DNA from: Butyricicoccus sp. OM04-18BH
GTDB taxonomy: Bacteria; Bacillota; Clostridia; Oscillospirales; Butyricicoccaceae
Direction: 5' to 3'
Assembly: GCF_003481705.1 (NCBI RefSeq)
Contig: NZ_QULN01000008.1
Span: 1 to 64,000 of the forward strand
DNA length: 64,000 bases
The notes under the pieces were generated by a model. That model was not told the DNA's origin. It saw only the letters and a program-made list of their open reading frames with translations, and made no database searches. Shown here one piece after another: positions 1 through 64,000 of the stretch; the first letter of the stretch is position 1, and every line of letters begins with the position of its first letter. Made by a program: the position numbers and the translations under genes.

Positions 1-30
1 CCGGGAAGATAACTCAACGCGCACACGGAA

Positions 31-59
31 CACCGATCCTTTGGGATCGGTGTTTTGTT
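31..59 (+). terminator. Rho-independent terminator of an upstream gene
   Basis: A nine-base-pair stem (CACCGATCC with GGATCGGTG) with a short T-rich loop is followed by TTTTGTT. The gene it serves lies left of the window. Confidence 0.8.
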
Positions 60-108
60 ATACATATCTATATTCCCAATACAGTATTCCAATGAAATTG
101 AGGCTTTT

Positions 109-756
109 ATGTATCAGTATATTCTTTTTGATCTGGATGGAACATTGACGGATCCGCGCGAGGGAATTACCAAATCGGTGCAGTATGCGCTGGATAAAAT
201 GGGTATCTCGGAGCCGGATCTTTCATCTCTTGAGCATTTTATCGGCCCTCCGCTGTATGATGAATTCCGCCGCTGCTACAATATGGATGATCAGCAGGCG
301 AAAACAGCTGTCGCGGCCTATCGTGAACGCTTTGGGACCGTTGGCTGGACGGAAAATATCCTTTTCGACGGCGTTCCGGAACTGCTTGGCGCTCTGCATG
401 ACGCTGGAAAGAAAATCGCGATCGCATCCTCCAAACCGACCGTTTTCGTCCGGAAAATCCTGCATATGTTTGAAATCGAGCAGTATTTTGATGCTGTCTC
501 CGGCGCGTCGCTCGATGGAAAGATCGGAACAAAAGCGCAGGTCGTTCAGCAGGCACTCGATGCCCTCCGCATCGCGGAGTGTAATGATGCGGTTCTGGTC
601 GGCGATCGCTTTCATGACGTTGAGGGCGCACGCGCGTGCGGTCTTTCCTGCATCGGCATAACGCTCGGCTTCGGCGGCCGGGAAGAGCTCGTGTCCGCCG
701 GCGCGGCTGCTGTCGTTGATACGCTCGATGAATTACGCGAGATTCTCCTTGGCTGA
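109..756 (+). CDS. HAD-superfamily hydrolase, phosphoglycolate-phosphatase-like
   Basis: A 216-residue haloacid-dehalogenase-type phosphatase. Motif I is FDLDGTLTD at residues 5-13, with the nucleophile Asp7 and acid/base Asp9. Motif II is the Ser of IASSKP, and motif IV is VGDRFHDVEGA near residue 165. The cap between motif I and motif II is helical (type C1), as in phosphoglycolate phosphatase and pyrophosphatase PpaX-like proteins. The substrate cannot be told from sequence. I start at ATG 109, which has GAGG a few bases upstream. An upstream TTG at 55 lies inside the preceding terminator and would add a tail lacking family similarity. It appears to be a single-gene unit. Confidence 0.85.
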   Translation: MYQYILFDLDGTLTDPREGITKSVQYALDKMGISEPDLSSLEHFIGPPLYDEFRRCYNMDDQQAKTAVAAYRERFGTVGWTENILFDGVPELLGALHDAGKKIAIASSKPTVFVRKILHMFEIEQYFDAVSGASLDGKIGTKAQVVQQALDALRIAECNDAVLVGDRFHDVEGARACGLSCIGITLGFGGREELVSAGAAAVVDTLDELREILLG

Positions 757-803
757 CCGGCGCATGCCTATTAGAATGCGTGAAAAAATGACGCTAATGT
801 CGC

Positions 804-832
804 TTTACCCCATCGGTTTTGTGTGGTATACT
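804..832 (+). promoter_or_regulatory. Sigma-A-type promoter for the hydrolase/aminotransferase operon
   Basis: TTTACC and TATACT are separated by 17 bp, with a TGn extended -10 (TGG). Downstream, the 5' leader holds a 7-bp hairpin (CTGCCTG at 863-869 with CAGGCAG at 881-887) without a T-run. Confidence 0.7.
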
Positions 833-953
833 ATATCTGCAAAGGCTTAATTGAGTTTTGACCTGCCTGAAAGCCAACAACAGGCAGATTTTACACGATG
901 GATACATATTTGCACATGCTCGGCTGTGAAAATAGGGAAAGGTATGAAGGATT

Positions 954-1676
954 ATGTTCGGGTATGAACCGGAATATATTGACTGCGGAGATGCCCGTAT
1001 CGCCTGCTATGATATCGGGCGAGGACATCCGCTCATTCTGCTGCACGGAAACGGTGAAGACAGCTCTTACTGGAATGCGCAGATTTCCGAATTTACCCGT
1101 TTCATGCGTGTGATCGCTGTGGACAGCCGCGGTCACGGCGCGTCGGACAGCGGAACAAAGGGGCTCTCTTTTGACCTGATGGCACAGGATCTCAAGCATA
1201 TTCTGGATGTCAAGGGCATCAAAAAGGCATTTTTTCTCGGCTTTTCGGATGGCGGAAACCTTGCAATCAAGTTTGCGCTGCAATGGCCGGACATGGTCGG
1301 GAAACTCGTGCTCAACGGCGCAAATGTGGAAATGTTCTTCGGCGTTAAGCCGTATGTACAGCTGACAACATTCGCCGGCTACGGCGCAGCCTCGCTGTTC
1401 AGCCGCATCAGCCGAAAGGCGGCGCGTCGGCGTGATGTGCTCGGCCTCATGGTGCACCCTTACGGTGTGCGCATGGACGACCTTGCCCGGCTCGAAATGC
1501 CGACGCTCATCATTGTCGGCGAGCATGACATGATCAAGGACAGGCAGACGCGCGAGATGGCGGCGCATATCCCGCACTGCCGCGTCGAGGTGTTCCGCGA
1601 CGGCGACCATTTTGTCGCCGCGAAGCAGCCGTCTCGCTTTAACCGCACGGTTATGGAATTCATTTTAGGGAGATAA
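954..1676 (+). CDS. Alpha/beta-fold hydrolase
   Basis: A 240-residue cytoplasmic alpha/beta hydrolase. The oxyanion motif LLHGNG is near residue 30, the nucleophile elbow is GFSDGG (Ser near residue 97), and the distal Asp and His are in IIVGEHDMI and the GDHF motif near the C terminus. The fold is complete and of usual length. Substrate is unknown. It lies 6 bp upstream of the aminotransferase gene and almost certainly shares its transcript. The start is ATG 954, with GAAGG and AGGGAAAGG just upstream. The spacing of GAAGG is short, so the ribosome site is imperfect. Confidence 0.85.
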   Translation: MFGYEPEYIDCGDARIACYDIGRGHPLILLHGNGEDSSYWNAQISEFTRFMRVIAVDSRGHGASDSGTKGLSFDLMAQDLKHILDVKGIKKAFFLGFSDGGNLAIKFALQWPDMVGKLVLNGANVEMFFGVKPYVQLTTFAGYGAASLFSRISRKAARRRDVLGLMVHPYGVRMDDLARLEMPTLIIVGEHDMIKDRQTREMAAHIPHCRVEVFRDGDHFVAAKQPSRFNRTVMEFILGR

Positions 1677-1682
1677 GCAAGC

Positions 1683-2849
1683 ATGGAATTTTTGAAAGCA
1701 GGAGAACCTGTCGAGAGCAATATTTTCAATCAGCTGGACGAAAAAAAACGTGCGCTGATCGATAAAGGCGTTGACGTCATCAATCTATCGATCGGCACGC
1801 CGGATTTTCAGCCGGACAAGCACGTGATGGAGGCTGTGAGCAGGGCCGCTCTCGATCCGGATATGTACAAGTATTCGCTGACCGAGACTCCCGAACTGCT
1901 CGACGCCGTTGAAAAGTGGTACAAGCGCCGCTATGACGTCGATCTCTCGGACGACGAGATCATTCAGGTCTCCGGCTCGCAGGAGGGCTTTGCGCACATC
2001 GGCTTTGCGTTTGCAGGGCCGAACGACCTCATTCTCGCGCCGGACCCGGGCTACCCGATCTTCACCTTTGGTCCGCTCATGACCGGTGCGACCATTGCGC
2101 TCTATCCGCTGCGCGAGGAAAATAACTGGCAGCTCGATTTTAACGATATTCCGGAGGATATTGCGGAGCGCGCCAAGGCGATCGTCGTTTCCTACCCGAA
2201 CAACCCGACCACGGCCGTTGCCGACCGTGCGTTTTATGAAAAGCTCGTGCTGTTTGCACGCGAGCACAACATGATCGTGCTGCATGACAACGCCTATTCC
2301 GACCTCATGCTCGACGGCACGGACGGTCTGTCCTTCCTGTCTATTCCGGGCGCGAAGGAGGTCGGCGTTGAGTTCAACTCGCTCTCCAAGACCTACAATC
2401 TGACCGGCATGCGCGTGTCGTTTGTTGTCGGCAACCGTGAGCTGATCGCGCGCTTCCGTGCGTTCCGCTCGCAGATCGACTACGGCACGTTCTATCCCAT
2501 TCAGGCAGGCGCTGTGGCGGCGCTGAACGGGCCGCAGGACATCGTCATGCGCAACCGCAAGGGCTACATGGCGCGCCGCGACGCGCTGTGCGGCGGTCTG
2601 CGCAGCATCGGCTGGAACGTTCCCGACGCGCAGGGTACGATGTTCGTATGGGCGAAGGTGCCGGAGGGCTACGCCTCCTCGGCGGAGTTCGCGCTCGACC
2701 TGCTCGAAAAGACCGGCGTGATCGTCGTTCCGGGCAGCGCGTTTGGCAGGCACGGCGAAGGCTATGTTCGCATGGCGCTCGTCGTTCCGCCCGAGAGGAT
2801 GCAGGAAGTCGTCCGCAGGATTGCTGAGAGCGGCATTCTGAACAGGTAA
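1683..2849 (+). CDS. Class I/II PLP-dependent aminotransferase (LL-diaminopimelate aminotransferase-like)
   Basis: A 388-residue fold-type I aminotransferase. The N-terminal NLSIGTPDFQP substrate-loop motif, the conserved SYPNNPT, and the internal-aldimine lysine in SLSKTYNLTGMR (about residue 235) are all present, as is the C-terminal Arg in YVRMAL that binds the substrate carboxylate. The sequence resembles the aspartate-aminotransferase/DapL group, so a role in lysine/diaminopimelate or aspartate metabolism is plausible, but specificity is not proven. It is the second gene of an operon with the hydrolase and is followed by a strong terminator. Confidence 0.85.
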   Translation: MEFLKAGEPVESNIFNQLDEKKRALIDKGVDVINLSIGTPDFQPDKHVMEAVSRAALDPDMYKYSLTETPELLDAVEKWYKRRYDVDLSDDEIIQVSGSQEGFAHIGFAFAGPNDLILAPDPGYPIFTFGPLMTGATIALYPLREENNWQLDFNDIPEDIAERAKAIVVSYPNNPTTAVADRAFYEKLVLFAREHNMIVLHDNAYSDLMLDGTDGLSFLSIPGAKEVGVEFNSLSKTYNLTGMRVSFVVGNRELIARFRAFRSQIDYGTFYPIQAGAVAALNGPQDIVMRNRKGYMARRDALCGGLRSIGWNVPDAQGTMFVWAKVPEGYASSAEFALDLLEKTGVIVVPGSAFGRHGEGYVRMALVVPPERMQEVVRRIAESGILNR

Positions 2850-2861
2850 CATGAAGCAAGG

Positions 2862-2895
2862 CGGAGAGCCGGCCGCAGCCGGCTCTCCGTTTTTT
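2862..2895 (+). terminator. Rho-independent terminator
   Basis: A 12-bp GC-rich stem starting CGGAGAGCCGGC, a 4-nt loop, its complement, and then six T, directly after the aminotransferase. Confidence 0.92.
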
Positions 2896-2917
2896 AGACT
2901 CGAAGGGAGCGGAAAGA

Positions 2918-3673
2918 ATGAAACTCATTTCATGGAATGTGAACGGCCTGCGCGCGTGCATGGGCAAGGGCTTTCTGGAGTTTGTCGCGGAGCAGCAGCC
3001 GGATATGCTGTGTCTGCAGGAGACAAAAATGCAGCAGGGGCAGGCGGATGTGCCGCTCGAGGGCAGCTATCACGAATACTGGAACTCGGCGGAGAAAAAG
3101 GGTTACTCGGGCGTGGCGCTCTTTACAAAGACCGAGCCGCAGTCTGTGACGCTTGGTCTCGGCATCGACGAGCACGACCATGAGGGCCGCGTCATCACGG
3201 CGGACTACGGCGAATTTTATCTGGTCACGGTCTACACGCCGAATGCGCAGGACGGCCTCAAGCGGCTGGATTACCGTATGCGGTGGGAGGACGCCTTCCG
3301 CGATTACCTGTGCCGTCTGGACAAGGATAAGCCGGTCATCGTATGCGGCGATATGAATGTCGCGCATGAGGAGATCGACCTCAAGAACCCCAAGACCAAC
3401 CGGAAGAATGCCGGCTTTTCGGACGAGGAGCGCGGCAAGATGACCGAGCTGCTCGCCGCTGGCTTCACGGATACCTTCCGTCATTTTTACCCCGGGCTGG
3501 AGGGTGCGTACTCGTGGTGGAGCTACCGCTTTCACGCGCGCGAGAAGAACGCAGGCTGGCGTATCGACTATTTCCTCGTGTCCAGCCGCTTTGTCGACCG
3601 CGTTAAGAGCGCGTCCATTCTGAGCGATGTGTTCGGCTCGGATCACTGCCCGGTGATGATCGAAATTGAGTGA
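2918..3673 (+). CDS. xth: Exodeoxyribonuclease III
   Basis: A 251-residue Mg-dependent endonuclease/exonuclease of the ExoIII/AP-endonuclease family, acting in base excision repair at abasic sites. Conserved motifs in order are WNVNGLRA at the start, QETKMQ with the metal-ligand Glu (about residue 35), GDMNVAHEEID (about residue 145), WRIDYFLVS, and the terminal GSDHCPV with the catalytic His. Full length for the family. A good AGGGAGCGG Shine-Dalgarno precedes ATG 2918. Its last codons overlap the start of the CPCC gene by 8 bp, suggesting translational coupling. Confidence 0.95.
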   Translation: MKLISWNVNGLRACMGKGFLEFVAEQQPDMLCLQETKMQQGQADVPLEGSYHEYWNSAEKKGYSGVALFTKTEPQSVTLGLGIDEHDHEGRVITADYGEFYLVTVYTPNAQDGLKRLDYRMRWEDAFRDYLCRLDKDKPVIVCGDMNVAHEEIDLKNPKTNRKNAGFSDEERGKMTELLAAGFTDTFRHFYPGLEGAYSWWSYRFHAREKNAGWRIDYFLVSSRFVDRVKSASILSDVFGSDHCPVMIEIE

Positions 3674-4043
3674 TTACCGTTATTTTCCGGACACGGAAGC
3701 ATGGCTGAACCAGGAAAACGAGGAGAGAGACCGGACTCCCGAGCCATATTTCCGTCCGGATGCTATCGACGAGGACGCAGAGGAAGGATGTGACGAGACC
3801 GGTCTCTCTGCTGATCTCCTGCCCGAAATGCCGACAGAGCCATGTCCCTGCTGCGGCGCAGATATTCCGGAAAATCCCTCGTGGGGCTATATCTGCCCGG
3901 TATGCATGTGGGAGATCGATTATGATGTCGAGGATGATCCGGATGCGCCGAGCGATCAGAACAACGGCCTCAGCCTGAATGAGGCGCAGATGAATTTCCG
4001 TGCGTTCGGCATCGCAGATCCGTGGCTTTTGAAGGATGAATAA
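3666..4043 (+). CDS. CPCC-type cysteine-rich protein
   Basis: A 125-residue protein with an acidic N-terminal half and a C-terminal cysteine-rich domain: CPCC near residue 60, a second knuckle CPVCMWE, then NGLSLNEAQMNF. This is the layout of the CPCC family, small putative zinc-binding proteins of unknown function. The start is a TTG overlapping the stop of xth (ATTGAGTGA). No better start fits, so it is probably translated by coupling from xth. Function is unknown. Confidence 0.75.
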   Translation: MSDYRYFPDTEAWLNQENEERDRTPEPYFRPDAIDEDAEEGCDETGLSADLLPEMPTEPCPCCGADIPENPSWGYICPVCMWEIDYDVEDDPDAPSDQNNGLSLNEAQMNFRAFGIADPWLLKDE

Positions 4044-4044
4044 A

Positions 4045-4082
4045 AAACGGCTCTCCCGGAAGGAAACGGGAGAGCCGTTTTG
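4045..4082. terminator. Bidirectional terminator between convergent genes
   Basis: A stem AAAACGGCTCTCCC paired with GGGAGAGCCGTTTT, with A-runs on the left and T-runs on the right. It sits between the CPCC gene (+) and the exporter gene (-), so it can serve both. Confidence 0.9.
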
Positions 4083-4098
4083 CTGTTTTTTGACAGTC

Positions 4099-5034
4099 TC
4101 AGCCGTCGAGCAGCTGACAGAGCGCGACCATCGCCGGGATGGTGAGGGCGGAAAAAATGGTCGATACCGCAGTCGCGCGGGTTGAGAACAGGTAATCCGT
4201 GCCGTAGGTTTTGCCGAACAGCGAGGCCGCCATCGCGACCGGCGCCGCCGCGCTGATGAGCATGGAGCAGCGCAGCGTGTGATCGAGCGGCAGAAGCAGA
4301 AAAACCGCGAGCGTGATGAGCGGCAGGATGAGCAGGCGCAGTGCGGAAACGAAGTAGACCTGTGTGTCGCGGAAGCATTCGCGCAGGTCGCACTGCGCGA
4401 GAAACGCGCCGACCGCGATCATCGCGATGGGCGTATTGAGCGAGGCGAGATAGGAGACCGCCGTTGCCGGAACGACCGGCAGCTTGAACGGCGTCAGAAA
4501 GCAGAACAGGCCGATGAGGTTGGAAATGACGCCGGGATTGATAAAGGTGTTGCGGAGGCGCTCCGCGCGCGGCACATCACGGGAAAGCTGACCTACGCCG
4601 TAGGTCCAGAGCAGCAGATTGTTCACCATGATGAACGCCGAGCCGAGGAACAGACCCTCCGAGCCGTACAGCGCGTCGAGCAGCGGCAGACCCATGAAGC
4701 CGCAGTTGGTGAACACGACACAGAAGCGCTTGTCCGCGAAATTGGCGTGCGAGCCGTTTTTACGGAAGATGAGGTGGCTGACAACGATGCTCAGTCCCAT
4801 GGCTGTGCACGTGCACAGAACGGAAATGATGAGAGCCTTGCCGAGTGCGGGGTCGAATTCACGCTGAAACGAGTCGATGACAACGCAGGGCGCGACAATT
4901 CGTGTCAGAATAAAGGAAAGCTGACCGGCGCCGTCATCGTTGATGTATTTTTTTCGGTAGCAGAACGCACCGACGCCGATGAGCAGGAACATGACGATGA
5001 TCTGAGAGACTAATATCTGTATGTTTTGAAGCAC
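4099..5034 (-). CDS. AEC (auxin efflux carrier) family transporter
   Basis: A 311-residue integral membrane protein with about ten hydrophobic segments in two five-helix halves, as in the AEC/PIN-like permeases. The early FILTRIVAPCVVIDSF and the C-terminal repeat containing PVAMAASLFGKTYGTD are typical of Firmicutes members. Substrates of characterised bacterial AEC proteins include malate and other small organic anions; specificity here is unknown. It starts with GTG, preceded by a strong AAGGAGGG. It is transcribed alone and divergently from the carboxypeptidase gene. Confidence 0.85.
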   Translation of the reverse strand: MLQNIQILVSQIIVMFLLIGVGAFCYRKKYINDDGAGQLSFILTRIVAPCVVIDSFQREFDPALGKALIISVLCTCTAMGLSIVVSHLIFRKNGSHANFADKRFCVVFTNCGFMGLPLLDALYGSEGLFLGSAFIMVNNLLLWTYGVGQLSRDVPRAERLRNTFINPGVISNLIGLFCFLTPFKLPVVPATAVSYLASLNTPIAMIAVGAFLAQCDLRECFRDTQVYFVSALRLLILPLITLAVFLLLPLDHTLRCSMLISAAAPVAMAASLFGKTYGTDYLFSTRATAVSTIFSALTIPAMVALCQLLDG

Positions 5035-5157
5035 CTTGTGTGCCCTCCTTGAAAAAGATCAATCTAATCATAAAGCAGCAGGGCACCGTTTGTCAATGCA
5101 GAAAAGGCATAATGCGCAGACAAAGCGCATAAAATGCGGCGAAAGGGGTGGACGGTT

Positions 5158-6291
5158 GTGAAAAAACTGGTCTGCGCGGCGGCGATGCTCGGTCTGCTGC
5201 TCATGAATGCGGCAGCTCTGCCGGAGCTCGGGGCGCTGCACGCGAAATCGGCCGCGCTGTATGCGGCGAACGGACAGGAGCTTTATGTATCGAACGCGGA
5301 CGAGAAGCTCCAGCCGGCGTCCGTGACCAAGATCATGACCATGCTGCTCGCGATGGAGGCGCTCGAGCGCGGCGAGGTGACGCTCGACACCATGATAACG
5401 GGCAGCGAGCACGCCTGCTCGATGGGCGGCACGCAGATCTGGCTCGAGCCGGGCGAGCAGCTGACGCTCGACGAGATGCTCAAGGCGATCGCGGTCGGCT
5501 CGGCAAACGACTGCGCGGTCGCGGTGGCGGAGCATCTGGCAGGGACCGAGGCGGCCTTTGTCGAGCGGATGAACGCCCGGGCGCGCGAGCTCGGCTGCAC
5601 GGGAACAACGTTCATCAATGCCAACGGTCTGGACGGCGAGGGCGAGAGGACGCTCACGACCGCGCGAGACCTCGCGCTCATCTCCTGCGAGCTGCTGCGC
5701 CATCCGAAGATACTCGACTACACGGGCATCTGGATGGACAGCATCCGGGGCGGAAAATTCGCGCTCGCGAACACGAACAAGATGCTGCGCAGCTACAAGG
5801 GCCTGACCGGCCTCAAGACCGGCTATATCCGCGAGGCAGGGTTCTGCATCTCCGCAAGTGCGGAACGGGAAGGATTGAGCCTTGTTGCGGTGGTCATGGC
5901 CGCCCCGACCAAGGAGGACCGCATGGCGGACGCAGCAGCCCTGCTGAACTACGGCTTCGCAAACTTCACGGCGTGGACTCCACCGGAGGAGAGCTGCGCG
6001 GCCGTTCCGGTCACACTGGGGCGCGCGGACACAGTCGCGCTGCGCATGGAGGGAGACAGCGTCTGCGTGCTCGAAAAGAGCGCGGTATCCACGGTCGAGG
6101 CCGAGCGAAGGGTACCCGAAAGCCTGACCGCGCCCGTCGAGGAAGGACAGCAGGTCGGCGAGCTGATCGTCAGAACCGGCGGAGAAACCCTGCTGACCGT
6201 GCCGCTGTGCGCGGCGGAGAGCGTGGAGGCGGTCACGGTTTTCGATCTGTTTGGCCGTTTCGTGCGCTCGGTCACGGGAACGGAAGCGTGA
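5158..6291 (+). CDS. D-alanyl-D-alanine carboxypeptidase (penicillin-binding protein, DacF type)
   Basis: A 377-residue S11 serine peptidase that trims the pentapeptide of peptidoglycan. From GTG 5158 it begins with KKLVCAAAMLGLLL, a clear export signal. The three active-site motifs are present: SVTK (about residue 57), SAND (about residue 118) and KTGY (about residue 221). A beta-rich C-terminal domain of about 110 residues follows, as in PBP5/DacF. I chose the GTG because AAAGGGGTGG lies 6 bp upstream; an ATG at 5134 would put charged residues before the signal and has no ribosome site. Single gene, divergent from the AEC exporter. Confidence 0.9.
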   Translation: MKKLVCAAAMLGLLLMNAAALPELGALHAKSAALYAANGQELYVSNADEKLQPASVTKIMTMLLAMEALERGEVTLDTMITGSEHACSMGGTQIWLEPGEQLTLDEMLKAIAVGSANDCAVAVAEHLAGTEAAFVERMNARARELGCTGTTFINANGLDGEGERTLTTARDLALISCELLRHPKILDYTGIWMDSIRGGKFALANTNKMLRSYKGLTGLKTGYIREAGFCISASAEREGLSLVAVVMAAPTKEDRMADAAALLNYGFANFTAWTPPEESCAAVPVTLGRADTVALRMEGDSVCVLEKSAVSTVEAERRVPESLTAPVEEGQQVGELIVRTGGETLLTVPLCAAESVEAVTVFDLFGRFVRSVTGTEA

Positions 6292-6349
6292 TACACGGGG
6301 CGGCGTTTTCGGACTGCGTACTTTTTGACGAAAGATTTGCAAATCCGGC

Positions 6350-6378
6350 TTGCGATTTTGGTAAATCTATGGTACACT
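6350..6378 (+). promoter_or_regulatory. Sigma-A-type promoter for the P-loop protein gene
   Basis: TTGCGA, a 17-bp spacer and TACACT, with a TGG extended -10. Confidence 0.65.
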
Positions 6379-6411
6379 AATAGCAACCTCAAAGGTTGGG
6401 AGGACAAAACT

Positions 6412-6822
6412 ATGGTAAAACTTATTATCGGCGGCACCGGCTCCGGCAAGACCAAGGAGCTCATTGATCAGGTAAACGCTGCAGTAAAAGAAGAAAAGGG
6501 AAGTGTTGTCTGCATTTCGCGCGGCGATAAGCTGACTTTTGATATCTCGCACGACGCTCGCCTGATCGACGCAAAGGAGTACCCGATCAAGGGCTACGAG
6601 GGCCTGCTCGGCTTTGTCGGCGGCATCCATGCCGGCAACTACGACATCACCCGCGTATTCATCGACGGTCTGTACAAGATCACCGGCGAGAAGGACGCAG
6701 CAAAGGCTGAGACCTTCCTCAACGAGCTGAGCGCATTCTCCGAGAAGCACACGGTCAACTTCGTTGTTTCTCTGAGCGAGGATCCGGCAGCAGCTACCGA
6801 GGGTATGAAGAAGTACCTCTGA
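6412..6822 (+). CDS. Small P-loop NTPase-like protein (hypothetical)
   Basis: A 136-residue protein that begins almost at once with the Walker A motif GGTGSGKT (residues 6-13). A hydrophobic strand ending in VFIDG could act as Walker B. No other domain fits in the remaining length, so it is a minimal P-loop fold. Such proteins are common in Clostridia, often loosely labelled PilT-like, and their role is unknown. ATG 6412 follows GGGAGGAC. It has its own promoter and terminator, so it is monocistronic. Codon use is biased like that of well-expressed genes. Confidence 0.7.
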   Translation: MVKLIIGGTGSGKTKELIDQVNAAVKEEKGSVVCISRGDKLTFDISHDARLIDAKEYPIKGYEGLLGFVGGIHAGNYDITRVFIDGLYKITGEKDAAKAETFLNELSAFSEKHTVNFVVSLSEDPAAATEGMKKYL

Positions 6823-6837
6823 TCTGATTTTACTTAT

Positions 6838-6876
6838 AAAAAGCAGTGAGCCTGGGCTTACTGCTTTTTATTTTAT
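6838..6876 (+). terminator. Rho-independent terminator
   Basis: A 15-bp stem (AAAAAGCAGTGAGCC with GGCTTACTGCTTTTT, one G-T pair) and a 2-nt apex, followed by a T-rich tract. Confidence 0.9.
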
Positions 6877-7151
6877 CCGGACAGACGGAGCGCGTGATAA
6901 CAGACGCGCTTTTTTCATGCACGGATTTCTCAGAATGAGAAAGATAGCAGGCCGCAGAAGGCCGGACCGGCGTCGGATGCGGTGAGACCGCAAACGATTG
7001 CGGGCGAAAAATTCGCATACGCATGATATTCTGGTACTCTTGCACAGAAAAAACAGCAGAATACATATAAAAGCAGCATTTGATTTATGCAAAGTGACTA
7101 TGATGACAAAAGGAGACAAAAATTTTTTTATAAAATTTTGATGAAAAGGCT
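6877..7151. other. Non-coding stretch upstream of the ATP synthase operon
   Basis: About 275 bp with no credible gene. It contains a second terminator-like hairpin at 6889-6915 (AGCGCGT with ACGCGCT, then six T) only 12 bp after the previous terminator. Otherwise I see only AT-rich sequence near 7100-7150. Confidence 0.6.
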
Positions 7152-7179
7152 TTCACATTTTGAGTGCATTAGGTATAAT
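7152..7179 (+). promoter_or_regulatory. Promoter of the ATP synthase operon
   Basis: TTCACA and a perfect TATAAT are separated by 16 bp. The next ribosome-binding site is about 90 bp downstream at 7266-7271, leaving a leader of modest length. Confidence 0.7.
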
Positions 7180-7278
7180 AGGGATGATATCTGGGAGAGA
7201 GGACAGTTTGCAGAAATCACAATAGACACAAATTGTGCTCAGTATATCAAAATTTATCACAGGGCAGGGGGAATGCCG

Positions 7279-7536
7279 TTGACGAAAAAGCAAAACCACT
7301 GGAGCGTGCTGCGCTACCTCATCTATTTTACGCAGGTAGGCGTATCGGTGGTCACGCCGCCGATCCTCTGCTGTTTTGCCGCGCTGTGGCTCAAACGCCG
7401 CTTCGCACTCGGTAACGGCACCGTGATCATCGGCATCGTGCTCGGCATTGCAGTGGCAGCATGCAGTCTGCGGGATTTCCTCAGACTGACCGAGCGCAAG
7501 GCCAGAGAAAGTGAACGAAAGGAGAAATGGCATTGA
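7279..7536 (+). CDS. AtpZ/AtpI-type small membrane protein of the ATP synthase operon
   Basis: An 85-residue protein with two predicted membrane helices (about residues 15-38 and 48-67) separated by the basic linker LKRRFALG, and a charged tail. This matches the short AtpZ-like proteins found first in ATP synthase operons, thought to help c-ring assembly or magnesium supply. TTG 7279 is favoured because AGGGGG at 7266-7271 is 7 bp upstream. ATG 7273 would leave only 1 bp. It overlaps the next gene by 4 bp (TTGA). Confidence 0.7.
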   Translation: MTKKQNHWSVLRYLIYFTQVGVSVVTPPILCCFAALWLKRRFALGNGTVIIGIVLGIAVAACSLRDFLRLTERKARESERKEKWH

Positions 7537-7937
7537 AGGGATATGAGATCGTCCGTGAAGAGACCGCGCGTCTCGCGCGCGGCATGGCGCCGCTCGCGCT
7601 TATCGCGTTCGGCATCCTGCTGCTCGCAGGCTTCGAGCCTCTGCGGACAGGCGTCAGCCTGCTCGCGGGCACGGCGTACTCGATCCTTCTTTTTGCCATG
7701 ATCGGACGGAGCGCGGCAAGAGCCGTTCTGTTTCCGCCGGCACAGGGCACTCGTATTGTACGGCGCGGATATTTTTTCCGCTATCTGCTCACCGGCGCGG
7801 CGGTCTTTGCGGCGATCAGGCTGCCGCAGCTCCAGCCGCTTGCGGCGATCCTGCCGCTCTTCTTCCCGAAGCTCATTCTTCTCTGGCAGCAGGTGCACCC
7901 CTCCGTGCGAAAGGGCGGAGAGGAAAACGGCATCTGA
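7533..7937 (+). CDS. atpI: ATP synthase subunit I (AtpI-like)
   Basis: A 134-residue protein with four hydrophobic segments, in the usual place of AtpI just before atpB. AtpI assists assembly of the c-ring in F-type ATPases; the family is poorly conserved, so position carries much of the weight. TTG 7533 lies 8 bp after AAAGGAG and overlaps the upstream stop as TTGA. ATG 7527 is an alternative, but its spacing is only 2-3 bp. Confidence 0.7.
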   Translation: MKGYEIVREETARLARGMAPLALIAFGILLLAGFEPLRTGVSLLAGTAYSILLFAMIGRSAARAVLFPPAQGTRIVRRGYFFRYLLTGAAVFAAIRLPQLQPLAAILPLFFPKLILLWQQVHPSVRKGGEENGI

Positions 7938-7965
7938 CGCACTCCAAAGGAAAGGAGGTTAGGCG

Positions 7966-8682
7966 GTGAATGTTGCAATAAACGGCCCCGAAATACTGGG
8001 TTATCTGTTCGGCAACACCAGCCTGCCGATCACCGAGACCATGAGGAACTCGTGGATCATCATGGCATTCATCCTCTTCCTGTGCATCTTTCTGACGCGC
8101 CGCATGGAAAAGATCCCGAAGGGCAAGCAGGCCTTCGCGGAGAAGGCGGTGCTCATGATCGACGGTCTGGTAGACAGCACGATGGGAGAGGGATGCAGAG
8201 CGTTCTCGCCCTACATCATGACGCTCATGATGAGCTCGCTGTTCGGCTCGCTGGCCAGCCTGTTCTGGATGCGTTCTACGACCGCAGACCTGAACACGAC
8301 GCTCGGCTGGGCGATCATCACGTTTATACTCATCACCTACAACAAGATCAAGTTCGGCGGCATCAAGGGCTACCTCAAGGGCTTCCTCGAGCCGATCTTC
8401 GTCATGGCGCCTCTGAACGTCCTGAGCGAGATCGCGACCCCGGTCTCCATGTCGTTCCGTCACTTCGGCAACATGGCAGGCGGCCTGGTCATCACGACCC
8501 TTATCATGGGCGCGCTCAAGGTCCTGTCGAACGCGGTTCTGGGCTTCCTGCCCGTTCCGCTGCTTCAGATCGGCCTTCCGGGCGTTCTGTCGCTGTATTT
8601 TGACTGCTTCACAGCCTGCATGCAGGCGTTCATTTTCAGTATGCTGACCATGGCATACGTCGGAGACGCACGCGGCAGCTGA
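7966..8682 (+). CDS. atpB: F0F1 ATP synthase subunit a
   Basis: A 238-residue membrane protein of the proton/sodium channel half-sites. The essential arginine is in SMSFRHFGNMAGG (about residue 165), the helix that faces the c-ring. Five or six membrane helices are visible. Starts at GTG 7966 after AAAGGAGGT. The TTADLNTTLGWA segment corresponds to the conserved loop and helix before the re-entrant pair. Confidence 0.93.
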   Translation: MNVAINGPEILGYLFGNTSLPITETMRNSWIIMAFILFLCIFLTRRMEKIPKGKQAFAEKAVLMIDGLVDSTMGEGCRAFSPYIMTLMMSSLFGSLASLFWMRSTTADLNTTLGWAIITFILITYNKIKFGGIKGYLKGFLEPIFVMAPLNVLSEIATPVSMSFRHFGNMAGGLVITTLIMGALKVLSNAVLGFLPVPLLQIGLPGVLSLYFDCFTACMQAFIFSMLTMAYVGDARGS

Positions 8683-8693
8683 GAAAAAGCTGA

Positions 8694-8999
<306 letters not shown>

Positions 9000-9083
9000 T
9001 CGGTACAGACAGAACCGGCACAGTGCATCGCTGTGCATTGAAACGAAACGGAGAATACTTCCGTTCGGGAAGGAGGTAAACCT

Positions 9084-9587
9084 GTGCAACAGGCAATTTA
9101 CGAGGCTTTTGTCAGCATCGGCTGGTGGGAGATTCTCGTGACGATGTGCAATACGCTCATCACGTTCCTGATCATCAAGAAGTTCCTGTTTGGGCCGGTC
9201 CGCAAAATGCTCGCTCAGCGTGAGGAGGAGGTAAAGACCATTTACTCCGCCGCCGAGCAGGCACAGACCGAGGCGGAACAGAAGCGCACGGAATACACCG
9301 AGCGTCTCTCGAAGGCGAAGGAGGAGGCAGCCGAGATCGTCGGCTCCGCTACCCGCCGCGCGACCGTGCGCAGCGAGGAAATCCTCAAGGAGTCCTCGCA
9401 GCAGGCTGCCGCTATGATGAAGAAGGCCGAGACCACCATCGAGCAGGAGCGCAAGAAGGCCATGAACGAGCTGAAGGACGAGGTTGCGAGCCTGTCCGTC
9501 ATGATCGCGTCCAAGGTCGTCGAGCGCGACGTCAAGGAGGCCGACCACGAGCGTTTCATCGAAGATTTCATCGACAAGGTAGGGTGA
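9084..9587 (+). CDS. atpF: F0F1 ATP synthase subunit b
   Basis: A 167-residue protein with one N-terminal membrane helix (about residues 12-32) and a long charged helix of the peripheral stalk rich in Glu, Lys and Ala. Starts at GTG 9084 with an excellent GGAAGGAGGT. The C-terminal part around VASLSVMIASKVVERDV is the conserved delta-binding region. Confidence 0.95.
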   Translation: MQQAIYEAFVSIGWWEILVTMCNTLITFLIIKKFLFGPVRKMLAQREEEVKTIYSAAEQAQTEAEQKRTEYTERLSKAKEEAAEIVGSATRRATVRSEEILKESSQQAAAMMKKAETTIEQERKKAMNELKDEVASLSVMIASKVVERDVKEADHERFIEDFIDKVG

Positions 9588-9593
9588 TCGCGC

Positions 9594-11658
<2,065 letters not shown>

Positions 11659-11681
11659 AAACAGCAGGGAGGGACTGAACA

Positions 11682-12548
11682 ATGGCATCCGGAAACATGA
11701 AGGACATCAAACGCCGTATCAAATCGGTGCAGTCCACCATGCAGATCACAAAGGCGATGGAGCTGGTCGCGTCCTCCAAGATGCGCCGCGCAAAGGAGCG
11801 CGCCCTGAGCGTGCGTCCGTACTTCAACGCCATGTATGAGACTGTTGCGCGTCTGGCCTCTGTCACGCGCGACAGCGACTCGGTCTACACCCGACGCCGT
11901 GAGGTAAAGAACAGCCTGTACATCGTCATCGCGGGCGACCGCGGTCTGGCAGGCGGCTACAACTCGAACGTGTTCAAGCTGGCCGCCGCCGAGATGGAGG
12001 GCAGGAACGCCTCGGTCATCACGATCGGCAAAAAGGCGCAGGAGCATTACGCCAAGCGTCAGTGGCCGGTCGCGGCGGACTACCCCGGCGTTGCCGAGAC
12101 CATGCGCATCAGCGATACGCACGAGATCGTCGGGTCTCTGGTCGAGGCATTCTGTTCGGGCAGGGCAGACGAGGTTTTCCTCTGCTACACCGAATTTGTC
12201 TCTCCGCTCCAGCAGGAGGCGAAGTGTATCCAGCTTCTGCCGGTCAGCTTCGAGCGAAAGGAGAACGCGGACAAGGGCGGCGCACATGTGCTGACCGAGT
12301 ATGATCCCTCGCCGGAGGCGGTGTTCAACGCAGTGATCCCCGAATACCTGTACGGCGTGCTGTACGGCGCGGTAGTCGAAAGCTACTGCTCCGAGCAGTC
12401 TGCGCGCCGCATGGCAATGGAGGCTGCGTCCGACAACGCGGGCGAGATGATCGAAAATCTGAACCTGTCCTACAACCGTGCACGTCAGGCAGCGATCACG
12501 CAGGAGATCACGGAGATCGTCGCCGGCTCGGGTGAGGTAGGAGCTTAA
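11682..12548 (+). CDS. atpG: F0F1 ATP synthase subunit gamma
   Basis: A 288-residue central-stalk protein with coiled-coil N and C termini: IKRRIKSVQSTMQITKAMELV at the start and NLSYNRARQAAITQEITEIV at the end, both diagnostic. The central Rossmann-like domain contains AGDRGLAGGYN. Confidence 0.96.
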   Translation: MASGNMKDIKRRIKSVQSTMQITKAMELVASSKMRRAKERALSVRPYFNAMYETVARLASVTRDSDSVYTRRREVKNSLYIVIAGDRGLAGGYNSNVFKLAAAEMEGRNASVITIGKKAQEHYAKRQWPVAADYPGVAETMRISDTHEIVGSLVEAFCSGRADEVFLCYTEFVSPLQQEAKCIQLLPVSFERKENADKGGAHVLTEYDPSPEAVFNAVIPEYLYGVLYGAVVESYCSEQSARRMAMEAASDNAGEMIENLNLSYNRARQAAITQEITEIVAGSGEVGA

Positions 12549-12593
12549 TCACTGAATCAGAAACGGAGCGCAGAGGGCCGCGCGGCCTGCTGA

Positions 12594-14027
<1,434 letters not shown>

Positions 14028-14028
14028 T

Positions 14029-14430
14029 ATGGCTACCTTTCCTCTCAAGGTGATGACGATCGACCATTGCTTTTTCGAGGGCGATGTAGACCGCATCGTC
14101 GTGCGCACCTCGCAGGGCGACGTCGGCATTCTGCCGAATCATGTGCCGTATATCGCCGCTCTCGGCATCGGCGCGCTGATCATCATTCAGAACGGTGAAA
14201 AGCGCATCGCGGCCATTGCGGGCGGCTTTGTCGACGTGACGAAGGAGGGCACGACCATCCTCGCGCGCTCGTGCGAATGGGCGGACGAGATCGATGTCAA
14301 CCGCGCAAACAGTGCAGCGGAGCGTGCACGCGCCGCGATCCAGAAAAAGGAGAGCGAGCGCGAATACGAGGTGGCTCAGGTCAAGCTGAAAAAAGCGCTG
14401 AACCGTATCCGTATTGCAGGCGACAAGTAA
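14029..14430 (+). CDS. atpC: F0F1 ATP synthase subunit epsilon
   Basis: A 133-residue rotor subunit: N-terminal beta-barrel with SQGDVGILPNHVPY, then a C-terminal helical hairpin beginning near NRANSAAERARAAI that can inhibit ATP hydrolysis. It starts one base after the atpD stop. Last gene of the operon. Confidence 0.95.
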   Translation: MATFPLKVMTIDHCFFEGDVDRIVVRTSQGDVGILPNHVPYIAALGIGALIIIQNGEKRIAAIAGGFVDVTKEGTTILARSCEWADEIDVNRANSAAERARAAIQKKESEREYEVAQVKLKKALNRIRIAGDK

Positions 14431-14435
14431 ACATG

Positions 14436-14473
14436 AAAAAGTCCTCTGGGAGCGATCTCAGGGGACTTTTTTT
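14436..14473 (+). terminator. Terminator of the ATP synthase operon
   Basis: A long stem, AAAAAGTCCTCTGGGA with TCTCAGGGGACTTTTT (two G-T pairs), a GCGA apex and T7. Confidence 0.9.
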
Positions 14474-14478
14474 AATCT

Positions 14479-14556
14479 GTCGGAAAACTTCTTTTTTCCG
14501 ACAAGGTGCGGCTCTCAGCAAACGCTTTTTCATACGCGCTGCCGCGCGGCTGTCTT
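14479..14556 (+). repeat. Degenerate remnant of the structured intergenic repeat (family A)
   Basis: A short hairpin (TGTCGGAAAA with TTTTCCGACA) is followed by TTTTTCATACGCGCTGCCGC. The latter resembles the TTTCATGCGCGCCGCCGCGC module of the full element at 22974-23191. Only this end is recognisable, so assignment is tentative. Confidence 0.4.
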
Positions 14557-14582
14557 AACCGGATAGATTTTCTGTATGTCGA

Positions 14583-15281
14583 TCAAATCTGCGAGACGAT
14601 ATCCCGGCGCATTTTTGCGATGATACGCTTTTCGAGACGGGAGATATAGCTTTGCGAGATGCCGAGGCGGTCGGCAACCTCCTTCTGCGTCATGGCCTCG
14701 GGCAGGTCGATGCCGAAGCGCATGGAGATGATCTGCCGTTCGCGCGGCGGCAGCCGGGAAAGCGCGCGCAACAGCAGCGCACGGTCGACATCGTCCTCGA
14801 GCGGGCGCATGACGCTGTCTGGCTCGGTGCCGAGAATGTCCGAGAGCAGCAGCTCGTTCCCGTCCCAGTCCGAGGACAGCGGCTCGTCGAACGAGACCTC
14901 GGCGCGGCGCCCGGCGATCTTGCGCAGATACATCAGGATCTCGTTCTCGATGCAGCGCGAGGCGTAGGTGGCGAGCTTGACCTTGCGGTCGCTGCGGTAG
15001 GTGCTGACCGCTTTGATGAGACCGATCGTGCCGATCGAGATCAGATCCTCCGTGCCCACGCCGCTCGATTCGAACTTGCGCGCGAGAAAAACGACAAGAC
15101 GGAGATTGTGCTCGATGAGCGTGCGGCGTGCGCCTTCGTCACCGACCTGACAGGCCGCGGCCGCGGCGGCCTCCTCCTCGGGCGACAGAGGCGGAGGAAG
15201 GATTTCACTGCCGCCGATGTAATAGACGGCAGGCAGACGGCGAAGCTGCCTGAGAAACGCAAGGATTTGTTCAAGTTTCAT
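14583..15281 (-). CDS. sigE: RNA polymerase sporulation sigma factor SigE
   Basis: A 232-residue sigma-70 family factor for the mother-cell programme of sporulation. The N terminus carries the pro-sequence and the typical [18 protein letters not shown], with the cleavage region expected there. Region 2 is present ([34 protein letters not shown] and [19 protein letters not shown]), and region 4 ends with [22 protein letters not shown] 15281 follows AAAGGGAGAAA. It lies 13 bp downstream of spoIIGA in the usual operon. In related genomes sigG is next to it, but here it is not. Confidence 0.95.
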
Positions 15282-15294
15282 GATTTTCTCCCTT

Positions 15295-16116
15295 TCACAC
15301 ACAGATCAGGCCCTCGTACTGTCCGGACTCGAAGCCGGGCGGACCGGCAGCGCACACGCAGTCGAGCGTTGTGCCGTCGGCCTCCAGCACGCGGTCCGGG
15401 CGGAAATACAGCAGCAGGCCGCTCTCTGTCCCGACGGCGCGGTAGGGCACGAGACCGCAGTGCGCCGCCGTCTCGGCCGGCAGGGCGGTGAGCTGCTGCG
15501 CGGCATCGCCGTCGAGCGGGTCATTCAGCAGCAGCGACGCCTCGCCGCGGCACAGAATAAGCACCGGTTTTCCCGAGACCGGCTCGGTGAGCGAGTGGCC
15601 GGTGTCCTCCAGCACGCGCACGCGCCGTTCGCGGCCGGAAAAGCATATGGTGAGCGGCCGGATGTCGCGCCGTATGGAGCCGTGCTTTGCGTCGCCGCGC
15701 AGCAGGATGCCGCTGAGCGTGTAGCCGAGCGCCGCCGCGAGCAGCAGCAGACGCAGCGGAACGGCAAAGTAATACCCTGCGCCGAACAGCAGCCGCCGTT
15801 CCGAGACCGCGCCGAGCGCTGCGGCGAGTCCGGCGAACGCGGCGGCGGTCAGAAAATACAGGCCGCCGAGCCGAATAAGCGCCCGTTCGCCGCAGAACGC
15901 CGCAAGGCAGAGCGCCGCGCCTGCGAGCACGCGCACGGGCAGAGCGGCGAGGAGAGGGAGTAGCGCCGCCCCTGCGGCATACACGCCGCCGAGCAGAGAG
16001 GCGAGAGCAAGCCGCCCCTGTCTGACTTTTGCGCCGCCGAGCCGCGCCGCCGCGAGCAGCGTCACCCAGTCCATCAGCACGTTCGTGAAAAACAGCACAT
16101 CGAGATACACGACCAC
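15295..16116 (-). CDS. spoIIGA: Sigma-E processing peptidase SpoIIGA
   Basis: About 273 residues. Five hydrophobic segments in the first half ([21 protein letters not shown] onwards) are followed by a cytoplasmic aspartic protease domain with the catalytic [17 protein letters not shown] motif near residue 175. The enzyme cleaves pro-sigma-E at the asymmetric septum. The start is uncertain: GTG 16116 has a GGGGGGG-type site 5 bp upstream, GTG 16110 is also possible, and ATG 16134 would place the ribosome site inside the gene. It precedes sigE. Confidence 0.85.
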
Positions 16117-16314
16117 CGCCGCCCCCCCTCTCATTCGGTACGTCTATCTTACCACGGCAGGCGGGGCAGGTGATGCCGAAAACGGGAAGCGCGAAAAAGC
16201 AGAAAAAATTGCCCGAAGCCGCTTCACTTGTGAAGAGATGAAACGGCCTCGGACAAAGAGTAGTATGTAGGTAAGGTGTGGGCAAAAAGGGAAAGAGGAT
16301 AAAGCGGAAGAGGT

Positions 16315-16497
16315 CAGACTGTCGATGAAGCTCATTTCATGCAATCACAGCCGCCGCGCGGCAGTGCGCATGAAATAGAAATCGTGCAGCGATTTTTATG
16401 CTTCCGGAGGGAGATGGTTTCCGCATGGGAACTTTCGGACGACTTGTGTTCTGCGTAGTCAGAACACTGAGTGCCGGCGAAGCGTTAGTTTCGCGAT
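16315..16497 (-). repeat. Structured intergenic repeat, family A, copy 1
   Basis: Reading the minus strand, this copy matches the copy at 22974-23191 along most of its length. Shared segments are CGCGAAACTA, GTGTTCTGACT with CGCAGAACAC, AGTCGTCCGAAAGTTCCCAT, TCTCCCTCC, and CTATTTCATGCGC. Hairpin stems differ: here the stem before CTATTTC is AAATCG/CGATTT. The rest of the gene-free stretch (16135-16654) holds this copy and the terminator at 16502-16553; nothing else is apparent. Confidence 0.85.
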
Positions 16498-16501
16498 AAT
16501 C

Positions 16502-16553
16502 AAAAAACAGCAAGGAACCGAACGCCCACATTGGGTTCAGCTTCCTTGCTGCT
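16502..16553 (-). terminator. Terminator of the M42 peptidase operon
   Basis: On the minus strand, CAGCAAGGAA pairs with TTCCTTGCTG. An inner GAACCCA/TGGGCGTTC arm sits on top, and T6 follows. Confidence 0.85.
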
Positions 16554-16654
16554 GTATTTATATTACCGCAGAACGGCATTTTTGTCATCGTTCATTGTTC
16601 ACAAAAGTGAAGCGGCGAACAACGAAAATTTTTAACGGTTGAAATCCCCGATGG

Positions 16655-17650
16655 TTACAGAACGGCGAATTTCGCAAGCAGAGCGGCCGACTGCTCGACA
16701 TCGGAGACCGCGCACATCTCGCTCGGGGAGTGGATATAGCGGGTCGGGATGGAGACCGCACCGGCCGCGACGCCTGCGCGCGCCTTCTGGAGCGCCGCAG
16801 TATCCGTGCCGCCGCACTGGAGGATTTCACGCTGCGTGGAAATGCCGAGCAGCTCTGCCGCCTTTTCGAGGCCGGCGCAGACCGCAGGAGAGCAGATGAC
16901 CGAGCGGTCCATGACCTTGACGGCCGGGCCGCCGCCCATCTCGACCGCCATCGCGGTCTTCATCTCGGGCAGGTCGCCCGTGTCGGTCACATCAACGGCG
17001 ATCGCTACATCCGGCTCGACTGCGAACGCCGCCGCGCCTGCGCCGCGCAGACCGACCTCCTCCTGTGCCGTGAACACGAAATACAGGTCGTTTTCGGTCT
17101 CGGCCTCCGCCAGCTGCTCCATCATCAGCAGGAGCGTCACGCAGCCGATGCGGTTGTCGAGGTACGGGCCGCAGAGCACGCCGTTCTGCTCGAAGCGCGG
17201 CGCTTCGAATACCGCGAAATCGCCGATTTGCACGAGCTTTTTCGCCTCCTCGGCGTTCTTTGCGCCGATGTCGATGAACATATGCGCGAGGGTCATGTCC
17301 TTCATCGGGGTCTTTTCCTCGAAGGAGATCACGCCGCGCGTGCCGTTGGCGAAGCGGACGGTGATGTTCACGAGATCCGCGTAGTACAGGCCGCCGACCT
17401 GCGAGAAGCGGATAAAGCCGTTCTCGTCGATATAGGTCGCGACAACGCCGATCGAGTCCATGTGCGCGGCGAACAGCACCTTTTTGCCGGCGCCCTTTTT
17501 GCGGCAGATCAGGTTGCCGAGCGCGTCGGTCGTAATGTCGTCAATATATGCGCCTGCGATACCTGCGATGGTCTCGCGTACCGCATCCTCACGGCCGGAC
17601 GGGCCAAATGCGCCGCCTACTTCCTTCCATAAATCAAAAACCTTGCTCAT
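16655..17650 (-). CDS. M42 family metallopeptidase (third gene of the trio)
   Basis: A 331-residue dinuclear-metal aminopeptidase of the M42 family (FrvX/glutamyl aminopeptidase/YsdC type). Conserved metal ligands and catalytic acid are present in order: His in AAHMDSIG, Asp in LDNRIG, the Glu pair in AQEEVGLRG, Asp in AVDVTDTGD, and His in RYIHSPSE. No signal peptide, so it is cytosolic, probably trimming peptides released by other proteases. It overlaps the upstream M42 gene by 4 bp. Confidence 0.92.
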   Translation of the reverse strand: MSKVFDLWKEVGGAFGPSGREDAVRETIAGIAGAYIDDITTDALGNLICRKKGAGKKVLFAAHMDSIGVVATYIDENGFIRFSQVGGLYYADLVNITVRFANGTRGVISFEEKTPMKDMTLAHMFIDIGAKNAEEAKKLVQIGDFAVFEAPRFEQNGVLCGPYLDNRIGCVTLLLMMEQLAEAETENDLYFVFTAQEEVGLRGAGAAAFAVEPDVAIAVDVTDTGDLPEMKTAMAVEMGGGPAVKVMDRSVICSPAVCAGLEKAAELLGISTQREILQCGGTDTAALQKARAGVAAGAVSIPTRYIHSPSEMCAVSDVEQSAALLAKFAVL

Positions 17651-18669
17651 TCGTCGTCCCCTCCGAGTTCTTCAAGAAATGCACGGGCGGCCGCGAGGAC
17701 TGCCTCGCAGTCGGCCTTTGCCGCCACAGAGGACGGCGAGTGGATATAGCGTACCGGAGCCGCTGCGGCGCATACGCGCACACCGGCACGGCTCCTGTGA
17801 ATGCGTCCGGCATCCGTACCGCCGGCAACGCGGGTCTTGGTCTGCCACGGGATGCCGCGCTTGGTGCAGGCGTCGCGCAGCAGCTCGAACAGCGCCGCGT
17901 CATAAATGGTCGCGCCGTCCATGAACGGCAGCACAACGCCGCCGCGCACGCGGCAGACCGCGTCAGCGCCCTTGACCTCAGCGAGGTCGGCCGCCGTCGT
18001 ACCCTCGAGCACCATCGCAAAGCCCGGATCGAGTGCGAACGCCATGCTCGCCGCGCCGCGCAGACCGGTTTCCTCCTGCACGGTGAAGCAGAACCAGGTG
18101 TCGACGGGCGGCTCGTCCTCGAGCAGGCGGAGCAGAGCGGCGCAGCCGACACGGTCGTCGATCGCCTTGGCCTTGATGAGGCCGTCGCCGAACTCGGTGG
18201 CCGCGGAGTCGAATACGCCGTAATCGCCGAGCGATACCAGCTTTTCCGCGGCAGCGCGGCTCGTCGCGCCGATGTCGATATAGAGATTTTTTGTTTTCGG
18301 CATGGTGCGGCGCTCGGCGGCGGTCGTCAGATGGACGGCCTTGATGCCGATGACGCCCGGAACATCACCGAAGCGCACCGGACGGCCGATGACAACGCGC
18401 GGATCAACGCCGCCGACAAAGCCGAATTTCAGCATGCCGTCCTCGGTGATCTTTTTGATGATCACGCCGACCTCGTCCATGTGTGCGCACAGGGCGACCG
18501 GACGGTCGAGCGCCTTTCTGCCCTTGCGGAATACCATCACGTTGCCGATGGCGTCGGTCCGGATCTCGTCCGCGAAGGGCTTGACCCTTTTGAGCACGAA
18601 CGCACGCACCGCGTCCTCACAGCCGGACGGGCCGGGCAGTGCGCACAGCTCCTTCATCAGTTCGATCAT
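17647..18669 (-). CDS. M42 family metallopeptidase (second gene of the trio)
   Basis: A 340-residue paralogue of its neighbours. Ligand motifs are CAHMDEVG, IDDRVG, VQEETGLRG and RYIHSPSS. The fifth position reads VLEGTTAAD, so the metal-ligand Asp of the other two copies is Glu here. That is a known variant in some M42 members, so the enzyme may still be active. Cytosolic. It overlaps both adjacent M42 genes by 4 bp, so the three are co-translated. Confidence 0.92.
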   Translation of the reverse strand: MIELMKELCALPGPSGCEDAVRAFVLKRVKPFADEIRTDAIGNVMVFRKGRKALDRPVALCAHMDEVGVIIKKITEDGMLKFGFVGGVDPRVVIGRPVRFGDVPGVIGIKAVHLTTAAERRTMPKTKNLYIDIGATSRAAAEKLVSLGDYGVFDSAATEFGDGLIKAKAIDDRVGCAALLRLLEDEPPVDTWFCFTVQEETGLRGAASMAFALDPGFAMVLEGTTAADLAEVKGADAVCRVRGGVVLPFMDGATIYDAALFELLRDACTKRGIPWQTKTRVAGGTDAGRIHRSRAGVRVCAAAAPVRYIHSPSSVAAKADCEAVLAAARAFLEELGGDDE

Positions 18670-19700
18670 GCCTTCACCTCCCCGTCAAATTCGCGCAGGA
18701 ACGCCGCCATGAGGTCCGCGACCGCCTCTACGTCGGCAAGCGAGACGACCTCGACCGGCGTGTGCATGTATTTCTGCGGAATGGACAGCAGCGCACATGC
18801 GATGCCGCGTCCGACGATCTGCATCGTCCAGGCGTTCGTGCCGGTGTCGCCCTCCATGATCTCGAGCGAATAGTCGATGTCGTTGGCCTTGGCGGTCCGG
18901 ATGAGCGCCTTTGTCAGGCCGCGGTGCAGGTTGGGACCCATGCCGATGGCGGCGCCGCTGCCGAGGTCGAACACGCCGTCCGACGGGCCGTCCGGCGTCC
19001 TGCCGTGGGTCACGTCTACCGCGATGGCGTATTCCGGCTGCACGGCGAACGCGCCGGTCTGTGCGCCGAGGCCGGTGACCTCCTCCTGCGCGCTGATGAG
19101 CACTGCGATGTTGCAGCGCAGCTTTTTGCCCTTTTTGAGCTGCTTCATCGCGAGCAGGATGGACGCGATGCCGGCGCGGTCATCCAGACATTTGCTGCAG
19201 AGCTGATCGCCCGCGAGCGAAATCGGCGTCTGACCGAACACGATGGGCGTGCCGACACGGATGCGGCTCTTGGCGTCGAGGAGACCGGTGTCGATCGCCA
19301 TCTCGCTGACCGGCACGGCCTTGTCCTGCTCGCCGGCCTTCAGCAGATGGGGCGGCATGCAGGAGACGACGCCGTAGAGCGGCTCGTCTGCGAGCAGCGT
19401 GACCTCGCCGCCGAGCAGCATGCGCGGATCGACGCCGCCGACCGGCGCGAAGCGGACAAAGCCGCCGTCCAGCACCTCGGTCACGAGAAAGCCGATCTGG
19501 TCGAGATGCGCGTCGAGCAGCACGGTCTTTGCGTTTTTGCGTCCGCAGGACCGGAAGCCGAGCATATTGCCGTTTTTGTCCACTTCGACCGTGTCGCAGT
19601 ACGGACGGAACAGCTCAGCCACAGCCTCGGCCGCCTGCGCTTCGTGGCCGCTGACCGCAGGCAGCGCGGTGAGCGTCCGCAGAGTTTGTTCTAACTGCAA
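18666..19700 (-). CDS. M42 family metallopeptidase (first gene of the trio)
   Basis: A 344-residue M42 peptidase with DAHLDQIG, LDDRAG, SAQEEVTGLG, AVDVTHGRT and KYMHTPVE as metal and catalytic motifs. The start is TTG 19700, preceded at 7 bp by AAAGGAGGA; without it the frame would run far upstream through non-coding DNA. It is the first gene of a three-gene operon with a good promoter. Confidence 0.92.
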   Translation of the reverse strand: MQLEQTLRTLTALPAVSGHEAQAAEAVAELFRPYCDTVEVDKNGNMLGFRSCGRKNAKTVLLDAHLDQIGFLVTEVLDGGFVRFAPVGGVDPRMLLGGEVTLLADEPLYGVVSCMPPHLLKAGEQDKAVPVSEMAIDTGLLDAKSRIRVGTPIVFGQTPISLAGDQLCSKCLDDRAGIASILLAMKQLKKGKKLRCNIAVLISAQEEVTGLGAQTGAFAVQPEYAIAVDVTHGRTPDGPSDGVFDLGSGAAIGMGPNLHRGLTKALIRTAKANDIDYSLEIMEGDTGTNAWTMQIVGRGIACALLSIPQKYMHTPVEVVSLADVEAVADLMAAFLREFDGEVKA

Positions 19701-19736
19701 GGAAATTCCTCCTTTAATAGACTGTTGTACGCATCT

Positions 19737-19765
19737 ATTATATACGTCTGCGGTAGATTTCACAA
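19737..19765 (-). promoter_or_regulatory. Promoter of the M42 peptidase operon
   Basis: On the minus strand TTGTGA and TATAAT are 17 bp apart, about 25 bp upstream of the Shine-Dalgarno of the first peptidase gene. Confidence 0.75.
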
Positions 19766-19811
19766 GAGCCGACGTAAAATTCGCCCGGCAATTCCATTTT
19801 CGCGCGGGATA

Positions 19812-19820
19812 TGCTATACT
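19812..19820 (+). promoter_or_regulatory. Extended -10 element upstream of the acetyltransferase gene
   Basis: TGCTATACT is a TGn extended -10. The -35 region at the right distance is poor (TTCCAT). Confidence 0.5.
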
Positions 19821-19853
19821 GTAAGCAGGCAAAAGCAAAAGGAGTGCACAGCG

Positions 19854-20345
19854 ATGCAGATCGAGATCAGACAGTACCGGACACACGACGCAGCCGCAGC
19901 AGCTGTGATATGGAACGAGGTCGTGCGCGGCGGCGTGGCCTTTCCGCAGCAAGAGGAGCTGACAGAGGAGAATGCGGACAGCTTTTTCCGGTCGCAGTCG
20001 TTCACCGGCCTTGCGGAGGACACAGAGACGGGCGAGATCGTCGGTCTGTACATCCTGCATCCGAATAACGTCGGACGCTGCGGCCATATCTGCAACACGA
20101 GCTATGCGGTGAAGGACGGCGTGCGCGGCCGGCATATCGGCGAACAGCTCGTGCGGCACAGCATGGCGCAGGGAAAGGCACTCGGCTACCGCATCCTCCA
20201 GTTCAATGCGGTCGTCGCGACCAACGCGAGTGCGCTCCATCTTTATCGCAGGCTCGGCTTCAAGCAGCTCGGCGTCATCCCGGGCGGCTTTCTCATGCCG
20301 GACGGCCATTACGAGGACATCATTCCGCACTATCACGAATTATAA
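19854..20345 (+). CDS. GNAT family N-acetyltransferase
   Basis: A 163-residue acetyl-CoA-dependent acetyltransferase. The acetyl-CoA pyrophosphate loop is VRGRHIGEQLV (motif A, about residue 90), followed by the beta-strand and helix ending in NASALHLYRRLGFKQLGVIPGGF (motif B). The acceptor is unknown. ATG 19854 follows AAAAGGAG. It is divergent from the M42 operon and followed by the sigG remnant. Confidence 0.88.
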   Translation: MQIEIRQYRTHDAAAAAVIWNEVVRGGVAFPQQEELTEENADSFFRSQSFTGLAEDTETGEIVGLYILHPNNVGRCGHICNTSYAVKDGVRGRHIGEQLVRHSMAQGKALGYRILQFNAVVATNASALHLYRRLGFKQLGVIPGGFLMPDGHYEDIIPHYHEL

Positions 20346-20474
20346 GAAAAAACGGTCGAAAACGCGGCTGCATGAAAAAATTCCGTCGGTATATTCCGCC
20401 TGCCGCAGGGGGAAAATGCTGATAGAACTGCCGGACCTTTTGCGAGAGCCGGCACGCGACAGGAGGTCTTTTTC

Positions 20475-20852
20475 ATGCAGGCAAAGGTTGAAATCTGCGG
20501 AGTGAACACATCCGAGCTGCCCGTCTATTCCGGCGCGCAGACGGACGCACTGCTGAGACGCGCCGCGGCGGGCGACAGGGGAGCGCGAGACGAGCTCATC
20601 CGCGGCAATCTGCGGCTCGTTCTGAGCGTCGTGCAGCGCTTCCGCGACAGAGGTGAGTCGCCGGATGATCTGTTTCAGGTCGGCTGCATCGGTCTGATGA
20701 AATCCATCGACCATTTCAACACCGAGCTCGGCGTGCGGTTTTCCACCTATGCCGTGCCGATGAACGTATCTTGTGGAAATCCTCCGATACATCATAAAAG
20801 GACTGCGAAAACCATATATAAAGGAGAAAACTATGCTATTCTGCAACATTGA
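20475..20852 (+). pseudogene. sigG: Truncated and frameshifted sporulation sigma factor sigG remnant
   Basis: The frame starts KVEICGVNTSELPV, the signature N terminus of SigG. It continues through region 2.1-2.2 (GNLRLVLSVVQRFRDRGESP, DLFQVGCIGLMKSIDHFN) to FSTYAVPM near 20763. There the SigG similarity leaves this frame. The next homologous piece, EILRY, compared with the EIRRY expected in SigG, is read one frame over at about 20780-20797. Nothing of regions 2.4, 3 or 4 follows, so roughly 60% of the gene is missing. The open frame runs by chance to 20852, overlapping mtaD. A good AGGAGG still precedes ATG 20475, so a 125-residue fragment could be made, but it could not recognise a promoter. 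Confidence 0.85.
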
Positions 20853-22119
20853 CCTGCTGGACGAAAAGTTTGAGACGAAAAGAAATCAGTATGTCGGCGT
20901 GAAGGACGGCCGCATCGCCTACATAGGCGCGTCCGAGCCGGAGGAGGACTTCGGCGAGCGCTATGACGGCCGCCACCGCCTGCTCATGCCCGCCTTCTAC
21001 AACGTCCACAGCCATGCGCCCATGACGCTGCTGCGCGGCTACGCGGAGAACCTGCCGCTCCAGCGCTGGCTCGGGGAGAAGGTATTCCCGTTCGAGGATC
21101 AGATCGACGACGAGGCCGCTTACTACGGCACGCTGCTCGCCATCTCGGAGATGCTCGCGAGCGGCACGGCGTCGTTTTCTGATATGTACTTTTTCTTCGG
21201 CGGCATGGTCCCGGCTATCCTCGAGAGCGGCATCAAGTGCAATCTGAGCCGCGGCCTGACCGTGTTCGACGACAGCGACTACACCGACCTGCCGGCCTAC
21301 CGCGACAATGTGCGCCTGCGCGGCGAGTGGAACGGCGCGAACAACGGCCGTCTGATCGGCGATCTGTGCATCCACGGCGAGTATACCTCCAATCCGAAGA
21401 TCGTCGAGGCGGTCGCGCAGCACGCCCGTGAGACCGGTGCGCGCATCCAGATCCATCTGTCCGAGACGCAGACCGAGCACGAGGAGTGCAAGGGCCGTCA
21501 CGGCCTGACCCCGGCGGCGTACATGGAGAAGCACGGCATCTTTGATTCTCCGACGACGGCGGCGCACTGCGTCTGGCTCGAGGACGAGGATTTCGATATT
21601 CTGAAAAGACACGGCGTGACGGTCGCGTGCTGCCCGGCGAGCAATCTCAAGCTGGCCTCGGGCTATGCGAACGTGCCGAAGATGCTCGAGAGCGGCATCA
21701 ATGTCGCGCTCGGCACGGACGGCGCGGCGTCCAACAACAATCTGAACATCATGCAGGATATGTACCTGTTCGGCGTGGTCTACAAGGGCTATTTCCGCGA
21801 CCCGACCATCATCACCCCGGCTGAGGTGCTCCATGCGGCAACGCGGGCGGGTGCGCTCAGTCAGGGCCGCGACGACAGCGGCCTGCTCGCCGTCGGCATG
21901 CGCGCTGACCTGTGCGTGCTGAACACGGATACGCCGCAGTTCACCCCGATGACCAGCGCGGCGTGCAACGTGGTCTATGCCGCACAGGGCGCGGACATCC
22001 GCATGACCATGGTGGACGGCGAAATCCTCTACCGCGACGGCGAATTCAAGACCATCGACATCGAAAAGGTAAAGGCTGAGGTGCAGCGCCGCACGGACAG
22101 CATCCTGAGCCGCCTGTAA
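20833..22119 (+). CDS. mtaD: Amidohydrolase, 5'-methylthioadenosine/S-adenosylhomocysteine deaminase type
   Basis: A 428-residue metal-dependent deaminase of the TRZ/ATZ-MtaD group. The metal motif HSHAPMTLLRGYAENLPLQRW (residues about 60-80) is diagnostic; HLSETQTEHE, AAHCVWL and the final metal Asp in GTDGAASNNNLN are intact. It deaminates the adenine moiety of methylthioadenosine, S-adenosylhomocysteine or adenosine, which fits the purine nucleoside phosphorylase 13 bp downstream. ATG 20833 is set by AAGGAG at 20821-20826. The upstream in-frame part belongs to the sigG remnant. Confidence 0.85.
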   Translation: MLFCNIDLLDEKFETKRNQYVGVKDGRIAYIGASEPEEDFGERYDGRHRLLMPAFYNVHSHAPMTLLRGYAENLPLQRWLGEKVFPFEDQIDDEAAYYGTLLAISEMLASGTASFSDMYFFFGGMVPAILESGIKCNLSRGLTVFDDSDYTDLPAYRDNVRLRGEWNGANNGRLIGDLCIHGEYTSNPKIVEAVAQHARETGARIQIHLSETQTEHEECKGRHGLTPAAYMEKHGIFDSPTTAAHCVWLEDEDFDILKRHGVTVACCPASNLKLASGYANVPKMLESGINVALGTDGAASNNNLNIMQDMYLFGVVYKGYFRDPTIITPAEVLHAATRAGALSQGRDDSGLLAVGMRADLCVLNTDTPQFTPMTSAACNVVYAAQGADIRMTMVDGEILYRDGEFKTIDIEKVKAEVQRRTDSILSRL

Positions 22120-22132
22120 GGAGGGACAAACC

Positions 22133-22951
22133 ATGCTGACACATGATGAAGTAAAGCAGTCGGCGGATTTCCTGCGCGGAAAGCTGCCGTTCATCCCGGA
22201 GATCGGCATCGTCCTCGGCTCGGGCCTCGGCCCGCTCGCGGAGGAGATCGAGCAGCCGGTCTGCATCCCGTATGGCGATATCCCGCATTTCCGCGTCTCG
22301 ACCGCGCCCGACCATGCAGGCCGTCTGGTCTGCGGCACGCTCTCAGGCCGCCGCATCGTCTGTATGCAGGGCCGTCTGCACGGCTACGAGGGCTACGCGC
22401 CGGACGAGATCGCTTATCCGGTCTATGTGCTGAAGGAGCTCGGCGTGGGCGCACTCATCGTCACGAATGCCTCGGGCGGCATCAATACCGGCTTCGAGGT
22501 GGGCGATTTCATGCTGATCGAGGATCATATCAACCTGACGGGAAAGAGTCCGCTGACCGGCGCGAATGACGCTTCTCTCGGCACGCGCTTCCCGGACATG
22601 ACGTTCGCCTACGCACCGGCGCTGCGCGAAAAGGCGCTCACGGCGGCGGAACAGTGCGGCACGGTGCTGCGACGCGGCGTATACATCGGCGTGAACGGCC
22701 CGCAGTTCGAGACCCCGGCGGAGATCCGCGCGTTCCGCACGCTCGGCGCGGATGCGGTCGGCATGTCCACCGTGTTCGAGGTCATCGCGGCGGCGCACTG
22801 CGGTCTGCCCGTCCTCGGCATCGCCATGATCACCAATATGGCCGCCGGTGTGCTGAACAAGCCGCTGTCGGGCGCGGAGGTCAACGAGATCGCGGAAAAG
22901 CGCGGCGGCGTGTTCCGCAGCTACGTGAAAACGCTCGTCGAGACACTGTAA
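22133..22951 (+). CDS. punA: Purine-nucleoside phosphorylase
   Basis: A 272-residue trimeric-type PNP. Phosphate-binding GSGLGPLAE, the RLHGYEGY loop, NASGGIN, GPQFETPAEIRA, GMSTVFE and ITNMAAG are all present. It splits inosine/guanosine to base plus ribose-1-phosphate, downstream of the deaminase in one salvage operon. Confidence 0.93.
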   Translation: MLTHDEVKQSADFLRGKLPFIPEIGIVLGSGLGPLAEEIEQPVCIPYGDIPHFRVSTAPDHAGRLVCGTLSGRRIVCMQGRLHGYEGYAPDEIAYPVYVLKELGVGALIVTNASGGINTGFEVGDFMLIEDHINLTGKSPLTGANDASLGTRFPDMTFAYAPALREKALTAAEQCGTVLRRGVYIGVNGPQFETPAEIRAFRTLGADAVGMSTVFEVIAAAHCGLPVLGIAMITNMAAGVLNKPLSGAEVNEIAEKRGGVFRSYVKTLVETL

Positions 22952-22973
22952 GCAGGGGAGAACGGGGCGGCAA

Positions 22974-23191
22974 AGACTGTCGCGAAACTATAGTTTCGCC
23001 GACAAGTGTGTTCTGACTTCGCAGAACACGAGTCGTCCGAAAGTTCCCATTCGGAAACTTTCTCCCTCCAGAAGTATAAAAACCGAGGTACACGCCCCCG
23101 GTTTTTATGCAATCACGAAGTGATTGCTATTTCATGCGCGCCGCCGCGCGACAGCAGCGACATCTCCCTAAATGAATTTCATTGACAGACT
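22974..23191 (+). repeat. Structured intergenic repeat, family A, copy 2 (most complete)
   Basis: The element begins AGACTGTC and ends GACAGACTG. Inside is a row of hairpins: CGAAACTATAGTTTCG, GTGTTCTG/CAGAACAC, AAAACCG/CGGTTTT, GCAATCAC/GTGATTGC and a GCGCGCCGCCGCGCG palindrome. The linkers between hairpins are conserved in copies 1 and 3. It starts 23 bp after the punA stop. A further hairpin GGGCGGCA/TGCCGCCC follows at 23194-23212, without a T-run. Confidence 0.85.
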
Positions 23192-23255
23192 GAGGGCGGC
23201 ATTCTGCCGCCCCAAATCCTTGAAAAATACATGGAAAAATTTTTTGAAAAAAGTG

Positions 23256-23284
23256 TTGACATCTGACGAAATGCGCGATATAAT
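23256..23284 (+). promoter_or_regulatory. Consensus promoter for the first tRNA-Pro
   Basis: Perfect TTGACA and TATAAT separated by 17 bp, ending 35 bp before the tRNA. Confidence 0.92.
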
Positions 23285-23319
23285 ATAAAAGCTGTCACGG
23301 AGAACGTGAGACGGCAAAT

Positions 23320-23396
23320 CGAGGTGTGGCTCAGCTTGGTAGAGCGCTTCGTTCGGGACGAAGAGGCCGCAGGTTCAAATCCTGTCACCTCGACCA
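23320..23396 (+). tRNA. tRNA-Pro (anticodon CGG)
   Basis: A 77-nt cloverleaf: acceptor CGAGGTG with CACCTCG, T-loop GTTCAAAT, anticodon stem CTTCG/CGAAG around the loop TTCGGGA. With U33 before it, the anticodon is CGG. Discriminator A and an encoded CCA end are present. Confidence 0.96.
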
Positions 23397-23399
23397 ACG

Positions 23400-23433
23400 G
23401 CGGCAAGCCGTTAAAAGCTTGCCGCTTGTTTTT
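23400..23433 (+). terminator. Terminator after the first tRNA-Pro
   Basis: GCGGCAAGC pairs with GCTTGCCGC, followed by TTGTTTTT. The first tRNA is therefore an independent unit. Confidence 0.85.
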
Positions 23434-23473
23434 CTCTTTTACGCAGATCGGTTTTGAAAAGATGAAAAAAGTC

Positions 23474-23502
23474 TTGACAAAACATGACTCATGCGTTATA
23501 AT
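23474..23502 (+). promoter_or_regulatory. Consensus promoter for the second tRNA-Pro
   Basis: TTGACA, 17 bp, TATAAT, with a short ATATAAAAG downstream in common with the first copy. Confidence 0.92.
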
Positions 23503-23537
23503 ATAAAAGTCGCTGCGAGATACGGCGACCATCATTT

Positions 23538-23614
23538 CGAGGTGTGGCTCAGCTTGGTAGAGCGCTTCGTTCGGGACGAAGAGGCCGCAGGTTCAAATCC
23601 TGTCACCTCGACCA
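23538..23614 (+). tRNA. tRNA-Pro (anticodon CGG), identical second copy
   Basis: The 77 bases are identical to the tRNA at 23320-23396, including the encoded CCA. The flanks differ, so the copies are not a very recent perfect duplication of the whole unit. Confidence 0.96.
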
Positions 23615-23617
23615 GCT

Positions 23618-23645
23618 AAGGATCTGTTTCGACAGGTCCTTTTTT
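23618..23645 (+). terminator. Terminator after the second tRNA-Pro
   Basis: AAGGATCTGT pairs with ACAGGTCCTT (one G-T pair) around a TTCG tetraloop, then T-run. Confidence 0.9.
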
Positions 23646-23646
23646 G

Positions 23647-23676
23647 TTGTCATGCACAGCCTGTCCGTGCTATACT
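23647..23676 (+). promoter_or_regulatory. Promoter of the AraC regulator gene
   Basis: TTGTCA and TATACT with an 18-bp spacer and TGC extended -10. The -35 directly follows the tRNA terminator. Confidence 0.65.
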
Positions 23677-23714
23677 GGAACAGGAAAAATCGCGCAGAGA
23701 GGGGATAGAGAACC

Positions 23715-24632
23715 ATGCCGCAGCCGAGCCTGAATGTACAGTGTTTTGTGGAAAAGCAGGTCGAGCCGATCTTTACCGGCGAAAATCAGCCGAAGCTGCT
23801 CTATGTCAGCGAGATCCGGCCGGATGCGAGCGCGCATCCGCGCGTCATGCACGCGCACGCAGATGCCGTTGAGCTGATCCTGATCTGCAGCGGCTCGAGC
23901 GAATATCTCATTCACGACAAGAAAACCGTCATCGAGGCCGGTGATCTGCTTGTGTATAACGCCGGCGTGGTGCATGACGAGGTGTCCGGGCCGGATATGG
24001 AGGTTGGAAGCTACTGTGTCGGGGTCGGGGGACTGCATATGCCCGGCCTGCGCCCGAACGCGCTCATCCCGGATGAGGCAGGCTATGTGTTCCCGACGGG
24101 CAGGTATTTCGCGGATATGAAGGCGCTGTTTGAGATGATGTTCCGCAATCTCGCGGCAGGAGAGCCGCACGCCGAGCTGTTCTGCAGCAGTCTGATGCAC
24201 GCGCTGCTCGTCGCCGTCCTCACCGTGACCGAGGATGTGGGGGAGACGCGGGAAAATCCGGCGGACGAGCCGCACATACTCGGCAGCCGTATTAAAGATT
24301 ACATCGACCGGCACTACATGGAGCCGATCACGCTTCAGAGCATGGGCGAGGCCATGCACATCAGTCCGTACTACCTGTCCCATGTGTTCAAGGAAATGAG
24401 CGGCTATTCGCCCGTGCAGTATCTGCTGCGCCGCCGCATCGGAGAGGCGCAGACCCTGCTCATCACGACCGAGCTCTCGGTCACGCGCATCGCGGAGATG
24501 GTCGGCTATGACTCGTCGAGCTATTTTAATCTTCAGTTTACCAAGAATGTCGGCATGCCGCCGAATAAATACCGCCATAACTATATTGTATCGGTCGGCG
24601 AGGAGGAAAAGCCGCGCCGCCGGAAGGGATAA
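23715..24632 (+). CDS. AraC family transcriptional regulator
   Basis: A 305-residue regulator. The N-terminal half is a cupin-like sensor (HAHADAVELILICSGSSEYL, about residues 50-100). The C-terminal about 100 residues form the two helix-turn-helix AraC domain (LQSMGEAMHISPYYLSHVFKEMSG and VTRIAEMVGYDSSSYFNLQFTKNVGMPP). The cupin suggests sensing of a sugar or similar small molecule. No obvious adjacent target operon, although a SulP transporter follows on the same strand. Confidence 0.9.
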   Translation: MPQPSLNVQCFVEKQVEPIFTGENQPKLLYVSEIRPDASAHPRVMHAHADAVELILICSGSSEYLIHDKKTVIEAGDLLVYNAGVVHDEVSGPDMEVGSYCVGVGGLHMPGLRPNALIPDEAGYVFPTGRYFADMKALFEMMFRNLAAGEPHAELFCSSLMHALLVAVLTVTEDVGETRENPADEPHILGSRIKDYIDRHYMEPITLQSMGEAMHISPYYLSHVFKEMSGYSPVQYLLRRRIGEAQTLLITTELSVTRIAEMVGYDSSSYFNLQFTKNVGMPPNKYRHNYIVSVGEEEKPRRRKG

Positions 24633-24635
24633 GAG

Positions 24636-24680
24636 AAGACTGCCGCGCCGCCAGAAAGGGCTGCCGCGGCAGTCTTTTTT
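24636..24680 (+). terminator. Rho-independent terminator
   Basis: AAGACTGCCGCG pairs with CGCGGCAGTCTT, then T6, after the AraC gene. Confidence 0.9.
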
Positions 24681-24747
24681 GCGTTTGCCACAAAACAGCG
24701 AAAAAATTCGAACGAAATTTATACTTTTCTTTACGTAGAGACGGTGA

Positions 24748-24955
24748 TATAATAATTATATATCTGCATCTTTTGACGCAGCGGAGAGAAATAAGGGGAT
24801 TCTTTCGATAAAGGAGATGATGACACAGGCGCGGCCGTACCGCGAGAAAAAGAAAAATGCCGGAGGTCCGGCGCGGGAACGCAGGCGTTTCCGATGATTC
24901 CGCAGCGACACGCGGAATTTTTTTGTGTCAAAATACATCTATAAGGGGAATAAAA
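24748..24955 (+). promoter_or_regulatory. Leader of the SulP gene with a possible attenuator
   Basis: A TATAAT (24748-24753, weak -35) opens a leader of about 200 nt. Within it, AAAGGAG is followed by tandem ATGs (24817, 24820), which would encode a 25-26-residue Arg-rich peptide stopping at 24897. There a terminator-like hairpin begins at once (ATTCCGC/GCGGAAT, 24897-24918, then T7). The Shine-Dalgarno to ATG spacing is too short to be convincing. The arrangement suggests premature termination control; I recognise no known riboswitch class. Confidence 0.45.
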
Positions 24956-26617
24956 ATGGGAATGAGCTTTTTTAAGCAGCTCCGACGGGAATTTGCAGGC
25001 TATAACGGCAAAAAACTGTCGCAGGATCTGATGGCCGGCCTCACGGTCGCGGCGGTCGCTCTGCCGCTTGCTCTGGCATTCGGCGTGTCCGCCGGCGCTA
25101 CAGCGGCCTGCGGTCTGGTCACGGCGATCGTTGCCGGTCTCGTGATCTCGGCGCTCACCGGCGGCTATTATCAGATCTCGGGTCCGACCGGCGCGATGGC
25201 GGCCATCCTCGGCTCGCTGATCGGCGCCTACGGCATGCAGGGCATGTTCGTGGCGACCTTTCTCGCCGGCATCATGCTGATCATCGCGGCGGTGCTGCAT
25301 CTCGGCAATCTGACCGCGTTCGTACCGGCGCCGGTCATTACCGGCTTTACATCGGGCATCGCGGTCATCATCGCGCTCGGCCAGATCGACAATTTTTTCG
25401 GCACGCATTCTGAGGGCGGTTCGGCGCTCGCCAAGCTCGCAAGCTACAGCCGTCTGGGATTTCATCCGAACATGACGACGACCATCGTTGCGCTGCTCGT
25501 CGTTCTGCTCATGGTATTCTTCCCGAAGAAGTGGAATGCGGTCGTTCCGGCGTCGCTCGTCGGCATCATCATCGCGACGGCGGCTACCATGATCTTCAAG
25601 CTGGACATCGCGACCGTCGGTGACATTCCGAAGTCGCTCATGCTGCCCGACCGCCTGTCACCGTCTCAGATCGACTGGACGGCGGTTCCGGCTCTGCTCG
25701 CACCGGCGTTTTCCATCGCTGTGCTCAATATGCTGGAGAGCCTGCTGTGCGGCGCGAGCGCAGGCAGAGCGACCGGCGTCAAGCTGAACAACGACCAGGA
25801 GCTGTTCGCGCAGGGCGTCGGCAACATGGTGCTGCCGATGTTCGGCGGCATTCCGGCGACCGCTGCGCTCGCGCGTACCTCGGTTGCTGTCCGCTCGGGC
25901 GCGCAGACCCGTCTGACCGGCATCTTCCATGCTGTCGGCCTGCTCATCATGATGCTCGTGCTCGCGCCGATCATCTCGAACGTTCCGATGGCAGCGCTCG
26001 CCGGCGTGCTGATGGTCACAGCATGGCGCATGAACGAGTGGAGCGCGATCCGCTATGTGTTCCAGCACAAGTTCAAGGGCGCGATGGCGAAGTTCATCGT
26101 CACCATGGCGTGCACGATCGTGTTCGATCTGACGGTCGCGATCGTTGTCGGCGTCGGCCTCGGTCTTATCCTGATGGTTGCCCGTCTGTCCAAGCTCCAG
26201 ATCAACTACGAGCGCGTCGATATGTCCCGCCTCAAGAGAGACGACGACACGCTGAACGAGCGTTATAGCAACGCGATGGTTGCATACATTACCGGTCCGC
26301 TGCTGTTCGCGAACATCGGCACGCTCGAGGAGCTGCCCGAGCATATCGGCCGCTGCGACACGCTGCTGCTCTCCATGCGCGGTGTGCCGAGCGTGGACGT
26401 TTCGGCGGCGCAGACGCTGCTGCCCATGCTGCGGGAGCTCAAGGAGCGCGGCATCGACGTCGTGCTCTGCGGCGTTCCGAGCGCTACGATGACCATGCTG
26501 CGCCGCGCAGGCATTGTTGAGCTGCTCGGCGAGCAGTCGTTCTACTGGAGCGTCGAGCGCGCGCTGCTCGACCACCGTCCACGTCCGCTCGCGGCCTTCG
26601 ACAGCGCAGAAGCGTAA
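24956..26617 (+). CDS. SulP family inorganic anion transporter
   Basis: A 553-residue SLC26/SulP protein: about twelve to fourteen membrane segments (LMAGLTVAAVALPLALAFGV, the GPTGAMAAILGS anion-site helix near residue 75, and LNMLESLLCGASAG) followed by a cytoplasmic STAS domain from about residue 430 (LLSMRGVPSVDVSAAQTLLPM). Family substrates include sulfate, bicarbonate and dicarboxylates; the substrate here is not determined. ATG 24956 follows AAGGGGAA. Preceded by a structured leader. Confidence 0.9.
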   Translation: MGMSFFKQLRREFAGYNGKKLSQDLMAGLTVAAVALPLALAFGVSAGATAACGLVTAIVAGLVISALTGGYYQISGPTGAMAAILGSLIGAYGMQGMFVATFLAGIMLIIAAVLHLGNLTAFVPAPVITGFTSGIAVIIALGQIDNFFGTHSEGGSALAKLASYSRLGFHPNMTTTIVALLVVLLMVFFPKKWNAVVPASLVGIIIATAATMIFKLDIATVGDIPKSLMLPDRLSPSQIDWTAVPALLAPAFSIAVLNMLESLLCGASAGRATGVKLNNDQELFAQGVGNMVLPMFGGIPATAALARTSVAVRSGAQTRLTGIFHAVGLLIMMLVLAPIISNVPMAALAGVLMVTAWRMNEWSAIRYVFQHKFKGAMAKFIVTMACTIVFDLTVAIVVGVGLGLILMVARLSKLQINYERVDMSRLKRDDDTLNERYSNAMVAYITGPLLFANIGTLEELPEHIGRCDTLLLSMRGVPSVDVSAAQTLLPMLRELKERGIDVVLCGVPSATMTMLRRAGIVELLGEQSFYWSVERALLDHRPRPLAAFDSAEA

Positions 26618-26620
26618 AAC

Positions 26621-26658
26621 AAAAAGCACAGAGGAAAATAAAACCTCTGTGCTTTTCT
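26621..26658. terminator. Bidirectional terminator between sulP and yjdF
   Basis: AAAAGCACAGAGG pairs with CCTCTGTGCTTTT with A/T-runs on both sides; the flanking genes converge. Confidence 0.9.
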
Positions 26659-26668
26659 TTGCGCAAAA

Positions 26669-27085
26669 TCAGTGGCCGCGGTGCTTTTCGCGGCGCTTTT
26701 CCGTGCGGAGCGCAAACCTTCGGGCCTGTTTGGCCTGACGGCGTGCGCGGCTGCTCTCGCGTTTTTCGAGCCTGTTCTGCTCACGCGCAAGCTGTAAAGC
26801 CTGCTGCGAGCGGGTGCCGATGCCGCGCTGGCCGGTCTCACGCGCCGCCTCGCGGCGGCGTTTTTTCGGGTTCGCGGTCTCCCTTGACAGTCTGCCTTCG
26901 ACCGGCGGCCCGTAGCGGAGCCGGTCTGCGTGCCTGAGCACAAACTCGAATACCTCCGCATCGGTCGGCTGCGCGCCGAACACAACACGGGCGGCGCGTA
27001 TGACGCCGTCTGTCTCCTGCTCGAACACGCCGACCCAGAACGGTTCCTCGAAAAAAACGGTCAGTCTGGATTTGATTCTGCTCAT
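26669..27085 (-). CDS. yjdF: YjdF family protein (DUF2992)
   Basis: A 138-residue protein beginning SRLTVFFEEPFWVGVFE, the signature of the YjdF/DUF2992 family, and ending in a long basic, Arg/Lys-rich tail (from about residue 75). The function is unknown; expression of yjdF genes is commonly governed by the yjdF RNA, which senses aza-aromatic compounds. A matching structured leader is present here. Starts at ATG 27085 with CAGGAGGG. Confidence 0.85.
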   Translation of the reverse strand: MSRIKSRLTVFFEEPFWVGVFEQETDGVIRAARVVFGAQPTDAEVFEFVLRHADRLRYGPPVEGRLSRETANPKKRRREAARETGQRGIGTRSQQALQLAREQNRLEKRESSRARRQAKQARRFALRTEKRREKHRGH

Positions 27086-27111
27086 GGTTATCCCTCCTGA
27101 AAAAATGTGGA

Positions 27112-27221
27112 ACAGAGAAGGGACGACCCGGAGGGAGGGTTACTTACCCTGCGAAAGACGCAGGACGGCCGGGCTACCTACCGGCTCTGGTGCAGAATGC
27201 ACGTTGCGTTTTTATCTCTGT
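27112..27221 (-). ncRNA. Probable yjdF riboswitch
   Basis: On the minus strand, an outer helix CAGAGA/TCTCTG (27215-27220 with 27113-27118) closes a domain with three local hairpins. These are GTGCA/TGCAC, GCCGG-TAGGTAG-CCCGGC, and CCTGCG/CGCAGG. It ends about 25 nt before the yjdF start codon. Gene context makes a yjdF-type RNA likely; I cannot check the covariance model. Confidence 0.7.
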
Positions 27222-27230
27222 GTATATCTG

Positions 27231-27262
27231 AAAAGACCGCCGGCGGAAATGCCGGCGGTCTG
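27231..27262 (-). terminator. Terminator of ilvA
   Basis: AGACCGCCGGC pairs with GCCGGCGGTCT, followed on the minus strand by TTTTC. Confidence 0.75.
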
Positions 27263-27284
27263 ACAGAGCTTGTGAGGCGCCGCC

Positions 27285-28496
27285 TTAAATCTGCGAGGTG
27301 AATACCCGGTAGCCTTCGCGGCTGAGGGTGTCGATGAGGCGCTTTGCGTGCTCGACGCCGCCGAGCTCACAGACAACGTGGATGATCGCTTCGCCGATCT
27401 CGAGGTCGGTCTGTACGCGGTCATGCTGGAACGAGATGATGTTCGCGTTCTGCTGTGCAACGATATGCGCGAAGCGCTCGAGTGCGCCCGGCGCGTCCGG
27501 CATGAGAACCGAGAACTTCAGCTGACGGCAGCGGGTGATGAGGCCCTTCTCGACGATCTTGTGGATGAAGGAAACGTCGATGTTGCCGCCGGAGAGGACG
27601 CAGACGACCTTTTTGCCCTTGACGTCGACCTTGTTGTTGAGCACGGCCGCGAGCGGAGCGGCGCCGGAGGTCTCAACGACCTGCTTGCAGCGCTCGAGCA
27701 GCAGCAGGACGGCGGAGGCGATCTCGTCGTCGGAGACCGTGACAACGCGGTCTACGTACTTCTGGATATATTCGAAGGTCTTTTCGCCCGGCGTCTTTAC
27801 CGCGATGCCGTCTGCGATGGTGTGAACGGAATCAGACGGCATGCGCTCGCCCGCGCGGAAGGAGTTCGCGATCGCCGGAGCACCCTCGGCCTGTACGCCG
27901 ATGATCTGGATGCGCGGGTTGATCTGCTTGGCGCAGGCAGCGACACCGGAGATCAGTCCGCCGCCGCCGGCCGGAACGAAGATCATGTCGACAAACGGCA
28001 GGTCGCGCAGGATCTCGAGCGCGATGGTGCCCTGACCGGCCATGACGTCCTCATCGTCGAACGGATGGATGAACTCCGCGCCGGTCTCCTCGCAGATCTC
28101 GCAGGCCTTGGCATAGGCTTCGTCATAAATGTTGCCCGCCAGAACGACATCAGCGCCGTAGCCCTGAGTCGCGGAGACCTTGGCGATCGGCGTGGAGCGC
28201 GGCATGACGATGGTGGACTTGACGCCGACCGAGCTTGCCGCGAAGGCAACGCCCTGTGCGTGGTTGCCTGCGGAGGATGCGACGACTGCGTGCAGGTCGC
28301 CCTCGGCATAGCGCTTCATGATCTTGTTGTACGCGCCGCGCACCTTGAACGAGCCGGTTTTCTGCTGGTTTTCGTACTTCAGATAGACCTCGGCGCCGGT
28401 CATGGCGGAGAAGGTTGCAGAAGTCGACAGCGGGATGTTGTGGATTACGTTTTTCAGACGGTCGGCTGCCGCCTCGAAATCTTTCAGTTCTAACAT
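27285..28496 (-). CDS. ilvA: Threonine ammonia-lyase
   Basis: A 403-residue PLP fold-type II enzyme converting threonine to 2-oxobutanoate. The PLP lysine is in GSFKVRGA (about residue 51), the phosphate-binding glycines in PAGGGGLISG (about residue 180). A C-terminal ACT-like domain (SVLMPDAPGALERFAHIVAQ) follows from about residue 325, as in the short threonine dehydratases with one ACT domain. ATG 28496 has GGAG 9 bp upstream; the ATG at 28529 lacks a site. Likely monocistronic. Confidence 0.92.
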   Translation of the reverse strand: MLELKDFEAAADRLKNVIHNIPLSTSATFSAMTGAEVYLKYENQQKTGSFKVRGAYNKIMKRYAEGDLHAVVASSAGNHAQGVAFAASSVGVKSTIVMPRSTPIAKVSATQGYGADVVLAGNIYDEAYAKACEICEETGAEFIHPFDDEDVMAGQGTIALEILRDLPFVDMIFVPAGGGGLISGVAACAKQINPRIQIIGVQAEGAPAIANSFRAGERMPSDSVHTIADGIAVKTPGEKTFEYIQKYVDRVVTVSDDEIASAVLLLLERCKQVVETSGAAPLAAVLNNKVDVKGKKVVCVLSGGNIDVSFIHKIVEKGLITRCRQLKFSVLMPDAPGALERFAHIVAQQNANIISFQHDRVQTDLEIGEAIIHVVCELGGVEHAKRLIDTLSREGYRVFTSQI

Positions 28497-28600
28497 ATAT
28501 CTGTCTCCATTATGCAGGATTTTTTTCATACCGCTTTATCATAGCATTATTCTGTGCGGAATGCAAGGCGACAGCGGATAGAAATTGAATTTTTGAGAGA

Positions 28601-28633
28601 GAAAGAGCCTCGCCGCGAAAAAACGGGAGGCTC
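28601..28633 (-). terminator. Possible terminator after the DUF1846 gene
   Basis: On the minus strand GAGCCTC pairs with GAGGCTC over a T-rich loop, followed by TTTCTCTC. The stem is short. Confidence 0.5.
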
Positions 28634-28639
28634 CGGGAT

Positions 28640-30124
28640 TTACTTGTGATAGAGCTTTTTGGTCTGGTAATGCGGCTCGCAGGTGAGGTTCATGCCGAGC
28701 TTTTTGAAAACGCCGGTATCGACCTGCGCGAGCATGACGGAGGAATGGACCTCGCAGCCGGAAAGCTTGGGAAGCTGCGCGAGCGCGAGCTCCGCGACCG
28801 GGTTGGTCGCCGCCGAAATGGACAGCGCAATCAGCACTTCGTCGGTGTGCAGACGGGGGTTGTGGTTGCCGAGACCCTCGATCTTGAGCTTCTGGATCGG
28901 CTCGATGATGAGCTGCGGCAGGACGTGCAGGTCGTGCGGCAGACCGGCGAGCGTTTTGAGCGCGGTGAGCAGGGCTGCGGCCGAGGAGCCGAGCAGGGCA
29001 GTGGTCTTGCCGGTGACGATGGTGCCGTCGGGCAGCTCGATGGCGGCCGCCGGAGCGCCGGTTTCCTCGGCACGCTTGAGCGCGGCCGCTGCGACCGGAC
29101 GGTCGGCGGTGGAAACGCCCGCCTGATTCATCAGCAGCTCGAGCTTGCGCACGCTGCTCTCGTCGCCGAGACCCATGCGGACATCGCAGAGCGCCTGATA
29201 GTAGCGGCGGATGATCTCCTGGCAGGAGGCCTCGCGGCAGGCGTCGTCATCAATGATGCAGTTGCCCGCCATGTTGACGCCCATATCGGTCGGGGAATGA
29301 TAAGGACTTTCGCCGGCGATCTGCTCGAAGATGGCGGAAACGACCGGGAAGATCTCGACGTCGCGGTTGTAGTTGACCGTGGTCACGCCGTAGGTCTCGA
29401 GGTGGAACGGGTCGATCATGTTGACGTCGTTGAGGTCGGCGGTCGCCGCCTCGTAGGCGAGGTTGACCGGATGCTTGAGCGGCAGGTTCCAGATGGGGAA
29501 GGTCTCGAATTTCGCATAGCCTGCGGTCACGCCGCGCTTGTGCTCATGGTAGAGCTGGCTGAGGCAGGTCGCCATCTTGCCCGAGCCGGGGCCGGGCGCG
29601 GTGATGACAACGAGCGGGCGGGTGGTCTCGATGTACTCGTTGCGTCCGTAGCCCTCGTCGGAAACGATGAGCGGCACGTTGCCCGGATAACCCGCGATGG
29701 GGTAGTGCATATAGACCGGCATGCCGAGCGCGGTCAGACGCTTTTTGAAGGCGTCCGCAGCCGCCTGACCGGCGTACTGCGTGATCACGACCGAGCCGAC
29801 ATACAGACCGATGCCGCGGAAGGCGTCGATGAGGCGAAGCACATCCACATCATAGGTGATGCCGAGGTCGGAGCGGACCTTGTTCTTCTCGATGTCGCCG
29901 GCCGAGATGACGATGACGATCTCTGCGTCGTCCTTCATCTGGCACAGCATGCGAACCTTGCTGTCGGGCGCGAAGCCGGGCAGCACGCGGCTCGCGTGGT
30001 AGTCGTCGAACAGCTTGCCGCCGAACTCAAGGTACAGCTTGCCGCCGAAATGCGCGATGCGCTCCTTGATGTGCGCCGACTGGGTCGCAATGTATTTGTC
30101 GTTGTCAAATCCGATTTTCTTCAT
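28640..30124 (-). CDS. DUF1846 family protein
   Basis: A 494-residue protein of the DUF1846 family, recognised by MKKIGFDNDKYIATQSAHIK, the N-terminal alpha/beta domain, and the ITAPGPGSGKMATCLSQLYHE motif near residue 168, which resembles a phosphate-binding loop. The family is widespread in Firmicutes, about 500 residues long and without an established function. ATG 30124 fits the family start though the ribosome site is weak (GGGGG about 12 bp upstream). A strong promoter precedes it. Confidence 0.88.
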   Translation of the reverse strand: MKKIGFDNDKYIATQSAHIKERIAHFGGKLYLEFGGKLFDDYHASRVLPGFAPDSKVRMLCQMKDDAEIVIVISAGDIEKNKVRSDLGITYDVDVLRLIDAFRGIGLYVGSVVITQYAGQAAADAFKKRLTALGMPVYMHYPIAGYPGNVPLIVSDEGYGRNEYIETTRPLVVITAPGPGSGKMATCLSQLYHEHKRGVTAGYAKFETFPIWNLPLKHPVNLAYEAATADLNDVNMIDPFHLETYGVTTVNYNRDVEIFPVVSAIFEQIAGESPYHSPTDMGVNMAGNCIIDDDACREASCQEIIRRYYQALCDVRMGLGDESSVRKLELLMNQAGVSTADRPVAAAALKRAEETGAPAAAIELPDGTIVTGKTTALLGSSAAALLTALKTLAGLPHDLHVLPQLIIEPIQKLKIEGLGNHNPRLHTDEVLIALSISAATNPVAELALAQLPKLSGCEVHSSVMLAQVDTGVFKKLGMNLTCEPHYQTKKLYHK

Positions 30125-30168
30125 ATTCCGGTCATGCCCCCATAAATTTAAAATTTTTATCACCCTAT

Positions 30169-30197
30169 ATTGTACTGAATCCGAGCGGATTTGACAA
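30169..30197 (-). promoter_or_regulatory. Promoter of the DUF1846 gene
   Basis: On the minus strand TTGTCA and TACAAT with a 17-bp spacer. Confidence 0.75.
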
Positions 30198-30264
30198 GTA
30201 GGGAGAGAGAAAAAAACAGAAGTTTCGACAGCGCCCGCTTTCAAATTTTTTAATACTCCGGCGG

Positions 30265-30293
30265 TTGCTATTGCCCGCGCGGTTTGGTATACT
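30265..30293 (+). promoter_or_regulatory. Promoter of the coiled-coil/fumarase unit
   Basis: TTGCTA, a 17-bp spacer and TATACT, with TGG extended -10. Confidence 0.7.
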
Positions 30294-30334
30294 GTACTTT
30301 ATAAGAGACTACGAAAACGGAGGGGGCGTATCGA

Positions 30335-31063
30335 ATGGACGAGCAGACGAAGGGGTTTCGGAGCGCGGTGTTCGGCGGCTTTCGGCGCGAGGATGTGCTG
30401 CGCTACATAGAGGAGACCGACGCGAAGTATTACGAGGAGTCGGAACGCCTGCGGAGCAGTCTGGATGATGCACAGACGGCGATGGGCGAGCTGCGCGGGC
30501 AGAACGAAAAGCTCACGGAGAAAAATGCGGAGCTGCTGGAGCGTCTGGGCGCGATGACGCTCGATATGGATCGGATACAGGCGCAGCTCGATGAGATCGA
30601 AAAAGGGTTTTCGCTCCAGACGACCGAGATCGAGGCGCAGAACGAGCGCGCGGAGACGCTTGCGGCGGAGAACGACCGCCTGACGAGCGAAAACGCCAAG
30701 CTCGCGGCGAAATGCGGCGAGTATGACCAGTCCAAGGACAAGATCGCGGAGATGGAGCTTTCGGCCTACCGCCGCGCCAAGCAGATCGAGGAGGACGCAA
30801 AAACCGAGCTTCAGAAGCTGCGCCGCCAGTCGCTCGAGACCATCGAGCAGGTGCGCCGCCAGCTCGAGGAGACCAAGGAAAACTACCGCGTGATGCTCGC
30901 GCGCAGCCAGCAGGAGTCGCAGGAGATGGCGCGCAGAGCGGGCGAGGTCATCGGCGAGATCGACCGCATCTCGGCCTCCCTCGGCAAAAACACAACGGAA
31001 AAATCGAAAAACGGGCTGCGCGATGTGCTGAATAGTCTGCGCCCGAAAACGGAGGAAAACTAA
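30335..31063 (+). CDS. DivIVA-like coiled-coil protein (hypothetical)
   Basis: A 242-residue, highly charged protein. The first 25 residues contain FRSAVFGGFRREDVLRYIEE, a short globular motif seen at the N terminus of DivIVA/GpsB-like clostridial proteins. Nearly all the rest (about residues 25-215) is heptad-rich helix, that is, a long coiled coil with a basic patch near residues 145-175. Such proteins organise cell poles or septa, but no function is established here. ATG 30335 sits one base ahead of the fumarase-like gene in a probable two-gene operon. Confidence 0.65.
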   Translation: MDEQTKGFRSAVFGGFRREDVLRYIEETDAKYYEESERLRSSLDDAQTAMGELRGQNEKLTEKNAELLERLGAMTLDMDRIQAQLDEIEKGFSLQTTEIEAQNERAETLAAENDRLTSENAKLAAKCGEYDQSKDKIAEMELSAYRRAKQIEEDAKTELQKLRRQSLETIEQVRRQLEETKENYRVMLARSQQESQEMARRAGEVIGEIDRISASLGKNTTEKSKNGLRDVLNSLRPKTEEN

Positions 31064-31064
31064 A

Positions 31065-31619
31065 ATGGCTCATTATGATCTGAAAACCGAAGAGCTGAAG
31101 GAAATGGCTCCCAGACTGCGTGCAGGCGACACGGTATCGCTGACCGGAATCGTCTACACCGCGCGCGACGCCGCGCACAAGAAGATCGTTGCGGCGATGG
31201 ACGCAGGCGAAAAGCTGCCGTTCGATCTGGACGGTGCGGCGATCTACTACGCAGGCCCGACCCCGGCAAAGCCGGGGCAGGTCATCGGCTCGGTCGGCCC
31301 GACGACCTCCGGTCGCATGGACCCGTTCGCGCCCCGTCTGCTCGACGCAGGCCTGTCCTGCATGATCGGCAAGGGTGTGCGCAATCAGAACGTGCAGGAC
31401 GCGATGGAGCGCAACGGCGCGGTCTACATGGTCGCGATCGGCGGCGCAGGCGCAGCAAAGGCTGCTTCCATCAAAAAGGTCGAGGTCATCGCGTATGATG
31501 AGCTGGGCTGTGAGTCGGTCAAGCGCCTGACGGTCGAGAATTTCTCGGCTATCGTTTCGCAGGACTCGGTCGGCGGCAATCTGTACACCGAGGGCGTCGC
31601 GAAGTACAAGAAGGACTAA
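31065..31619 (+). CDS. Fe-S fumarate hydratase/L-tartrate dehydratase, beta subunit
   Basis: A 184-residue protein equivalent to the C-terminal (beta) half of class I fumarases and L-tartrate dehydratase beta. Key motifs are AGDTVSLTGIVYTARDAAHK, YAGPTPAKPG, GSVGPTTSGRMD and GKGVRNQNV. The [4Fe-4S] ligands are on the alpha subunit, whose gene is usually adjacent but is not in this window. It starts 1 bp after the coiled-coil gene. Fumarase is the more common assignment; tartrate dehydratase cannot be excluded. Confidence 0.85.
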   Translation: MAHYDLKTEELKEMAPRLRAGDTVSLTGIVYTARDAAHKKIVAAMDAGEKLPFDLDGAAIYYAGPTPAKPGQVIGSVGPTTSGRMDPFAPRLLDAGLSCMIGKGVRNQNVQDAMERNGAVYMVAIGGAGAAKAASIKKVEVIAYDELGCESVKRLTVENFSAIVSQDSVGGNLYTEGVAKYKKD

Positions 31620-31623
31620 GCCG

Positions 31624-31844
31624 GCAGTCTGCGGAAAAAGCGTTTTCCGGCGCATTCTTCGCGCGACAGCGCGCATTAAATAGAATTTGCGCAGCAAATT
31701 CATAAAAACCGGGGGCGTGTACCTCGGCTTTTATGCAAGGGAAGAAAAATGTGCCCGCAGGGCGCGGTTTTTCTTCAATATTCGCTCGAAAGCGTGGTTT
31801 CGAGCGAGAAACTGGAACAGTTTCATAGTTTCCCCTTCCCGGGC
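31624..31844 (-). repeat. Structured intergenic repeat, family A, copy 3
   Basis: Read on the minus strand it shares AAAACCGGGGGCGTGTACC with copy 2 (in complement), a hairpin-CTATTTAATGCGC module, and the GACTG end. Its hairpins have other sequences: GGAAAA/TTTTCC, GAATTTGC/GCAAATTC, GCTCGAAA/TTTCGAGC and GAAACTG/CAGTTTC. It fills the space between the fumarase-like gene and the deacetylase gene. Confidence 0.75.
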
Positions 31845-31883
31845 ATAATCTGTTATGACAGGCGCTCGGGGAGGGGATTTTTC

Positions 31884-32738
31884 TTGAAATACGGCTTTGG
31901 ACGCACAGCGGTGCAGATGGCGTGCACGCTGCTCGCGCTGTGCCTCGGCATCGGCCTGCTGAGGCAGGAGAGGATGCGGACGGTGTTTTCCGAGGAGCGC
32001 GTGACGCTCCCGATCATCATGTATCACAGCATCCTGAAGGACGGCGCGCGGCAGGGGAAATATGTAGTCTCGCCCGAGGTGCTGGCGCGCGACCTTGACG
32101 CACTGGAGGCGCGCGGCTGCGAGACGGTGACGGTACGCGACCTCATCGCGTACACAAGGGACGGCGCGCCGCTCCCGGCAAAGCCGGTCATGCTGACCTT
32201 TGACGACGGCTACTATAATAACTATGTCTATGCCTATCCGCTGCTGCGGCAGAGAGGGATGCGGGCGGTCGTGTCGATCATCGGCAGCCAGACCGCGCTC
32301 TTTACGGAAAACGGCGAGGAAAACGCCTACTGGTCGCATCTGCGTGCGGAGCGGCTGCGCGAGACCGAGGACGTTTTCGAGATACAGAACCATTCGTGGA
32401 ATCTGCATGAATACGGTGAGCGGCGCGGCTGTCTGCGGCGGAGCGGCGAGGACGAAGCGCATTATGCAAAGCTGCTGCACGAGGATACCGAGCAAACCCA
32501 GCAGCTGATCGAGGAGATCGGCCTGCCGGCGCCGGAATGCTATACCTATCCGTTCGGCGCGTGCTCGGAGGAGAGCGAAAGGATTTTGCGCGAGATGGGC
32601 TTTCTGTGCACGCTCGGCTGCGAGGAGCGCATCAATACGGTGACGCGCGACCCGGAGTCGCTCTATCAGCTCGGCCGCTTCAACCGCGCCGCCTTCGAGT
32701 CGACAGACGATTTTCTGCGCCGCGCACTGGGGGAGTGA
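31884..32738 (+). CDS. Polysaccharide deacetylase (NodB/CE4 family), membrane-anchored
   Basis: A 284-residue extracytoplasmic deacetylase. An N-terminal signal anchor (about residues 8-24) is followed by PIIMYHSI and the metal motif LTFDDGYYNN (about residue 112, acid/base and metal Asp). Then come QNHSWNLHEY (metal His pair) and YPFGACSEES. TTG 31884 is selected because of GGGGAGGGG 8 bp upstream; the open frame further up is repeat DNA. It acts on cell-wall or extracellular glycans. Four bp separate it from ylmC. Confidence 0.82.
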   Translation: MKYGFGRTAVQMACTLLALCLGIGLLRQERMRTVFSEERVTLPIIMYHSILKDGARQGKYVVSPEVLARDLDALEARGCETVTVRDLIAYTRDGAPLPAKPVMLTFDDGYYNNYVYAYPLLRQRGMRAVVSIIGSQTALFTENGEENAYWSHLRAERLRETEDVFEIQNHSWNLHEYGERRGCLRRSGEDEAHYAKLLHEDTEQTQQLIEEIGLPAPECYTYPFGACSEESERILREMGFLCTLGCEERINTVTRDPESLYQLGRFNRAAFESTDDFLRRALGE

Positions 32739-32742
32739 GAGT

Positions 32743-32976
32743 ATGCGGTTTTCCGAGCTGCACTGCCGCGAGGTCATCAACCTGTGCGACGGGACGCGCA
32801 TGGGTGAGGTATGCGATCTGATCTTTGACCCGGCCTGCGGCCAGATCAGCGCCATTGTCGTGCCGTCCGCGAGCGGGCTGTTCGGCATGTTCTCACGCGA
32901 GGGCTGCATCATCCCGTGGAGCTGCATCGAAACGCTCGGCGAGGACTATATCCTCGTGCGGTACCGGCCGAAATAA
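32743..32976 (+). CDS. ylmC: YlmC/YmxH family sporulation-associated PRC-barrel protein
   Basis: A 77-residue single PRC-barrel: RFSELHCREVINLCDGTRMG, VCDLIFDPACGQISAIVVP and IPWSCIETLGEDYILVRY match the YlmC/YmxH family. In sporulating Firmicutes it is often encoded directly after sigG; here it lies 12 kb from the sigG remnant. Function unknown. Confidence 0.88.
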   Translation: MRFSELHCREVINLCDGTRMGEVCDLIFDPACGQISAIVVPSASGLFGMFSREGCIIPWSCIETLGEDYILVRYRPK

Positions 32977-33036
32977 GAGAAAAGCAGGAGCGCGGCAGGA
33001 AATCGAGAAAACAGGCGGAAAAATGCAAAAAAATGA

Positions 33037-33065
33037 TTGACATCGGGCAAAAGTTCGGATATACT
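33037..33065 (+). promoter_or_regulatory. Promoter of rpsB-tsf
   Basis: Perfect TTGACA and TATACT with a 17-bp spacer. Confidence 0.92.
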
Positions 33066-33081
33066 ATTAGAGCATGAAATT

Positions 33082-33150
33082 CGCACATCCCGTAATGAAA
33101 GCAGTCGGTGACGGTTCCCCGTTGCTGCTGTCAGATGATCTGGGATGGAG
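33082..33150 (+). promoter_or_regulatory. Structured rpsB leader (possible S2 autoregulatory RNA)
   Basis: The 110-nt leader can close a helix CATCCC (33086-33091) with GGGATG (33142-33147) around inner stems (GCAG/CTGC arms). S2 leaders regulating rpsB-tsf are known in other bacteria; homology here is not established. Confidence 0.45.
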
Positions 33151-33174
33151 GAAAAACCAAGGAGGAAAACTAAA

Positions 33175-33903
33175 ATGGCAGTAATTTCTATGAAGCAGCT
33201 GCTGGAGGCCGGCGTACACTTCGGCCACCAGACCCGTCGCTGGAACCCGAAAATGGCAACCTACATCTTCACCGAGCGCAATGGTATCTATATCATTGAC
33301 CTGCAGAAGACCGTTAAGAAGCTCGAGGAGGCTTACTTCTTCGTTCGCGATATGGCAGCTTCCGGTGAGTCCATCCTGTTCGTCGGCACCAAGAAGCAGG
33401 CGCAGGACGCGATCAAGGAAGAGGCTGAGCGCTGCGGTCAGTTCTACGTAAACGCTCGCTGGCTGGGCGGCATGCTGACCAACTTCAAGACCATGCGTAC
33501 CCGTATCGCTCGTCTGAACCAGCTGCAGAAGATGCAGGCAGACGGCACCTTCGATCTGCTCCCGAAGAAGGAAGTTATCAAGCTCCAGCTCGAGATCGCT
33601 AAGCTCGAGAAGTACCTGGGCGGCGTTAAGGAAATGAAGAAGCTGCCGGGCGCTCTGTTCGTTGTTGACTCCCGCAAGGAGAAGAATGCGATCGCTGAGG
33701 CTCGCAAGCTGAACATCCCGATCGTTGCAATCGTTGATACCAACTGCGATCCGGACGAGATCGACTACGTTATCCCGGGCAACGACGACGCTATCCGCGC
33801 GATCAAGCTCATCTCCCAGACCATGGCTAACGCTGTTCTGGAAGGCAAGCAGGGCGAGCAGCTCGAGGTCGAGGCTAAGGCTGACGACGCAAAGGCTGAG
33901 TAA
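33175..33903 (+). CDS. rpsB: 30S ribosomal protein S2
   Basis: A 242-residue uS2: [19 protein letters not shown] at the start, [12 protein letters not shown], and [23 protein letters not shown] at the end. ATG 33175 follows AAGGAGG. It uses GCT/GTT codons far more than neighbouring genes, as expected for high expression. Confidence 0.98.
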
Positions 33904-33937
33904 TTCATAACTCTATATAAATTCAAGTGAGTTGTTC

Positions 33938-33987
33938 GTAGGGCGCGACGACCCGGCGCGCCGTGGTCGTTGTGCCCTACGTTTTTT
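33938..33987 (+). terminator. Large hairpin between rpsB and tsf (partial terminator or repeat)
   Basis: GTAGGGCGCGACGACC pairs with GGTCGTTGTGCCCTAC around a palindromic CGGCGCGCCG apex, then T6. It has all features of a terminator inside an operon, so it may set the S2/EF-Ts ratio, or it may be a mobile palindromic unit. Confidence 0.7.
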
Positions 33988-34019
33988 ATCGTACAAATAC
34001 AAAATTGGAGGAATTTAAA

Positions 34020-34952
34020 ATGGCTTTTACCGCTGCTGACGTAAAGAAGCTCCGCGAAATGACCAGCGTAGGCATGATGGACTGCAAGAAGGCTCTGACC
34101 GAGGCTGACGGCGACTTCGACAAGGCAATCGAGCTTCTCCGCGAGAAGGGCCTGGCCAAGGCTGCCAAGAAGGCTGACCGCATCGCTGCTGAGGGCCTGG
34201 TCAAGGCTACCGTATGCGACAAGTGCGGCGTAGGCGCGATCATCGAGGTTAACTCTGAGACCGACTTCGTTGCAAAGAACGCTGACTTCCAGCAGTTCGT
34301 TAGCGATCTGGCTGCTGTCGTTATCAAGGACGCTCCGGCTGACGTTGAGGCTCTGAAGGCCTGCAAGATGGGCGAGGGCACCGTTCAGGACGCTCTCCAG
34401 GAGAAGGTTCTGACCATCGGCGAGAACCTGCAGATCCGTCGTTTCGAGCGTTTCGACGACTCCACCGTTAACGTTGCCTACAACCACATGGGCGGCGTAA
34501 TCGGCGTTCTGGTTGCTCTGGAGGTTTCTGACAACCTGAAGGACAACGAGACCGTTAAGGAGCTCGGCAAGGACATCGGCATGCAGGCTGCTGCTATGAA
34601 CCCGTCCTTCCTTGACAAGTCCGACGTTGACGAGGCTACCCTCGCAAAGGAGAAGGAGATCCTCCTCATCCAGGCACTCGAGGAGAACAAGACCGCTGCT
34701 AAGCCGAAGCCGGAGCAGATCATCCACAAGATGGTAGACGGCCGTATCGGCAAGTACTACGAGGAGAACTGCCTCCTGCAGCAGGCTTTCGTTAAGGAGA
34801 ACAAGGTTTCCGTTGAGGCTCACATCAAGGCTGTTGCCAAGGAGCTGGGCGGCGAGATCAAGCTCGTAAAGTGCGTTCGTTTCGAGAAGGGCGAGGGCAT
34901 CGAGAAGAAGGTTGACGACTTCGCAGCAGAAGTTGCATCCATGGCTAAGTAA
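34020..34952 (+). CDS. tsf: Translation elongation factor Ts
   Basis: A 310-residue EF-Ts, the guanine-nucleotide exchange factor of EF-Tu. The UBA-like N terminus is VKKLREMTSVGMMDCKKAL, then NSETDFVAKNADF. A CDKCG insertion (about residue 65) is seen in some Clostridia. High-expression codon bias like rpsB. ATG 34020 follows GGAGGAA. Confidence 0.97.
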   Translation: MAFTAADVKKLREMTSVGMMDCKKALTEADGDFDKAIELLREKGLAKAAKKADRIAAEGLVKATVCDKCGVGAIIEVNSETDFVAKNADFQQFVSDLAAVVIKDAPADVEALKACKMGEGTVQDALQEKVLTIGENLQIRRFERFDDSTVNVAYNHMGGVIGVLVALEVSDNLKDNETVKELGKDIGMQAAAMNPSFLDKSDVDEATLAKEKEILLIQALEENKTAAKPKPEQIIHKMVDGRIGKYYEENCLLQQAFVKENKVSVEAHIKAVAKELGGEIKLVKCVRFEKGEGIEKKVDDFAAEVASMAK

Positions 34953-34973
34953 TCTTAATTCCATAGATACTTT

Positions 34974-35006
34974 AAGGGCGTAAAGGTTGACTTTACGCCC
35001 TTTTTT
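34974..35006 (+). terminator. Terminator of rpsB-tsf
   Basis: AAGGGCGTAAAG pairs with CTTTACGCCCTT and is followed by T-run. Confidence 0.93.
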
Positions 35007-35057
35007 GCGTTACAATAGGAAAAACAGGACGCGCACGGCGCGGAAAGGACAATCTAA

Positions 35058-36082
35058 ATGAAGCTGTTTTCCTCTTTTCAGGTAAAGAATATGACGCTGC
35101 GCAACCGTGTGGTCATGCCGCCGATGTGCATGTACAGCGCGGAAAACGGAATGCCAAATGCGTTCCATTTCACGCACTACACCTCCCGCGCCGTAGGCGG
35201 CGTCGGACTCATCATCATTGAGGCGACCGGCGTCATGCCGAACGGCCGTATTTCGGACCACTGTCTCGGCCTGTGGAACGACGAGCAGATGCACGCACTC
35301 GCGCCGCTCGTTTCCGAATGCCGGCGCCTCGGCGCGAAGGTCGCGATTCAGCTCAACCATGCAGGCCGAAAATGCGAGGCGGAGGAGCCGGTCATTCTTG
35401 CGCCGAGCGCCATCCCGTTCGATGAAAACTCTAAAACGCCGCATGAAATGGACGAGAGCGACTGCGAAAACGTTGTAAAGGCCTTCCGCGATGCGGCAGA
35501 GCGCGCCGAGAAGGCAGGCTTTGATGCAGTGGAGATCCATGCGGCGCACGGCTATCTGCTCAGCGAATTCCTTTCGCCGCTCACCAATCTTCGTACCGAT
35601 GCCTACGGCGGTTCGACTGAAAACCGCTGCCGCCTGCTCATCGAGGTCCTCAAGGCGGTGCATGAGGTCTGGCCGCAGGAAAAGCCGGTGCTGCTGCGCG
35701 TCTCTGCCGAGGACTACGAGCCGGACGGCATGCACCCGGACGAGATGGCGAAGATCGTGGAGCTGGTAAAGCCATATGTCGATGTGCTCGATGTGAGTAC
35801 GGGCGGCGTTGGCCGACGCCTCCTCCGGCGCTTTTCCCCGGCTATCAGGTCAAAATCGCGGAATATCTCAGACAGCAGAGCGCTCTCCCGACCATCACCG
35901 TCGGCCTCATCACGGAGCCGCACCACGCGGAGGAGATCCTGTGCAATGAGCGCGCAGACCTCGTTGCGCTCGGCCGTGTACTGCTTCGCGAACCGTACTG
36001 GGTGCTGAGCGCAGCGCGCGCGCTTGATGTTCCGTATGACTGGCCGGAACCGTATCAGCGCGGATACAAGACAAGAAAGTAA
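35058..36082 (+). pseudogene. Old-yellow-enzyme/NADPH dehydrogenase (NamA-like), frameshifted
   Basis: The first frame encodes an FMN-dependent oxidoreductase: RNRVVMPPMCMYS, QLNHAGRK, FDAVEIHAAHGYLLSEFLSP and LLRVSAEDY, ending in VDVLDVSTGGV near 35810. From there the family sequence continues in the frame one base back: PTPPPALFPGYQVKIAEYLR, VGLITEPHHAEEIL, ADLVALGRVLLREPYW, stopping at TAA 36080-36082. Both halves are otherwise intact and add up to the normal length of about 340 residues. A single missing base near 35809-35811 explains the break. Either a recent pseudogene or a sequencing error; without repair the protein lacks the C-terminal FMN phosphate site. Confidence 0.85.
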
Positions 36083-36090
36083 CAGATAAC

Positions 36091-36124
36091 GCAGAAAAGC
36101 GGCCGCAAACGGCCGCTTTTCTGT
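36091..36124. terminator. Terminator between convergent units
   Basis: AGAAAAGCGGCCG pairs with CGGCCGCTTTTCT; usable from both sides. Confidence 0.88.
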
Positions 36125-36178
36125 TATACATTTTCAGAAAGGGAACACAGAGTAATTCTTGTGCGGCAATGCCGTGGC

Positions 36179-37051
36179 TTATTCGCCCCAGTACTTTGCA
36201 ACGTGAGCGCGGGTTGCCTCAGCAGCCGTCTTGATGTTCTCCTCGTTGGACAGCTTGTAGTAGTCCGGACGGAACACCTCCATGGTGCAGACGTCGCCTT
36301 CAAAGCCGATCTTCTTGAGGGTATCAGCGTAGCGCTTGTGATCGAGGCAGTCGCCCGGCTCGCCCGGCCACAGACGCTTCTCGTCGTTGTTGTAAGCTGC
36401 GCCGCACGGCATATTCTCCATGCCGTTCAGGTGCCATACGAAGATCTTCTTGCCGTCGGCCTTCTCGAGAGCCTCAAAAGAAGAAGCCATTGCATGGAAA
36501 TGATACTGGTCGAGGGTGATGCCGACGAGCGGAGAGTTCACTTCCTCGACGATCGCGTAAGCGTCCTCGAAGCGGTTGATGGACATGGTCGGGCAGCCGC
36601 AGAACTCGATGGACAGCTTGATGCCGTGCGGCTCAACCTTCTTGACCATTTCCTTCAGTACAGCGACAGCGTCAGCCTTGATCTCGTCGAGGGTAGCCGG
36701 AACGGTGAGGTCCATGGACGGAACAACGACGATCATCTTGCACTGGAGCTTGTTGCAGTCCTCGATGATCTGATCGAGCTTTGCCATAACGGCATCCTTT
36801 TCCTCCTGGGTCTGCTTCATGTTGAAGAAGATCAGGGCGTTGTAGGACAGCATCTTCAGATGGTGCTTCGGGTCAGCGAACCATGCGGCCAGATCGTCGA
36901 TGGTGTACTTGCCTGCTGCGATCTCGCGGTCGAGGCACTCGGACTGGATGTCGATGTAGTCAACGCCGTACTTCTCGCACAGGTCGAGATCCTCGAGTAC
37001 GGAGTGATTTTCGCAGAAACGGTTGCAGCCTTCGTTAAAACCGATTTTCAT
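36179..37051 (-). CDS. Sugar phosphate isomerase/epimerase (TIM barrel, IolE/IolI-like)
   Basis: A 290-residue xylose-isomerase-like TIM barrel. Metal-ligand acidic and His residues are seen in LSIEFCG (about residue 148), TLDQYHFH (about residue 178), FVWHLNG (about residue 205) and TMEVFRP (about residue 257). Next to iolG and a sodium symporter it probably catalyses an isomerisation or dehydration step of inositol breakdown (IolE, IolI or IolH type); the exact step is not resolved. Last gene of the operon. Confidence 0.78.
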   Translation of the reverse strand: MKIGFNEGCNRFCENHSVLEDLDLCEKYGVDYIDIQSECLDREIAAGKYTIDDLAAWFADPKHHLKMLSYNALIFFNMKQTQEEKDAVMAKLDQIIEDCNKLQCKMIVVVPSMDLTVPATLDEIKADAVAVLKEMVKKVEPHGIKLSIEFCGCPTMSINRFEDAYAIVEEVNSPLVGITLDQYHFHAMASSFEALEKADGKKIFVWHLNGMENMPCGAAYNNDEKRLWPGEPGDCLDHKRYADTLKKIGFEGDVCTMEVFRPDYYKLSNEENIKTAAEATRAHVAKYWGE

Positions 37052-37147
37052 GATGGAAAACTCCTTTATTCTTTCTTATCTTTAATTAAGGTGATATGCG
37101 GAGCGGGCAGGAGCGATATCGTTGTCCGCTCCGCAAGTGATACGGTC

Positions 37148-38164
37148 TTACTTCTTGTAGAAATCCGGGGTGCCGCCGGTTACGACCTTCTCCGGCACAC
37201 CGGAGGTCTGGGACTTGACCAGAGCGTCAGCGGTGATGGAAGCAACGTAGCCGTCCCATGCAGAGGAGCCGCCGGTCTCGCCCTTGAGTGCGTGGTCGAC
37301 CCAGTCCTGGATCTCGACGTCGTAGGAGTCGATGAAGCGCAGGATCCAGTTGTCCTCGATCTTGGTGGAAACCTCGTTAGCATAGCGAACGGTCGGGAAG
37401 GACGGGCACGGCAGGTTTACAACGCCGTTCTCACATACAACCTCGCAGTTGATGTCGTAGCCGAAGCCGCAGTTTACGTTGACCTCGAGCATGTTGATGA
37501 TGCCGCCCTTGGTCTTCATGATCATGATCTGCGGGTCCTTCAGCGCGTTCTTGACCTTGGAGTTGGTCTTCGGCATGATGCACTGAACCTCGTCCCACTC
37601 ATCGTTTACGAGCCACGGCAGAACGTCGATCTCGTGGATTGCGGTGTCGGTAACAGCCATTGCGGTGGTGTAGTCGTCAGCAACGCCGTCTGCACGGTGG
37701 GTGCACTTGATGACCATCGGTGCGCCGAACTTGCCGGAGTCGATCAGCTCCTTGACCTGACGGTAGCCGCGGTCGTAGCGGCGCATGAAGCCGACCTGAA
37801 CGAGGTGCTTGCCGCCGGCCATCTCGGCCTCGACGATTTCCTTGCCGTCAGCAGCGGTGTTTGCCAGCGGCTTCTCGGAGAATACCGGCTTGCCAGCCTT
37901 GATAGCTGCCAGAACCGGACCCTTGTGGAACTGACCCGGGGTGGTAACGACAACTGCGTTTACGTCCGGATCGTTGATTGCTTCGTTAAAGTCGGTGTAG
38001 ATCTTGGTGCCGGCGCCTGCGATCTCAGCGCCCTTCTTTGCGCCCTCCTCGAATACGTCGCATACTGCAACGATCTTCGCGCCGCGGATGCGGTTCTGGA
38101 TGCGCTCAATGTGCTCGCGGCCGATCATACCGCAGCCGATCAGTGCAATGTTCAGATTTTCCAT
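37148..38164 (-). CDS. iolG: Gfo/Idh/MocA oxidoreductase, probable inositol 2-dehydrogenase
   Basis: A 338-residue NAD-dependent dehydrogenase. The Rossmann motif is IALIGCGMIGREHIERI at the start. The catalytic lysine motif FSEKPLA (about residue 96) is followed by GFMRRYDRGYRQ and DTAIHEIDVLPWL with the catalytic Asp/His pair (about residue 175). The sequence style and RIQNRIRGAKIVAVCDV match myo-inositol 2-dehydrogenases. An operon with a sodium:solute symporter upstream and a TIM-barrel isomerase downstream supports that role. The preceding gap holds a GCGTTC palindrome (38318-38333). Confidence 0.8.
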   Translation of the reverse strand: MENLNIALIGCGMIGREHIERIQNRIRGAKIVAVCDVFEEGAKKGAEIAGAGTKIYTDFNEAINDPDVNAVVVTTPGQFHKGPVLAAIKAGKPVFSEKPLANTAADGKEIVEAEMAGGKHLVQVGFMRRYDRGYRQVKELIDSGKFGAPMVIKCTHRADGVADDYTTAMAVTDTAIHEIDVLPWLVNDEWDEVQCIMPKTNSKVKNALKDPQIMIMKTKGGIINMLEVNVNCGFGYDINCEVVCENGVVNLPCPSFPTVRYANEVSTKIEDNWILRFIDSYDVEIQDWVDHALKGETGGSSAWDGYVASITADALVKSQTSGVPEKVVTGGTPDFYKK

Positions 38165-38437
38165 GATGAGTTCCTCCTTGGATAAGTAAATATGAAATAA
38201 TGAATGGAATTTTGTGATTTGCTGTAGCTGTCTGCGTCAAATGCACGCCTGTCGGTTTTTCGCTCGTGCAGTCTTGCGTGCACTTCGCTTTTCATTTGAC
38301 GAAATGATTATAACTCTGCGTTCACGAGAACGCAAGAGGAAATTTCGAAAAATTTCAAAAAAATTTTTGCGGTTCGGGCAGTGTGAGCACGGAAAAGTGT
38401 CACACTGCCGCCGCATAGGGAAAAGAGAGAAAATGGT
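38165..38437 (-). other. Intergenic region between symporter and iolG with operator-like sites
   Basis: No gene. It contains the palindrome GCGTTCACGAGAACGC (38318-38333), one TGCGTGCA (38275-38282) and a near match TGCACGCC (38242-38249). Both motifs recur upstream of the symporter. Confidence 0.55.
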
Positions 38438-40099
38438 TTATGCTGCGATGCCGAGGGGAGAGAAAAAGATATAGATGGCAACCGCAAGGATAAGACCGAT
38501 GATGGATACAACGTGACGGTACTTCCACGGGGTCAGATCGACCGCGCCGACGTCCTGGATCTCGTACTCCTCAGCCGGGTGATACTTGTTCAGATACCAC
38601 ATGATGAGCAGCTCGATCGGGAACAGAACAGCCATTGCGTACAGGTAGTGGATGGGGTTCGTGCTGCCTGGGTAGCAGGGCTTGATGAGCAGGAACGCAC
38701 CGTAGCATACGACGTGGAAGATGGTGATGACCTTGGGCATGTACTTCGGGATGCGCTTGAACATGAAGATGCCGAGGATGGTGCACAGTACCGGCAGGGA
38801 TACAAACTGGCTCATGGAGTTGAGGAAGGTGGTGATGCCGCCTGCGTTCATGATGAACGGAGCGATGACGATCGAGATGCAGCCTGCGATGGTGCCGTAG
38901 ATCTTGCCGACCTTGACGCACTTGGTGTCCGAAGCCTTCGGATTAATGGAAGAGCGGTACAGGTCGAGGGTGAACATGGTGGATGCCGAGTTCAGGACCG
39001 AGTTGAACGAGGACAGGATCGCGCCGAACATAACAGCTGCGAAGAAGCCCATGACCGGCTTCGGAACGATCTCAGAGATGAGCGCCGGATAAGCGAAGTC
39101 GATCGCGGAGGAACCGGCTGCTGCAAGCTTGTCCTGGATGGACGGCAGGTAGAAAGCGATGATGCCCGGGATGACGAGGTACAGAGGGCCGAGGCACTTG
39201 AGGAAGCCGCAGAAAATAGCGCCCTTCTGGCCTTCCTTGAGGCTCTTTGCCGCGAGAGAACGCTGGACAAAGGACTGGTTGGTGCACCACCAGTACAGGT
39301 TGTTGAAGAACATACCGGTGATGATCAGCGGCCACGGAACCTCCGGCTCCGGTGCGTTCCATGCGTTGATTGCGTTCATCTTGGCCGGATCAGCCTCGAT
39401 CATGTACTTTACGCCGTCGAGAATGCCGTGACCGCCGGTTGCTGCGGACAGCGCCGCGAAGCCGAGGAACGGGATCATCAGACCGCCGATGATCAGACCG
39501 ACGCCGTTGATGGTATCCGAAACTGCAACGGCCTTCAGACCGCCGAAGATCGCGTAGCAGCCGCCGATGATGCCGATGATAACGCAGAGAATTGCGACAG
39601 CGACGAATTTGCTGGTGCCCATGATGCCGGAGATATCAAAGATCTGCTCGAAAACAACGGCGCCCGAGTAGAGGATGACCGGCAGGTTGAGGATGGAGTA
39701 CATAACGACGATTACGACCGAGAACATCGTCTTGGTGCCTCTGCCGTAGCGCTCCTCCATCAGAGACGGGATGGTCATGGCGCCCATTTTGAGGTACTTC
39801 GGAAGGAAGTAGTACGCCAGAACCAGCAGCGTGAACATCGAGCCGACCTCCCAGGCGATCGGGCCCATGTTGGTTTTCCAGCTCTGGCCGTTCAGGCCGA
39901 CGAGCTGTTCTGCGGAAAGGTTGGTCAGAAGCAGAGAACCTGCGATAACCACACCGGGCAGGCCGCGGCCTGCGAGGAAGTAACCCTCGGCGGTGTCGAG
40001 CTGTTCGTCGCGCGTTTTCCATGCAGAAATGATGGCGACCAGGGCGGTGAACAGTACAAACGATATGCCTGTCCATGCGAGCGAGGAGAAGAATGTCAT
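38438..40099 (-). CDS. Sodium:solute symporter (SSS/SLC5 family)
   Basis: A 553-residue membrane protein with about fourteen helices. Typical SSS features are TAEGYFLAGRGLPGVVIAGS and LLLTNLSAEQLVGLNGQSW in helix 1, the GGCYAIFGGLKAVAVSDTIN stretch, and ILSSFNSVLNSASTMFTLDL in the sodium-site helix. The C-terminal half resembles SGLT-type sugar/inositol carriers. Together with iolG a sodium/inositol co-transport role is likely. I start at ATG 40099, with GGGGGTT 8 bp upstream; ATG 40114 has no site. First gene of the operon. Confidence 0.87.
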   Translation of the reverse strand: MTFFSSLAWTGISFVLFTALVAIISAWKTRDEQLDTAEGYFLAGRGLPGVVIAGSLLLTNLSAEQLVGLNGQSWKTNMGPIAWEVGSMFTLLVLAYYFLPKYLKMGAMTIPSLMEERYGRGTKTMFSVVIVVMYSILNLPVILYSGAVVFEQIFDISGIMGTSKFVAVAILCVIIGIIGGCYAIFGGLKAVAVSDTINGVGLIIGGLMIPFLGFAALSAATGGHGILDGVKYMIEADPAKMNAINAWNAPEPEVPWPLIITGMFFNNLYWWCTNQSFVQRSLAAKSLKEGQKGAIFCGFLKCLGPLYLVIPGIIAFYLPSIQDKLAAAGSSAIDFAYPALISEIVPKPVMGFFAAVMFGAILSSFNSVLNSASTMFTLDLYRSSINPKASDTKCVKVGKIYGTIAGCISIVIAPFIMNAGGITTFLNSMSQFVSLPVLCTILGIFMFKRIPKYMPKVITIFHVVCYGAFLLIKPCYPGSTNPIHYLYAMAVLFPIELLIMWYLNKYHPAEEYEIQDVGAVDLTPWKYRHVVSIIGLILAVAIYIFFSPLGIAA

Positions 40100-40128
40100 T
40101 TGGATAACCCCCATATCATTGATATTTT

Positions 40129-40144
40129 GCGTTCTCGTGAACGC
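40129..40144. promoter_or_regulatory. Operator-like palindrome upstream of the symporter
   Basis: GCGTTCTCGTGAACGC. The exact reverse complement occurs at 38318-38333 upstream of iolG. About 30 bp before the symporter start codon, so it lies in the 5' leader. Confidence 0.55.
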
Positions 40145-40349
40145 TGTCCCTCTAAAAACAATCCCCTTGAGCTTTTCCGGCGCGTTCTCCCTTGCACCGA
40201 GCGGCTTGTTTTTGTGGGGATTTGTTTTGATAGGTATAGATTATCACGTTTATTTTCGGTTTGCAAGAGGGAAAAGTACATTTAATTTATATTTAGGAAT
40301 TGCCACAAAAAACAGGGGCGATTTTTGTAGAAAAAATCGGAATACAGCG

Positions 40350-40616
40350 AAAAGGTGCGTGCATTTGCGTGCAAAGTAATAGTAAGAATATCCAAAGGAA
40401 TAGGGATGATGTTGTGCAGTATGTTAAAATGGTTGAAAGAGGAGGAGAATGACCGACTGCATGTTTACAGAAAAGGGACAGAAAAACGTTAAAATACATC
40501 AAAAATGCACGCATACAATTAAAATAGTATGCGTGCACGGAAACGCAGGAGCGCAGAATAACAATTTCATAAAAATGCGTGCATTTTTCAAAAAAAGCAT
40601 TGCAAGCTGCGTGCAG
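40350..40616. promoter_or_regulatory. Cluster of TGCGTGCA operator boxes
   Basis: Six copies of TGCGTGCA or its complement: 40356-40363, 40366-40373, 40506-40513, 40530-40537, 40576-40583 and 40608-40615. Two form larger symmetric sites: TGCACGCATAC and GTATGCGTGCA (perfect 11-bp arms, 40506-40537), and AAAAATGC-GT-GCATTTTT (40571-40588). The last box lies in the spacer of the lacI promoter. The rest of the divergent region (40145-40349) is AT-rich with no further clear site. Confidence 0.7.
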
Positions 40617-40627
40617 TATGATATACT
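40600..40627 (+). promoter_or_regulatory. Promoter of the LacI regulator gene
   Basis: TTGCAA and TATACT with a 16-bp spacer that contains a TGCGTGCA box, as expected for autoregulation. Confidence 0.7.
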
Positions 40628-40663
40628 ATAAACATAAAGAAAAAACAAAAGGAGGTAAACATT

Positions 40664-41731
40664 ATGGCGGTCACCGCTCAGCAGATTGCGGATCTCGCGG
40701 GAGTATCGCGCGGCACTGTGGATCGTGCGCTGCACAATCGAGGCCGTGTCAACCCGGAAGTAAAGGAAAAAATTCAGAAAATCGCACTTGAGCTCGGATA
40801 TAAGCCCAACTTGATCGGACAGGCGCTCGTGCGCTCCAAGCAGGATTTCAAGCTCGGCGTGATTCTCCAGTCCACCGAAACCCCGACGATGCAGATCGTG
40901 CGTGCAGGCGTGCAGCGTGCAGCGGAGGAGCTTGCAGGCTCAGGCGTCGAGCTCGTTCTTCGCGATTTTCAGGGTCTGGACACCGAGCTGATGCTCGAAT
41001 ATATAGAGGAGCTGGTCTCGGCAGGCGTGCAGGGTATCGCGCTTTCCCCGGATACCGCGCCGGAGGTGCGGCAGTGCATTGATGAACTGCACGCACAGGG
41101 CATTCCGGTCATTACCTTAAATGCCGACGCGCCGGGCAGCAAACGCCTGTGCTTTATCGGCATGGACAACTACCGCGCCGGTCAGACGGCGGCGTGCCTG
41201 CTCCGCCTGATGCTGCCCGAGGGCGGAAAGGTGCTCCCGCTCGCCGGTCATCTGAATAATACTGCGCACAACAACCGCCTGAACGGCTTTCTGGATGCCA
41301 TAAAGGCGGAAAATACGCTCAATATCAGTACGCTGGCGTTTCAGCCGTGTTTTGATCGCGATGACTATTCGCATGAGATCACGCAGCACGCACTGCGTGC
41401 AAATCCCGATCTTGCGGCGATCTATGTTGCGTCCAACGGTCAGAAGGGCGTGTGTCAGGCGATCGAGGAGGAGGGCCTGAAGGGCCGCGTGAAGGTGGCG
41501 GCGTTCGACCTGAACGAGCTGAACATGGAGCTTCTGCAGTCGGACAGTCTGAGCTTCGTGCTCGATCAGGAGGCGTTTGAGCAGGGATACCGGCCGCCGT
41601 TTCTGCTGTATGAGTATCTTCTGCACAAGAAAAAGCCGGAAAAAGAGCTGCTCTACACGGATATTGCCATCCGTACCAAGTACAACAGCGACATGGCGCT
41701 CGTCTGCACGACCATGCAGAGCGGCCTGTAA
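40664..41731 (+). CDS. LacI family transcriptional regulator
   Basis: A 355-residue regulator: N-terminal helix-turn-helix TAQQIADLAGVSRGTVDRAL (residues 3-22) with the hinge helix LIGQALVRSKQDF, then a periplasmic-binding-protein-like sugar domain (FKLGVILQSTE to SLSFVLDQEAFEQGYR). The LDQ motif near residue 295 suits ligands such as sugars or cyclitols. Divergent from the symporter-iolG operon, so the natural target is that operon and itself. Starts at ATG 40664 after AAAGGAGGT. Confidence 0.92.
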   Translation: MAVTAQQIADLAGVSRGTVDRALHNRGRVNPEVKEKIQKIALELGYKPNLIGQALVRSKQDFKLGVILQSTETPTMQIVRAGVQRAAEELAGSGVELVLRDFQGLDTELMLEYIEELVSAGVQGIALSPDTAPEVRQCIDELHAQGIPVITLNADAPGSKRLCFIGMDNYRAGQTAACLLRLMLPEGGKVLPLAGHLNNTAHNNRLNGFLDAIKAENTLNISTLAFQPCFDRDDYSHEITQHALRANPDLAAIYVASNGQKGVCQAIEEEGLKGRVKVAAFDLNELNMELLQSDSLSFVLDQEAFEQGYRPPFLLYEYLLHKKKPEKELLYTDIAIRTKYNSDMALVCTTMQSGL

Positions 41732-41740
41732 GACTGCTGA

Positions 41741-41788
41741 AAAAGGTGCGTGCACCGAACGCTGAGCGTTCCCGTACACGCACCTTTT
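41741..41788. terminator. Terminator between lacI and the MGMT-type gene
   Basis: AAAAGGTGCGTG pairs with CACGCACCTTTT, with an inner AACGC/GCGTT arm. The left arm AAAAGGTGCGTGCA repeats 14 bases exactly from 40350-40363, upstream of the same gene. Confidence 0.88.
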
Positions 41789-41801
41789 CTGCTGCTTTTT
41801 T

Positions 41802-42119
41802 TCAGTCCGCGCGCAGCCAGAGTGACTGCCGCAGATCGACATGCGTTTCATCCTTGAAGGCCGCGCCTTCCGCGCGGAGCAGGTCAGCCTGCTCAGACCA
41901 GCCCGGCGCGATGCGGCCGGCATGGTTGACAACGCGGTGACAGGGAAAATGACCGTAGTATTCTGCGTGCGAAAGCACGCGCGCCACCAGACGCGCATTT
42001 TGCGGCCGCCCGATCATGCACGCAAGCTGTCCGTAGGTCGCGACCGAGCCGGCGGGGATCTTCTCGACGACAGAAAGCACCTGCCGCGCAAAGTCATCAT
42101 TCAGTCTGGTTCTGCTCAT
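41802..42119 (-). CDS. MGMT family protein (short methylguanine-DNA methyltransferase domain)
   Basis: A 105-residue protein made only of the DNA-binding/active-site domain: VLSVVEKIPAGSVATYGQLA, the Arg-finger region NARLVARVL, and PCHRVV with the alkyl-accepting Cys. The N-terminal domain of Ogt/Ada-C is absent. Alkyltransferase-like (ATL) proteins of this size usually have Trp in place of the Cys; here the Cys is kept, so repair activity is possible. ATG 42119 follows AAAAGGAGA. Confidence 0.83.
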   Translation of the reverse strand: MSRTRLNDDFARQVLSVVEKIPAGSVATYGQLACMIGRPQNARLVARVLSHAEYYGHFPCHRVVNHAGRIAPGWSEQADLLRAEGAAFKDETHVDLRQSLWLRAD

Positions 42120-42210
42120 ATTCGGTCTCCTTTTATCGGTATGCATTTCTTTATTATAGTATAGCACGTTTCGCAGAAAGAGGAAGACAGATTGTTTTTT
42201 CGGCAGAAAA

Positions 42211-42239
42211 TAGACTTTTGCTGTGATGCGTAGTATAAT
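42211..42239 (+). promoter_or_regulatory. Promoter of the small zinc-ribbon-like gene
   Basis: TAGACT and perfect TATAAT, 17 bp apart. Confidence 0.65.
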
Positions 42240-42269
42240 AGAGCTAACGGACAGGAAGGGAGAAAAAGC

Positions 42270-42458
42270 ATGACGATTTTAACCTGTGACTGCGGATATG
42301 AGATCTACATCATGGATGAGACTGAGGCGACGGCATGGCAGTGCGACCGCTGCGGTCAGTGGTACGACTTTTTCGGCGTCAAGGTAACACCGCCGTCCGA
42401 GCGAAAGCAGGAGAAAAACCCGAACCTCGTCAACTGGAGCGCAGGGGAGGAGCTGTAA
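42270..42458 (+). CDS. Hypothetical small zinc-ribbon-like protein
   Basis: A 62-residue protein with two cysteine clusters, CDCG near residue 6 and CDRCGQWYD near residue 25, which could bind one zinc, and a polar C-terminal tail. ATG 42270 follows GGAAGGGAG and there is a promoter. No family recognised. It is followed at once by a MITE-like repeat and a terminator. Confidence 0.65.
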   Translation: MTILTCDCGYEIYIMDETEATAWQCDRCGQWYDFFGVKVTPPSERKQEKNPNLVNWSAGEEL

Positions 42459-42462
42459 CCTA

Positions 42463-42535
42463 GAGCAACACCGCACAAGGAAAGCGGCGCTGTTTGCTCG
42501 CAAATCGCTTTTGTCCCGTTATGCGGTATTGCCTG
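42463..42535. repeat. Short copy of the MITE-like repeat (family B)
   Basis: The ends match the longer element at 46610-46776: GCAACACCGCA on the left, TTATGCGGTATTGCCT on the right. They share the inner TTTGCTCGCAAATCGCT. About 90 bp of the middle are missing. Confidence 0.8.
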
Positions 42536-42544
42536 AAAAAAAGT

Positions 42545-42575
42545 AACAGGAATGTAACCTTCATTCCTGTTTTTT
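42545..42575 (+). terminator. Rho-independent terminator
   Basis: ACAGGAATG pairs with CATTCCTGT, then T-run, directly after the repeat. Confidence 0.85.
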
Positions 42576-42724
42576 GATGCTATAATAAGCAAAGGAAAGG
42601 CCGGACGCCGCGAAAAGCGGCGTCAGACAGTCTGCCGCGGAAATCGCTTCTAAAGCAGACGACCCCCGCGTAAAATACAGAAAGCATTACCGGGGTGTAA
42701 AAGGCAGGAAGGGAAGAGTTCAAA

Positions 42725-44539
42725 ATGGCATATGGTACGGCGAACAGCTATGCACGTCCTCGCCGCCGCCGTCGAAAACGCAAGAGCCACTACGGCGTGC
42801 TGGCACTGGTGATCGTGCTTCTGATCGCGCTCATCGTGCTCGCGGTCAAGCTGGTGACGACAGCGGTCAGCACTGTGCTCGGCAGGACCGAAACGCACGA
42901 GATCGTCTATCAGGTGGACAACAAGCTGGGCTACTGCGACGGAAAGACGTTCGACCTTGAGGCGGCGCCTTACCGCGATCAGAGCGGCAACCTGTTCGCG
43001 CCGCTCCAGTCTCTGTGCGATGCGCTTCAGATCGATCTGACCTGGGACGAAAGCACGAAGAGCGGCACGGCAGTCTGGAACAAGCAGACCGCTGAGATCA
43101 AGGCCTCGAGCACCAAGGTTCAGATGGGTGAGGAGAGCAGAAACATGGCGGCCGCGCCTTCCGTGAAGGACGGCGTCGTTTTTATCCCGGCGAAGGATTT
43201 CTGTGCGGCGTTCTCGTGGAAGACCGCCGAAACCGCCGAGGAGCAGGGCGATCTGCTCATCATCTCGCAGAAGGACGACGAGCTGACCGAGGACGCGATC
43301 AAGCAGATCACAGATGACGTAACGAAGGTTCTCGGCCCGTCCGAGAAGCAGATCACGGGAGACAGCATTCTGATGCGCACCGACTCGGACAAGGCGCTCG
43401 TTGCCGGCGAGACCAAGACCATGGCCTCTGACGGCGAAAAGCTGGGCGAGGGCGTCATGGAGCAGAACGGCACGAAATACGTTCCGCTGAAGGCGGCGAT
43501 GACCGCGCTCGGCGGCACGGCGGAGTTCGACGGTAAAAAGACCTGGACGGTAAAATATAATGATACCGAAACCACGGTCACGACGAACGGAAAATTCAAG
43601 ATCGACGGCAATCGCGTCAAGGGCGACGATTTCACAGTCTGGCTCGACGAGGAAAAGGACCGGTTTTACGTCTCTGCTCCGGCGCTTGCGCAGATCATCG
43701 GCAGAAACTATACCGATCTCGGCGACGGTGCGTTTGCATTCACGACGCTCTCGCTCGACGGTCTGGACAGCCAGAAAACCTATCTCGACTCGCTGCGCAG
43801 CAGTTTGAGCGACGCAGTGGACGGCGATATCCCGGAGGCGGATGTTTATATCGCGCTGACGTTCGACGACGGCCCGACCGGCAAGATCGAAAACTATCCG
43901 AACGGCCTGACCAACTATCTGCTCGATGGACTCAAGGAGCGCGGCGCGAAGGCGACGTTCTTTGAGTGCGGCTACCGCATCAAGGAGTACAGTGCGTGTA
44001 TGCCGCGTCAGCTCGAAGAGGGCAGCGAGATCGCGAACCACACGATGAACCATCCGGATTCACGCCTGACCGGCCTCAGCCGCGAGGAAGTCGATGTGCA
44101 GATCAACTCCAACAGCGAACTTATCAAAGAAAAGACCGGCAGTCTGCCGACGCTGCTCCGCCCGGTCGGCGGCGGCGTCAACGATACGGTCAAGGCGGTC
44201 GCCAAGGAGGCGGGCCTGCCGATCATCAACTGGAGCGTGGACACCGAGGACTGGAAGTACCGCGATGCTGAGCACGTAAAGCAGGTCATCGTGGAGCAGG
44301 CAGGCGACGGCGATGTTGTTCTGATGCACGACCTGTACCCGACTTCGGTGAAGGGCGCACTCGCTGCGATCGACGAGCTTCAGGCACGCACGGACAAGAC
44401 CTATGCGTTCGTTACGGTTTCGCAGCTGGCCGCAATTCACGGCATCACGCTCGAACCGGGCGTGGTCTACAACGGCCTGAGCAGCAAGGTCGCGCAGGAA
44501 ATCAAGGACGGCACCTATTCGCCGGCTGAGTTCACGTAA
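42725..44539 (+). CDS. Membrane-anchored polysaccharide deacetylase with stalk domains
   Basis: A 604-residue cell-surface enzyme. A very basic cytoplasmic tail (RPRRRRRKRKSH) precedes one membrane helix (about residues 24-45). Residues about 60-365 contain two or more copper-amine-oxidase-N-like substrate-binding segments (GNLFAPLQSLCDALQIDLTW, GTKYVPLKAAMTALGGTAEF). The CE4 deacetylase domain is at about residues 375-575: ALTFDDGPTGK, NHTMNHPDSRLTG, LLRPVGGGVND, WSVDTEDWKY and VVLMHDLYP. It probably deacetylates peptidoglycan GlcNAc/MurNAc. The gene start is preceded by AGGAAGGGAAG, and its promoter has TGCTATAAT at 42578-42586. A GACGCCGC/GCGGCGTC hairpin lies in the leader (42604-42624). 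Confidence 0.88.
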   Translation: MAYGTANSYARPRRRRRKRKSHYGVLALVIVLLIALIVLAVKLVTTAVSTVLGRTETHEIVYQVDNKLGYCDGKTFDLEAAPYRDQSGNLFAPLQSLCDALQIDLTWDESTKSGTAVWNKQTAEIKASSTKVQMGEESRNMAAAPSVKDGVVFIPAKDFCAAFSWKTAETAEEQGDLLIISQKDDELTEDAIKQITDDVTKVLGPSEKQITGDSILMRTDSDKALVAGETKTMASDGEKLGEGVMEQNGTKYVPLKAAMTALGGTAEFDGKKTWTVKYNDTETTVTTNGKFKIDGNRVKGDDFTVWLDEEKDRFYVSAPALAQIIGRNYTDLGDGAFAFTTLSLDGLDSQKTYLDSLRSSLSDAVDGDIPEADVYIALTFDDGPTGKIENYPNGLTNYLLDGLKERGAKATFFECGYRIKEYSACMPRQLEEGSEIANHTMNHPDSRLTGLSREEVDVQINSNSELIKEKTGSLPTLLRPVGGGVNDTVKAVAKEAGLPIINWSVDTEDWKYRDAEHVKQVIVEQAGDGDVVLMHDLYPTSVKGALAAIDELQARTDKTYAFVTVSQLAAIHGITLEPGVVYNGLSSKVAQEIKDGTYSPAEFT

Positions 44540-44551
44540 CAAGACAGAAAG

Positions 44552-44593
44552 AAACCGCTTTGATGCGAACAGATAAGCATCGAAGCGGTTTTT
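44552..44593. terminator. Terminator between convergent genes
   Basis: AAACCGCTTTGATGC pairs with GCATCGAAGCGGTTT (one mismatch), then T-run. Confidence 0.88.
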
Positions 44594-44597
44594 CTCT

Positions 44598-45566
44598 TTA
44601 GAAGCGGTAATTCGGGAAATATTTCTTGACGAACGCAATATCCTTCACCCGGAAGGTCTTTCCGTCGAGGTACTGGAGCGCGCCGGCGTCGCTCTCGAAG
44701 GCGAAGGTCAGCTCAAACGAATAGAGCAGCTGACCGGTCTCGCCGCAGGCGCGGTTGCGGTCGCCGCGGCCGTATTTGCCGTCGCCGAGCAGCGGACAGC
44801 CGATCGAGGCCATGTGGGCGCGAATCTGATGGGTGCGTCCGGTGAGCAGGACGCACTCGACGAGCGAGAGCTCCTTCGTGGAGGCGAGCGTGCGGTAGAG
44901 GGTCTTTGCGGTCTTGGCGCCCGGGACCGGCCGGTCGTGCAGCGTGACCTGCTTACGTTTTTCGTCGCGCCGCAGGAAATTCTCGATGCGGCCGCGCGGC
45001 GGCTCGGGTCTGCCGAGCACCACGCAGACGTATTTCTTTTTCAGCTCGTGCTCCTTGATCTTGTCATTCAGGATGCGCAGCGCCTCGGCGGTCTTTGCCG
45101 CGATGACAATGCCGCCGGTGTTGCGGTCGATGCGGTTGCACAGAGCCGGGGCGAACGACGCCGCGTCGTCCGGATTCCATGCGCCCGACTGGTAGAGATA
45201 AGCCTGGATGTGGGCGATGAGCGTGTCGCTGTCGCCGTTTTCGTCCGCGTGCACGACCATGCCCGGCGCCTTGTCCGCGAGCAGGATGTTCTCGTCCTCG
45301 TAGACCACGGTCAGGCGCGGCGTTTTGATGCGGCGGAACGCCTCCTCCTCGCGTACCTGTTCAAAGTATTCGTCGTTGATGTAGAGCTGCACTTTGTCGC
45401 CCTCGGCGAGGCGGCAGGCAGCCTCGGTGCGCTTGCCGTTGAGCTTGATGCGCTTGAGGCGCAGGTACTTGTGCATCATGCCGCCTGACAGCCGCGGCAC
45501 GGCTTTCTCTAAAAATTTATTCAGGCGTTGCCCGCTGTCGTTTTTTGTGATATAATATTCTCTCAA
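44598..45566 (-). CDS. RluA-family pseudouridine synthase
   Basis: A 322-residue RNA pseudouridine synthase. An N-terminal S4 domain (RLNKFLEKAVPRLSGGMMHK, IKLNGKR) precedes the catalytic domain with NRIDRNTGGIVI (catalytic Asp near residue 150), then LLTGRTHQIRAHMASIGCPLLGD. It belongs with RluC/RluD-type large-subunit rRNA enzymes; the target site is not predictable. TTG 45566 is used because AAAAGGAAC is 6 bp upstream; the upstream frame has no family similarity. Confidence 0.88.
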   Translation of the reverse strand: MREYYITKNDSGQRLNKFLEKAVPRLSGGMMHKYLRLKRIKLNGKRTEAACRLAEGDKVQLYINDEYFEQVREEEAFRRIKTPRLTVVYEDENILLADKAPGMVVHADENGDSDTLIAHIQAYLYQSGAWNPDDAASFAPALCNRIDRNTGGIVIAAKTAEALRILNDKIKEHELKKKYVCVVLGRPEPPRGRIENFLRRDEKRKQVTLHDRPVPGAKTAKTLYRTLASTKELSLVECVLLTGRTHQIRAHMASIGCPLLGDGKYGRGDRNRACGETGQLLYSFELTFAFESDAGALQYLDGKTFRVKDIAFVKKYFPNYRF

Positions 45567-45689
45567 AGTAAAGTTCCTTTTCTGGTGTGTGTTACCGTTT
45601 ATCGTGTGTTTATATAGTATAACGTATTTTACGCAGAAAGGGAAGTGCGGCGGCAAAACAATAAAATACGCTTTTGCTGTAAAAATCAG

Positions 45690-45719
45690 TTGACAAAGAA
45701 CGATTGATTGTAGTATACT
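45690..45719 (+). promoter_or_regulatory. Promoter of yceD-rpmF
   Basis: TTGACA and TATACT with an 18-bp spacer. Confidence 0.85.
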
Positions 45720-45743
45720 GTTTTAGTACCATGTGAGGTTGAC

Positions 45744-46253
45744 ATGAAGATTGAGTTAAAAAAGCTGAATGCGCTGCAGCATGCCGTTCTTCCGTTTTCC
45801 GAGGTCATCGACCTGAAGGATGAGAAGATGTACGGCAGAAAACCTTTTCAGAGTCCCGTCTATGTGGAAGGCGAGGTATCGAATGAGAGCGGCGTGTTAC
45901 GCCTGAAGGGCAGCATCAAAACCGTGTACTCCACCGAGTGCGCCCGCTGTCTGAAACCGCTCGATATTCCGCTCGAAGCGGAAGCTGACATGATCCTGTC
46001 CGACGACCCTGAGGCGGAGGAAGAGGATGATCTTTTCGTGCTGACCGGCGACAGCGTGGATCCTGCGGACGTACTTGTGCCGGCATTGATCCTGCAGGTA
46101 CAGATGACTTATCTGTGCAAAGAGGACTGCAAAGGCCTCTGTCCGCACTGCGGCGCAGACCGTAACGTGACCGAATGCGACTGCGAGAGCAGGCAGATCG
46201 ATCCTCGTTTTGCCGCGCTGCGCGCCCTGCTCGATAACGATAAGGGCAACTGA
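45744..46253 (+). CDS. yceD: YceD/DUF177 family protein
   Basis: A 169-residue protein with STECARCLKPLDIPLEAEAD, an acidic middle, and a C-terminal LCKEDCKGLCPHCGADRN metal-binding-like motif. This is the DUF177/YceD family, normally encoded right before rpmF and linked to 23S rRNA accumulation in other organisms. Only 51 bp before rpmF. Confidence 0.9.
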   Translation: MKIELKKLNALQHAVLPFSEVIDLKDEKMYGRKPFQSPVYVEGEVSNESGVLRLKGSIKTVYSTECARCLKPLDIPLEAEADMILSDDPEAEEEDDLFVLTGDSVDPADVLVPALILQVQMTYLCKEDCKGLCPHCGADRNVTECDCESRQIDPRFAALRALLDNDKGN

Positions 46254-46304
46254 TTATTGTTTTCATTTTATTTTAACAAGATTTGAGTAGGAGGTGTATC
46301 CACC

Positions 46305-46490
46305 ATGGCAGTACCTAAGAGAAAAATTTCTAAGGCCCGTCGCGATAAGCGTCGTAACTCCCACTGGAAGCTGGACCTGCCCGGCATGAGCAAGTGCCCG
46401 AAGTGCGGCGAGATGAAGCTGGCGCACAGAATGTGCAAGGCTTGCGGCTATTACAATGGCCGTGAGGTTGTCGCCGTTAAGGAAGCGTAA
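46305..46490 (+). CDS. rpmF: 50S ribosomal protein L32
   Basis: A 61-residue bL32: [20 protein letters not shown], followed by the zinc-ribbon [20 protein letters not shown] with all four Cys. AGGAGGTG precedes ATG 46305. Confidence 0.97.
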
Positions 46491-46510
46491 GGCTCAAACA
46501 GAACAAAAAG

Positions 46511-46546
46511 AATGGGGAAGGCGCACGCTTTCCTCATTTTTTTTGA
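46511..46546 (+). terminator. Terminator of yceD-rpmF
   Basis: AATGGGGAAGGCG pairs with CGCTTTCCTCATT (G-T pairs), then T8. Confidence 0.85.
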
Positions 46547-46609
46547 AAAATTCCTGCGCACACAGCGCAGAATTATCACAGATTTGATTGCAATTTTCCT
46601 GCAAATGAC

Positions 46610-46776
46610 TTAAGGCAACACCGCATAATTAAAGCTGCGGTGCTTTGCGGAAATTTTTCACCCTGATTGCGTTGCGATTTCTTGCAATACGAAAGTATTG
46701 CTGCAAAACCGCGCCTTATCAGAGCGCAAAATTTGCTCGCAAATCGCTCTTGTCTAATTATGCGGTATTGCCTTAA
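46610..46776. repeat. MITE-like element with 22-bp terminal inverted repeats (family B)
   Basis: The left end TTAAGGCAACACCGCATAAT and the right end (46755-46776) are inverted repeats matching at 21 of 22 positions. Internal palindromes are GCAATACGAAAGTATTGC and TTTGCTCGCAAA. No coding capacity. The outermost TTAA on each side could be part of the ends or a duplicated target. It lies between the rpmF terminator and der. Confidence 0.85.
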
Positions 46777-46801
46777 ACTGACCTTGAGGGAGGGAAAACC
46801 T

Positions 46802-48127
46802 ATGGCAAAACCTATCGTTGCGATCGTCGGCCGTCCGAATGTCGGCAAATCGCAGCTCTTCAACCGTCTGGCAGGCAAGCGCCTGTCCATTGTCGAGGAC
46901 ACGCCGGGCGTAACGCGCGACCGCCTGTATGCAGACAGCGACTGGCGCGGCCGTGACTTCACCGTGATCGACACCGGCGGCATCGAGCCGTCCAACGACA
47001 ACGAGATCTTACAGTTCATGCGCCTTCAGGCGGAGACCGCGATCTCGCATGCAGATGTCATCATCCTCATCACTGACCTGCGCACCGGCGTTACCGCCGC
47101 CGATCAGGACGTAGCGTCCATGCTGCTGCGCTCGGGCAAGCCGATCGTGCTCGCGGTCAACAAATGCGACAAGCCGGGCGATCCTCCGGCGGAATTTTAT
47201 GAGTTCTACAATCTCGGTCTGGGCGAGCCGTTCGGCATCTCCGCTCTGCACGGCTACGGCGTGGGTGAGCTGCTCGACGCGGCTTACGAGCATTTCCCGG
47301 CGGCAGACGAGGAGGAAGAGGACGACGAGCGTATCCGCGTTGCTCTGATCGGCAAGCCGAACGTCGGCAAGTCCAGCCTGCTCAACCGCGTGCTGGGCGA
47401 GGAGCGCGTCATCGTCTCGAACGTTGCCGGCACGACGCGCGACAGCGTAGACGCTGACGTAGACAACGCGCACGGCAAGTTTACCTTCATCGACACCGCC
47501 GGCATCCGCAAAAAGAGCAAGGTGGACGAGAAGATCGAGAAGTTCTCGGTCATGCGTTCGCTGCTCGCGGTCGAGCGTGCGGACGTCTGCGTCATCATGA
47601 TCGACGCGACAGAGGGCGTCACCGAGCAGGACACCAAGGTCGCCGGTGAGGCGCACAATGCCGGCAAGGCGTGCATCATCGTCGTCAACAAATGGGATCT
47701 GGTCGAGAAGGACGGCTCCACCATGAAGGAGTATACGCTCCGCGTGCGCGAGGGTCTGGCCTATATGCCGTATGCGCCCGTGCTGTTCATCTCTGCGCAG
47801 ACCGGTCAGCGCGTGGACAAGCTGTTCGCGCTCATCCATGAGGTCTACGAGCAGAACCATATGCGCATCCCGACCGGCCGCCTGAACGCCATTCTGGCCG
47901 AGGCGACGGCGCGCGTACAGCCGCCTACCGACAAGGGCCGCCGTCTGCGCATCTTCTACATGACGCAGGCATCCACCTGTCCGCCGACCTTCGTCTGCTT
48001 CTGCAACGACGCACGCCTGTTCCACTTCTCGTACCAGCGCTATCTGGAAAATCAGATCCGCGAGGTGTTCGGCCTGACCGGCACGCCGGTGCGCATGGTC
48101 GTGCGCGAGCGCGGCGACAAGGAATAA
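46802..48127 (+). CDS. der: Ribosome-assembly GTPase Der (EngA)
   Basis: A 441-residue protein with two tandem GTPase domains and a KH-like C terminus. First G1 is GRPNVGKS (about residue 9), second GKPNVGKS (about residue 183); DTPGVTRDR, DTAGIRKKSK and NKWD follow. Needed for 50S subunit maturation. ATG 46802 follows GAGGGAGGG. It begins 25 bp after a MITE-like element, which may carry or block its promoter. Heads a der-plsY-gpsA operon. Confidence 0.96.
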   Translation: MAKPIVAIVGRPNVGKSQLFNRLAGKRLSIVEDTPGVTRDRLYADSDWRGRDFTVIDTGGIEPSNDNEILQFMRLQAETAISHADVIILITDLRTGVTAADQDVASMLLRSGKPIVLAVNKCDKPGDPPAEFYEFYNLGLGEPFGISALHGYGVGELLDAAYEHFPAADEEEEDDERIRVALIGKPNVGKSSLLNRVLGEERVIVSNVAGTTRDSVDADVDNAHGKFTFIDTAGIRKKSKVDEKIEKFSVMRSLLAVERADVCVIMIDATEGVTEQDTKVAGEAHNAGKACIIVVNKWDLVEKDGSTMKEYTLRVREGLAYMPYAPVLFISAQTGQRVDKLFALIHEVYEQNHMRIPTGRLNAILAEATARVQPPTDKGRRLRIFYMTQASTCPPTFVCFCNDARLFHFSYQRYLENQIREVFGLTGTPVRMVVRERGDKE

Positions 48128-48170
48128 CCGTGCGCTGCCCGAAAAAATGAATTCTGGGGGGAAAAACGTC

Positions 48171-48785
48171 ATGACACTTACGCATTTTGCGATTATTGCG
48201 GTCTGCGCGTATCTGCTCGGCTCGCTGAGCTTTGCGATCATCGTCAGCAAGCTGACACTCGGTAAGGATATCAGAAACTACGGAAGCGGAAATGCGGGTC
48301 TGACCAACGCATACCGCACCATGGGCGCGAAAAAGACGCTGCTCGTGCTGCTCGGCGACATCGCCAAGGGCGCGGCGGCGGTCTCGATCGGCATGGTGCT
48401 CGCCGGTCCGGTCGGCAAGCTGACGGCAGGCATCTTCGTCATCCTCGGCCATATGTTCCCGCTGTACTTCGGCTTCAAGGGCGGTAAGGGCGTGCTCGTC
48501 GGTGCGGTCATGCTCGCGTTTTTCGACTGGCGCGTATTCGGCATCGCGTTTGCGCTGTTCCTGCTGTCGGTCATCGTGACCAAATGGATCTCGCTCGGCT
48601 CGATTCTGGGCGCGGTCAGCTTTCCCATCACTACCTGGGTATTCTATCGCGACCCGGTGCTGACCGCGATGGCGCTCGGCATGGCGGCGGTCGTCGTATT
48701 CATGCACCGCTCGAATATCGGACGCATTATCCGCGGAAAGGAAAACAAATTTTCCTTCAAGAGCAAGAAAACCATGTCTGACTGA
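48171..48785 (+). CDS. plsY: Acyl-phosphate:glycerol-3-phosphate acyltransferase
   Basis: A 204-residue membrane enzyme for the first step of phospholipid synthesis. Conserved GSLSFAIIVSKL, the DIRNYGSGNAGLTNAYRTMG motif (phosphate binding) and the second loop GHMFPLYFGFKGGKG are intact. ATG 48171 is set by TGGGGGGAAA. Product of gpsA (sn-glycerol-3-phosphate) is its substrate. Confidence 0.95.
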   Translation: MTLTHFAIIAVCAYLLGSLSFAIIVSKLTLGKDIRNYGSGNAGLTNAYRTMGAKKTLLVLLGDIAKGAAAVSIGMVLAGPVGKLTAGIFVILGHMFPLYFGFKGGKGVLVGAVMLAFFDWRVFGIAFALFLLSVIVTKWISLGSILGAVSFPITTWVFYRDPVLTAMALGMAAVVVFMHRSNIGRIIRGKENKFSFKSKKTMSD

Positions 48786-48799
48786 GAGGAGACTGCAAA

Positions 48800-49813
48800 A
48801 TGAAGGTTTTTGTACTGGGCACCGGCGGCTGGGGCATCGCGCTCGCGATGCTGCTGCATCAGAACGGCCATCAGGTGACCTCGTGGACCTATCAGCAGGC
48901 GGAATGCGACCTGCTGCACCGCGAACGCTGCAATGAAAAGCTGCTGCCGGGCGTTGTCATCCCGGACGGCATCGAGATCACGACGGATATGTCGGGCGCA
49001 GCGGATGCGGAGCTTGTTGTGCTTGCGGTGCCGTCGTTCGCGGTCGCGTCCACGGCGGAGAAGCTCGCAGGCATCGTAAAGCCGGAGACCGTACTCGTAA
49101 ACGTCGGCAAGGGGCTGGACAGCAAACATGGCTACTGCCGCTTTTCCGAGACCATCACGCGCGCCGTGAACGGCAGAAATCCGGTCGTTGCGCTGACCGG
49201 TCCGACGCACGCGGAGGAGGTCGCGCGCGGCATCCCGACCGCAATCGTTGCGGCGTCTGAGAGCCGCACGGCGGCGGAGCTGACGCAGGAAGCGTTCATG
49301 AACGACACGAATTTCCGCGTTTACACCTCGTCCGACATCATCGGCTGCGAGCTCGGCGGCGCGTTCAAGAACATCATTGCGCTCGGCGCCGGCATTTCGG
49401 ACGGTCTGGGTCTGGGCGATAACTCCAAGGCGGCGTTTATGACGCGCGGTCTGACCGAGATCGCTCGTCTGGGCATCAAGCTCGGCGCGAAGCAGGAGAC
49501 CTTCGCCGGTCTGTCGGGCGTGGGCGACCTGATCGTTACCTGCTGCTCGATGCACTCGCGCAACCGCCGCGCCGGTATCCTGATCGGCAAGGGTGCGACC
49601 GCTGAGGAGGCCATGCGCGAGGTCGGCGCAACGGTCGAGGGCTACTACGCGACCGAGGCCGGCTATCACCTTGCTAAGCAGCAGGGCGTTTCCATGCCGA
49701 TCACCGAGGCGATGTACGGCGTGCTGTACGGCGGCCTGTCCGCAAAGGACGGCATCAGGCTGCTGCTCGCGCGGCCGCGCAAGGGCGAGCACGAGGAAGT
49801 GTGGCTCGGCTGA
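48800..49813 (+). CDS. gpsA: NAD(P)-dependent glycerol-3-phosphate dehydrogenase
   Basis: A 337-residue enzyme making sn-glycerol-3-phosphate for lipids. The Rossmann motif GTGGWGIALAMLL, catalytic LTGPTHAEEVARG, NIIALGAGISDGLGLGDNSKA and GVGDLIVTCCSMHSRN are present. Last gene of the der-plsY-gpsA unit. In many spore-formers spoIVA follows; here a hairpin array does. Confidence 0.96.
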   Translation: MKVFVLGTGGWGIALAMLLHQNGHQVTSWTYQQAECDLLHRERCNEKLLPGVVIPDGIEITTDMSGAADAELVVLAVPSFAVASTAEKLAGIVKPETVLVNVGKGLDSKHGYCRFSETITRAVNGRNPVVALTGPTHAEEVARGIPTAIVAASESRTAAELTQEAFMNDTNFRVYTSSDIIGCELGGAFKNIIALGAGISDGLGLGDNSKAAFMTRGLTEIARLGIKLGAKQETFAGLSGVGDLIVTCCSMHSRNRRAGILIGKGATAEEAMREVGATVEGYYATEAGYHLAKQQGVSMPITEAMYGVLYGGLSAKDGIRLLLARPRKGEHEEVWLG

Positions 49814-49825
49814 GGCCTTCGCCTT

Positions 49826-50079
49826 CTAAGGGGGACGCTGTCCCCCTTAGATACGCCCCCGGTTCCTTGCGAAACCGGGGGCGATACCCCCCTCTCGTCC
49901 GCACGGCGGACGAGGCCGCGCCGCCGCGGCGCGGGCAGCGGGATAAAAGTCCGGCAGAGCTGGACTTTTATGGGGAATTTTATGCGGCCTGCTGCGGCAG
50001 GCCTGTCCGCCCTCCTTGCCGAAGGCAAGTTTGGGTGGAAATAGCGCACGCTTTGCGTGCGCGGCGTCTGGGAGGGCGC
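49826..50079 (+). repeat. Array of eight consecutive hairpins (family A-related structured element)
   Basis: The gene-free stretch 49814-50290 holds, in order, the stems CTAAGGGGGAC (49826), GCCCCCGGTT (49855), CTCGTCCGC (49894), CCGCGCCG (49916), ATAAAAGTCC (49943), GGCCTGC (49986), CTTGCC (50015) and GCGCACGC (50044). Each is followed by its complement within a few bases. GGAAATAG before the last stem and GTCTGGGAGGG after it match the linkers of family A copies. A terminator follows. Confidence 0.8.
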
Positions 50080-50110
50080 AAGCACTCGGGGAAACTCGGG
50101 TGCTTTTTTT
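50080..50110 (+). terminator. Terminator at the end of the hairpin array
   Basis: GCACTCGGG pairs with CTCGGGTGC (two G-T pairs) on a GAAA tetraloop, then T7. Confidence 0.9.
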
Positions 50111-50141
50111 AGTGTGCTGCGAAAATTTAAAAGTCTTGTAA

Positions 50142-50170
50142 TTGCACCAGGGCTGTGTTTTTGCTATAAT
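50142..50170 (+). promoter_or_regulatory. Promoter of the murB-rapZ-whiA-dnaE unit
   Basis: TTGCAC and TATAAT with a 17-bp spacer and TGC extended -10, 120 bp before murB. Confidence 0.6.
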
Positions 50171-50290
50171 ATACTTTGTGCGAGTGCGTACTGCGTGTAT
50201 CGCTCGTTTACTTCGAATTTTCTTCGGTATGCGCCGGCAGGAAGGGCATACTGTTTTTAAATATATCCTTATATCAGGAGGAATTTTATC

Positions 50291-51208
50291 ATGCTGAACA
50301 ATATCAAGGGCTGCGCAGAGGCTCTGCGCGAAACCGCCCCGGAAATAGACATTCTGATCAACGAGCCGATGCGCCGCCACACGACCTTTTCCATCGGCGG
50401 CCCGGCCGACCTTTTCATCCTGCCCAAGACGCGCAGGGAGCTGATCGGCGCGCTCGAGGTGCTGCGTGCACAGGGCGTTCCGATGCTGCTGCTCGGCAAC
50501 GGCTCGAACATTCTGGTCTCGGATGAGGGCGTGCGCGGCGCGGTCGTGTGCACCTCCGAGGTGGACGAGGTCCGCGTGGGCGACGACAACTCGCTGACGG
50601 CGGAGGCCGGCGCGCTCCTCAGCCGCATCGCACGCCGCGCACAGCGTGCCGGTCTGACCGGCGCGGAGTTTGCCGGCGGCATTCCGGGCAGTCTGGGCGG
50701 CGCGGTATTCATGAACGCCGGCGCATATGACGGCCAGATGGCCGGCATCGTCGAGAGCACGGAATATCTGGACGCAGAGGGCAATATCCACACGCTGCGC
50801 GGCGAGGAGCATGGCTTCGGCTACCGCCGCAGCATTTTCCGCGACCATCCGGACTGGACCGTGCTGCGCTCGGTCATCCGCCTTCAGCCGGGCGACTCGG
50901 CGGCTATTCTGGACAAGATGAACGATTTTTCGCAGCGCCGCCGCGACAAGCAGCCGCTCAACTTCCCGTCGGCCGGCTCGACCTTCAAGCGCCCCGAGGG
51001 ATATTTCGCCGGAAAGCTCATCGAGGACGCCGGACTCAAGGGAGCGTCCGTCGGCGCGGCGCAGGTTTCGGAAAAGCACGCAGGCTTTCTCATCAACCGG
51101 GGCGGCGCGACCTGCGACGATATGCTGCGCCTGATCGAGCTGGTGCAGGAGCGCGTTCGGGAGCAGTTCGGCGTCGAGCTGGAGTGCGAGGTGCGCATTG
51201 TAAGATAA
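50291..51208 (+). CDS. murB: UDP-N-acetylenolpyruvoylglucosamine reductase
   Basis: A 305-residue type II MurB, an FAD enzyme of peptidoglycan precursor synthesis. Motifs are RRHTTFSIGGPADLFILPK, LLGNGSNILVSD (FAD), GAEFAGGIPGSLGGAVFMNA, GYRRSIFR, the proton-donor Ser in PSAGSTFKRP, and the C-terminal SEKHAGFLIN. AGGAGG precedes ATG 50291. Confidence 0.96.
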   Translation: MLNNIKGCAEALRETAPEIDILINEPMRRHTTFSIGGPADLFILPKTRRELIGALEVLRAQGVPMLLLGNGSNILVSDEGVRGAVVCTSEVDEVRVGDDNSLTAEAGALLSRIARRAQRAGLTGAEFAGGIPGSLGGAVFMNAGAYDGQMAGIVESTEYLDAEGNIHTLRGEEHGFGYRRSIFRDHPDWTVLRSVIRLQPGDSAAILDKMNDFSQRRRDKQPLNFPSAGSTFKRPEGYFAGKLIEDAGLKGASVGAAQVSEKHAGFLINRGGATCDDMLRLIELVQERVREQFGVELECEVRIVR

Positions 51209-51250
51209 ACGGGAGAAATCCCGCTGAACACGGGCAAGGAGGATGGAATT

Positions 51251-52105
51251 ATGTATTTTTTGATCATTTCCGGCATGTCCGGTGCGGGCAAGAGCCGCGC
51301 CGTCGCGACACTGGAGGATCTCGGCTATTACTGCGTCGATAATCTGCCGATCGCACTCATTCCGCGCTTCGCGGAGGTCTGCCTTGCCGCGACGGAGCGG
51401 TATGAGCGCGTCGCGCTCGTGACCGATGTGCGTGCGGGCGGTGACTTTCAGCAGCTCTTTGACTCGCTCGACTCCATCCGCGACATGGGCTGCGACTACC
51501 GCATCCTGTTCCTCGACACGGACACCGCGACGCTCATCCGCCGCTACAAGGAGACGCGCCGCAGGCATCCGCTGATGGACAAGGGTGTTTCCATGACGGC
51601 GGCGATCGAAAAGGAGCGCACGATGCTGTCCGCGCTGCGCAACCGCGCGGATTTCGTGGTCGATACCACGGGCCTGTCCGCCGCCGGTCTGCGCGAGCGT
51701 CTGCTCGCCCTGTTCTCCACCGAGACCGGCGCAGCCTTTGAGGTCATCGTGCAGTCCTTCGGCTTCAAATACGGCATTCCGCCCGAGAGCGACCTCGTGT
51801 TCGATGTGCGCTTCCTGCCCAATCCGTATTACGAGATGAGCCTGCGCGAGCGCAACGGCACCGACCCCGAGGTTCGTGATTATGTGTTTCAGGGCGGCAC
51901 GGCCGACGTGCTCATGCGCCATCTGACCACACTCATCGACTTCCTCCTGCCGCGCTACATGGCGGAGGGCAAGGCGAACCTCATCATCAGCATCGGCTGC
52001 ACGGGCGGCAAGCACCGCTCGGTCGCGATCGCGGAAGCGCTCAGCGAGCATCTGCGCGGCCGTGAATACGGCGTTGTCACCATGCATCGAGATTATCAGA
52101 GATAA
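51251..52105 (+). CDS. rapZ: RNase adapter/nucleotide-binding protein RapZ (YvcJ)
   Basis: A 284-residue P-loop protein: SGMSGAGKS (residues 8-16), DNLPIALI, and the C-terminal GCTGGKHRSV motif and HRD. In other bacteria it binds small RNAs or UDP-GlcNAc-linked signals to tune cell-envelope metabolism; the yvcJ role in Firmicutes is less clear. In most relatives an yvcK/mgfK gene follows before whiA, but only 42 bp separate rapZ and whiA here. Confidence 0.94.
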   Translation: MYFLIISGMSGAGKSRAVATLEDLGYYCVDNLPIALIPRFAEVCLAATERYERVALVTDVRAGGDFQQLFDSLDSIRDMGCDYRILFLDTDTATLIRRYKETRRRHPLMDKGVSMTAAIEKERTMLSALRNRADFVVDTTGLSAAGLRERLLALFSTETGAAFEVIVQSFGFKYGIPPESDLVFDVRFLPNPYYEMSLRERNGTDPEVRDYVFQGGTADVLMRHLTTLIDFLLPRYMAEGKANLIISIGCTGGKHRSVAIAEALSEHLRGREYGVVTMHRDYQR

Positions 52106-52147
52106 GGCTCCGGTCTGCGGAGCACCGCAGAAATGGAGGCAGAATAC

Positions 52148-53041
52148 ATGTCATTTTCTACCGAAGTCAAAAACGAGCTGTGCAGCGTTTCCATGAGCCG
52201 GGCGTGCTGCACCCGCGCGGAGGCATACGGCGCGCTGCTGCACGCCTCGGTGTTCTCGCATAAGGAGATCCGCCTTTCGGCGGAGAACGCGGTCGTCGTG
52301 CGGCGGCTCCAGGCGCTTTTGCAGCGCGCGTTCTTCGTGGACAGCGAGGCGGAAAGCTGCGGCCGCAAGCAGCAGCTCATCATCAACGACCCGCCGCGCA
52401 TCGGCCGCATCTTTGACGCGCTGGGATATGACAGAAAAAATCACATCACCTACCACCTCAACCGCAACGTGCTCGAGGAGGACTGCTGCATCGCGGCCTT
52501 TCTGCGCGGCGCGTTCCTCATGGCCGGAACGGTCGCGGGACCGGACAAGAAGAGCCATCTCGAGCTCAAGAGCACCCACCAGAGCCTCGCGGGCGAGGAG
52601 ACCAGTCTGATGCTCGACCTCGGTCTTGCGCCCAAGCAGGCCAGGCGCGCGAGCGCACAGCTGCTGTACTTCAAGGACAGCGCGAGCGTCGAGGACTTTC
52701 TCACGCGCATCGGTGCGCCCCACGCCGCGATGGAGCTGATGCAGGCGAAGGTGGAGAAAAACCTCAGGAACACCATCAACCGTCAGGTCAACTGCGAGAC
52801 GGCGAACCTCGTCAAGGCGGCGGATGCGTCCGCGCGGCAGATCGCCGCGATCAAAAGCGTGCTGCGCGAGGGCGGAGAGGAGGCCTTCCCGGACAATCTC
52901 CGAGAGACCGTGCGTCTGCGGCTTTCCTATCCGACCGACAGCCTGACCGAGCTGGCGCGGCGGTTCGATCCGCCCATCTCCAAGCCGGGACTGAGCCACA
53001 GGCTGAAAAAGATAACCGAATTTGCTGCAAAGGAGAACTAA
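52148..53041 (+). CDS. whiA: DNA-binding protein WhiA
   Basis: A 297-residue protein: LAGLIDADG-derived N-terminal domain (FLRGAFLMAGTVAGPDKKSHL, about residue 115) and a C-terminal helix-turn-helix (TDSLTELARRFDPPISKPGL). In Firmicutes it affects division and chromosome segregation. ATG 52148 has GGAGG 8 bp upstream; ATG 52133 does not. Its TAA is immediately followed by the dnaE ATG. Confidence 0.94.
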   Translation: MSFSTEVKNELCSVSMSRACCTRAEAYGALLHASVFSHKEIRLSAENAVVVRRLQALLQRAFFVDSEAESCGRKQQLIINDPPRIGRIFDALGYDRKNHITYHLNRNVLEEDCCIAAFLRGAFLMAGTVAGPDKKSHLELKSTHQSLAGEETSLMLDLGLAPKQARRASAQLLYFKDSASVEDFLTRIGAPHAAMELMQAKVEKNLRNTINRQVNCETANLVKAADASARQIAAIKSVLREGGEEAFPDNLRETVRLRLSYPTDSLTELARRFDPPISKPGLSHRLKKITEFAAKEN

Positions 53042-56000
53042 ATGGTACCATTTGCCCATCTGCATGTGCATAGCGAATACAGTCTGCTCGACGGCGCGTG
53101 CCGCATCGAACAGCTGGTCGAGCGTGTTTCTGACCTCGGACAGACCTCGTGTGCGCTGACCGACCACGGCGTCATGTACGGCGTGATCGACTTTTACCGC
53201 GCCTGCAAGGCGAAGGGCATCCATCCGGTCATCGGCTGCGAGGTCTACCTCGCGCCGCATTCGCGCCACGAGCGCGGCTACGTCAACGGCGAATGGCACA
53301 GCCACCTTATCCTGCTGTGCGAGAACATGACCGGCTACAAAAACCTCATTCATATGGTGTCGCTCGCGTTTTCTGAAGGCTTCTACATGAAGCCGCGCAT
53401 CGACATGGAGCTGCTGCGCGAGCACAGCGAGGGACTGATCTGTATGTCCGCCTGCCTCGCGGGCGCGATTCCGCGCGCGATCGCGAACAGCAATATGGAC
53501 AAGGCCTATGAGATTTGCGAGGAATTTCTCGAGATCTTCGACCGCGAGCATTTCTATCTCGAGATACAGGATCACGGCATCGAGGAGCAGAAAAAGGTCA
53601 ACGAGGGACTGTATCAGCTCGCGAAGGAGCTGAACCTTGAGCTTGTCGCGACCAACGACGCGCATTATCTGACCCGTGCGGACGCGCGCACGCAGGACAT
53701 CCTCATGGCGATCCAGATGGGCAAGACGGTCGATGATCCGACCCGCATGAAGTTCGAAACGCAGGAGTTCTACATCAAGGACGCGGACGAAATGGCGGCG
53801 CTGTTCCCGGAGCATCCGGAGGCGCTCGCGAACACGGTCAAGATCGCGGAGCGGTGTCAGGTCGACTTTGAGTTCGGCAAGTACCACCTGCCCGAATTCG
53901 ACGTTCCGGAGGGCTATACCTCGCTCGAATACCTTCAGAAGCTGTGCGATGAGGGCTTTGTGCGGCGCTATCCGGACGATGACGGCACGGTGCGCAAACG
54001 ACTTCAGTACGAGATCGACATGATCGCCAAGATGGGCTTTGTCGATTATTTCCTCATCGTTTCCGACTTCATCGGCTACGCCAAGAGTCAGGGCATTCCG
54101 GTCGGCCCGGGCCGCGGTTCGGCGGCAGGCTCGATCGTTTCCTACTGTCTCGGCATCACCGACCTCGACCCCATCCATTATTCGCTGTATTTCGAACGCT
54201 TCCTCAACCCGGAGCGCGTCTCTATGCCGGATATCGACGTCGACTTCTGCTACGTCCGCCGTCCCGAGGTCATCGAATACGTCACGCGCAAGTACGGCAA
54301 GGACCGTGTCGCGCAGATCGTCACCTTCGGCACGATGGCCGCGCGCGGCGCGATTCGCGACGTCGGCCGTGCGCTCAACATCCCGTACAACGACGTGGAC
54401 GCGGTCGCCAAGCAGGTGCCGAACGAGCTGCACATGACCATCGAGAAGGCGCTCACGGTCAACCCGGAGCTGAAAAAAATGTATGACGGCACGCCGCAGG
54501 TGCGCGAGCTGATCGACACGGCGCGCAAGCTCGAGGGCATGCCGCGAAACGCCTCGACCCACGCCGCCGGCGTCGTCATCACCAAAAACCCGGTCGATAC
54601 CTATGTTCCGCTCTCGCGCAACGGCGACCAGATGGTAACGCAGTTCACCATGGTCACGATCGAGGAGCTCGGTCTGCTCAAGATGGACTTCCTCGGTCTG
54701 CGCAACCTCACGGTCATCGCGGACGCCGAGAAGATGATCCGCCGCCATACGCCGGATTTCTCCATCGAAAAGGTGGACATGAACGACCCCGCGACCTATG
54801 AAATGCTCGGAAAAGGCTCGACCATGGGCGTATTTCAGCTGGAAAGCGCGGGCATTACTAACGTTGTCACCGGTCTGCGGCCGCAGTCCATCGAGGACAT
54901 TACCGCAGTCGTGGCGCTGTACCGCCCGGGACCGATGCAGTCCATTCCGCGCTACATCGAGTGCCGCCATCACCCCGAAAAGGTGACCTACAAGCATCCG
55001 CTGCTCGAGCCCATCCTCGGCGTTACCTACGGCTGCATGATCTATCAGGAACAGGTTATGCAGGTGTTCCAGTCGCTCGCCGGCTACTCGCTCGGCAAGG
55101 CGGACATGGTGCGCCGCGCGATGAGTAAAAAGAAGATGAAGGAGCTCGAAAAGGAGCGCGTCAACTTCATCCATGGCAACGAGGAGCTTGGCATTGACGG
55201 CGCAATCAAGCGCGGCGTGCCCGAAGCGGTCGCTGCAAGCCTGTTTGACGAGATCATGGACTTCGCAAACTACGCCTTCAACAAGGCGCACGCGGTCTGC
55301 TACGCGGTCGTGTCCTTCCGCACCGCCTACCTCAAGTGCCACTATCCGCGCGAATATATGGCGGCGCTACTTACGAGCGTGCTCGATGTTTCCGAGAAGA
55401 TTTCGGAGTACATCCAGACCGCGCGCGAGATGGGCATCGCGGTGCAGCCGCCCGATGTGAACCTGTCGTATGACAGCTTTTCGGTCGCGGACAGTGACAT
55501 CCGCTTCGGCCTTGCCGCCGTCAAGGGCGTCGGCCGCTCGTTTATGAAGCAGTTGGTCGACGAGCGGGAGAAGAACGGCATCTTCACCTCGTTCCAGGAT
55601 TTCTGCGAGCGTATGTACGACCGCGAGCTCAACCGCCGCGCCCTCGAATGTCTCATCAAGGCGGGCGCGTTCGACTCGATGGGCTGCCGCCGCAGCCAGC
55701 TGCTGCGCGTCGCAGGCCCGGTGGTCGATGCCATCGCGCAGAACCGCAAAAAGAATATCGAGGGACAGATGGACCTGTTCGGCATGGGCAACGACGCGGT
55801 GCAGGACACGCAGATCGCGCTGCCCGATATTCCCGAGGTCTCCAAGCGCGAGCTGCTCGCGATGGAGAAGGAGACGACCGGACTTTATCTGTCGGGGCAT
55901 CCGATGGACGAATACCGCGAGCTTGCCGCCCGCGCCAAGGCTGCGCCCGTGCGCAGGATCATTGACGACCTTTCGGGCGAGAGCGCGCAGCCGGTCTACC

Positions 56001-56557
56001 GGGACGGCATGACCGTGCGTCTTGCCTGTGTCGTCACCGCCGTCAAGCTCAAAAGCACGAAAAACGGCTCGATGATGGCGTATGTGACCGTGGAGGACGA
56101 CACAGCGGCCATCGAGCTCGTCGTATTCCCGAAGGCGCTCCAGCAGTGCGGCGCGTATCTGACGGCGGACAGCGCAGTGCTCCTCACCGGACGCATCGAC
56201 GCGCGCGAGGAGGAGGCGCCCAAGGTGCTGCTGAACGAGGCGCAGCCGCTGAACGAGGGCGCGGTAAACGCGCTCACGACTGCGGAAAAGCCGGCCGCGA
56301 GCGTATTTTCCGACGCGGAAGCGGCGAAAAGGGCGCCGCACAAGCTGTATATCCGTCTCGACAGCCTGAAGGGCGTCAAATGGCCCGGCATCCGCGCGGT
56401 GCTCTCGACCTGTCCCGGCGACACGCCGGTCTATCTGTTTCCGCTCGACACGAAGAAAAAGACGCTCGTCTCGCGCCGCCTGTGGTGCCGGCCGGACGAA
56501 AACATTTTGCAAAAATTACGCTTCCTCTTGAGCGAGGATGATGTTATAATAAAATAG
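53042..56557 (+). CDS. dnaE: DNA polymerase III subunit alpha (DnaE)
   Basis: A 1171-residue C-family polymerase. N-terminal PHP domain (FAHLHVHSEYSLLDG, about residues 1-210), palm with GPGRGSAAGS and catalytic PDIDVDF (about residues 395-401), then VYQEQ-like IYQEQVMQV, fingers, helix-hairpin-helix region (KGVGRSFMKQL, about residue 830) and an OB fold (about residues 985-1060, VRLACVVTAVKLKSTKNG). No 3'-5' exonuclease insertion, so it is DnaE rather than PolC; in Firmicutes both act at the fork. It directly abuts whiA. Confidence 0.96.
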   Translation: MVPFAHLHVHSEYSLLDGACRIEQLVERVSDLGQTSCALTDHGVMYGVIDFYRACKAKGIHPVIGCEVYLAPHSRHERGYVNGEWHSHLILLCENMTGYKNLIHMVSLAFSEGFYMKPRIDMELLREHSEGLICMSACLAGAIPRAIANSNMDKAYEICEEFLEIFDREHFYLEIQDHGIEEQKKVNEGLYQLAKELNLELVATNDAHYLTRADARTQDILMAIQMGKTVDDPTRMKFETQEFYIKDADEMAALFPEHPEALANTVKIAERCQVDFEFGKYHLPEFDVPEGYTSLEYLQKLCDEGFVRRYPDDDGTVRKRLQYEIDMIAKMGFVDYFLIVSDFIGYAKSQGIPVGPGRGSAAGSIVSYCLGITDLDPIHYSLYFERFLNPERVSMPDIDVDFCYVRRPEVIEYVTRKYGKDRVAQIVTFGTMAARGAIRDVGRALNIPYNDVDAVAKQVPNELHMTIEKALTVNPELKKMYDGTPQVRELIDTARKLEGMPRNASTHAAGVVITKNPVDTYVPLSRNGDQMVTQFTMVTIEELGLLKMDFLGLRNLTVIADAEKMIRRHTPDFSIEKVDMNDPATYEMLGKGSTMGVFQLESAGITNVVTGLRPQSIEDITAVVALYRPGPMQSIPRYIECRHHPEKVTYKHPLLEPILGVTYGCMIYQEQVMQVFQSLAGYSLGKADMVRRAMSKKKMKELEKERVNFIHGNEELGIDGAIKRGVPEAVAASLFDEIMDFANYAFNKAHAVCYAVVSFRTAYLKCHYPREYMAALLTSVLDVSEKISEYIQTAREMGIAVQPPDVNLSYDSFSVADSDIRFGLAAVKGVGRSFMKQLVDEREKNGIFTSFQDFCERMYDRELNRRALECLIKAGAFDSMGCRRSQLLRVAGPVVDAIAQNRKKNIEGQMDLFGMGNDAVQDTQIALPDIPEVSKRELLAMEKETTGLYLSGHPMDEYRELAARAKAAPVRRIIDDLSGESAQPVYRDGMTVRLACVVTAVKLKSTKNGSMMAYVTVEDDTAAIELVVFPKALQQCGAYLTADSAVLLTGRIDAREEEAPKVLLNEAQPLNEGAVNALTTAEKPAASVFSDAEAAKRAPHKLYIRLDSLKGVKWPGIRAVLSTCPGDTPVYLFPLDTKKKTLVSRRLWCRPDENILQKLRFLLSEDDVIIK

Positions 56558-56684
56558 AGGCAATTTGGAGCATCAGCCTCGGCAGGGCCGGATGCTTCAG
56601 GAAGATGTAGAGGGGACAGGACGACACTGCAACAGAACAGCGCCGCCCGAAAAGCTCAAAGCACACAGAAGGAGGCTTTCTTTT

Positions 56685-57659
56685 ATGGAAAAGCAGATTC
56701 GCAGAATTGGCGTACTTACAAGCGGCGGCGACGCGCCGGGCATGAACGCACTCATCCGCTCGGTCGTTCGAAGCGCGTCGGCAAACGACATTTCCGTTCT
56801 CGGCATCCGCCGCGGCTACAGCGGTCTGATCAACGGCGACATCATCGAGATGGGCGCGCGCAGCGTTGACGGCATCATCCGCAAGGGCGGCACCATGCTG
56901 TACACCGCCCGCTGCAAGGAAATGATGACCGAGGAGGGTCTCCAGAAGGCGGCCGACACCTGCAAGTACCTGGGCATCGACGGCCTGATCTGCTGCGGCG
57001 GCGACGGTACGTTCCGCGGCGCGCAGGCGCTTTCGCGCAAGGGCGTTCCGTGCATCGGCGTGCCGGGCACGATCGACAACGATATCGTCTGCACCGACTA
57101 CACCATCGGCTTCGACACTGCGTGCAACACTGCGATCGAGTGCATCGACAAGCTGCGCGACACCATGCAGTCTCACGAGCGCTGCTCTGTCGTTGAGGTC
57201 ATGGGCCGCCGCGCAGGTCATCTCGCGCTCCAGGTCGGCTGCGCTGTCGGCGCAACTGCGATCTGCCTGCCCGAGCGTCAGCTGGATTTCGACGTTGACA
57301 TCGTAGAAAAGATGCGCATCGGCCGCATCAAGGGCCGCAACCACCACATCATCATCGTCGCAGAGGGCTACGGCTCCGCACAGGAGGTCGCAGACCAGAT
57401 CCACGAAGCGACCGGCATCGACACCCGCGTTACCATCCTCGGCCACATTCAGCGCGGCGGCTCTCCGTCCGCCATGGACCGTGTCATGGCGACCCGCATG
57501 GGCTACGCAGCGGTACGCGCTCTGAGGGAGGGCAAGACCAACCGCGTCATCATCTCCGACGCCAACATAGTCACCGACATCGACATTGAGGAAGGTCTGG
57601 CGAAGCATAAGGACCTCAACCAGTGCCTGTTCGAGGCACAGCAGACGGTCGCGATCTGA
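56685..57659 (+). CDS. pfkA: 6-phosphofructokinase (ATP type)
   Basis: A 324-residue PfkA: GVLTSGGDAPGMNALIR (ATP site), GGDGTFRGA with the Gly at the position that favours ATP over pyrophosphate, GVPGTIDND (catalytic Asp), MGRRAGHLAL and the C-terminal LGHIQRGGSPSAMDR. Key glycolytic control step. ATG 56685 follows GGAGG. A dnaE-pfkA order is common in Clostridia. Its TGA overlaps the next ATG (TGATG). Confidence 0.96.
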   Translation: MEKQIRRIGVLTSGGDAPGMNALIRSVVRSASANDISVLGIRRGYSGLINGDIIEMGARSVDGIIRKGGTMLYTARCKEMMTEEGLQKAADTCKYLGIDGLICCGGDGTFRGAQALSRKGVPCIGVPGTIDNDIVCTDYTIGFDTACNTAIECIDKLRDTMQSHERCSVVEVMGRRAGHLALQVGCAVGATAICLPERQLDFDVDIVEKMRIGRIKGRNHHIIIVAEGYGSAQEVADQIHEATGIDTRVTILGHIQRGGSPSAMDRVMATRMGYAAVRALREGKTNRVIISDANIVTDIDIEEGLAKHKDLNQCLFEAQQTVAI

Positions 57660-58369
57660 TGGGCTCGGTATTTATTACCGGCGGCTCGCGCGGCATCGGC
57701 GCTGCCTGCGTCCGCGCCTTTGCGGAGGCTGGGAGACCGGCAGCGTTTACGTATTCCGCGCGTCGCGACAAGGCGGAAGCGCTGGCGGCGGAAACGGGTG
57801 CGCTCGCGCTCTGCGCGGACAGCGCGGACAGAGACGCGGTGGAAAACGCCGTAAAAACGGCGCGCGAAAGCCTTGGCGCGATCGACACAGTTGTCTGCAA
57901 CGCGGGTATCGCGCAGCAGAAGCTGTTTCAGGACATCACGGACGACGAGTGGCTGACCATGCTGAACGTCAATCTGATGGGGGCGGTACGCACGATCCGC
58001 GCGGCGCTCCCGGATATGCTGCACCGCCAGAAGGGCAGCATCGTCATCGTCTCGTCCATGTGGGGCGAGCGCGGCGCGTCCTGCGAGAGTCATTACGCCG
58101 CGAGCAAGGCGGCGCTCATCGGTCTGTCCAGATCGCTCGCGCTCGAGCTCGGGCCGAGCGGCATCCGCGTCAACTGCGTCGCGCCCGGTGTCATTGCCAC
58201 CGACATGAACGCGATGCACGGCGGGGACGTCATGCAGTCGCTTGCGGACGAAACGCCGCTTGAACGAATCGGACGCGCGGACGAGGTCGCGGACAGCATC
58301 CTGTATCTCTGCTCGGAAAAGGCGTCCTTCGTCACCGGACAGGTGCTCGGCGTGACGGGCGGATTTTAA
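57659..58369 (+). CDS. ymfI: SDR-family oxidoreductase, probable EF-P 5-aminopentanone reductase
   Basis: A 236-residue short-chain dehydrogenase. Cofactor motif TGGSRGIGAAC at the start, CNAGIAQQKLF (NAG), and catalytic Ser/Tyr/Lys in SSMWGERGASCESHYAASKAA. The WGxxGASCExHY segment is characteristic of YmfI proteins, which reduce the modification on elongation factor P, and separates it from FabG. Translationally coupled to pfkA by TGATG. Confidence 0.75.
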   Translation: MGSVFITGGSRGIGAACVRAFAEAGRPAAFTYSARRDKAEALAAETGALALCADSADRDAVENAVKTARESLGAIDTVVCNAGIAQQKLFQDITDDEWLTMLNVNLMGAVRTIRAALPDMLHRQKGSIVIVSSMWGERGASCESHYAASKAALIGLSRSLALELGPSGIRVNCVAPGVIATDMNAMHGGDVMQSLADETPLERIGRADEVADSILYLCSEKASFVTGQVLGVTGGF

Positions 58370-58385
58370 GCTGTAATCAATAAAC

Positions 58386-58421
58386 AAAAGACCTTCTCGA
58401 TATTCGGGAAGGTCTTTTTTG
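58386..58421. terminator. Terminator between convergent genes
   Basis: AAAGACCTTC pairs with GAAGGTCTTT, then T-run. Confidence 0.9.
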
Positions 58422-58431
58422 TGTGCGAACG

Positions 58432-58992
58432 TTATGCAAAATATTCAAGGATGCCGTTCATGATGCCCTGCGCGAAGCCGAAGGGATCGGTCTCGAGCCG
58501 CAGCGCATCCTGCGCGTTGGTCAGATAGGCGAGCTCGACCAGAATGGCCGGCATTTTCGTGCGGCGCAGGACATACAGCCCCGGCCGCACGCGCACGCCG
58601 TTGTTCCGCGTACCGGTGCGCTGCACGATGCCGTTCAGCACATGCTGCGCGAGCCAGTAGGCCTGCGTGTTTTCCCGGTAGACGTAGACCTCGGTGCCGT
58701 TGACGGCCGGATTTTCGTTCGCGTTGCAGTGGATGCTGATGAAGTAGTCGGCAGGCCAGTCGTTGGCTGCCTGCACGCGCGCGGCGAGACTGGTCGCGTT
58801 GCTCGTGCCGAGGATCTCGTCGGGAGAGGTGCGGCTGAGCCGCACCTCAAACCGGGGGTCGGCGGACAGCAGCTCGGCAAGATACAGCCCGACGGTGTAG
58901 GTGATGTCCTGCTCGATCAGGCCGTTCCCCTCCGCGCCGGTGTTGGGGCCGCTCGGATTGTGCCCCTGATCAATAAAAATTCGGATTGCCAT
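58432..58992 (-). CDS. N-acetylmuramoyl-L-alanine amidase (Amidase_3)
   Basis: A 186-residue zinc amidase domain alone: IFIDQGHNP (metal His), GLIEQDITY (metal Glu), FISIHCNANENP (metal His) and MPAILVELAYLTN (catalytic Glu). It cleaves the amide between MurNAc and the stem peptide. No signal peptide or cell-wall-binding domain is visible, so export is unexplained; it may be released on lysis or use a non-classical route. CwlD, the spore-cortex amidase, is of this family but is normally exported. Confidence 0.87.
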   Translation of the reverse strand: MAIRIFIDQGHNPSGPNTGAEGNGLIEQDITYTVGLYLAELLSADPRFEVRLSRTSPDEILGTSNATSLAARVQAANDWPADYFISIHCNANENPAVNGTEVYVYRENTQAYWLAQHVLNGIVQRTGTRNNGVRVRPGLYVLRRTKMPAILVELAYLTNAQDALRLETDPFGFAQGIMNGILEYFA

Positions 58993-59030
58993 AAGAATAT
59001 CACATCCCCTGACAGTCTATGTGATGCGGC

Positions 59031-59059
59031 TTGACGCGGTGCGGACGGTGGTGTATCCT
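59031..59059 (+). promoter_or_regulatory. Promoter of the LURP-one-like/nnrD unit
   Basis: TTGACG and TATCCT with a 17-bp spacer. Confidence 0.65.
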
Positions 59060-59081
59060 AAGGGTACAGGGAGGGATGGAT

Positions 59082-59576
59082 ATGAATCTGTGCATGAAAC
59101 AGAAGGTCTTTTCGTGGGGCGACCGGTTTACCGTCTGGGACGAGAACGGGAACGACCGCTACTATGTATGCGGCGAGGTGTTTTCGCTCGGCAAAAAGCT
59201 GCATCTGACCGACACGACCGGCGCGGAGGTCGCCTTCATCCAGCAGAAGGCGTTTTCCTTCAGGCCGCGCTTTTATGTGTACATGAACGATGTTTTGCAG
59301 GCCGAGATCGTCAAGGACTTCACCTTATTTACGCAGCACTACCGCGTGGAGGGCATGGACTGGGAGGTGAACGGCAACTTCGGCGCACACGATTATGAGA
59401 TCAGCGGCGCGCGCGGCACGGTCGCGTCCGTCCACAAGCAGTGGTTCACCTGGGGCGACTGCTACGAGATCTGTATTTCGGAGAACGAGAACGAGCAGCT
59501 GGTGCTCGCGGTCGTGCTTGCCATTGATGCCGTGATGGCGCAGTCGAGTGCCGCTGCGGCAAACAGCGCAACATAA
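59082..59576 (+). CDS. LURP-one-related/YxjI family protein
   Basis: A 164-residue protein with the tubby-like beta-barrel sequence of LURP-one-related proteins: MKQKVFSWGDRFTVWDENGN, GEVFSLGKKLHLTD, IQQKAFSFRPRFYVYMND, and a hydrophobic C-terminal helix (LAVVLAIDAVMAQ). Function in bacteria is unknown, perhaps lipid binding. ATG 59082 has AGGGAGGG at 6-bp spacing. Lies 14 bp before nnrD. Confidence 0.8.
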   Translation: MNLCMKQKVFSWGDRFTVWDENGNDRYYVCGEVFSLGKKLHLTDTTGAEVAFIQQKAFSFRPRFYVYMNDVLQAEIVKDFTLFTQHYRVEGMDWEVNGNFGAHDYEISGARGTVASVHKQWFTWGDCYEICISENENEQLVLAVVLAIDAVMAQSSAAAANSAT

Positions 59577-59590
59577 AGGGGAAAACAGAG

Positions 59591-60457
59591 ATGAAAGAGC
59601 TTGACTGGGAGTATATCGACGCGCTCATGCCGCGAAGGGCGGCGGAGAGCAGCAAAAACGACTACGGGCGCATTCTTTGCGTGTGCGGCTCGGCAGGATA
59701 TACGGGCGCGGCGTTCTTCGCGGCGCAGGGCGCGGTGCGCATGGGCAGCGGCGTGGTGACGCTCGCCGTCCCCGAGCGGGCGTGGCCCGTGCTCGCGGTC
59801 AAGCTCAGCGAGCCGGTCGTGCGGCCGTTCCCGTGCACGGAGGACGGCCTGTTCTCCGTCCGGGCGCTCCCGCGGCTGCTCGAGCTGGCGGAGCATGCGG
59901 ACGCGCTGCTCATCGGCTGCGGACTTGGCCGTTCGGACGAGGTGACCGAGGTCGTGTGCACGCTGCTGTGCGAGGCCGCGTGCCCGATCGTGCTGGACGC
60001 AGACGGCATATTTGCGCTCGCGCAGCATAAGGATATACTGCACCGGACGGCCAAGCCGCTCGTCATGACGCCGCACGCAGGCGAATTTGCCCGTCTGTCG
60101 GGGAAAAAGCAGATGCAGCCGGAGGAGCTGCGCGCCTTTGCGAAGGAAAACCGCTGCACGGTGCTCTACAAGGCGCACCGCACGCTGATCGCCGCGCCGG
60201 ACGGACGGCTGTTCCGCAATCACACGGGCAACCCCGGCATGGCGAAGGGCGGCAGCGGCGATACGCTCGCCGGCATGCTGGTCTCGCTCATCGGGCAGGG
60301 ACTCGCGCCGGAGGACGCGGCCTGCGCCGCGGCATGGCTGCACGGCGCGGCAGGCGACAGCGCCGCGAACCGGTACGGCGAGTACGGCATGACGCCGACC
60401 GACCTGCTCGCGTGCCTGCCCGGAGTCACGCGCCGATATAACACAAGGGAGTGGTGA
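59591..60457 (+). CDS. nnrD: ADP-dependent NAD(P)H-hydrate dehydratase
   Basis: A 288-residue ribokinase-like enzyme repairing hydrated NAD(P)H. Motifs: GRILCVCGSAGYTGAAFFAA, GCGLGRSD, VLDADGIFAL, TPHAGEFARL, and NPGMAKGGSGDTLAGML with the catalytic Asp. It lacks the N-terminal epimerase domain of the fused NnrD proteins, which must be encoded elsewhere. First gene of nnrD-lipoprotein-alr. Confidence 0.92.
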   Translation: MKELDWEYIDALMPRRAAESSKNDYGRILCVCGSAGYTGAAFFAAQGAVRMGSGVVTLAVPERAWPVLAVKLSEPVVRPFPCTEDGLFSVRALPRLLELAEHADALLIGCGLGRSDEVTEVVCTLLCEAACPIVLDADGIFALAQHKDILHRTAKPLVMTPHAGEFARLSGKKQMQPEELRAFAKENRCTVLYKAHRTLIAAPDGRLFRNHTGNPGMAKGGSGDTLAGMLVSLIGQGLAPEDAACAAAWLHGAAGDSAANRYGEYGMTPTDLLACLPGVTRRYNTREW

Positions 60458-60458
60458 A

Positions 60459-61040
60459 CTGAAACGATGGCTGCCTTTGCTGCTGCTCGCCGCGCTGCTG
60501 TGCGGCTGCGGAACGGACGAAAACAGCGGCGAGGATGTGCGTGCGCATTATGAGAATATCAGCGGATTTTCGGCGCATGTAAAAATTTTATCCGAAACAG
60601 ATGATTTTACTATGGCGTTTGAACTGGATTACGCCTATAATAAAGAGGATGTCGATGTTTTCACGATCACCGGACCCGAGTCGGTTTCCGGGGTATCGGG
60701 CCGCATCGCAGGGGACAGCGAAGCGACGCTCGCCCTGCAGTATGACGATCTGGTGCTCGACGACGCGCGGCCGGTCCGGCCGGGCATGACGCCGGCGGAT
60801 GCTGTGTTCGGCGTCGTGTGCGCGCTGAGAGATACGCCGGCGGACGAAAGCTGGCGCGAGAGCGCGGACGGCACGGCGCTCACCGTGCTGCACTACCGAA
60901 GCGAGAGCGGAGACGAAACCATCGAAAAACTGGTCTGGCTGCGCGAGGACAATATGCAGCCGGTCTATGCCGAGCTTTTCGCGGACGGAACGCGCGAGCT
61001 GAGCATCCGGTTTACATCGTATCAGGAAAACGGCGGATAA
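60459..61040 (+). CDS. GerS-like lipoprotein, apparent CTG start
   Basis: A 193-residue lipoprotein precursor. From CTG 60459 it reads KRWLPLLLLAALLCGCG: a basic n-region, hydrophobic core, and a lipobox ending in the lipidated Cys. The next in-frame candidate, TTG 60477, would remove the positive charges. AGGGAG lies about 7 bp before the CTG, and a stop codon in the only alternative GTG frame excludes that start. The mature protein is a beta-rich domain (SGFSAHVKILSETDDFTMAF). Position directly before alr matches gerS-alr2 of Clostridioides difficile, where GerS is needed for cortex modification. Homology to GerS is inferred mainly from context and length. Confidence 0.65.
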   Translation: MKRWLPLLLLAALLCGCGTDENSGEDVRAHYENISGFSAHVKILSETDDFTMAFELDYAYNKEDVDVFTITGPESVSGVSGRIAGDSEATLALQYDDLVLDDARPVRPGMTPADAVFGVVCALRDTPADESWRESADGTALTVLHYRSESGDETIEKLVWLREDNMQPVYAELFADGTRELSIRFTSYQENGG

Positions 61041-61066
61041 CGCCGAAAATCAGGGGATGAAGAAAA

Positions 61067-62188
61067 ATGCAGCCAAACAAGCATCGCACCTGGGCGGAGA
61101 TCGACCTCGGTGCCATCGAACATAACTACCGCGTCATCTGCGAGGCCGCGAAAGCGCCCGTGCTGTGCGTGGTCAAGGCGGACTGCTACGGCCACGGCGC
61201 TGTGCCGGTCGCAAACCGCCTGCAAAGCATGGGCGCGCCGTATTTCGCGGTCGCGACCGTGCCGGAGGCAGTTGAACTGCGCGAAAACGGCATCGAAAAG
61301 CCGATCATTATCCTCGGCTATATCGACGCCGCGGATATGGACACTGTCGCGGAATACGGCATCACCGCGCCGGTCTACGACGAGGAGACCGCCGAGCTGC
61401 TGTCGGCGGCGGCTGTCCGCACGGGCCGCGACATCACTGTGCACTACAAGCTCGACACCGGCATGACCCGTATCGGTTTCCCGTCGTGGGAGCGCGAGGA
61501 GACCGTTCGCCGCATTCTCGAGTGCGCGAAAAAGCCGGGTCTCAGGAGCGAGGGCATCTTTACGCACTTCGCGGTGGCGGATGTGCCGTCGGGCGAGGAA
61601 TACACCGAGATGCAGTATGACCGCTTCCGCGGCGTATGCGAGGGTCTGGCGGAGAACGGCCTTGACCTGCCGCTGCGCCACTGCGCGAACAGCGGCGCGA
61701 TCCAGAGCTACAAGCAGATGCACTGCACGATGACCCGCGCCGGCATCATCCTGTACGGCTACCGTCCGGATGCCTCGGTGCCGCCGGTGCTCGACCTGAA
61801 GCCCGCCATGACGGTCAAGGCGCGCGTGGTGCAGGTTCGCGACATTCCGGCGCACACGACCATCAGCTACGGCCGCACGTTTGAGACGGGCGAGCCGACG
61901 CATATGGCGGTCGTTTCGGTCGGCTACGCAGACGGCTTTCTGCGCACGGGCTCGGGAAAGGCGCACGTTGTTCTGGACGGCAGGCTCGCGCCCGTCATGG
62001 GCCGCATCTGCATGGATATGTGCATGGTGCGCATCCCGGAGGGCGCGCAGGTGCACCGCGGCGACGAGGTCACGGTGTTCGGCCCGGGCGCGTGGACGGC
62101 GGAGGATGCCGCCGAGGCCGCCGGTACGATCTCGTATGAGGTGCTGTGCGCGGTCAGCCGCCGCGTGCCGAGGTACTGCATCGGTTAA
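61067..62188 (+). CDS. alr: Alanine racemase
   Basis: A 373-residue PLP enzyme supplying D-alanine for peptidoglycan. The PLP lysine is in VVKADCYGHGA (about residue 37), with KLDTGMTRIG, and the catalytic Tyr in TISYGRTF (about residue 268). It follows the lipoprotein gene by 26 bp. Confidence 0.96.
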   Translation: MQPNKHRTWAEIDLGAIEHNYRVICEAAKAPVLCVVKADCYGHGAVPVANRLQSMGAPYFAVATVPEAVELRENGIEKPIIILGYIDAADMDTVAEYGITAPVYDEETAELLSAAAVRTGRDITVHYKLDTGMTRIGFPSWEREETVRRILECAKKPGLRSEGIFTHFAVADVPSGEEYTEMQYDRFRGVCEGLAENGLDLPLRHCANSGAIQSYKQMHCTMTRAGIILYGYRPDASVPPVLDLKPAMTVKARVVQVRDIPAHTTISYGRTFETGEPTHMAVVSVGYADGFLRTGSGKAHVVLDGRLAPVMGRICMDMCMVRIPEGAQVHRGDEVTVFGPGAWTAEDAAEAAGTISYEVLCAVSRRVPRYCIG

Positions 62189-62202
62189 AATCGCATAGAA
62201 TG

Positions 62203-62244
62203 AAGCGGGGAAGCAAATCTGCAAAATTGCATCCTCGCTTTTTT
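62203..62244 (+). terminator. Terminator after alr
   Basis: AAGCGGGGA pairs with TCCTCGCTT (one G-T), enclosing an inner GCAA/TTGC pair, then T-run. Confidence 0.75.
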
Positions 62245-62333
62245 CTGTTCCCGGCTATAATTTTCGTACAGCATGGGGACAATAGGTTTGCACCCGAAAG
62301 GGACGCGAATCTATGAGCGGAGAGTGACTGAAT

Positions 62334-62696
62334 ATGGACAGCAGCATTAAACGCGGCGATATTTACTATGCAGACCTCAGTCCGGTGGTCGGGAGCGAGC
62401 AGGGCGGAGTGCGTCCGGTGCTGATCGTGCAGAACAATGTCGGCAACCGGTACAGCCCTACCGTCATAGCCGCCGCCATTACATCGCAGGTGAACAAGGC
62501 GAAAATGCCGACGCATATTTCGCTCGGCGCACCGAACTACGGCCTGACGCGGGATTCCATCATCCTGACCGAGCAGATCCGGACGCTCGATAAGCGCCGC
62601 CTGCGCGAAAAAATGGGTACGCTCGACGAGCGGGCGATGCGCCATGTGGATGAAGCACTGGCGGTCAGCTTCGGTCTGGGCAGCGTACAGGGCTGA
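62334..62696 (+). CDS. MazF/NdoA-type endoribonuclease without an adjacent antitoxin
   Basis: A 120-residue PemK/MazF toxin: [20 protein letters not shown] and [19 protein letters not shown] form the conserved core, with the later [18 protein letters not shown]. In Bacillus, alr-ndoAI-ndoA encodes the antitoxin between them; here the 145 bp between alr and mazF hold only a terminator and a TATAAT-like sequence (62256-62261). ATG 62334 has GGAGAG about 12 bp upstream. Confidence 0.92.
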
Positions 62697-62707
62697 GGTT
62701 CTAACAG

Positions 62708-62750
62708 AAAACGAGACCGCGTACCTTGTAATACGACGGTCTCGTTTTTC
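62708..62750 (+). terminator. Terminator after mazF
   Basis: AAACGAGACCG pairs with CGGTCTCGTTT over a 17-nt loop, then T-run. Confidence 0.85.
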
Positions 62751-62766
62751 TTATGGGGGGATGTGT

Positions 62767-63330
62767 ATGCGGACGGCGGTGTATTTTGAAGGGCGGAGGG
62801 CAGGCTCGCTCGACTGGCGGCAGGAGTCCGGCGGCGTGCGCGCCGTGCTCGACTGCGAGCTCTGCTCTGCGTGCATCCTGCGCGTTTACGCGGAAACAGA
62901 GGGAGCCGCGCCGCTCTATGTCGGTCTGCCCGAGCCGCAGGGCGGCAGGCTGCGCCTTGCAAGGCGTCTGTCGGCCGAAACACTGCGGCAGGCCGGATGG
63001 ACAGGGAAAGAACCGCTGCGCGTGTACCTGGCCGAGCGGCAGGAGCAGACGCCGCGTGTCGAGCCGGAGAAACGTGCGCCGCGCACCGAGCCGCCGTGCA
63101 TCGAGCCGCCGCGTACCGGGGACGCAGTGCTTGATGCGCTCATCGAGGCGGGCGCGGTCAGCGCGGTGCGGACGGAGAACGGGGTCTGCCTGTCCTGTCC
63201 GTTTTCGCCGCACGAGCCGTTCGCCCTCGCGCCGGCCTTCGTGCTGTGCCGCGCGGAGCAGGGGAGAGCGGTGCTCGACTGGAAAACAGAAGGCGCAGCC
63301 GAACCGGCTGCGCCCTCGGAAATGGAATGA
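62767..63330 (+). CDS. Hypothetical protein
   Basis: A 187-residue protein I do not recognise. The first about 95 residues look like a compact beta-rich domain (RTAVYFEGRRAGSL, AACRVY-like Cys cluster CELCSACILRVYAE, LYVGLPEPQGGRLRLARRLS). A low-complexity linker follows (about residues 98-118) with repeated EPP/EPE units and Arg. A C-terminal segment of about 60 residues ends it. ATG 62767 has TGGGGGG 6 bp upstream; ATG 62761 is too close. Convergent with the DUF1015 gene, only 3 bp between the stops. Confidence 0.65.
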   Translation: MRTAVYFEGRRAGSLDWRQESGGVRAVLDCELCSACILRVYAETEGAAPLYVGLPEPQGGRLRLARRLSAETLRQAGWTGKEPLRVYLAERQEQTPRVEPEKRAPRTEPPCIEPPRTGDAVLDALIEAGAVSAVRTENGVCLSCPFSPHEPFALAPAFVLCRAEQGRAVLDWKTEGAAEPAAPSEME

Positions 63331-63333
63331 TTT

Positions 63334-64000
63334 TTACTTTACGATAGCCTTTGCTTCGAGGTAGTAGCGCTTCTCGTGCGCTTCGCCCATGGAGAAGGTC
63401 TTGCGCGGCAGCACGCCGTCGAATACAACGCCGCGGAACAGGTCGTTCTTGGCGATGTCCGGCAGGATGAAGCCGAAGTTGCCCTTCTTCTCGGCGAGCG
63501 AGACGACAACGTCCGCGCCGTGGATAAAGTCGATCTTGACGTCCTTGTGCTCGGCGAGGAAGGCGTCCAGGCCGGTCTGGATGGTCGCGACCGGGATGGC
63601 CCATTTCGGGTTCTCGACAACGAATACGCCGTTCTTCTCTGCGGAGACGAACGGATAGAAGTGTGCGCCCTCGGTCTCCGGCGCGTTGTCCGCAACATAT
63701 GCCTTGCAGCCCTGTGCCTCATAGAACGCGGTGAGAGACTTCAGCAGCTCCTCACCGTCTATACCGAACAGTGCGCGGTGGATCGGCTCGATGATGATGC
63801 TCTCGTCGTGGATGTTGACGATCTCCGCGAGCGCAAAGCGAGCCGGATGGTTTTCCTGCTCCTCGGGGGTCAGACCCTTCTTGACCTCCTCCCAGTATGC
63901 CTTGGCGGTAGCCATGGAGTGGTTGCCGTCACCGACTGCGTAGGGGAGGAGCGCCTGCGCGTCCGTGCAGCCGTACTTCGCGTTGAAGGTCTCGCGGTCG
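63334..64000 (-). CDS. DUF1015 family protein (C-terminal part; gene runs off the window)
   Basis: At least 222 residues of the C-terminal half of a DUF1015 protein. The frame is open to the window edge and includes VGDGNHSMATAKAYWEEVKK, the family hallmark with a conserved Asp-Gly-Asn-His. The ATG inside that motif (63915) is internal, not the start. DUF1015 proteins are about 400 residues, conserved in Clostridia and of unknown enzymatic function, often near serine-biosynthesis genes. Confidence 0.85.
   Translation of the reverse strand, partial: DRETFNAKYGCTDAQALLPYAVGDGNHSMATAKAYWEEVKKGLTPEEQENHPARFALAEIVNIHDESIIIEPIHRALFGIDGEELLKSLTAFYEAQGCKAYVADNAPETEGAHFYPFVSAEKNGVFVVENPKWAIPVATIQTGLDAFLAEHKDVKIDFIHGADVVVSLAEKKGNFGFILPDIAKNDLFRGVVFDGVLPRKTFSMGEAHEKRYYLEAKAIVK

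What the first reader, a model, noticed from the sequence alone, without database searches (positions are those of the whole stretch)
22974..23191. Dispersed intergenic element with conserved linkers but interchangeable hairpin stems
Copies at 22974-23191, 16315-16497 (inverted) and 31624-31844 (inverted), plus the array at 49826-50110, share linkers such as CTATTTCATGCGC/GAAATAG and CTTCTGGAGGGAG. At the same place each has a different but self-complementary stem: GCAATCAC/GTGATTGC, AAATCG/CGATTT, GAATTTGC/GCAAATTC, GCGCACGC/GCGTGCGC. Compensatory replacement of whole stems implies that hairpin formation, not sequence, is kept, or that stems are exchanged as cassettes. No protein is encoded, so any mobility would be in trans. 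This is the strongest candidate here for an undescribed system. I know of no named family with this layout, but a search is needed.
Basis: partly seen in the sequence, partly recalled or inferred. Interest (0 to 1): 0.75.

Follow-up and report, generated by a model that had tools for sequence, protein, structure and literature searches.

The report
Hairpin-array repeats that duplicate terminators
Short non-coding repeats scattered through the genomes of a group of gut bacteria keep their loops and linkers but freely swap matched hairpin stems, and one branch of them inserts at gene terminators, copying the whole terminator hairpin.

Summary
A (22974-23194), C (31844-31625, minus) and the weaker B (16500-16314, minus) belong to one repeat family; a fifth, internally deleted copy lies at 14477-14552. 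The window resembles Agathobaculum. The H4-H5-H6 part is found in 25 of 25 genomes of that genus. Stems covary strongly (97.9% of cells paired against 80.8% in shuffles; 20 of 28 pairs changed on both sides). No Rfam family reaches threshold.

Of 63 copies 22 lie between direct repeats, mostly terminator-like hairpins. A sister genome shows one empty site exactly: a 32-nt hairpin once, against twice around a 212-nt insert. A full-length IS1182-family element with similar ends has the same kind of duplication. So part of the family looks like a non-autonomous passenger of a hairpin-targeting transposase.

Array D is a related second family, sense and 2-11 nt after a stop codon in 17 of 30 hits.

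Why pairing is kept is unsolved: G.U and A.C cells are equally rare (42 and 37), so no single RNA strand is clearly favoured.

The parts
22974..23194 (+). Copy A: complete element downstream of a nucleoside phosphorylase gene and upstream of tRNA-Pro
   Evidence: R1 95.0 bits; not seen behind the same gene in 23 of 23 relatives' loci, 330 nt read in each
22982..22999 (+). A: hairpin H1 beside the IS1182-type left end (AGACTGTCGCGAAAC at 22974-22988)
   Evidence: alignment with other copies
23008..23029 (+). A: hairpin H2
23039..23062 (+). A: hairpin H3 with GTTCC..GAAAC loop type
23076..23108 (+). A: hairpin H4 (ATAAAAACCG..CGGTTTTTAT), covarying stem with conserved 7-nt loop and a mostly kept A.C mismatch
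23109..23127 (+). A: hairpin H5 (GCAATCAC-GAA-GTGATTGC), the most variable stem
23128..23136 (+). A: conserved linker TATTTCATG
23137..23150 (+). A: hairpin H6 (CGCGC..GCGCG)
23182..23193 (+). A: IS1182-type right end TTGACAGACTGA
   Evidence: compare IS right ends in L108 (CTCGACAGACTGA) and L119 (CTCGACAGGCTGA)
23194..23212 (+). A: terminator-like hairpin at the right border, presumed target-duplication copy
22964..22972 (+). A: GGGGCGGCA, presumed remaining half of the left target-duplication copy
   Evidence: 8-nt direct repeat
16314..16500 (-). Copy B, diverged; lies directly after a terminator-like hairpin; right end GACAGTCTGA
   Evidence: (28.9 bits)
31625..31844 (-). Copy C, with the other 5' half (CTCGCTCGAAACCACGCTTTCGAGCG, P1 type); right end AGACTG
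   Evidence: (91.9 bits)
14477..14552 (+). Fifth copy, internally deleted: H1-type hairpin plus H6, after a terminator-like hairpin behind an ATP synthase delta/epsilon-chain gene
   Evidence: 27.9 bits
49822..50085 (+). Array D: member of a second, related hairpin-array family, 9 nt after the stop codon of a glycerol-3-phosphate dehydrogenase gene

Best explanation
The finding is a family of modular, non-coding hairpin-array repeats of roughly 180-240 nt, old in Agathobaculum-like bacteria, in which loops and linkers are conserved in sequence and stems mainly in pairing. SHOWN in relatives: one branch, to which A belongs (and B and C by their right ends), carries IS1182-type ends and lies between two copies of a terminator-like hairpin, and one exact empty site shows that the hairpin was duplicated on insertion, so that both neighbours keep it. 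INFERRED: it is moved in trans by an IS1182-family transposase whose strand transfer at the two 5' feet of an extruded hairpin yields the duplication. SHOWN: stems change by compensation, with one-sided differences between near copies. INFERRED, and least sure: pairing is kept because the array acts as a folded nucleic acid just behind genes, a string of stable hairpins harmless to, perhaps protective of, transcripts reading in from either side, and copies that fold are the ones tolerated and passed on. The related D family, sitting sense just after stop codons in operons, is the form in which an RNA role is easiest to see.
For: Covariation: 46 copies, 28 pairs; D family, 21 copies, 43 pairs: 95.8% paired against 78.5%, 27 pairs changed on both sides, 141 such cells against 38.8. 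Insertion: G005 against G004, 212-nt element between two 32-nt copies of AAAAGCTGCTCAAAGGATTTTGAGCAGCTTTT, one copy in G004, flanks 598/600 and 594/600 identical. Direct repeats of 12 nt or more flank 22 of 63 copies against 25 of 3906 mispaired flanks; 14 of the 17 repeats of 18 nt or more contain a hairpin of at least 6 bp. Ends: with the stricter patterns both ends are found in 28 of 63 copies against 13 of 3000 random stretches, left end 40 of 63 against 132 of 3000, right end 35 of 63 against 168 of 3000. Matching autonomous element: L119:461-2033, ends TCAGTCTGTCGAAAAAG and TCAGCCTGTCGAGAAAC, transposase 403.5 bits against cut-off 270 of NF033551 IS1182, flanked on both sides by GCGGCAGAAAGGAACACCTTTCTGCCGC. 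In G004 an IS end GGTTCTTTGACAGTCTGA (L109) matches the GTTCTTTGACA end common among the repeats of G004 and G005, which differs from the TTTTTCGACA end common in G001. Divergent (promoter) contexts: 1 of 63 copies against 120 of 639 gaps of 50 nt or more. Stepwise compensation.
Against: No IS1182 transposase was found in G001 or G005 although both hold many copies and G005 a recent one: the enzyme may be lost, very different or not IS1182. 16 of 63 copies show neither end by the stricter patterns and some copies lie bare inside operons, so another route may exist. Over all copies G.U and A.C cells are equally frequent (42, 37), which does not favour the sense RNA; in the recent family raw cells are 105 G.U to 24 A.C, but as distinct pair states 12 to 11 and as private states 6 to 7, so most of that excess is one inherited state. 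The antisense strand of A folds better than the sense strand (-94.7 against -76.4 kcal/mol), and B folds only weakly better than shuffles (z -2.67). Private stem changes are not strongly depleted against linkers (0.18 per column against 0.26), so selection on settled copies looks weak. Only one exact filled/empty pair was made. Terminators are called by sequence alone; no transcript data.
Confidence: 0.72

Rival explanations
1. The constraint is on RNA: the arrays are 3'-end or intercistronic mRNA elements with a host role (processing, 3'-end protection, insulation of translation), and the mobile branch is a structured RNA that was captured between IS1182 ends.
For: D copies: of 30 hits 23 are sense in tandem contexts and 3 antisense, and 17 of the 23 start 2-11 nt after the stop codon. 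The same place in several species: after a ribosomal protein L23 gene in 5 genomes (two of them near-identical sisters), after an IF-2 gene in 4 (one by flank letters only), between an aminotransferase-V gene and a nifU-type gene in 3 (one member of each set named by Pfam). In sense tandem copies of the A family G.U exceeds A.C, 10 to 2. Loops and linkers conserved.
Against: Overall G.U equals A.C, and convergent copies lean the other way, 9 to 14; 12 of 33 tandem A-family copies are antisense; several D copies are orthologous, so the 23 are not independent; no expression data; no Rfam match.
Confidence: 0.35
2. The constraint is on DNA and on movement: hairpins in single-stranded or cruciform DNA are needed, or favoured, for transposition, so that only lineages with intact stems spread.
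For: No overall strand preference of wobble pairs; one-sided changes prevail between close copies and two-sided ones between lineages; related transposases target hairpins (PMC4923244 and PMC5678879, passages read).
Against: DDE transposases are thought to need only the ends (recalled); the IS in L119 has only 65 and 29 nt outside its gene, no room for an array; array copies without clear ends persist in orthologous places.
Confidence: 0.3
3. Pairing is kept by mutation, not selection: template switching in palindromes copies one arm onto the other (quasipalindrome correction).
For: Stem pairs are almost all Watson-Crick (3169 of 3294 cells); several stems differ as whole blocks.
Against: Near copies differ mostly by single-sided changes, 128 to 20 in pairwise counts that are not independent; the A.C mismatch inside H4 stays in 87 of 156 rows over the two alignments, some copies counted in both; linkers are better conserved than stems, which copying between arms does not explain.
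Confidence: 0.12
4. H4 and its neighbours are simply mobile bidirectional terminators, kept because they end transcripts.
For: H4 has AAAA before and TTTT after a G+C stem on both strands, with A and T columns nearly invariant; 27 of 63 copies lie between convergent genes against 109 of 639 gaps.
Against: The consensus scan does not call H4 a terminator in A; it calls H5. D-type and some A-type copies lie between genes of one direction such as L23 and the next gene, or lexA and recG. H6 and P1 have no T run.
Confidence: 0.2

Closest known systems
IS1272 / TnSha1 of the IS1182 family (PMC4923244: passages; PMC5678879: abstract, passages, first part of the Discussion)
   Same: Transposase of the IS1182 family; targets hairpins, several confirmed as transcription terminators, by structure and not by sequence
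   Different: There the hairpin is deleted and no target duplication is made; here the whole hairpin is duplicated, an outcome that PMC5678879 draws as pathway b of its model
Bacterial MITEs (review PMC10969869 seen in search listings only)
   Same: Short, non-coding, ends shared with a transposase-bearing IS, many copies
   Different: Interior is a conserved, covarying hairpin array that the IS in L119 does not have, and copies without clear IS ends exist too
REPINs / REP-RAYT (PMC3116915: passages)
   Same: High-copy intergenic hairpins; [quoted passage not shown]
   Different: Several different hairpins in fixed order with conserved linkers; Y1 transposase found in only 5 of 25 genomes that all hold the repeat
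Pneumococcal BOX / RUP / SPRITE (PMC3049150: passages)
   Same: Modular, folded, intergenic; trans mobilisation through ends shared with an IS was proposed
   Different: 'compensatory' and 'covari' do not occur in that text; no hairpin duplication in the passages read; sequences not compared here

Membership tests
MITE of the IS1182 family | terminal inverted repeats shared with an autonomous IS1182-family element | tested here: met
   element ends GAGACTGTCGAAAAA / TTTTTCGACAGACTGA against IS ends TCAGTCTGTCGAAAAAG / CTCGACAGGCTGA in L119; similar, not identical
MITE of the IS1182 family | target duplication of the same kind as the autonomous element | tested here: met
   32-nt hairpin for the element in G005, 28-nt hairpin for the IS in L119
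MITE of the IS1182 family | no protein-coding gene inside | tested here: met
   no ORF of 100 aa or more lies within copy A; shorter ones not looked at
MITE of the IS1182 family | transposase present in the same genome | tested here: inconclusive
   genes or fragments in 12 of 25 genus genomes; 9 of 25; none in G001 and G005 in either; the window's own genome is not held
MITE of the IS1182 family | moved in trans by that transposase | not testable with these tools
   needs a bench assay
REP / REPIN with RAYT | REP-associated Y1 transposase in the genome | tested here: not met
   5 of 25 genomes, while the repeat is in 25 of 25
Known RNA family (Rfam 15) | match above gathering score | tested here: not met
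   window: only two tRNA and yjdF; 6 loci; best over an element 19.4 bits against 69
BOX or ERIC repeats | sequence similarity to those families | not tested
   no models at hand; resemblance is by layout only
D as member of the A-C family | match to the A-C covariance model | tested here: inconclusive
   21.2 bits, E 0.0056 for 49937-50005

The most novel reading that the evidence does not exclude
A class of genetic element not yet described: hairpin arrays whose heritable identity lies in loops, linkers and pairing, with two families (A-C and D) matched in every Agathobaculum-type genome searched, one settled in core operons as a folded mRNA element and one captured between IS1182 ends and spread through terminators by hairpin-duplicating transposition. 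It would be a structured RNA (or ssDNA) turned transposon passenger.
Probability: 0.35. Interest if true: 0.85.

Novelty: new variant of a known kind. Interest (0 to 1): 0.66.

Why it matters
It supplies sequence evidence, with one exact empty site, for a transposition outcome that PMC5678879 only drew as a model: duplication of a whole target hairpin. Landing at a terminator and leaving it on both sides would let an element spread without breaking gene ends. It also gives a large natural data set (59 copies in 1.2 Mb of chosen stretches from three species; some copies orthologous) in which one can ask whether hairpins in mobile repeats are kept for RNA, for DNA or by mutation bias. Arrays behind the L23 and IF-2 genes raise a testable question about intercistronic RNA in core operons.

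Tried and rejected
RAYT/REP origin: Y1 transposase in 5 of 25 genomes only. Known RNA family: none. Phage link: a degenerate H4 pattern gives 0 exact matches in viral contigs. Instant stem exchange or arm copying as the main cause: not supported. Simple terminators: see rival. A solved relative of the transposase: none at E 0.01 by sequence. Literature: searches listed no description of this repeat or of terminator duplication by an IS1182-type MITE that I recognised from titles and abstract starts; two returned no paper; subscription papers are not covered. PMC2267715 (stem-loop families in bacterial genomes) was searched for five words and gave one passage of no use.

Rows dropped before counts: A1 uses 46 of 59 extracted copies (close duplicates and the insert-bearing L046 left out). 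One search counts 141 distinct of 171 rows, but its mismatch tally (156 rows) is deduplicated within each alignment only. A4 uses 21 of 30 D hits: 5 began too far inside the profile, 2 were not cut out by the pattern, and L171 and L198 with inserts were left out. D3 was left out of the D structure because its stems shift in the alignment. The 51 recent copies are distinct, near full-length ones. A5 was not counted. The end patterns were poor: the first missed real ends, the second has a right-end pattern that 2179 of 3000 random stretches also match; one search gives stricter patterns with that control, and only those end counts are used. The 20-kb stretches were chosen, not drawn at random, so copy numbers per genome are not estimated.

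Full report
WHAT WAS CHECKED. The three reported copies were read and compared. A and B share 107 nt at 85%, A and C 76 nt at 80%; profile search gives A-B 3e-28 and A-C 1.4e-12. Array D does not align with them by BLAST.

WHERE IT COMES FROM. No genome is held for the window. A degenerate linker pattern scanned over the species genomes hit 27 stretches: 11 in Agathobaculum desmolans, 9 in A. butyriciproducens and 7 single hits in unrelated taxa, not examined and presumably chance. The window is therefore taken as Agathobaculum-like, by the shared repeat and by 71-81% identity over one gene in 23 of 25 genomes of that genus.

HOW MANY. BLAST with A finds matches in 22 of 25 genus genomes. A covariance model of H4-H5-H6 (46 copies, 85 positions) matches 32 of 87 family genomes at E 1e-4, 25 of 25 in the genus and 7 of 62 outside it (at most 51 candidates scored per genome). 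Over the order 24 of 394 sampled genomes match at E 1e-5: 11 are genus members, one another family genome already seen, and 12 new ones have weak matches. In 1.2 Mb of chosen stretches from three species 59 copies were found: 36 in G001, 15 in G002, 8 in G005.

ANATOMY. Full copies read: left end GAGACTGTCG.., hairpin H1, then either H2 plus H3 (GTTCC..GAAAC loop) or P1 plus P2, then H4, H5, a linker like YTATTTNATG, H6, a spacer and the right end ..CGACAGACTGA. Modules differ between copies; some carry inserts at the foot or in the loop of H4.

PAIRING. On 46 copies 97.9% of cells pair against 80.8% in shuffles, 20 of 28 pairs change on both sides, 179 cells do so against 45.7, and sliding the partner by one to three columns drops pairing to 36.5-52.2%. 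Over 141 distinct rows the cells are 3169 Watson-Crick, 42 G.U, 37 A.C, 46 other. That equality says that no single RNA strand is favoured overall. Split by context, sense tandem copies show 10 G.U to 2 A.C, antisense 2 to 2, convergent 9 to 14, too few to decide. In the recent G004/G005 family the raw cells are 105 G.U to 24 A.C, but distinct states are 12 to 11 and private ones 6 to 7. A mismatch inside H4 is A.C in 87 rows, T.C in 20 and A-T in 37 of 156. Both strands of A fold better than every one of 200 shuffles; C has z -4.48, D z -8.91, B only z -2.67 with 3 of 200 shuffles as good.

TEMPO. Among 51 distinct recent copies of G004 and G005 pairs of copies with 0-9 differences show 128 one-sided and 20 two-sided stem changes, while pairs with 20-24 differences show 375 and 885 (pairwise counts, not independent). 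Two-sided change therefore seems to build up through one-sided steps. Private changes per column: stems 0.18, linkers 0.26, loops 0.33, tail 0.70. A different whole H4 is carried by 5 of the 51.

MOVEMENT. Copies are often flanked by direct repeats that are themselves terminator-like hairpins. Over 63 copies 22 have a direct repeat of at least 12 nt; left flanks paired with right flanks of other copies give 25 of 3906. Both ends are recognised by strict patterns in 28 of 63 copies against 13 of 3000 random stretches. The element in G005 at L170:13638-13849 lies between two copies of a 32-nt hairpin; G004 has that hairpin once, with 598/600 and 594/600 identical flanking bases. Copy A was not seen behind the phosphorylase gene in any of 23 relatives' loci, 330 nt read in each; by eye 21 of them show the tRNA-Pro next in the same direction.

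THE LIKELY ENZYME. A search for DDE_Tnp_1_6 and one with a fragment found that way led to L119:461-2033 in G046: 1573 bp, 492-aa transposase, IS1182 family by NCBIfam (403.5 bits, cut-off 270), ends like those of the repeats, and a 28-nt hairpin on both sides. G046 itself has no match to the repeat model. Partial IS copies in L108 and L109 end the same way next to terminator-like hairpins. G002 holds another full-length IS1182 gene (L107, 364.9 bits) whose ends (GGGACTGTCGCAC, GGGGCTGTCGCAC) are only partly like those of its repeats. Against all this, no such transposase was found in G001 or G005. Mobilisation in trans is thus inferred.

PLACE IN THE GENOME. With a simple codon-based gene caller of my own (85% coding), 1 of 63 copies lies between divergent genes against 120 of 639 gaps, 27 between convergent genes against 109 of 639, and 21 sense against 12 antisense between genes of one direction. 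The repeats sit behind genes. Some copies seem inherited in place: between lexA and recG (named by Pfam in L136), by eye, 4 of 25 loci hold a copy reaching H6, 1 an inverted one beside a P1 hairpin, 4 only P1-like remnants and 16 none.

ARRAY D. DNA search with D matches 25 of 25 genus genomes at E 0.01, at best 5.5e-43, but in several only by short pieces (G018: 25 nt, E 0.004). Its fuller copies share an order of hairpins with loops like GTTCC..GAAAC and CGGCARAGCYGG. On 21 copies 95.8% of cells pair against 78.5% in shuffles and 27 of 43 pairs change on both sides. Of 30 hits 23 lie sense in tandem contexts and 3 antisense; 17 of the 23 start 2-11 nt behind the stop codon. Several are the same place in different species: behind ribosomal protein L23 (5 genomes), IF-2 (4, one by flank letters only), between an aminotransferase-V and a nifU-type gene (3); another follows a ribosome recycling factor gene. 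In the L23 set stems differ between species while pairing mostly stays.

WHAT IS KNOWN. IS1272 and TnSha1 of the IS1182 family insert at hairpins, several confirmed as terminators, delete the hairpin and make no duplication (PMC4923244, passages; PMC5678879, abstract, passages, first part of the Discussion). [quoted passage not shown] REPINs show compensatory changes (PMC3116915, passages). BOX elements are modular and folded (PMC3049150, passages). I found no paper on this repeat in the searches listed under Tried and rejected.

VERDICT. A real, abundant repeat family with strong stem covariation; its mobile branch works like a MITE of an IS1182-type, hairpin-duplicating transposase. Why the stems are kept is the open part.

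Noticed in passing
window 14477-14552: Fifth, internally deleted copy (H1-type hairpin plus H6) after the ATP synthase delta/epsilon-chain gene.
   Followed up: partly
window 27103-27225, minus: azaaromatic (yjdF) riboswitch aptamer, 63 bits.
   Followed up: no
window 23319-23396 and 23537-23614: Two identical 78-nt stretches holding tRNA-Pro(CGG), 218 nt apart.
   Followed up: no
L223, L046, L005; perhaps L133: A small insert TAGCCCGTAGGCCTCTATCCTT..AATGAGAG in either orientation at the foot of H4, with something similar inside P2 of L133: perhaps a smaller mobile module.
   Followed up: no
L225 (G007, lexA-recG gap): An element in inverted orientation beside a P1 hairpin like that of relatives; possibly an insertion that used P1 as its hairpin target.
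   Followed up: no
window 42493-42538 and 46732-46777; L088: Another dispersed repeat (CTCGCAAATCGCTYTTGT..TTATGCGG..TT.CCT), 89% between the two window copies and seen again by eye in a relative.
   Followed up: no
G222:C35:49701-50143 and G187:C78:52594-53036: Three weak model matches each in tandem at 183-nt spacing in genomes outside the family.
   Followed up: no
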